Position numbers and translations under genes: made by a program
Notes under the pieces: generated by a model
Told to the model about the DNA's origin: nothing
What the model saw: the letters and a program-made list of their open reading frames with translations, nothing else
The model's database searches: none
Part shown: piece after piece, positions 1 to 22,846 of the stretch
Position numbering within the stretch: position 1 is the first letter of the stretch
Layout: each line of letters begins with the position of its first letter
From: a virus
IMG/VR virus record: IMGVR_UViG_3300020034_000070
Span: 1 to 22,846 of that record
Length of the DNA: 22,846 nt
Reading direction: 5' to 3' (one strand)

Positions 1-565
1 AGAGGAGCGATTCCGCCGTGGGGGCGACGAACGGCTCCGTGAACTTCTCCGGCGTGTAGGTGCCGGCAGTGTACGTCTCGCCGAATGGACTCGGCGCGCC
101 GCCGAAGTGGCTGTCGGGCCAGGTGAACCCGCCGCCGCCATTGCCGCCCGGCTTGTTCTGCTCGGACGCGTACGCCGACGCCAGGCGCCCATAGTCGCCG
201 GGGTTACTCGCGAGAAAGGCTTTCGCCCACTCGTAGGGGACACCGTCGGGAATCCGGTTGATGTCGGCAATCCCGCGCGCATCGTAATCGGCCTCGATGT
301 TGGTGCGGTTTTGCGCGGGGGTGACGCCGGGGGCCAAGACCCCAGTGCCGCCCTCGTAATTGGATCGCGGCGGCGGCACGCCGTAATTCGGATCGCTCGG
401 CGCGCGCCCCCAGTCGTCGTAGTGGCCCGTGTCCTGGGTCGGCGGGGGCGCCGCGGTGGGGGGCGGCGGCGCCGCGGCGGGCGCCTTCCCGTAGTCGGGA
501 TCTCCGGGTTGACGTCCCCACGCATCCGGCCCCACGTTCCCGTATCCGTCTAAGCGACTCGCCAT
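1..565 (-). CDS. Proline-rich putative internal virion protein (partial, C-terminus off window)
   Basis: The frame opens at ATG 563-565 (TAATG overlap with the upstream gene's stop) and stays open for 188 codons to the left edge, so the C-terminus is missing. The N-terminal third is Pro/Ala/Gly-rich, with two copies of a D-x-WGR-x-P-x-DP-x-YG-x-x-P motif at about residues 14-29 and 50-65, separated by a run of prolines and alanines. After about residue 80 the sequence becomes more ordinary, with a helical stretch near PDGVPYEWAKAFLASNPGDY. I do not recognise a family. Its place as the second gene after the tail fibre fits an ejection or internal virion protein, but that is inferred from P22-like gene order only. 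Confidence 0.7.
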   Translation of the reverse strand, partial: MASRLDGYGNVGPDAWGRQPGDPDYGKAPAAAPPPPTAAPPPTQDTGHYDDWGRAPSDPNYGVPPPRSNYEGGTGVLAPGVTPAQNRTNIEADYDARGIADINRIPDGVPYEWAKAFLASNPGDYGRLASAYASEQNKPGGNGGGGFTWPDSHFGGAPSPFGETYTAGTYTPEKFTEPFVAPTAESLL

Positions 566-1452
566 TACGTCACCCTCGTCGCGCCTTGTTGGAGATACTG
601 CTCGGCCTGATCCGCCGGCACGTCACGCACCACCCCGCGCGAATCCGCCAACTTGACGGTCGGTCCGCTACCCGAGGCCGGCGGCGCCTGGCCCTGATAA
701 CTGCTGCCACTCAGGAGCGCGCTCGCGCGAGTGGTGGCCGCCGTGCCGGCCGCGGAGTACGGTTGTAGCCGTCCGAGGTAATCGGCGCGCTGGCCGCGCG
801 TGTAGCCGCGTTCTTCTTCGGTGGTCGAACGGCGGTAGCGTTCGTTTTCTTTCTCGACCTCGAGGGCTTTTTCGAGAAACTCCGTCTGGATGCGCGCGGC
901 GTCCGCACTGGCCGAGTTCGCCATGTGCTGACCGTAGAGATTCGTGGCCGCCTGCACGCCTTGGCCGAGGAGCGGCCGCAGATACGACGCCGTCCCAGCC
1001 GCGGCCCCACCGCCGTACACGGCCGCTTCGGTGGCCGCGACTTCGCCCGCCACGAATCCGCCGCCGCCACCAGCGGTCGTGCCGGCACCCACCGCCGCCC
1101 CCCCGGCCGCCGGCCCCGCCACAATCGCGAGCGCCGCCGGCACCGCCAGCGCCCCGGCAATCAGCCCGAGGTTGCGCCACTGGTTCTGATGCGGGTCGCG
1201 CAGGCTCGATCCGGACTGCTGCCCGCCCTTCGCCTGCGCCAGCGTCCGCACGTCGGGGTAGTAGTTATTGGGGATGCCCAGGGCCGTGCGGTTAGCATCC
1301 ACGTATTGCTTGAGCGCGGTGTATTGGGCGCGTCCGCGCGCGCGGATGTCTGGCACCGTCGCATCGTTCGCGGCGGCGACGTAGGCCGTAATGAGCCGCT
1401 GGAGTTGCGGGTCGGTTTGCCAGGCGCCGGTTGTCGGGACTCTGTCTGCCAT
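565..1452 (-). CDS. Putative internal virion / ejection protein
   Basis: About 295 residues. A helical N-terminal region (about residues 1-90) is followed by a long Gly/Ala-rich hydrophobic stretch (about 95-160, including a run of glycines near TTAGGGGG) that could enter a membrane. Next comes a charged helical segment (about 185-225, rich in E, K, R and Q) and a Ser/Gly-rich tail ending in a small folded piece with DSRGVVRDVPADQAEQYLQQG. That layout recalls ejection proteins that leave the virion and insert in the cell envelope, as P22 gp7/gp20 do, but no sequence match is recognised. ATG 1450-1452 is preferred; a GTG two codons earlier (1458) is possible. It ends TAATG with the next gene. 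Confidence 0.7.
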   Translation of the reverse strand: MADRVPTTGAWQTDPQLQRLITAYVAAANDATVPDIRARGRAQYTALKQYVDANRTALGIPNNYYPDVRTLAQAKGGQQSGSSLRDPHQNQWRNLGLIAGALAVPAALAIVAGPAAGGAAVGAGTTAGGGGGFVAGEVAATEAAVYGGGAAAGTASYLRPLLGQGVQAATNLYGQHMANSASADAARIQTEFLEKALEVEKENERYRRSTTEEERGYTRGQRADYLGRLQPYSAAGTAATTRASALLSGSSYQGQAPPASGSGPTVKLADSRGVVRDVPADQAEQYLQQGATRVT

Positions 1453-1480
1453 CGTCACTCACTCGAGAGGAAACACGCCA

Positions 1481-2263
1481 TTACCCGACCACTTCCACGA
1501 GATAGATCGCGCTCACGTCCGCATTGAACTGCACGAACGCTTGCGCCAGATTGGCCGCCGACGCCAACTGCGTCGTGTACGTCACCGCTGCCACCGTCGC
1601 CGGACTATCGAGCGCCGTCAGCACATGCGAGCCCACGTTATTGGTCGCCGCACTGGCGGTATACCCGACGTAGAAATGCTCGGCGAGCGTCGTGGTACCC
1701 GCCCGCCGCAGCCGCAGATTCAGGCCCGTGTCGCCCGTGTTCTTGCCGCAGCCCGCCTGCAGGGCGAGCACGAGAATCTTGTTGGCGACCGCGCCCGGCG
1801 TGATCGTCGCGCTCAGTCCCGTGTCCGCATACGTGCTCGACGACGACAGCGTCTGCGTCGCGTAGGTCGCCGCTACGACCTGACGCACGGTGCCCACCGG
1901 GAGCGCCGGGGACGGCAGGCCGGTCAGATTCGCGCCACTGATCGCCGGGAGCACCGCCGGGAAGCGCGCATCGGGCACTGTCCCCGTGGTCAACTGCGAG
2001 GCGTTGAGCGCCGTCAGACTCGCGCCATTGAGCGTCGTCGACGGCACCGCGATCCCGGCGGCCACCGTCGCGAACAGGAACCCGGTCACCAGCGCGCCGA
2101 GGTTGACGTCGTTGGTGAGGGACGGATTCGCCGTCGCCGTGAGGTAGCGCGCGTCGATCGGCGGAATGTTCGCGGGGAGGGACGCGTCGATCGACAGAAA
2201 GTAGTTCTGCCAGGCGACACTATCGGGCGTAAACGGCTCCGTGGGCGTCGGGAGAATCGCCAT
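1481..2263 (-). CDS. Tail fibre protein
   Basis: 260 residues from ATG 2261-2263, which overlaps the stop of the gp10-like gene as TAATG. The N-terminus is a short proline-containing region (AILPTPTEPFTPDS) that may attach to the tail. The middle (about residues 75-125) carries the shaft-like Asn/Leu/Thr repeats common in phage fibres, such as TTLNGASLTALNASQLTTG and ISGANLTGLPSP. The C-terminal half (about 130-260) is beta-rich and low in charge, probably the trimeric receptor-binding or knob domain. The assignment rests on these repeats and on the position right after the tail hub gene. The receptor cannot be inferred. Confidence 0.75.
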   Translation of the reverse strand: MAILPTPTEPFTPDSVAWQNYFLSIDASLPANIPPIDARYLTATANPSLTNDVNLGALVTGFLFATVAAGIAVPSTTLNGASLTALNASQLTTGTVPDARFPAVLPAISGANLTGLPSPALPVGTVRQVVAATYATQTLSSSSTYADTGLSATITPGAVANKILVLALQAGCGKNTGDTGLNLRLRRAGTTTLAEHFYVGYTASAATNNVGSHVLTALDSPATVAAVTYTTQLASAANLAQAFVQFNADVSAIYLVEVVG

Positions 2264-3729
2264 TACAGCTGCCCCGTCGACGCGGCGCTCTTCAACCAGA
2301 GCCCCACCCAACAGACCTTGACCGGGTCACTCTGCGTGTGTTCGAACACGAGGCGATCCATCCGCACGCGCCCGAGCCGTCGCCAGATCGCCCGCGTGTC
2401 GTAGCGCCCGAGCGCGCCCACGGGCGCTGATCCGGCCGCGATCCACGTCTTCGCCGCGTCGCGGCTGATCCGCATGTCGACGACCGGCGCAGTCCCCTGC
2501 CCGGTGAGCACCCCGACGCCGACCTCGGCGCCGAGCTCGACGCGCTTGAGGAAGAGGATCTGGTTCTCGTCGCTGACATAGGGCGTGCGCCGCATGCGAC
2601 GAATCACCGCCCCGTGGTCGGTGTACGTGTCGAGGTCGAGCGTGTAGAGCACGGCGCTCGCGGCATCGCCCACCAGGATCTGACTCCCGACCTGGCAACA
2701 GCCACGGGCGCGCCACCGCGTGAAGCGGCCCGTCGTCGCATCCCACCCGGCCCGCGCATGCCAGAGCGACTCCGTGTCATCCCAGACGTAGGTCTGGACG
2801 TCGTCGGGACTGTCCGGCGCCGTGATCGCCGCGAACGTGTGGCCGTCCTGCTCGTAGGTGAGCATCTCGGCCGAGGTCAAGGTCGTCGCCTGCCCCAACC
2901 AGCGCTCAATCGGCGGCGTCGAGACCGTCGTGGGCGCCGGCCCGCCCGTGGCTTTCACGATCCGCGGTGTGCCGGTGCCGTCCTGGGCCAGCCAGGTAAA
3001 CACATCGTTGCGGCGCGTGATCGCCCACGGCGTGATCGCGCCGATCTGCGTCGTCGTGCCGGGATACGGTAAGAACGGCGTGTCGGCATCGCCCGAGTCG
3101 TAATAGAGCGTCGTCGTGCGCGAGCCAAACGTCCAGACGCGGTTTTGACTCACGCCGATGCCGACCACGTGGTCGGAGGTGCCCGACCGCGTGAAGAAGT
3201 CGAGCGCGTCCCAGGTCTGGCCGTCCTCGAGCGCGCTGAAATACAGGATCGGACTGTCGCGTTGGTTGATGATGAAATAGCCGTCGAGGAAGACGACCAT
3301 GACCGGGCCGGTAAACGGCAGCACGATCGCCGCGCTCAGGACGTTCGTGACGAGGTCGAGGATCTTCAGCTCGTTGCCGCCGACAATCGCCAGGTCGTTG
3401 CCGCCCTGTCCATTGCTGGCGTAGCTCACCGGTTCGCCGTTGTCCGCGATCGTGCCGCGGAGGGTCAGCGTCCCATCGCTCGCGCGTTCGTAGAGGTTCG
3501 TGCCGGTCGTGACCCAGGTGCGATCGTCCTGGGAGAACCAGCCGCGGCCGTCGCCGCCGCTCGCGCTCTCGTTCTCGAGCCGCAAGCCCGGCGTCCCGAT
3601 GAGCCACTTCGTTTTCTTGCTGCCCTCGGTCCGCCGCGTCTCCACGAACAGGTTGATGCAGACGTCCGCCGCGGCGGTCGCGCTGATCGCCTGATAGCTC
3701 CCGTTGACGAAGTCGGTCAGCAACGGCAT
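2263..3729 (-). CDS. P22 gp10-like packaged DNA stabilisation / tail hub protein
   Basis: 488 residues, close to the length of P22 gp10. In P22 this protein joins the portal-bound gp4 ring, keeps the packaged DNA from leaking and forms the hub for tail attachments. Family signs are an N-terminus reading MPLLTDFVNGSYQ with an NLFVE segment near residue 26, a KKTKWLIGTPGL turn, and repeated beta-propeller-like strands. Examples are FLDGYFIINQRDSPILYFSALEDGQTW, NRVWTFGSRTTTLYY and TPWAITRRNDVFTWLAQDGTG, the last two seen separately along the chain. The C-terminus ends with an all-beta part around residues 390-488. ATG directly abuts the gp4-like stop (TAGATG). Confidence 0.88.
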   Translation of the reverse strand: MPLLTDFVNGSYQAISATAAADVCINLFVETRRTEGSKKTKWLIGTPGLRLENESASGGDGRGWFSQDDRTWVTTGTNLYERASDGTLTLRGTIADNGEPVSYASNGQGGNDLAIVGGNELKILDLVTNVLSAAIVLPFTGPVMVVFLDGYFIINQRDSPILYFSALEDGQTWDALDFFTRSGTSDHVVGIGVSQNRVWTFGSRTTTLYYDSGDADTPFLPYPGTTTQIGAITPWAITRRNDVFTWLAQDGTGTPRIVKATGGPAPTTVSTPPIERWLGQATTLTSAEMLTYEQDGHTFAAITAPDSPDDVQTYVWDDTESLWHARAGWDATTGRFTRWRARGCCQVGSQILVGDAASAVLYTLDLDTYTDHGAVIRRMRRTPYVSDENQILFLKRVELGAEVGVGVLTGQGTAPVVDMRISRDAAKTWIAAGSAPVGALGRYDTRAIWRRLGRVRMDRLVFEHTQSDPVKVCWVGLWLKSAASTGQL

Positions 3730-4755
3730 CTACTGCCACCCCGTCAGGTAATTCCCGCGTGGACGGCGACCCGAGCCCGGCATCCCGGCATCGGCGGTGC
3801 TGAACCGTGGCGTGCGGTCGTTGTTCTTGGCGATGCGGGCGCGCGCGGCGCGTGCGGACGTCTCCACGTGCGCCGGAATCTCGGCGCCGAACGGCGCGGC
3901 GATCTCCTCCGCCAAGGTCAAGATGATCGCGTCGAGATAGCCCGGCGGCAGCGTCACCGTGTCGACGAGCGTCACCTGGCTGAGCACGCTCCGCGTGAGC
4001 AGCTCCACGCTCGCCGCGCTCGCGGGCACCGGGTAGAAATAGAGCTCCCCGTTCGGCCACGTCGGGTTATAGAAGACGCCCTGCGCGATCGTCGACGTCA
4101 GACTCGGCAGGCTGAGGCCGTTGTAGTCCTCCACGGACAGCACGTCGATCGGGACGCGCACGCCGCCGCTGAGGAGGAGACTCGCCGCCTCGATCGACAC
4201 GGGCCGCTGCGCCGTGGTGAAGGACGCCCCGCTCGGGCCGATGGTGTGCGGCGAGAGACTCGGCACCAGCGTGAACGTCTGAAACTGGACGCTGTAGATC
4301 GCGGCCTGGTCGGCGTTCCAGTTGTCGATGAGGCGATTGAGCTTCCCGAGGATGAGCGCCCCGTCGTCGGCGTCGGGCACTTCCCCCTTCATGAAGAGGC
4401 TGAGCTCCTGGCCCGCGGCGAGACAGATCGCGAGCACGGAGACCGCCTCTTCATGAAGGGAGGCGATGAGCGTGGCCTGCTGCGCGAGGGTGATCGTCGG
4501 GTACTGAATCGTCGTCGGGATCGCGCCGGTGCCGATGAAGGTAAAGTCGCACTTGGCGCCGTCGGTCTCCTGCAGACTGGGCCGATAGCTGAATAACCCG
4601 TTGCCCTCCGACGTGCAGAGACCCGAGCCCACGGAGCCGATCGCCTGCGTCCCCGCGTCGAGGGTCACATACACCGTCACGGTGCCGCTGAAGGCGGCGC
4701 CCGTCGCGTTGAGCATTTGGGCCGAGACGCTCTGGCCGGCCTGGGCGCGAATCAC
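3730..4755 (-). CDS. P22 gp4-like tail accessory factor with extra N-terminal beta domain
   Basis: 341 residues from GTG 4753-4755, which overlaps the preceding stop as GTGA; the frame is open further upstream, but that part lies in another gene. Residues about 1-88 look like a small beta (Ig-like) domain (AGQSVSAQMLNATG, GTVTVYVTLDAG, FTFIGTGAIP), a type I associate with stand-alone structural genes. From about residue 115 it reads as a gp4-type head-completion protein: KLNRLIDNWNADQAAIYS, a segment with TIGPSG and RPVSIEAA, then NGELYFYPVPA and LPPGYLDAIILTLAEEIAAPFG. It ends in a basic helix (ARAARARIAKNN) with a Gly/Arg tail. In P22 this ring extends the portal after packaging. A 16-bp perfect inverted repeat lies at the domain junction. 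Confidence 0.75.
   Translation of the reverse strand: MIRAQAGQSVSAQMLNATGAAFSGTVTVYVTLDAGTQAIGSVGSGLCTSEGNGLFSYRPSLQETDGAKCDFTFIGTGAIPTTIQYPTITLAQQATLIASLHEEAVSVLAICLAAGQELSLFMKGEVPDADDGALILGKLNRLIDNWNADQAAIYSVQFQTFTLVPSLSPHTIGPSGASFTTAQRPVSIEAASLLLSGGVRVPIDVLSVEDYNGLSLPSLTSTIAQGVFYNPTWPNGELYFYPVPASAASVELLTRSVLSQVTLVDTVTLPPGYLDAIILTLAEEIAAPFGAEIPAHVETSARAARARIAKNNDRTPRFSTADAGMPGSGRRPRGNYLTGWQ
4385..4460. repeat. Perfect 16-bp inverted repeat with 44-bp spacer inside the gp4-like gene
   Basis: Arms are 4385-4400 (CCCTTCATGAAGAGGC) and 4445-4460, its exact reverse complement. Each arm contains the 10-bp palindrome CTTCATGAAG. Pairing stops at both ends of the arms. In the gp4-like protein the arms encode the flanks LHEEA and LFMKG of a 25-residue segment. 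Flipping the 44-bp spacer would keep the frame open and change only the residues between the arms. Confidence 0.85.
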
Positions 4756-4889
4756 TGGCGACTCCCGTTGATGCCGACGACGGCGTTGGCGAAGACCGTC
4801 CACGCGGCGTTGAAGACGACCGTGAAGCCGACCTTCGGCCAGTAGCGCGGGGCGAACATGCGATTGGCGAAGTAGCGACTCGGAAACAT
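4752..4889 (-). CDS. Small 45-residue phage structural-associated protein
   Basis: 45 residues from ATG 4887-4889, overlapping the preceding stop as TGATG and followed by a GTGA overlap with the gp4-like gene. The sequence begins FPSRYFANRMFAPRYWPKVG, an aromatic R-Y-F/W repeat I have seen in tiny phage proteins next to tail-fibre-like repeat genes. It continues with a hydrophobic stretch (FTVVFNAAWTVFANAVVG) that could be a membrane or packing helix. The function is unknown. The tight coupling on both sides and clean start support it as a real gene. Confidence 0.7.
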   Translation of the reverse strand: MFPSRYFANRMFAPRYWPKVGFTVVFNAAWTVFANAVVGINGSRQ

Positions 4890-6808
4890 CAGCTCACATC
4901 CAGGGTGATCGCCGACCGGTTGCCGTTGCTGTCGACGGTGGCCGTGATGCGGTCCTTGGAGTCGGCCACGTTGCGGATCACGATCGTCGCGGTCGCCGCG
5001 CCACTGAGCTTGCCGGCCATGCCCGCGAGCAACACCCGGAGCGCCTGGCGCATCGTGATGGTCGAATCGCCGATCGTGTCGTCGAGAATCGCGTCGACGC
5101 CGGCCGCCGAGAGTGCAGGCGTGGCTGCCGTGGCTGCGGTCGTCACCGACGTCTTCATCGTGGCGGACAGGTCGCCACTCACGGTCGCCACGGGTGTGGC
5201 GGCAGACGCCGCCGTCGTGACGCTGGTTTTCATCGTCGCCGTGAGATCCCCGCTCAGCGTGGCCACCGGCGTCGACGCACTCGCGGCCGTCGTCACCTGC
5301 GCCGCCGACAGGTCGGTGAATCCCGTCACCCCGGTGCCCTTCGCCAACACGATGTTGGTGCCGGCCGTGAGCAGCCGCGCCGCGGTGCTCCACACCTTAT
5401 CGGCCGCCGTCTGCAGCACATCCACCAACCCGCCGGCACTGATCGACAGCGACGAGAAGTTCGTCGGCACGGCGAACGTGGCCATGCGCGACGTGATGGT
5501 GCCGTTGATGTTGTCGCCGATGATCTTGCCCGCCTGGCCGGCGCTGTAACTGCCGGGCAAGGCCGTGATCCAGGGGTCGCCCGCCGCGCCCGCCGCGCTG
5601 AGCGCCTCCCCCGTCGACCCAGACACCGCATGGCCGGCGATCAGCTCATCCCACACCTGATCCGCGATCGCCGCGGCCGTGGGGGCCGTGGTGCCATCGC
5701 TCGGCAGGATCGCGAACGTCGACGTGTTGTCGGGGTTCGTCGCCCACGTGGACACGGTCGCGACTTTGGTCGCGCCGACGTACCCACTGATGAAGCGCGC
5801 TTGCCCGGCCCCGGTGCCCCCCGTGAGGTAGAGGAGATCGTTGCGATAGACGTTGTCGACGGCCGACGCCGAGGCATCGAGCGTGATCGTCGTGGCCGCG
5901 CCGGCCGTGGCGGTGTTGCTGCGAATCGTCTTGAGGCCGGTATCGGCCGCCAGGGAGGCGTTCGTGATGCCGGCCGCGGCGACGGACCCGATCGAGCCCG
6001 TCACGTTGCCCCCGACGTTCCCGGTCACACTGCCCACGGCACCGGTGACACTGCCCACGGCGCCGGTGACGCTCGCCGCGATCTTGTCGCCGATGATCTT
6101 GCCGGCGGTGCCCGCGCCATAGGCGCCCGGGAGCGACGTCAGCCACGGGTCGCCCGCACTGGCCGCGCCGTTGAGCGCCGCGCCCGTGCTCAGCGCCGTG
6201 ACGTGCCCGCTCAGCACCTCATCCCAGACCTGATCGGCGACCGCGTTGACACCCGCCACGGACAGCGCCGGGGTCGAGGCCGTGGCCGCCGTCGTCACAC
6301 TGGTTTTCATCGTGGCCGTGAGGTCGCCGACGACCGGCACCGCGCCGGAGGTGAGATTGACCTGCCCGGTGCCCGTGCCGGCCGAGAGGAGCACGGAGGC
6401 GCCCAGGTCGCGCCCGGTCTGCGACGTGCCGCCCACCTTCGTGGCGTTCACCGGCTGATCGACCACATACCCAGGCGCCGAGCCGACGAACAGCGCGTCG
6501 TAGACGGCCTCCTCGAGCACCGTGAACGTGCCCCACACCTGGAGCGCGCCGGCGACCTTACTCGTGTACGCCAGCTGCCCGACCGTCGCGGTGTCCGTCG
6601 CGTCCCAGGTGACGGCATAGTTGCCGTTCACGTCGTGCGTGCCGCCGCCGCTGTTCTTCGACGCGCTCGACCCGCCGTTCTTCGAGACCTTGATGTCCGT
6701 GTTGGCGATCGTCAGGCCGGTTTTCGCGGTGATGAAATCCGTCGAATCCACGTACGGACCAATCCACCGGGTCTGCGAGGCGGTCGATTGTCGGAGGTAT
6801 CCGTCCAT
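4889..6808 (-). CDS. Large repeat-containing virion fibre-like protein
   Basis: 639 residues, low in charge and rich in Ala, Thr, Gly and Val. A roughly 50-residue unit occurs twice (about 191-241 and 382-433) with the pattern ADQVWDE, GH, AAGDPW, LPG-x-Y and AGKIIGD. The motif GDLTATMKTSVTTAA or a close variant occurs three times (about 161, 520 and 545). A short SVTGAVG-type repeat lies at about 247-275. The C-terminal part (about 585-639), with TMRQALRVLLAGMAGKLSGA then DSKDRITATVDSNGNR, is a domain I recognise from many phage structural proteins. Repeats plus beta-rich ends suggest a long trimeric fibre or spike. The stop of the previous gene supplies an AGGA ribosome-binding site 5 bases before ATG. 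Confidence 0.75.
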   Translation of the reverse strand: MDGYLRQSTASQTRWIGPYVDSTDFITAKTGLTIANTDIKVSKNGGSSASKNSGGGTHDVNGNYAVTWDATDTATVGQLAYTSKVAGALQVWGTFTVLEEAVYDALFVGSAPGYVVDQPVNATKVGGTSQTGRDLGASVLLSAGTGTGQVNLTSGAVPVVGDLTATMKTSVTTAATASTPALSVAGVNAVADQVWDEVLSGHVTALSTGAALNGAASAGDPWLTSLPGAYGAGTAGKIIGDKIAASVTGAVGSVTGAVGSVTGNVGGNVTGSIGSVAAAGITNASLAADTGLKTIRSNTATAGAATTITLDASASAVDNVYRNDLLYLTGGTGAGQARFISGYVGATKVATVSTWATNPDNTSTFAILPSDGTTAPTAAAIADQVWDELIAGHAVSGSTGEALSAAGAAGDPWITALPGSYSAGQAGKIIGDNINGTITSRMATFAVPTNFSSLSISAGGLVDVLQTAADKVWSTAARLLTAGTNIVLAKGTGVTGFTDLSAAQVTTAASASTPVATLSGDLTATMKTSVTTAASAATPVATVSGDLSATMKTSVTTAATAATPALSAAGVDAILDDTIGDSTITMRQALRVLLAGMAGKLSGAATATIVIRNVADSKDRITATVDSNGNRSAITLDVS

Positions 6809-6815
6809 CGATGTC

Positions 6816-7568
6816 CTATGCGGCCTTCGCCACAGACGCCGGTACGAAGAGGCGGTCGCGCTTCACGAACGTGGCCGGCTGCCGACGCCGCTGCTGCTGG
6901 TAGTAGTAGTGCGGGAGCGCCCCGCCGCCGCCGCCGCCGCCCGTCGCCGCCTTGAACGTGACAAACGCCGTCGCCGACCCATCGTTGCCACCCGTGTTGG
7001 CCGATCGCGTCGCACCCGAGAGCACGCCGGGGTTCTCGCTGTGTCCGGCCACGTCGCCGCCGTCCTCCAAGTAGTCCTGCGTCATGCCCGACGGCGTCGC
7101 GATCGAGGCCGTCCAGCAGGTGGTCCCCTCGAGAAGCAGGTCTTCGGCTCCCGAGGTAATCGCCGCCCCCGTCGTCCACGCCACGCCGCCGCCAAAGGAC
7201 ACGGCATTGATCCCGGCGTCGGTTTCCGGCGTGGTGAGGTCGCAATTGACCAACCGATCGATCTCCCCGGCGTCAATGTCGCGCCCCGTGACCGGCGTGA
7301 TCGTGTAGGTCGAGGGCTCACCGGCCGCGGAGGTGATGACCTTCCGGAAGAACGAGACCCCGTAGGAGTAGGTCTTCACGGCGTCGTACCAGCTGATACT
7401 CCCGACGTCGACAAACGAGTGCGACAGTGTCGGGAAGACCAGATGCTGATCCCCGGCGCAGAACCAGTGATAGCGCACCACCAGCACCGACCCATCGACG
7501 ACGCCCGAGGGCTTCGTCACCGTGGTCGAACTGATCGCCACGCTCGACCCGATGACGCAATTCGCCAT
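6816..7568 (-). CDS. Phage minor structural protein with glycine hinge and basic tail
   Basis: 250 residues, starting in a TAATG overlap with the GH16 gene. Residues 1-205 are beta-rich and resemble the single-domain appendage proteins often next to phage fibres (VIGSSVAISSTTVTKPSG, DGSVLVVRYHWF, SGATRSANTGGNDGSATAFVTFKA). A run of seven glycines (about 209-216) links this to an unusual C-terminus, ALPHYYYQQQRRRQPATF, with aromatic, glutamine and arginine runs. The glycine run is coded by a GCC triplet repeat on the plus strand (about 6921-6942). The role is inferred from neighbours: perhaps an adaptor anchoring the GH16 protein or the following fibre. No enzyme motif is seen. Confidence 0.65.
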   Translation of the reverse strand: MANCVIGSSVAISSTTVTKPSGVVDGSVLVVRYHWFCAGDQHLVFPTLSHSFVDVGSISWYDAVKTYSYGVSFFRKVITSAAGEPSTYTITPVTGRDIDAGEIDRLVNCDLTTPETDAGINAVSFGGGVAWTTGAAITSGAEDLLLEGTTCWTASIATPSGMTQDYLEDGGDVAGHSENPGVLSGATRSANTGGNDGSATAFVTFKAATGGGGGGGALPHYYYQQQRRRQPATFVKRDRLFVPASVAKAA

Positions 7569-8359
7569 TACTGCGTCACCCGCACGTAATCCACCTGAAA
7601 CGTTTGGGGAAACGTGCTCGAATCCGGCGTACCGCCCCCGATGCCGCCGATCGCGGCGTTGAGAATCAGATACATCGCGACGTTCGGCACGGACGCGCCG
7701 CTCAGCGAACTCAGCGTCTGAAATCCGCCCCCGTCTTCAGGATCCACCGACCAGATCATCGACCCCGCGGCCCATTGCAGCCGGTAGACCATGAAGCGCG
7801 AGGTCGCGTTGAACGGCATGGTCTGAATGCCCGGCCCGACGTTCGCGCTCTCGAAATGCACCTGGTTATTCACCGTGGTGCGCGAGCCACTCATGAACTC
7901 CGCGATGTCCACTTCGCACCAGCCCGCGTGCGGCCAGTTATGGCCGGGTGTATTCGCCGTGAAGGGCTGACTGGCCTGCCACTCAAACCCCAGCATCCAG
8001 ATGCACGGCCAGATGCCCGTGCCGCCCGGAATCTTCGCGCGCACTTCCACCGTGCCATACAAGAACGGCGTGGTCTTCTGTTGGATATGCCAGGACGTGT
8101 AGTGCTCGGTGACCGCGCCTTGCTCAGAGTCTCCGCAGCTGTGATCCTCGAACGTCGACACGCCTGAGAGCAGACCGCCCGCGACACTCACGTTCGCCGC
8201 GAGACAGCAATTCACTTCGCCGTTGACCTGGTCCGAGATGCGCTCGACGACGTCCCACTTCGCCGCGTCCACCGACGACCCGGGAAAGTCATCGAAGAAG
8301 AGGGGCGCGTCCGGCTCAGGGTCCGCCCGCACGAATCGGAGCGCACTCCCGCGAGCCAT
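7568..8359 (-). CDS. Glycoside hydrolase family 16 (beta-glucanase/agarase-type)
   Basis: 263 residues, about the size of one GH16 catalytic domain, with no signal peptide. The signature active site E-x-D-x-x-E is intact at residues 149-154 (GWCEVDIAEFM): E149 would be the nucleophile, D151 the helper and E154 the acid/base. Other family features are FFDDFPGSSVDAAKWDV near the N-terminus, the strand YGTVEVRAKIPGGTGIWPCIWMLG, and the final strand FQVDYVRVTQ. GH16 enzymes cleave beta-1,3/1,4 glucans, agars, carrageenans and related polysaccharides; which one cannot be told. It sits between head-spike-like and fibre-like genes, so it is probably a virion-borne depolymerase, although soluble release at lysis is possible. 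Confidence 0.88.
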   Translation of the reverse strand: MARGSALRFVRADPEPDAPLFFDDFPGSSVDAAKWDVVERISDQVNGEVNCCLAANVSVAGGLLSGVSTFEDHSCGDSEQGAVTEHYTSWHIQQKTTPFLYGTVEVRAKIPGGTGIWPCIWMLGFEWQASQPFTANTPGHNWPHAGWCEVDIAEFMSGSRTTVNNQVHFESANVGPGIQTMPFNATSRFMVYRLQWAAGSMIWSVDPEDGGGFQTLSSLSGASVPNVAMYLILNAAIGGIGGGTPDSSTFPQTFQVDYVRVTQ

Positions 8360-8394
8360 TACCGCGCCCCGCCGATCCGGCGCCTGCCCATGCC

Positions 8395-8637
8395 CTACTC
8401 GGGGCCGTGCTTGTCGGTCTTGCCCTTGCGGTCCGGGGCGGTCTTGCCCTTGCGCTCGGGCGCGGCCTCGGCCGCGTGGTCACGGTCGGAGACAGGCTCG
8501 ACCTCCGCCACGTCCACGACGTGATGGAGGCCGAAGCCGAGCTTCTGTGCCGCGTCGAGCTCCTCGGTGCTGTGCACGATGAGGCGCTCGTCGCCGCAAT
8601 GGAGCATCCGAGGAAAGCTCTGGAGGTTCTCGCTCAT
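8395..8637 (-). CDS. Small conserved phage protein of unknown function
   Basis: 80 residues. The N-terminal 50 look folded (FPRMLHCGDERLIVHSTEELDAAQKLGFG), similar in style to small phage proteins encoded beside head genes that contain an EEL-x-A helix. The C-terminal 30 are strongly charged and repetitive, with the unit ERKGKT/DRKGKT seen twice. A GAGGACGG stretch just before ATG 8637 provides a Shine-Dalgarno sequence overlapping the end of the spike-base gene. It is probably a minor virion or assembly component, by position only. Confidence 0.6.
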   Translation of the reverse strand: MSENLQSFPRMLHCGDERLIVHSTEELDAAQKLGFGLHHVVDVAEVEPVSDRDHAAEAAPERKGKTAPDRKGKTDKHGPE

Positions 8638-8647
8638 GGGTCCGTCC

Positions 8648-8896
8648 TCAGATGTCCCACAGCGCGACGATGAGCGTCGCGCTGGTGCCGGTCGCGTTGA
8701 CGCGTTTGCAGCGAACCGGCAGGATCGCGCCCACCGGAATCGCCGAGAAGAGCACCGTCGTGTCGTCCAGCAGGACGGCCGTGACGGTGCCCGTGCCCCC
8801 GACGTAGAGCGCCTGGGCTGGGAACGTCAGGTTCACCGTGTCACTCGTCGTGACGACGGTGGCCTTGTTCCACCCGGTATGCGGGGCTTGCGACAT
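8648..8896 (-). CDS. Head spike base-like protein (RcGTA Rcc01079-type)
   Basis: 82 residues forming one all-beta domain. The pattern ALYVGGTGTVTAVLLDD, then a short strand, IPVGAILPVRCKRVNATGTSATLIVALW, matches what I recall of the spike base protein of the Rhodobacter gene transfer agent and its phage relatives, which sits on capsid vertices and holds a fibre. The hallmark is the LYVGG start and the LPVR-x-x-RV-x-ATGT-x-A-x-x-IVALW end. ATG 8894-8896 follows the previous stop by 3 bases. In context it suggests that this P22-like capsid carries surface spikes. Confidence 0.75.
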   Translation of the reverse strand: MSQAPHTGWNKATVVTTSDTVNLTFPAQALYVGGTGTVTAVLLDDTTVLFSAIPVGAILPVRCKRVNATGTSATLIVALWDI

Positions 8897-8899
8897 GGC

Positions 8900-9319
8900 C
8901 TAGGTGACCGCGGTGCCGCAGGAGTACACGGTCGCCGCTTCGCTGCCGGCCGTGACGTTGGTGAACACGACGATGAAGCGCTTGCTGTTCGCCGTGGCGA
9001 TGGTCATCGTGCCCGCGAGCGTGAGGCCCGTGTTCGTCGTGATCGTGATGGTTTCGGCGCCCGCCGAGCGCACCGTGAACTCGAAGGCGCAGCCGACGGC
9101 GCAGCCTTCGATGGCGGCCACGAGCGCCGCGGCCGTCGGCAGGAGATCCGCACGGCCCGCGCCGTTCGTGTTCCGGAGGATCAAGCCGCCGAGGACGTAG
9201 GCGACCGTGTAGGTGATGGCCGCCGCGGTCGCGTCCGAGGCGACCGTGAAGAACGGGTACGCCAACGAGCTGAGGCGCGCGTAGCCGTACGTGGGCGTGA
9301 AGCTTCGAATGCTTGGCAT
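8900..9319 (-). CDS. Beta-rich putative capsid decoration protein
   Basis: 139 residues from ATG 9317-9319, two bases after the coat stop; a longer frame upstream lies inside the coat gene and is rejected. Residues about 1-50 (PSIRSFTPTYGYARLSSLAYPFFTV) lead into a beta-rich C-terminal part with CAFEFTVRSAGAETITIT, GLTLAGTMTIATANSKRFIV and VFTNVTAGSEAATVYSCG, a strand pattern common in phage capsid-surface and fibre modules. Its place directly after the coat gene suggests a head decoration or vertex protein. No enzymatic motif is seen. Confidence 0.65.
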   Translation of the reverse strand: MPSIRSFTPTYGYARLSSLAYPFFTVASDATAAAITYTVAYVLGGLILRNTNGAGRADLLPTAAALVAAIEGCAVGCAFEFTVRSAGAETITITTNTGLTLAGTMTIATANSKRFIVVFTNVTAGSEAATVYSCGTAVT

Positions 9320-9321
9320 GA

Positions 9322-10566
9322 TCAGGCTCCAAGGACTGCGACGGCAGCCCGGTCGTTGTAGAGATTCCCGAAGCCATAGATGCAATCGAAGCGATTGATC
9401 CACTTGCGCTGCACGCTGTCGAAGTCGCGGATGAACGCGATCGACAGCCCCGACTTCGGATCGCGCGCCTGGCTCACCATTTCGACGGTGCCCTTCTTGG
9501 GGTTGGCGAGCTTGACGCCCACGAGCGCGAACGCGTCCTGGCCGATCGCCAGATTCATCGAGCCGGTGTGCGCCGTCGTCGGCGCCGCGGTGCCGCGGAA
9601 CATCGTCAGATCCGCGCCCGCGGCCGGGAGCGCATCGACGTTCTGGTAGGGCGAGCCCGGTCCGAAGATCTCCGGGGAGATCGTGATCACCGGCGCCGTG
9701 CCCACGGCCGTGACGGCGGTCAGGATCGTGAACTGCTTCAACACGCCGAAGGACTGCTTCGTCATGTTGTTGAGGTCGTTCACGCCGGCAATGTCGAACT
9801 TGTCGCCCGCCTTGAACGTGTCGCCGTTGGTCGCGGTGAGGGTGAGCGTCGTGCCGCTCTGTCCGGCCGCGGCCACTTCGACCACGCCCGCCCAGACGCC
9901 CGTGGTATGCCGGGCCAGGGACATCGACGAGTAGCTATCGAAGCCGTTCGCCTCGCCGATCGAGCCCTTCTTCCACATGCGCGTGAGGTCGTCGGCCGGA
10001 TTGAACTGCGCGACCACGCTCGCCCGCAGCGTCCGCGCGACGCCCGGCGTGAGGAACATCTTTTTCTCGCCCAGCCAGGCGCCGGTCTCCTGCATCCGCT
10101 GCCCGGCCGCGCCGTACACGGCATCGAACGTGGTCGGATTGGTGCCGAGGATGCCGACGAAATTCGGCGTGTTCTGATAGGCGTAGAGCGCGCAGGCGGT
10201 ATCGATCTTCTGCTTGATGACCGCCATCGCCGGTTTGAGGATCTTCTCGGCGATCTTCTCTTCCGACTTCGGCATCTTCAGGGCGCGTTCGATCGAGTCC
10301 CACTCGAAGTGGACCTTGGCGACGCGGTCGATCTTCACGGTCGTCGCGCGATCGATGATCGCTTCGGGCTGATAGCTCAGATCCGTGTCCCCGCCGATGA
10401 ACTGATTGGGATACGGGATGCGCACGGTATCGCCGACGGCGAATTCCTGCTGGAATTCGGAGTTGTAGTCGGTGTTGAACGCCGGAGAGATCTCGAGCGG
10501 GTTCGTCAGGAGCTGGAGCGCCTTCATCGACAACCAGTCGGTGAAGTCAAAGTCATTCGCGGGCAT
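9322..10566 (-). CDS. P22 gp5-type major coat protein
   Basis: 414 residues, near the 430 of P22 gp5, HK97 fold. Matching features are the N-terminal helix region (LLTNPLEISPAFNTDYNSEFQ), the VGDTVRIPYPNQFIGGD strand, the long spine-helix region with KILKPAMAVIKQKIDTACA, and GVARTLRASVVAQFNPADDLTRMWKKGSIGEANGFD. An inserted beta-rich domain follows (about residues 225-330, GQSGTTLTLTATNGDTFKAGDKFDIAGV), equivalent to the I-domain of P22 coat. The C-terminus has the strand MVSQARDPKSGLSIAFIRDFD and ends with WINRFDCIYGFGNLYNDRAAV. A GAGG sequence lies just upstream of ATG 10566. It follows the scaffold gene as in P22. Confidence 0.93.
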   Translation of the reverse strand: MPANDFDFTDWLSMKALQLLTNPLEISPAFNTDYNSEFQQEFAVGDTVRIPYPNQFIGGDTDLSYQPEAIIDRATTVKIDRVAKVHFEWDSIERALKMPKSEEKIAEKILKPAMAVIKQKIDTACALYAYQNTPNFVGILGTNPTTFDAVYGAAGQRMQETGAWLGEKKMFLTPGVARTLRASVVAQFNPADDLTRMWKKGSIGEANGFDSYSSMSLARHTTGVWAGVVEVAAAGQSGTTLTLTATNGDTFKAGDKFDIAGVNDLNNMTKQSFGVLKQFTILTAVTAVGTAPVITISPEIFGPGSPYQNVDALPAAGADLTMFRGTAAPTTAHTGSMNLAIGQDAFALVGVKLANPKKGTVEMVSQARDPKSGLSIAFIRDFDSVQRKWINRFDCIYGFGNLYNDRAAVAVLGA

Positions 10567-10584
10567 ACGGAGGCCTCATAGGGG

Positions 10585-11622
10585 TTACCGGTGCGACGCT
10601 TTCCACTGGGCCAACTCGCGCGCGTTTTCCGCGGCGAGAAAGGCGCCGGTATCGCCGGACCGCACGGCGCGGGAGGCCGCATCGGCCGTCGAGGCCGAGC
10701 GATCACCGAGCGTGCGCGGCGGCGTGGGGGCGTCGCTGATGGTTTTGAGGGGGACCGGGACGCCGAGCGCGTGCTCGAACTTCGCTAATTCACGGAGCTG
10801 CTGAATGGGCGGGAGCGAGGCGATGCGCCGGATCTCGGCCGGGGTTTTCTGGAGCGCGTAGAGGACTTCCGCGCCCTCCGGGGATTCGAGGATCCACCGA
10901 TCGATCGGCGAGTCCTTGATGATCTCCGTGGGCGCGAACGCGACGACGTCGAAGTCCGCATGCTTCAGGCGCCCGGCGTCGATCTTCTCGGCCAGCGACT
11001 GGTTGATGCGGTGCTCATCGGCGGCGACGCGGGACTGCTGCTGCCGCTCGGCCTGTGCCTGTCGATCCTCGCGGAGCAACTGGCGCGTTTCCCACCGACT
11101 TTGATCCTTGTAGAACTTCCGGTCGTACTGCCCGTCGGGATACGTGGTCTCATCCTTGGGGTCCGGTTCGGGATCGGCGTCGGCTGCCGCGGACGAGGCG
11201 GCGGGCGTGGCGTCTATCTTGGGAGTGGCGGCAGGCGGCGGTGCCGAGGCGCGTTCGAGCTGGGCGAGCCGACGTTCGAGCGTGTCGGCGCGCGCGCGCT
11301 CTTTGGCGCGATCGGCGAGCAGTTCCTGGAAGCGCTTGTCAGATTTCGATAACTTGACCGGGGACGAGTCGGCAACGGCGTCCACAGGAGGCGCAGCACT
11401 TTCAGCCGCGATGGCGGGGGTCGAATCCGCGTCCGTCGACAGGTCGGCGTCGGAGTCTTCAGCCGGAGACGCGTCGGCACTCGGCAGCTCGCCCGTCATG
11501 CGCCAGGTGTTCAGGGCTTCCGGTGAAGCACTGGCCAGGGCGGCCGACGGATCGGGCGACGAGGACGACACGGGCGAGGACGAATCGCCGGGTTGGGCGT
11601 CGAGAGGCACGGGCACACTCAC
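10585..11622 (-). CDS. Scaffolding protein
   Basis: 345 residues from GTG 11620-11622, chosen because a GAGG lies 5-6 bases upstream. An ATG at 11688 would add 22 residues but falls in a hairpin with no ribosome site. The protein is acidic and disordered at the N-terminus (Ser/Asp/Pro/Ala-rich, about residues 1-85), then has a coiled coil (about 90-128, KRFQELLADRAKERARADTLERR in part), a linker, a second charged helix (about 165-215, Gln/Arg/Glu-rich) and a basic C-terminal helix ending NARELAQWKASHR. P22-type scaffolds bind coat through a basic C-terminal helix-turn-helix. Position between portal and coat is the canonical one. No protease gene is seen nearby. Confidence 0.85.
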   Translation of the reverse strand: MSVPVPLDAQPGDSSSPVSSSSPDPSAALASASPEALNTWRMTGELPSADASPAEDSDADLSTDADSTPAIAAESAAPPVDAVADSSPVKLSKSDKRFQELLADRAKERARADTLERRLAQLERASAPPPAATPKIDATPAASSAAADADPEPDPKDETTYPDGQYDRKFYKDQSRWETRQLLREDRQAQAERQQQSRVAADEHRINQSLAEKIDAGRLKHADFDVVAFAPTEIIKDSPIDRWILESPEGAEVLYALQKTPAEIRRIASLPPIQQLRELAKFEHALGVPVPLKTISDAPTPPRTLGDRSASTADAASRAVRSGDTGAFLAAENARELAQWKASHR

Positions 11623-11674
11623 CGCGCCTCGTCCGTGACGCGTCGTCCTGAGAGTCGATGACCCCAACGAACAA

Positions 11675-11723
11675 ACGCCGTGCTGCACGCGGAAGCAGAT
11701 TTCGCTTCAGCGGAGCACGGCGT
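11675..11723 (-). terminator. Stem-loop upstream of scaffold gene (terminator-like or leader structure)
   Basis: Perfect 10-bp inverted arms (ACGCCGTGCT at 11675-11684 and its complement at 11714-11723) enclose a second 5-bp stem, GAAGC/GCTTC. In the minus-strand RNA the structure is followed by UUGUUCGUU, a loose U-tract. It ends about 50 bases before the scaffold start. It could attenuate transcription between portal and scaffold or act as an RNA control element; the weak U-tract leaves this open. Confidence 0.5.
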
Positions 11724-11924
11724 CTGATCGTGCGGCCCTTGTTAGCGTGTCAGCGGGTGGACGAGACCGCGGTTCGGGCTGCAGGCCCTAGACAGCCAAA
11801 AAGCAGAAAGGTGCTAGTTCATCGTTCGTCTGTCGCGCGGGTCAGGCGCGAGCGTACAGCGTGGGTGGTATCGGCCACAGCCGTCAATCGAGATATGCCG
11901 CGGTCGTTGGCGATCACGCCGACG

Positions 11925-11940
11925 TGCGCACCCGTGCGCA
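11925..11940 (-). terminator. Short hairpin after portal stop
   Basis: The sequence TGCGCA-CCCG-TGCGCA gives a perfect 6-bp stem with a 4-base loop beginning 4 bases after the portal stop codon in the direction of transcription. No U-tract follows, so it may slow decay or pausing rather than terminate. Confidence 0.35.
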
Positions 11941-11944
11941 TGCA

Positions 11945-14221
11945 TCACGCGTCCGGCTCCGGCTCCGCCGCGGCCGCCCGATCCGCCATCTCCGTTTCAT
12001 GCACGCGCTGCGCGTCGGCCTGCGCGCCTTGGGTGTCGAGCTGCGCGCCCGTCAGTGCCACTTGCTGATCGGCCTGCTGCTGCGCGAGCTGCTGCGCCTG
12101 CTGCCGGTCGAGCTCCGCTTGCGTCGCATCGTGCGCGTGCGTTCTGGCCTGCTCCCGTTCAGCGAGGCCCATCGCTTGCGCTTCTTCGTCGGCATGCGCG
12201 TCGAGGGCCAGACCTTTGGCCGCGGCGCCGATGTGCGCGACGGCGATGGCGGTCGCGCTGCGCCGCTGCGATTCCATGTCGGCGATGCGTTCCCGGCTCG
12301 CGATCTCCATCTCCGTAATCTTGATCTTGGTCTCTGCGTCGAGCTTCTTCCCGTCCACTTTGCCCATCAGGTCGGTGACGGCCGCGTCCGCCTGCTGCAG
12401 CTGCTGCTGCATCTGCTGGTTCTGCTGCTGGAGCTGGCGCGGGTCGGGGTCCTCGCCGTCCTTCTGTTTGAGCGCCTGCACCTGTGGTGGTTGCAGGGCT
12501 TCGGCGATCTCGACGAGCTCCTCGCCCTCAGCGCCCAGATTCATCATCTTGATCGCTTCCGGCAAGACTGAGCGCACGACTTCCCCGTCGGGCATCGCCA
12601 GGAGCGTGTCGACCAGGTCGCTGATTTGTTCGCGCGTGCTGTCGTAGCTGGGGCCGGTCGAGACGGTCACCAGGTGATCGCCGGTGGTCGAGACGCTCTT
12701 CTCGTTGCTCGGATCGTTGACCGGCACCATCTCGGCGGTGTCGTTGGCGTGGCGCACCGACACGTCGCGCGCGGTGTCGTAGATGTGCGGCATCAGGTCC
12801 TCGACCACGACGCCGACGTGCTCGATCATGTCGTTGTAGTGATCGCCGAAGTGATACGAGCCGACCTGGCCGCTCTCGCGCATCTCTTTCAGCGCCACGC
12901 CGCTCTTTTCATTGCGGCGCTGGGCACTCGTCGGGAGCGGCATGTTACCGGCCGCCGCCTGAATCGATCGGCGTGAGCTCTCGGCGAGGATCTCGAGTGA
13001 CTGAATCGGCGGGTCGTAGGCTTGGCGCTGCGGGAGCGGGAGCACCTGTTGCCCGGTGTCCGGGGTCGTCGCATTCGCCTCGAGGTAGGCCTTCGGGACG
13101 TGGTTGACACTGCCCCAGGCGTCCTCGTGGCCGCGGAACTGGCCCGTGTAGCCGACGAAGGGCGTCTTCGGCGTCATGCCGACGAGCTCTGCCTCACACG
13201 TGCGCAGATACGCGTTCAGCATCTGCGGGTCGCGCATCAGGTCGACCATGCCCTGAATCTTGCGCTCCACGCCCGAGCCGGTATCGACGTAGATCACCTT
13301 GCCGAAGCAACTGATGATCGGAATGTACTTACCGGGCCACTCGGTCTTGGGCGACGCGCCCTCGCTCGGCGCCAGCAGCTCGACGCCGTTGGTGAGGTAG
13401 CTGCAGACCTTCGGGTCGTCGACCATCCGGCGCTTGACCACGTACTGGGCGAATTCGGCGGGCACGTCCTCGGCGTACATCGGAATCGTGCGTCCGTCGG
13501 GGCCTCTGAGGAGCGCCAACTCCCGTTGATGCGTGGTGATCGTCCAGTACTCCGCGAGCACCAGGTCGTCGCCGTGAATCCACGCGGGCGCGAGGTTGAT
13601 CGTGTCGGCGGCCTCGAAGCTCGTCACCTTCGCCTGCGGGAACGCGCGCTTGAACTCGGGCACCTTCCACGCCTCGTGCACGAAGCAGTACTTCATGTCG
13701 CTCGAGGTCGAGCGTTTGGCGTCCGGATCGGGGAGCACGGAGTCGGGATTCACGAACTCTTCGAGCCAGATTTCCTGGTCGAAGGACTTCCCCGGTTGAA
13801 ACTGCGTCTTCACCCGGCAGAAGCCGTAGCCCCGCTCGATGCTGTTCTGCGCGGCGGTCGTATAGACGATCTGCGCCTTCGAGCGGTACTCGATCTCGCG
13901 CATCTTGTTCTGGTAGAACTCGGCCGTCTGGTCGTTGGCCCCGTTGCCGTTGGCCGTGAACTGCACGCCCCGGCGCTTCGCCCGGAGCTGGTTGATCACC
14001 TGGTTGGTGTACTGCGAGATCTCATCGAGCGAGATGCACGGGCGGCCGGCGGCTTCACGGGCTTTGCGGTCGGCCGCTTCCCACGGATCCCCGGCGACGT
14101 ACAGCATGTTTTTCTTGCCGTTGGCACGAATGGGGCCCCAGACGTCAGACGCCACGTCGTAACGGCCCCGGCACTCTGTGAGGATCGCGTCCGACTGCTC
14201 GCGCGTCAGGTCGACGCTCAT
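11945..14221 (-). CDS. P22-type portal protein
   Basis: 758 residues, close to P22 gp1 (725). The portal dodecamer sits at one capsid vertex, is the packaging channel with the terminase, and later anchors the tail. Family features are the N-terminal segment VWGPIRANGKKNMLYVAGDPWE with R-x-x-AGRPCISLDEISQYTNQVINQLR, an NSIERGYGFCRV strand, WLEEFVNPDSVLPDP, and PQMLNAYLRTCEAELVG in the stem region. These are followed by RRNEKSGVALKEMRESGQVGSYHFGDHYND. From about residue 590 the protein becomes a Gln-rich coiled coil (QLQQQNQQMQQQLQQAD), then more charged helix to the end. This corresponds to the helical barrel of P22 portal. ATG overlaps the preceding frame's stop as ATGA. Confidence 0.93.
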   Translation of the reverse strand: MSVDLTREQSDAILTECRGRYDVASDVWGPIRANGKKNMLYVAGDPWEAADRKAREAAGRPCISLDEISQYTNQVINQLRAKRRGVQFTANGNGANDQTAEFYQNKMREIEYRSKAQIVYTTAAQNSIERGYGFCRVKTQFQPGKSFDQEIWLEEFVNPDSVLPDPDAKRSTSSDMKYCFVHEAWKVPEFKRAFPQAKVTSFEAADTINLAPAWIHGDDLVLAEYWTITTHQRELALLRGPDGRTIPMYAEDVPAEFAQYVVKRRMVDDPKVCSYLTNGVELLAPSEGASPKTEWPGKYIPIISCFGKVIYVDTGSGVERKIQGMVDLMRDPQMLNAYLRTCEAELVGMTPKTPFVGYTGQFRGHEDAWGSVNHVPKAYLEANATTPDTGQQVLPLPQRQAYDPPIQSLEILAESSRRSIQAAAGNMPLPTSAQRRNEKSGVALKEMRESGQVGSYHFGDHYNDMIEHVGVVVEDLMPHIYDTARDVSVRHANDTAEMVPVNDPSNEKSVSTTGDHLVTVSTGPSYDSTREQISDLVDTLLAMPDGEVVRSVLPEAIKMMNLGAEGEELVEIAEALQPPQVQALKQKDGEDPDPRQLQQQNQQMQQQLQQADAAVTDLMGKVDGKKLDAETKIKITEMEIASRERIADMESQRRSATAIAVAHIGAAAKGLALDAHADEEAQAMGLAEREQARTHAHDATQAELDRQQAQQLAQQQADQQVALTGAQLDTQGAQADAQRVHETEMADRAAAAEPEPDA

Positions 14222-14445
14222 GGCGTCACCGCCGCCGGGTCGGCCTGGAGACGCCGCAGCAACTGCCCCATCGCCTCCCGCAGCACGGCTTCCACGCTCT
14301 CCCGGCGGACGGCGTCGTGACGCGCGATGGCGGTGACCGACTCACCCGCGGCAAAGCGGATCAGGAGATCGTTCTTGACGGCGGGACTCAGCGGGGCCGC
14401 GATCGCGCGTCACAGCGGTGAGGGAAAGCGGAGCGTCGGCATCAT
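14218..14445 (-). pseudogene. Small HTH-like gene interrupted by an in-frame TGA
   Basis: ATG 14443-14445 starts one base after the previous stop and reads MMPTLRFPSPL, then meets TGA at 14410-14412. The same frame continues for 63 codons, RAIAAPLSPAVKNDLL then IRFAAGESVTAIARHDAVRRESVEAVLREAMGQ, to a TGA that overlaps the portal ATG as ATGA. The segment AGESVTAIARHDAVRRESVEAVLREA looks like a helix-turn-helix of the resolvase or small-terminase kind. No ATG, GTG or TTG start lies in the second part before the HTH. The gene is therefore broken, read through, or affected by a sequencing error. Restoring codon 12 would give a 75-residue protein ideally spaced in the operon. Confidence 0.6.
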
Positions 14446-14446
14446 G

Positions 14447-14725
14447 TCAGTCCTTGTCCATCGGCTCGCCCGCGGTATCGGTGCCGGGCAGTCGGGTTAA
14501 CGTGTAGCCGGTGGGACAGGCGGCCGTCTCCCGCGGCGGCAGCGTCACGGTCGCGACGTCGAACGTCAGCGACGCGAACGCGGGCCACGCGGAGGTCGGC
14601 GCGATCTTGACCACGACGCCGGTCGTCCGGTTGCGGACGAGGATCCACGCCACCTCGCCCTGGATCGATTCCCACGCCAGCAGGTCGAGCGTCCCCCCAG
14701 CGATCGCGTCGAAGCCGGGCGTCAT
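14447..14725 (-). CDS. Small phage protein of unknown function
   Basis: 92 residues from ATG 14723-14725, overlapping the upstream HTH gene as ATGA; a longer upstream frame is rejected because it runs through that gene. It is a compact alpha/beta sequence (LDLLAWESIQGEVAWILVRNRTTGVVVKIAP, seen in parts) without recognised motifs. It lies in the string of tiny genes between terminase and portal. The ordinary codon use and exact overlaps support expression; the function is unknown. Confidence 0.65.
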   Translation of the reverse strand: MTPGFDAIAGGTLDLLAWESIQGEVAWILVRNRTTGVVVKIAPTSAWPAFASLTFDVATVTLPPRETAACPTGYTLTRLPGTDTAGEPMDKD

Positions 14726-15012
14726 GACGGCCACACCACGCGCGGGGCGCCCCCGGGCGTGCGGACGACGACGACCTTCTTGGCGGCGATCCAGTTGTAG
14801 ACCGTGCGGCGCGACACCTTCCACGCGGTCCGGGCTTCCTCGATCGTGAGCGGCTCCCCCGTCTGCGGTCCCTGGTACTCGGGCTCAGGCTCGGCCGCCG
14901 GCGCCGGCTGTTCGAGCGCGGCGACACGTCCGGCGAGCGTGACGAGCGCCAGGCGCAACTCGACCACGAGCTCGTAGGCCTGACTGCGCGACGCGGTCAC
15001 CAGGGTGCTCAT
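14722..15012 (-). CDS. Helix-turn-helix (excisionase/MerR-like fold) protein
   Basis: 96 residues from ATG 15010-15012 (ATGA overlap). An N-terminal helix with leucine/valine heptads (AYELVVELRLALVTLAGRVAALEQ, about residues 9-32) may dimerise. A Pro/Glu-rich linker follows, then a C-terminal winged-helix segment: LTIEEARTAWKVSRRTVYNW, followed by IAAKKVVVVRTPGGAPRVVWPS. This is the pattern of HTH_17-type domains, where the second helix and the basic wing contact DNA. In this position it could help recognise DNA for packaging or regulate the late genes; both are inferences. Confidence 0.75.
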   Translation of the reverse strand: MSTLVTASRSQAYELVVELRLALVTLAGRVAALEQPAPAAEPEPEYQGPQTGEPLTIEEARTAWKVSRRTVYNWIAAKKVVVVRTPGGAPRVVWPS

Positions 15013-15206
15013 GGCTTCGCTCGTGCCGGCCGAGCGCGGAGCGCGCGCAGTGCCGCCATGTCGGCCGTCGACAGGCCTCGGATCTCGGCCTCGCTCGCGC
15101 GCTGCCCGGTCGCCATCGCGATCGACGCGCCGCACGGCGAGGGGTGCACCGTGAGCCCGGCGACGATCGTCGGCTCGAAGGTCTCGCCGCAGGCTGGACA
15201 GATCAC
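15009..15206 (-). CDS. Small zinc-ribbon-like phage protein
   Basis: 65 residues from GTG 15204-15206, overlapping the preceding stop as GTGA. The sequence starts ICPACGETFEPTIVAGLTVHPSPCG, giving Cys residues in a CPxCG knuckle plus a later His and Cys that could complete one zinc site. The rest is a helical segment (ASEAEIRGLSTADMAALRALRARP). I have seen this CPACG...TVHP-x-x-CG arrangement in small phage proteins without known function. Longer upstream starts fall in the neighbouring gene. Confidence 0.65.
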   Translation of the reverse strand: MICPACGETFEPTIVAGLTVHPSPCGASIAMATGQRASEAEIRGLSTADMAALRALRARPARAKP

Positions 15207-15394
15207 GCGTCCTCCAGGTCCTGTTGAAACGTGTCGAGTAGAAACGTCGCGCTCGGGCAGAGGAGCAGGTACTGCGTCGGCGCCAGCGGGTCCGCGTAGT
15301 TGACGACGTGATGCGCCGCCTTCGTGCGTCCGCAACGCGCGCAGGTCTCCGGCACAGGGGCGGCGACAGGAACAGCGGGGGTCTCAGGGGTCAT
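15203..15394 (-). CDS. Small Cys/His-containing phage protein
   Basis: 63 residues, starting three bases after the large-terminase stop. After a Pro/Ala/Val-rich N-terminus it contains CARCGRTKAAHH, a possible zinc knuckle with a later Cys (LLCPSATF) that may supply another ligand. It ends with a short acidic helix. Function unknown; coupling to terL and to the next zinc-ribbon-like gene suggests a shared role. Confidence 0.6.
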   Translation of the reverse strand: MTPETPAVPVAAPVPETCARCGRTKAAHHVVNYADPLAPTQYLLLCPSATFLLDTFQQDLEDA

Positions 15395-15397
15395 GCA

Positions 15398-16882
15398 TCA
15401 GCTCCAGCGTGCCGGGGGCACATGCGGGGCGGCCACGCGGCCACTCGCCGGCGCCACGGCGCGCGCAAAGGTCAGGAGAAAGGCGTCGGAATCATCAGGC
15501 GACGCTTCGCCACGCGCCTGAATGTCGGCTTTGCTCTCGATCACGAGCTTCCCCGCCTGGTTGATGTGATAGCCCGCCAGACAGAGCTGTTCGCAGAGGC
15601 GGTCTTCGTCGGGAAGGCTCCCGAGCAGCAAAAACTCCTTCCCTTTCGCGTGGATGAACGCCCGCATGTTGAGCTGATGCGGGTCGGGACTCTCGCCGCC
15701 GAAGTTGATCTCGTAGACGTTGGTGAAGCCCATCGACTGCAGCCGCACCACGATCGCGGCGCCGAACGCGCTGTCGATGAACATCGCGGCGAGCTGGTGG
15801 CCAGGGCGGCGGTCGCTGAGGAGCTCCGCACAGAGGGCGATGCGCGCCGAGCGGTCCGGATCCTTGTCGCCGGCCATTCGGATCGGCGGGAGCACGTCGC
15901 CGTTCAACCCTTGGCGGAACCGAATGACGTTCCACGCTTTCCCGCCGCCACTGACGTCGAAGCCCGCGATGATCGGGTCGTCTTTCAGCGCGACCATCGT
16001 GCGGTGCCGCGCCTGGTCGACGCGGGCCTTGTCGATGTACTGGAGCTCACTGGCGGAGGGCGCGTAGCCGAGCACGCGGACCTTTACAAAGTCCGACTCG
16101 ATCCCGTGGTCCTCGATCCACTGGGCGATGAGGGCTTTATTCGTGAAGCGCGACGTGCGCGAATCGACGCGGCGATGGTTCCAGCGTGCGGCCTTCGAGC
16201 CGAAACACACGCGGTAGAACTCGCCGGTGTTGCGGACCATCTGGCCGCCGGCAAAGAGCATCGGTTCGCCGTCGGTCAAGCCGCCGTACGCGGTGACCCA
16301 CACTTCGTCCGGGACTTCCGACGCTTCATCGAACCAGTACCAGGAGGTCGAGCGCTTCGCGTGCTGGCCGGCGAAGGCCTGCGCGTTCTGCTTCTTGCAG
16401 GTCTGGACCTGCACCTTCCACGTGTCCGGGAAGTCCTTCGAGTAGATGCCGCCTTCCATGATGTCGAACCACGGGGCGGTGATACAGAGCTTCGTCCAGA
16501 ACTTGATCGCCGGCCACGTGCGCGATTCGAGCTGCGTATAGGTGCCGGCCGTGACGGTGCCGTCCGAATGCGGACGCGTCGAGAGGATCCAGTCGGAGAC
16601 CCACGAGCCTTGCGCGCCTTTGCCGACGCCGTGGCCGCTGGTTTCGCTCATCAGGATCGGCATCACCGGCGTGTGGCCGTCGAAGTGACGGGCGGTCACT
16701 TCCGCGCCGAGCGCCGTCAGGTATTCGATCTGGTTGTCGTCGGGCCCGGTCTCCTGCTGGAGCGGCCCGGGTTGCCCCCAGGGATACGCGCCCATCACGA
16801 AGCGCAACGGATCGTTGCGGCAACTGGCGACCCAGTGCTCGATCTCGGCTTCGACGGTGGCCGCGGTCAGCGCCTGACTCAT
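15398..16882 (-). CDS. terL: Terminase large subunit (packaging ATPase-nuclease)
   Basis: 494 residues. The N-terminal ATPase has the Walker A-like loop GHGVGK at residues 83-88 (SETSGHGVGKGAQ), the adenine-side segment LQQETGPDDNQ near 41-51, and Walker B WYWFDE at 181-186 with catalytic E186. The C-terminal RNase H-like nuclease shows its acidic triad: D309 in IIAGFDVSGGGKAWNV, D370 in AAMFIDSAFG, and D464/D466 in SPDDSDAF. TerL cuts concatemeric DNA and pumps it through the portal. ATG 16880-16882 overlaps the stop of the putative small terminase (ATGA). All key residues are present, so it should be functional. Confidence 0.95.
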   Translation of the reverse strand: MSQALTAATVEAEIEHWVASCRNDPLRFVMGAYPWGQPGPLQQETGPDDNQIEYLTALGAEVTARHFDGHTPVMPILMSETSGHGVGKGAQGSWVSDWILSTRPHSDGTVTAGTYTQLESRTWPAIKFWTKLCITAPWFDIMEGGIYSKDFPDTWKVQVQTCKKQNAQAFAGQHAKRSTSWYWFDEASEVPDEVWVTAYGGLTDGEPMLFAGGQMVRNTGEFYRVCFGSKAARWNHRRVDSRTSRFTNKALIAQWIEDHGIESDFVKVRVLGYAPSASELQYIDKARVDQARHRTMVALKDDPIIAGFDVSGGGKAWNVIRFRQGLNGDVLPPIRMAGDKDPDRSARIALCAELLSDRRPGHQLAAMFIDSAFGAAIVVRLQSMGFTNVYEINFGGESPDPHQLNMRAFIHAKGKEFLLLGSLPDEDRLCEQLCLAGYHINQAGKLVIESKADIQARGEASPDDSDAFLLTFARAVAPASGRVAAPHVPPARWS

Positions 16883-17310
16883 GGCTGCTCGCGGGCCAGC
16901 GTGGACATCAGGCGCGCGACGCGGGCGTCGGCTTCCTCACTGCGCACCTTGATCTCCATCGGCTGTTCCTTGGGCTTGTCCAAGCACCGATTCATCAAAT
17001 CGGTGAACGCCTGGACGCTCGGATCCTTCTCCCAGACTTCGATGATCTCTTCGTCCTTGCCACGTTTGCGCCGCGCCATCGCTTCGGTGACGCGAATAAA
17101 CTTCCCGGTCGAGGCCTGGCGCGTCACCAGGTAGCGGAGCCCGCGCGCGTGGGCGATCTGCGCCTCGAGGAGCGGGGCGAGCTGCGCGGTGATCAGCACG
17201 CGGGCCACTTCCCGTGCCGCCTCTTTGCTCAGCGTCGCCTGGCTCTTGGCGCCCTTGGGCCGCCCGCCCTTTTTCCCATTCGCGCGCGCACTGGCCGCCC
17301 GCGCGGTCAT
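16879..17310 (-). CDS. Putative small terminase subunit
   Basis: 143 residues from ATG 17308-17310; the frame opens earlier (17409), but the extra part is Arg-rich and unconvincing. The N-terminus ARANGKKGGRPKGAKSQ is a basic, Gly/Lys DNA-contact segment. A helical body follows (LSKEAAREVARVLITAQLAPLLEAQIAHARGLRYLVTR, seen in parts), then TGKFIRVTEAMARR and a charged C-terminal helix. I recall similar proteins annotated as small terminases directly upstream of terL. No classic HTH is evident, so DNA recognition by it is an inference. A 145-bp gap with two palindromes precedes it. Confidence 0.65.
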   Translation of the reverse strand: MTARAASARANGKKGGRPKGAKSQATLSKEAAREVARVLITAQLAPLLEAQIAHARGLRYLVTRQASTGKFIRVTEAMARRKRGKDEEIIEVWEKDPSVQAFTDLMNRCLDKPKEQPMEIKVRSEEADARVARLMSTLAREQP

Positions 17311-17455
17311 CGGTTTAGAAACCCAGGAACCCACCGCTCGCGGAGATCCGTCGCGACGAGTGTCGACACGCGCGGCGCGGTAACTCGCGCCTCGGGTGCG
17401 TGGGCCCACGGCAACGCAGGCGCCACTCGACGATCCACGCGAGCCAGGACCGGGG
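17311..17455 (-). promoter_or_regulatory. Leader of terminase operon with two palindromes
   Basis: This gap holds a 12-bp palindrome CGTGGGCCCACG (17399-17410) and a 10-bp palindrome GTGTCGACAC (17360-17369), the latter also present at 18299-18308. A gap in an otherwise overlapping gene string, just before the packaging genes, is a reasonable place for a late promoter or control site. I see no clear sigma-70 -35/-10 pair. Confidence 0.35.
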
Positions 17456-17824
17456 TCATCGCGTTCGGACGGCGGCGCCCTTGGTGGGCTTCACCGTGGC
17501 GGAATAGCTCGTGTCATAGCGATCGACGCACTGGTCGATCGTCTCGACGTCGACGCCGTTCGAAAGCAGGAGATCGCGGCTGATGTAGCTGTTGCCGGCG
17601 CGTGCGTGGTGCGTGACGTCGTAGCCGTTGCAGCTCACGCCTTCGTTCGAGGCAAAGCCGGCGGCCACGAGGAGGACGTCGATCGCGTCCCGGGTCGCCT
17701 TCTCCTCTTTCGCGAGGAGGGTGAGCGGCTCGAGCTCTTTCTCGAGCTTGCGCTGCTTGCGGACCAGGGCCGGCAGATTGAACAGGCCCGGGAACGCGAG
17801 AAAGGTACCGGTCGGCAGGCTCAT
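17456..17824 (-). CDS. Conserved phage protein of unknown function
   Basis: 122 residues from ATG 17822-17824 (ATGA overlap); a much longer upstream frame is a shadow of the previous gene. It opens with SLPTGTFLAFPGLFNLP, then a charged helix (KQRKLEKELEPLTLLAKEEK) and an alpha/beta C-terminal half containing NGYDVTHHARAGNSYISRDLLLSNGVDVETIDQC in parts. The layout of a helix plus a small domain in which a strand precedes I-S-x-x-x-LL-x-x-GV resembles small phage proteins encoded near packaging genes. No motif points to an activity. Confidence 0.65.
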   Translation of the reverse strand: MSLPTGTFLAFPGLFNLPALVRKQRKLEKELEPLTLLAKEEKATRDAIDVLLVAAGFASNEGVSCNGYDVTHHARAGNSYISRDLLLSNGVDVETIDQCVDRYDTSYSATVKPTKGAAVRTR

Positions 17825-18057
17825 GCGGGCACCAGGTCGTAATGCTCCGCGAAGTACGCGGCGTCGATCGGATAGATGTCTCCGGGAGTGGTGACGTTCA
17901 GGTAGTCGCCCGGAGTGACGCCGATCCAGGAGTCGTGGAGCTGGTTCCACACGGTCCAGCGTTTCTCCGTGAAGCGCACGCGCACGGCGGGCGGCAGGTC
18001 CGTCTCGGCGTCGAAGCGCACCACGTCGACGAGGATCGGTTTCTTGATGGCCTTCAT
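17821..18057 (-). CDS. Small conserved phage protein, PGDY-motif type
   Basis: 78 residues, with ATGA overlaps at both ends. It follows a pattern widespread in phages and prophages: an N-terminal K-K-P-I strand (KAIKKPILVDVVRFDAE), a central tryptophan region (WTVWNQLHDSW), a VTPGDYLNV turn, then GDIYPIDAAYFAEHYDLV, in which a tyrosine-proline-containing strand is followed by an F-x-x-x-Y helix. No biochemical role is known to me. The start is fixed by the overlap with the preceding frame. Confidence 0.75.
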   Translation of the reverse strand: MKAIKKPILVDVVRFDAETDLPPAVRVRFTEKRWTVWNQLHDSWIGVTPGDYLNVTTPGDIYPIDAAYFAEHYDLVPA

Positions 18058-18155
18058 TCACTGCCTTTGGAATGGTGCGCGTCCGCCGCGGCGCACAGCG
18101 CCATCAGCTGCGCCTGCTCGAACGCGAGCTCGCGCTCCAGGTTGTCGATGCGCAT
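18054..18155 (-). CDS. Small coiled protein, 33 residues (start uncertain)
   Basis: From ATG 18153-18155 it reads RIDNLERELAFEQAQLMALCAAADAH, a single amphipathic helix, and ends in an ATGA overlap. The same frame is open upstream to 18272, directly after the stop of the XRE gene, and that part also looks coding (RGPDILERLPDGTHANRSRSLV), yet has no ATG, GTG or TTG. Either translation begins at an unusual codon, the XRE stop is read through, or a start was lost. Confidence 0.45.
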   Translation of the reverse strand: MRIDNLERELAFEQAQLMALCAAADAHHSKGSE

Positions 18156-18272
18156 GACGAGACTGCGGCTGCGGTTCGCGTGCGTGCCGTCAGGCAGGCG
18201 CTCGAGAATGTCGGGGCCTCGCCGAATGTAGGTGCGTGCGGGTGGGGATGCCAGACCCCGAGTGTGGTCGGG

Positions 18273-18662
18273 TTAGGGCAGGACGGTCAGATCAGGGCGT
18301 GTCGACACGCCACGGACGATCGGCAGGACGACCGGCAGCACCGGGGCCCGGGTCACGTGCAGCTGGAGGATGAGGCCGAAGGGGTACAACAGCCGGTTGA
18401 GCGTCGAGAGCTTTGGATCGACGCGCCCACATTCGATGGCCGTGACGGCGTGGCGATCGAGGCCGGCCAGGTCCGCGAGCTGCTCCTGCGTCCAGCCGAG
18501 GCGCTCGCGAATGCGGAAGAGCATCGCGCCAAACCGCGTGGTTTGCGCCTCCTGGAGGATCTGGAGGTCGGGGTTGTCGTCGGCCAGGCGACGACGATCA
18601 GGGGCACTCGCCGGGCGGGGGCGACGACGATCGGCCAACCGCACCTGTTCCACGGGGTCCAC
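18273..18662 (-). CDS. XRE-family transcriptional regulator
   Basis: 129 residues from GTG 18660-18662, though other GTG starts within the first codons are possible. An Arg/Pro/Asp-rich N-terminus precedes a canonical HTH_3 domain at about residues 44-100: GAMLFRIRERLGWTQEQLADLAGLDRHAVTAIECGRVDPKLSTLNRL, seen in parts. The turn AGLDRHAVTAIE is where the recognition helix begins. The length and C-terminal hydrophobic tail resemble small phage repressors or antitoxin-type regulators. A perfect 10-bp inverted repeat lies about 50 bp upstream and is a probable autoregulatory operator. The neighbouring genes do not look like a toxin. Confidence 0.85.
   Translation of the reverse strand: MDPVEQVRLADRRRPRPASAPDRRRLADDNPDLQILQEAQTTRFGAMLFRIRERLGWTQEQLADLAGLDRHAVTAIECGRVDPKLSTLNRLLYPFGLILQLHVTRAPVLPVVLPIVRGVSTRPDLTVLP
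18296..18311. promoter_or_regulatory. 16-bp palindrome in the XRE gene
   Basis: GGCGTGTCGACACGCC is a perfect 16-bp palindrome near the 3' end of the XRE coding sequence. Its core GTGTCGACAC recurs at 17360-17369 ahead of the terminase genes. It could be a binding site; chance in GC-rich coding DNA is not excluded. Confidence 0.35.
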
Positions 18663-18712
18663 GGGGTTGCGCGTTCGATGCGCATATCGTGGGCCAACAG
18701 ACGACCTGCGGA

Positions 18713-18741
18713 CGAAGTTGCACCAGATAAATGCAACTTCG
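18713..18741. promoter_or_regulatory. Putative operator: 10-bp inverted repeat upstream of XRE gene
   Basis: Arms CGAAGTTGCA (18713-18722) and TGCAACTTCG (18732-18741) are perfect complements around a 9-bp AT-rich spacer. The element lies between the stop of the upstream gene and the XRE start. In RNA it would form a stem, but no U-tract follows, so an operator is preferred over a terminator. Confidence 0.5.
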
Positions 18742-18759
18742 CGCGCTCAGCCGGACGAT

Positions 18760-19125
18760 TTACGCGGGCGGCGGTGCGGCCGCGGGCGTGTTGGCGACAA
18801 TCGCCGACGCGAGGGCCTGCTGTTGCGCGTCCAAGTCCGTCGCCAGCTTTCGCAGCGCCGTCGGATCCGTCGCGTTGTCCCGAATCAACGTCGAGAGCTG
18901 CCCGAGGAGGACCGTCGCGCTCTCCATCACCGTGCCTGTTTCTGTGACTTCCCGCTGAACCTCGGCGAGTTCTCCGGCCATGTGGACCTCTCTGACGGCG
19001 CTGGCGAGCGCCAATTGGTGTAAGTAGTCGACCCCGGTGTTGATCCGACGCAGGAGGTGCAGCGACTCAGCGGAGGGATCCGATGGGAAGTGCACGTCGA
19101 CTTTGATCGTGAACACGGGAGCCAT
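18760..19125 (-). CDS. Conserved phage coiled-coil protein
   Basis: 121 residues. The N-terminal 30 form a strand (FTIKVDVHF), then a helical stretch LLRRINTGVDYLHQLALA. The C-terminal 75 match a widespread phage pattern of helical coils: EVQREVTETGTVMESATVLLG, QLSTLIRDNATDP, ALRKLATDLDAQQQALASAIVANTP, ending in Pro/Ala. Proteins with this A-x-A-I-x-ANTP ending are common in phage genomes and remain uncharacterised. ATG 19123-19125 is the only good start; a 51-bp gap precedes it. Confidence 0.7.
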   Translation of the reverse strand: MAPVFTIKVDVHFPSDPSAESLHLLRRINTGVDYLHQLALASAVREVHMAGELAEVQREVTETGTVMESATVLLGQLSTLIRDNATDPTALRKLATDLDAQQQALASAIVANTPAAAPPPA

Positions 19126-19176
19126 GATGCGCCGGATTGGCGGCGACGGTGTGACGATCTGCGGATCAGCCGGCGC

Positions 19177-19278
19177 TCACCACTGCATCCCCGCGAGCCA
19201 GACGACCAACACGAACAGCCCGAGGCCGACGCCCGCGTAGACCCCGTGCACGATCACCCGCGCCGTCGCGACGGTCAT
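19177..19278 (-). CDS. 33-residue single-span membrane peptide
   Basis: ATG 19276-19278 lies four bases after the stop of the upstream membrane gene, with GAGGGG immediately before it. The 33 codons read MTVATARVIVHGVYAGVGLG then LFVLVVWLAGMQW: one continuous hydrophobic helix. Its position directly after another small membrane protein suggests a linked pair, perhaps envelope or lysis related. Too short to assign by family. Confidence 0.5.
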   Translation of the reverse strand: MTVATARVIVHGVYAGVGLGLFVLVVWLAGMQW

Positions 19279-19282
19279 CCCC

Positions 19283-19498
19283 TCACAACCGCGGCGCTCG
19301 CACGGTCCCCGGGAACGATCCCCCGTAGAACGCCCCGACCACGATCAGCACGATCACCAACACGATGAGCGCGTAGATCACGTTCCCGTAGGGCTGGAAC
19401 GCGGCAAAGGGCGGGGTCGACAAGATCGCACGGACCACGCCGAGCACGGCGCCGGCGACCAGCAGCACGACGATGAGCCAGATCAGCAGTCCAATCAT
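19283..19498 (-). CDS. Small two-span membrane protein (Thivi_2564-like)
   Basis: 71 residues with two hydrophobic helices, about 2-24 (IGLLIWLIVVLLVAGAVLG) and 40-61 (VIYALIVLVIVLIVVGAFYG), joined by a short proline-containing loop (STPPFAAFQPYG). The pattern, with the second helix preceded by PFG/PYG, fits the small phage/bacterial membrane family named after Thivi_2564, as I recall it. Its function is unknown; a holin-like role is possible because of size and topology, but no lysis enzyme is seen next to it. Confidence 0.7.
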   Translation of the reverse strand: MIGLLIWLIVVLLVAGAVLGVVRAILSTPPFAAFQPYGNVIYALIVLVIVLIVVGAFYGGSFPGTVRAPRL

Positions 19499-19517
19499 GG
19501 AACGAGCTTACGCCCCT

Positions 19518-19739
19518 TCACACCGCGCCCTTCAAGGCGATCGCCGCATTCGCAGTCATCACCGCCTCCCGCAGCAATCGGATCGCCGCCTGCTGATCCG
19601 CACAGGCCGGGGTGCATTCCAGAATGACCATCGCCAGTTGCTTCGCCGCCGCTCGTACGGCGCCGTAGTGCATCGGGTCGTCGCCGCTCGGCGCGTGGTA
19701 GGTGAACACGTCCTCAACGTTCGCTTTCGTGACGGGCAT
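19518..19739 (-). CDS. acb2: Acb2/Tad1-family cyclic nucleotide sponge (anti-CBASS)
   Basis: 73 residues, the usual length of the family. The pattern matches the Acb2 hairpin domain: an N-terminal VFTYHAPSGDD (F12, Y14, H15), a tyrosine then a helix YGAVRAAAKQLAMVILECTP (K33), and a second helix SADQ-like (ADQQAAIRLLREAVMTANAAIAL), which is the most conserved part. Acb2 proteins form hexamers that bind cyclic di- and trinucleotide signals and so block CBASS effectors; relatives may affect other signalling defences. The ribosome site AAGGAG lies 7 bases upstream of ATG 19737-19739, one of the strongest in the window. Assignment is by recalled pattern only, so binding specificity is not determined. 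Confidence 0.85.
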   Translation of the reverse strand: MPVTKANVEDVFTYHAPSGDDPMHYGAVRAAAKQLAMVILECTPACADQQAAIRLLREAVMTANAAIALKGAV

Positions 19740-19750
19740 TGGTTCTCTCC

Positions 19751-19987
19751 TTACAGAATCATCCGGAGTGGGTACGCCTGGTCGACCTCGGCCGACGGCG
19801 GCCGCGTCTCCTTCAGCTCCCGCTCGAACTGGGAACTATCGAATTCCTTGTGGACCGCGATCCGGGTGATAAACGCGTGGACCGCGATCCCGCTCTCGGT
19901 GTGCCCTTCCCAGAGGCGAGCGGGAATGGTGCCGGTTGGCGTCACCAGGTCGACGATCTTGTCCGTGCTGTCCAGTGTCACTTTCAT
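19751..19987 (-). CDS. Conserved small phage protein of unknown function
   Basis: 78 residues. The sequence MKVTLDSTDKIVDLVTPTG, then PARLWEGHTESGIAVHAFITRIAV, then SSQFERELKETRPPSAEVDQAYPLRMIL, follows a pattern I recall as widely distributed in phages: a strand with a T-D/N residue, R-x-W-x-G-x-T-x-x-G, and a Pro-Ser near the C-terminus. No activity is known to me. ATG directly follows the HNH stop (TAGATG), with GGAGG upstream. It stands immediately before the Acb2-like gene. Confidence 0.7.
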   Translation of the reverse strand: MKVTLDSTDKIVDLVTPTGTIPARLWEGHTESGIAVHAFITRIAVHKEFDSSQFERELKETRPPSAEVDQAYPLRMIL

Positions 19988-20404
19988 CTAGGCCTCCAGC
20001 TCCTCAAACAACGATCGCATCATCGTCCCCAGTTCCCGATATCTGGCCGCGCGTCGCAATTGCCACGCGTGCGTCACGTTCCCTGAATGCGTGGTCCAAC
20101 TGAGATTGTCCAACTGGTTGCGGCCCTTCTGTCCGTCTTCGTGATTGCACAGGCGTCCCTCCGGAGGGTCCCGGAAGGCGATCAACATGAGGCGATGGAC
20201 GTACCGCAACACCGGCTTCCCCTCGGGCAAGACGATCGAGACGCAGATGTAGCCCTTCTTGTTGGGCCAGGTGGCCACGTCGAAGTCCTGGTAGCGGACG
20301 CGTCCCCAGGTGGAGACGTCGTACGACGGCGCTTCGAGGATCGGGGCCCACTGTTCGGAGGACATGCGTGCACGCTGATCGACCAGGCTGACAGACGAGG
20401 TCAC
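19988..20404 (-). CDS. HNH homing endonuclease (NUMOD4-type)
   Basis: 138 residues from GTG 20402-20404 (GTGA overlap); an ATG at codon 14 (20365) is an alternative and starts exactly at the NUMOD4-like motif, EQWAPILEAPSYDVSTWGRVR. The HNH nuclease core follows: VHRLMLIAF with H70, LCNHEDGQKGRN with H88, and NQLDNLSWTTHSGNVTHAW with the expected asparagines. All key residues seem present. Such freestanding enzymes are mobile genes that cut cognate DNA lacking them; here it lies in the small-gene operon, overlapping its upstream neighbour. Its target is unknown. Confidence 0.88.
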   Translation of the reverse strand: MTSSVSLVDQRARMSSEQWAPILEAPSYDVSTWGRVRYQDFDVATWPNKKGYICVSIVLPEGKPVLRYVHRLMLIAFRDPPEGRLCNHEDGQKGRNQLDNLSWTTHSGNVTHAWQLRRAARYRELGTMMRSLFEELEA

Positions 20405-20598
20405 TTCTCATCGGGCTCCTCGCCACGCGCGGCCGTTGGCTGGATCGTCTGCTCGTGCGACCAATCGATCAGCTCGCGAATCGGCCGGCCGAGAAATCTG
20501 GACGCGCTGAGCGGCTGATGCGCGATCCAGTCCGCGAACAGCTCGTCGAGCGCCCGGTGCAGCCGGACGTGGTGTGCGCGGTGTTCGGCTTCCGTCAT
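20401..20598 (-). CDS. Small conserved phage protein
   Basis: 65 residues, overlapping neighbours as ATGA (upstream) and GTGA (downstream). Helical throughout: RLHRALDELFADWIAHQP, then SASRFLGRPIRELIDWSHEQ. The D-E-L-x-A-D-W-I-x-x-x-P and PIRELIDWSHEQ patterns are familiar from small uncharacterised phage proteins. It probably works with, or is co-regulated with, the gene just upstream, which is frameshifted here. Confidence 0.65.
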   Translation of the reverse strand: MTEAEHRAHHVRLHRALDELFADWIAHQPLSASRFLGRPIRELIDWSHEQTIQPTAARGEEPDEK

Positions 20599-20909
20599 GA
20601 CGTCTCCCGTCCACGGGCGTAAGTCTCCAGCTCCTCGTGAATCCGCTGCAGCATCTCGACGCCCTGGTCCTCGGTGATGTCATCCGGGCCGACGCGCTGC
20701 ATCAGCTCCAGCATCGACGCCGCGCCCGCATAGAACGCCGGTTCAAGCGTCGCGCGCACGTTGGGGTCGTGAATGTCGACCCCATACGGCGTGAGTTTCG
20801 CCGACGCGTACAACCGCCACAGGTCGCCGATCGTCCGACCGGCGAGCACCTGCCCGTGGATGCCCGTGGATGCGATCGAACTGCTGGCGCCGCGTCTCGC
20901 GTTTCGCAT
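20595..20909 (-). CDS. Small phage protein, N-terminus frameshifted by tandem duplication
   Basis: The open frame here is 104 residues, with a conserved-looking body: GQVLAGRTIGDLWRLYAS, YGVDIHDPNVRATLEPAFYAGAASMLELMQRVGPDDI and a C-terminal helix, seen in parts. A better start is ATG 20947-20949, preceded by GGAGG and followed by TRQQRRSQERADAKRETRRQQFDRIHG, a typical N-terminus, but in another frame. A 10-bp tandem duplication (20851-20870) separates the two; removing one unit gives a continuous 114-residue protein. As it stands, the product would be the shorter one from ATG 20909 or nothing. Confidence 0.65.
   Translation of the reverse strand: MRNARRGASSSIASTGIHGQVLAGRTIGDLWRLYASAKLTPYGVDIHDPNVRATLEPAFYAGAASMLELMQRVGPDDITEDQGVEMLQRIHEELETYARGRETS
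20851..20870. repeat. 10-bp tandem duplication
   Basis: TGCCCGTGGA is present twice in tandem (20851-20860 and 20861-20870), followed by another TG. It breaks the reading frame of the small protein spanning 20595-20949. Confidence 0.9.
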
Positions 20910-20992
20910 CGGCCCGTTCCTGACTGCGCCGCTGCTGCCGGGTCACCATTCAGAGCGCCTCCAAGTCCTTCCGCCAGCGCACTGCGCGCCGG

Positions 20993-21286
20993 TCACATGA
21001 GTCCTTTGCGCACCAGCCGCTCTGTCGCCGCCTGCAGGCTCACCGGATCGTCGGGGTCGTATTCCTCAATGCCGGTGGCCATCGCGCGCACGTTGGCCGG
21101 CAGGACGCTCCCCGTCGGCATGAGCACGAGGATCGGTTTATCGAGGTAGACCGCGAGCCCCAGCTGAATGATCGGGATCACCTCGTCGACCATCCGCTCG
21201 TTCCACAACAGGCAGAACCCCCGGCTGCCGCTGAGGCCTTCGAAGGTGCGGCGGGTCGCCTCGCGCAGCGCCTTGTCGATTTTCAC
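20993..21286 (-). CDS. Nucleoside deoxyribosyltransferase-fold-like phage protein
   Basis: 97 residues from GTG 21284-21286 (GTGA overlap). The middle reads RGFCLLWNERMVDEVIPIIQLGLAVYLDKPILVLMPTG, seen in parts, followed by LPANVRAMATGIEEYD. This pattern, helix then G-x-A-x-x-x-DKPI-strand, resembles the part of nucleoside 2-deoxyribosyltransferase-like folds that carries the catalytic glutamate in E-x-G-x-A. Here a glutamine (IIQLGLA) stands where that glutamate would be, so catalysis is doubtful and nucleotide binding is more likely. The family resemblance is a hypothesis. Confidence 0.55.
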   Translation of the reverse strand: MKIDKALREATRRTFEGLSGSRGFCLLWNERMVDEVIPIIQLGLAVYLDKPILVLMPTGSVLPANVRAMATGIEEYDPDDPVSLQAATERLVRKGLM

Positions 21287-21771
21287 AACTGCTCCAAATC
21301 CTTCCGTCGATACCGCCGTCCCCGCTGTTTCACCTCGCCGGCTTTGACCGCCTGCCGCAGCTGCCCGTACGACACGCCCGCGATCGCGAGCGCCTCGGCC
21401 TTGTCCACGTAGGCCGGATCTGGCGCACCTGTCACACCGTCTGTCGCACCTGTCGCACCGTGCCGGAGCATCGCGCGGAGCTCGTGGAGCACCTCTCGGA
21501 GCAGCACACCGCCCGGCGTCGGTTCGTGCCGCTGATGCGCGATCGCGTGCGAGCCGTTCCCATTCGAGGTCTGACCGGCCGCCAAAACGCCCGTCCTGAC
21601 GGTCTGGCGTCTCGCCTCGGCCTCGATCGCCACGCCGACGGGGTCATACCGCGTCGGGAATCCCGGCCGCGCCTCGCAGTCAATCTTGCGGGACCGCACC
21701 AACCGCTGCAGCGTGCGTTTGTCGCAGCCGATCTGCGCGACCGCCTCCTGCCAGGTCAGCCCGCCGGTCAT
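21283..21771 (-). CDS. Two-domain helix-turn-helix DNA-binding protein
   Basis: 162 residues from ATG 21769-21771 (ATGA overlap). An N-terminal HTH (LTWQEAVAQIGCDKRTLQRLVRSRKI, residues 5-30, in parts) is followed by a linker. A second HTH of excisionase style sits at about 121-162 (YVDKAEALAIAGVSYGQLRQ, then KAGEVKQRGRRYRRKDLEQL). The linker contains GATGATDGVTGAPD (about 106-119), coded by copies of a nonamer that also lies just upstream of the start. This may be the site the protein binds, which would make it autoregulatory. Confidence 0.75.
   Translation of the reverse strand: MTGGLTWQEAVAQIGCDKRTLQRLVRSRKIDCEARPGFPTRYDPVGVAIEAEARRQTVRTGVLAAGQTSNGNGSHAIAHQRHEPTPGGVLLREVLHELRAMLRHGATGATDGVTGAPDPAYVDKAEALAIAGVSYGQLRQAVKAGEVKQRGRRYRRKDLEQL
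21421..21459 (+). repeat. Nonamer cluster within the HTH gene
   Basis: The plus strand holds TGGCGCACC (21421-21429), TGTCACACC (21430-21438), TGTCGCACC (21442-21450) and TGTCGCACC (21451-21459). The consensus TGTCRCACC is in opposite orientation to the cluster at 21772-21814. It codes the GAT-GAT-D-GVT-GAP linker. Confidence 0.75.
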
Positions 21772-22010
21772 GGTGTGACACCGCGACCGGTGCGACAGCG
21801 CGATCGGTGCGACATGTCACACGTTCCACGTGGCACACTCACGCCGAGGCCGACACGCTCGCGCGCCTCGTTGATCACCAACTGCACGAGCGGTCCGGGC
21901 GCTGTGGTCCGCACTCGCAGCGCGGCCGTCATTCGCGCGAGCGACGCCGTCCATCCGGTGAAGGCGGGGCGCACCCCGCGATTTGCGTAGTGGATCCAAT
22001 ACACCGTCAT
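21768..22010 (-). CDS. Small phage protein of unknown function
   Basis: 80 residues from ATG 22008-22010, overlapping the membrane peptide gene as ATGA and the HTH gene as ATGA. It begins MTVYWIHYANRG and contains a helical middle (PGPLVQLVINEARERVGLG). The last 15 residues (Arg/Ser/Cys/Thr) are dictated by the nonamer repeats beneath. A longer upstream frame is a shadow of the membrane gene. No family recognised. Confidence 0.6.
   Translation of the reverse strand: MTVYWIHYANRGVRPAFTGWTASLARMTAALRVRTTAPGPLVQLVINEARERVGLGVSVPRGTCDMSHRSRCRTGRGVTP
21772..21823 (-). promoter_or_regulatory. Nonamer repeats upstream of the HTH gene
   Basis: GGTGTGACA (21772-21780), GGTGCGACA (21789-21797) and GGTGCGACA (21806-21814) are spaced exactly 17 bp apart; the last two extend to CGAYCGGTGCGACA. 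A facing TGTCACAC (21815-21822) forms a perfect 8-bp inverted repeat with 21773-21780. The array ends at the HTH start codon, as an operator or iteron array would. Confidence 0.6.
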
Positions 22011-22153
22011 GACCGCACCCTCGGCTGCCCGACAATCGCCCCCACCACATGCAACACCCCGGCGATCACCGCGATCCCCACCAACCCCAGGACCAAGAGG
22101 GGCACGTAGAGGACCAGCAAGGCGACTTCCCCGAGGCGGGCACGGAGGGTCAC
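22007..22153 (-). CDS. 48-residue single-span membrane protein
   Basis: GTG 22151-22153 overlaps the preceding stop as GTGA, and the TGA overlaps the next ATG as ATGA. The 48 residues read TLRARLGEVALLVLYVPLLV, then LGLVGIAVIAGVLHVVGAIV and GQPRVRS: one long hydrophobic helix (about 10-43), perhaps two short spans, with basic residues at both ends. The start and stop overlaps make it a convincing gene despite its size. It could be holin-like or a membrane anchor. Confidence 0.7.
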   Translation of the reverse strand: MTLRARLGEVALLVLYVPLLVLGLVGIAVIAGVLHVVGAIVGQPRVRS

Positions 22154-22846
22154 AAGCTCCTCGTGTCCAACCACCACGCGAGGAAGAACGTGCAGCGCCG
22201 CCGGTTGCCGCGCGGATCGAGGAGTTGCCCGACGACGATCGGATCTTGCCCGGCGGTGTTCTGCACGATCCCGAGCTGATCAAAGAGCTTCTCGCCGAGC
22301 GCCCGCTGGACGGCGCCCAGGACGACCGGCTTCACGAGCGTCACCGGAAAATCGATGGCGTCGTAGTCGGCCGAGTGATACCGCTGCTTCGTGGTGGGCT
22401 TCCCTTCCCAGTCCTTGCCCTCGTATTCCTCGACGGTGTGGGTCGTCGTCTCATCGACGTACCGCCCCTCGCCGGCCGGCAGGAGTTCTGGCGTCGCCGG
22501 GAAGTTGACCCAGTCCTTGACCTTCTCGGGCTGCCGACTGCGCTTCACGCGCACGGCGAACACGTCGACCGGCATGTTCGGCACGATCAAATACCCCGCC
22601 TGCACGGCGGCCTGAATCTTTTCGTAGTACGTCACGCGTTGCCGGGCCCGGCGCGCCGCGGCCACGAATGCCCCGCACTTCACGCCCGCCTCGGCGACGA
22701 TCGCGAGGTTGGTGTCCAGGTCCACGAGCTCCGCCTGCAGCGCCGCGATCTTGCGCGTGCACCAGGCGGCCAGCTCCGCTTGCGCCGGACCCATTTCCGC
22801 GGGCGTGAGCGCGACGAGCGTGACGTCGTCGTCGATCGGCGTCGCA
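22150..22846 (-). CDS. Conserved phage protein of unknown function (partial, N-terminus off window)
   Basis: An ATG at 22794 gives 214 residues, but the frame stays open and coding-like to the right edge (TPIDDDVTLVALTPAE precedes it), so the true start is beyond the window. It has an N-terminal helical coil (AQAELAAWCTRKIAALQAEL), then RQRVTYYEKIQAAVQAGYLIVPNMP and VFAVRV. The C-terminus reads TAGQDPIVVGQLLDPRGNRRRCTFFLAWWLDTRSL in parts. I recall this last pattern (DPI-VG, TFF-AWW-DTR) from a widespread uncharacterised phage family. Confidence 0.75.
   Translation of the reverse strand, partial: ATPIDDDVTLVALTPAEMGPAQAELAAWCTRKIAALQAELVDLDTNLAIVAEAGVKCGAFVAAARRARQRVTYYEKIQAAVQAGYLIVPNMPVDVFAVRVKRSRQPEKVKDWVNFPATPELLPAGEGRYVDETTTHTVEEYEGKDWEGKPTTKQRYHSADYDAIDFPVTLVKPVVLGAVQRALGEKLFDQLGIVQNTAGQDPIVVGQLLDPRGNRRRCTFFLAWWLDTRSL

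Follow-up and report, generated by a model that had tools for sequence, protein, structure and literature searches.

A perfect 16-bp inverted repeat inside the gp4-like adaptor gene of a P22-type phage and its possible origin by template switching

The adaptor gene and its N-terminal beta domain

The window, meaning the whole stretch of DNA that was analysed, was an entire IMG/VR record of 22,846 bases from a P22-type phage. Its structural genes and the features of the inverted repeat are listed in table 1. A glycoside hydrolase family 16 domain was located at 7568-8359, amid the structural genes (PF00722, E=3e-11), and two helix-turn-helix proteins were encoded at 18273-18662 and 21283-21771 (HTH_31/HTH_3 and HTH_17).

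By its homology to tail accessory and adaptor proteins and its position before the gp10-like gene, the gene bearing the repeat is a P22 gp4-like adaptor. It matched phrog_12985 (E=2e-30) and, in tblastn searches, phage genes annotated as 'tail accessory factor' or 'tail adaptor'. The open reading frame was listed from 4803; the likelier start is the GTG at 4755, which is preceded by an SD-like GGGAG and overlaps the upstream stop in a GTGA, and adaptor residues are numbered from this GTG. The AlphaFold model of the adaptor had a mean pLDDT of 72 and a pTM of 0.44, and its best PDB matches were portal-tail adaptor proteins, mostly from short-tailed phages, at modest TM-scores.

The N-terminal beta domain gave no match in Pfam and no convincing match in PHROGs, and a separate beta-domain gene was looked for among the genes upstream in relatives and not found there. 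The domain was joined to gp4-like proteins in L023, L024, L028, L029, L030 and other loci; in L025-L027 it was present with no gp4 part matched downstream and with other sequence in that place. These arrangements suggest that the beta domain is a mobile structural module. A fusion scar peculiar to this phage was ruled out, since the beta-domain fusion occurs in many contigs. In L053, L054/L057 and L056 (records G006, G008 and G005), a second beta-domain match was seen just upstream of the first, which suggests a tandem duplication of the domain.

Table 1. Coordinates and assignments of the structural genes and repeat features.
Feature	Position	Strand	Assignment
gp4-like head-to-tail adaptor gene with N-terminal beta domain	3730..4755	minus	341 aa; homology and gene order
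N-terminal beta domain	4462..4755	minus	98 aa; 50-67% identity to the same domain of other viral contigs
Left arm (5' in mRNA)	4445..4460	minus	codes SLHEEA; linker between beta domain and adaptor
Spacer, 44 nt	4401..4444	minus	most of adaptor helix 1 (VSVLAICLAAGQELS)
Right arm (3')	4385..4400	minus	codes LFMKG, directly after adaptor helix 1
gp10-like stabilisation gene	directly after adaptor gene	minus	PF11134
Portal gene		minus	PF16510
Coat gene		minus	PF11651

The inverted repeat and its relation to the adaptor family

The perfect inverted repeat described in the initial annotation was confirmed. Its arms, CCCTTCATGAAGAGGC (right) and GCCTCTTCATGAAGGG (left), are complementary at 16 of 16 positions, and, as had been stated, each contains CTTCATGAAG, which is self-complementary. 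It was the longest perfect short-range repeat of the window and the only one of at least 13 bp with a spacer of at most 100 nt; the runner-up within the same spacer limit measured 12 bp. Arms of at least 16 bp were obtained in 2 of 300 dinucleotide shuffles, with an analytic expectation of 0.003 per window. When codons of the main genes (14.2 kb) were shuffled synonymously, arms of at least 16 bp appeared in 0 of 2000 shuffles and arms of at least 14 bp in 24 of 2000. Chance alone would give a repeat of such length in about 0.1-0.7% of windows like this one, and the longest such repeat in Bxb1 (50 kb), the single outside genome used as a real background, was 12 bp. The repeat is unusual for a single window, yet expected somewhere across many windows. 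Paired operator sites were considered and rejected: TTCATGAA occurs twice in the window, and these two occurrences are the arms themselves, within a structural gene.

Relatives were gathered with the beta domain alone (seven contigs), with the fusion alignment (21 loci) and by whole-record searches (three more fused genes). After removal of duplicates, 13 distinct fused viral-contig genes were aligned, and ten were kept for column scores once near-duplicates had been removed. Between the beta domain and the end of the spacer, 11 of the 13 had the same length as the window gene and aligned without gaps, with the spacer in its native orientation; the other two (L053 and L056) were without the ten-residue linker, which includes the left-arm segment. 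The tail accessory and adaptor proteins of cultured phages also aligned across the spacer, whose residues VSVLAICLAAGQELS match the family helix (e.g. IVSNLLIAAMRRIN). Against a profile of the relatives, built with the window left out, the native region scored 52 bits and the flipped region 32, the match of the latter splitting in two around the missing helix. AlphaFold placed a helix at residues 107-117, at the spacer, with a mean pLDDT of 85 for residues 111-120. On the alignment, the profile scores and this helix, the spacer fits gp4 and the fusion with the beta domain is a trait of the family; the earlier view of the spacer as foreign to the usual gp4 N-terminus was wrong, the segment being adaptor helix 1.

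The repeat itself was not shared. At the homologous place, the longest repeat among the 13 fused genes was 9 bp, and the two arm sites of the relatives were complementary at 1-7 of 16 positions, where chance gives about 4.5. Since this is the chance level, no ancestral partial repeat is seen in the relatives.

Origin of the repeat and alternative readings

The best reading, to which we give a probability of roughly one half (about 0.52), is that the repeat lies in coding DNA without a demonstrated function and arose by base changes in place through template switching. During replication, a weak partial repeat already in place would have let the growing strand fold back, with the right arm, a normal adaptor sequence, serving as template for the left arm, which lies in a tolerant linker; a template switch of this kind would render both arms exact by neither insertion nor inversion. 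Four observations stand behind it: the repeat is present here, relatives do not have it, the family aligns without gaps, and the spacer lies in its native orientation. Because length is unchanged against the relatives, the arms are taken to have arisen by substitutions in place. With the nearest full-length relative (L024) at about 50% protein identity, there is no before-and-after pair, and it is put forward as probable from the sequences that copying was the cause and that the right arm was its template.

The left arm is probably the template-switch copy, of the quasipalindrome type, because it is part of a variable linker, its codons are rare and it deviates from the family, and the right arm looks native. 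Compared with other five-codon windows, its codons TCC CTT CAT GAA GAG rank in the lowest 2% (the rarest 2-4% of windows of the same size); CTT supplies 5 of the 366 Leu codons. At linker positions where relatives mostly have Gly, Ser, Thr or Ala, the left arm encodes Leu-His-Glu-Glu. Among four-codon windows, the right-arm codons CTC TTC ATG AAG belong to the 2% that are most typical, and the arm is a moderate fit to the family at the positions preceding a conserved E. These codon and linker arguments were made post hoc. The initial annotation had listed the scar of a foldback or template-switch event among its options; this stands as the leading reading, held with moderate confidence, in the form of a replacement that would have left length unaltered with respect to 11 of the 13 relatives. 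Template switching has been reported to homogenize short repeat arms in coding DNA of yeast, in one case up to 16 bp (PMC8604942), and quasipalindrome correction is given as the cause of an excess of short perfect repeats in van Noort 2003, as that work is cited in PMC6649704 (it is also listed in PMC10434271).

A coincidence, in which independent coding sequences happen to complement each other with the help of the self-complementary CTTCATGAAG in each, is tentatively kept as the second candidate. At 0.003-0.007 expected per window, such a repeat will be present somewhere among thousands of windows; the arm sites of relatives pair no better than chance; and the 16-mer alone was found in five other, unrelated viral contigs, with no partner arm and no gp4-like gene in the stretch examined. 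Against coincidence stand the 2000 synonymous shuffles, none of which reached such arms, and the oddity of the left arm in both codons and residues.

The stable mRNA hairpin raised in the initial annotation exists on paper, the sense RNA of the repeat having a minimum free energy of -55.9 kcal/mol (z -6), and is absent from all relatives, so that a conserved RNA function is unlikely. A functional hairpin at the domain boundary would slow translation or shield an internal start at GTG 4437, before which AAGAGGCGG is found, and we consider it improbable. The position of gp4 residue 1 maps near 4446-4437, in keeping with that proposal. Of 3000 synonymous recodings, 3 folded as strongly, but this restates the repeat. 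It is further opposed by other stretches of the window that fold equally strongly, the repeat hairpin ranking ninth among 1896 overlapping windows. An intrinsic terminator was rejected, as a T run is missing downstream: the sense strand continues with GGGGGAAGTGCCC, and the other strand is also without a T run.

Two further observations concern folding and translation signals. The strongest folds of the window lie on the minus strand at 971-1186 and 21719-21814, reach -60.9 kcal/mol per 96 nt and exceed the repeat hairpin. At 4435-4452, spanning left arm and spacer, AAGAGGCGG-TCTCC-GTG resembles a ribosome site followed by a start, near the place where gp4 begins in unfused relatives; GTG 4437, with AAGAGGCGG upstream, may be an internal start.

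A tiny invertible segment yielding two variants of the adaptor, as had been suggested, is very improbable and found no support in the family, where the native orientation prevails throughout. The arms are indeed perfect, and flipping the spacer does keep the frame open and turns AVSVLAICLAAGQELS into AELLARGETDREHGDR. Open frames are normal here, though: among 44-nt flips in the genes of this phage, 73% left the frame open overall and 94% did so in the same codon phase, and an open frame after the flip is therefore almost no evidence of inversion. The flipped peptide destroys helix 1, at a cost of 20 bits against the family. When viral contigs were scanned for the core arm pair 30-60 nt apart, with the spacer in either orientation, no contig matched. 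The window proteins that were searched against Pfam included no recombinase, which is weak evidence because the record may be a genome fragment. A loop of 44 bp is very short for recombinase binding. An inverton was accordingly rejected, given that the second orientation was not found in contigs, a recombinase was not found and the flip breaks the family helix. It is just as hard to credit that the 44-nt spacer inverts rarely by strand switching during replication, which would provide the phage population with occasional variants of the adaptor.

Significance and comparison with known systems

By itself the repeat has little significance. The case indicates that, for GC-rich phages, a perfect repeat with an open flipped frame is weak evidence of a protein switch. 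It also indicates that the question of orientation is cheaply settled by aligning distant relatives. If its origin by template switching were proven with a close relative, the repeat would be a single phage instance of a mutation process for which most examples come from bacteria and yeast.

Like P22 gp4-like adaptors, the window gene stands before a gp10-like gene, has the conserved helical start and is homologous to tail accessory factors; it differs from them in the added N-terminal beta domain, which is common to a group of uncultivated phages. Intragenic invertons, as described for Chanin 2024 where it is cited in PMC11868660, likewise have inverted repeats inside a gene and a frame that is open both ways. 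The window repeat departs from them in that no flipped form was seen in contigs, no recombinase was found among the scanned window proteins and the 44-nt spacer is the native family helix. Compared with template-switch repeats, which come from yeast or cellular genomes (PMC8604942; van Noort 2003 as cited in PMC6649704), the window repeat lies in a phage, has a spacer that is not inverted and is known without an imperfect ancestral form. It shares with them short perfect arms around a short spacer in a coding gene and one arm that departs from the family, and its length is unchanged against 11 of the 13 fused relatives.
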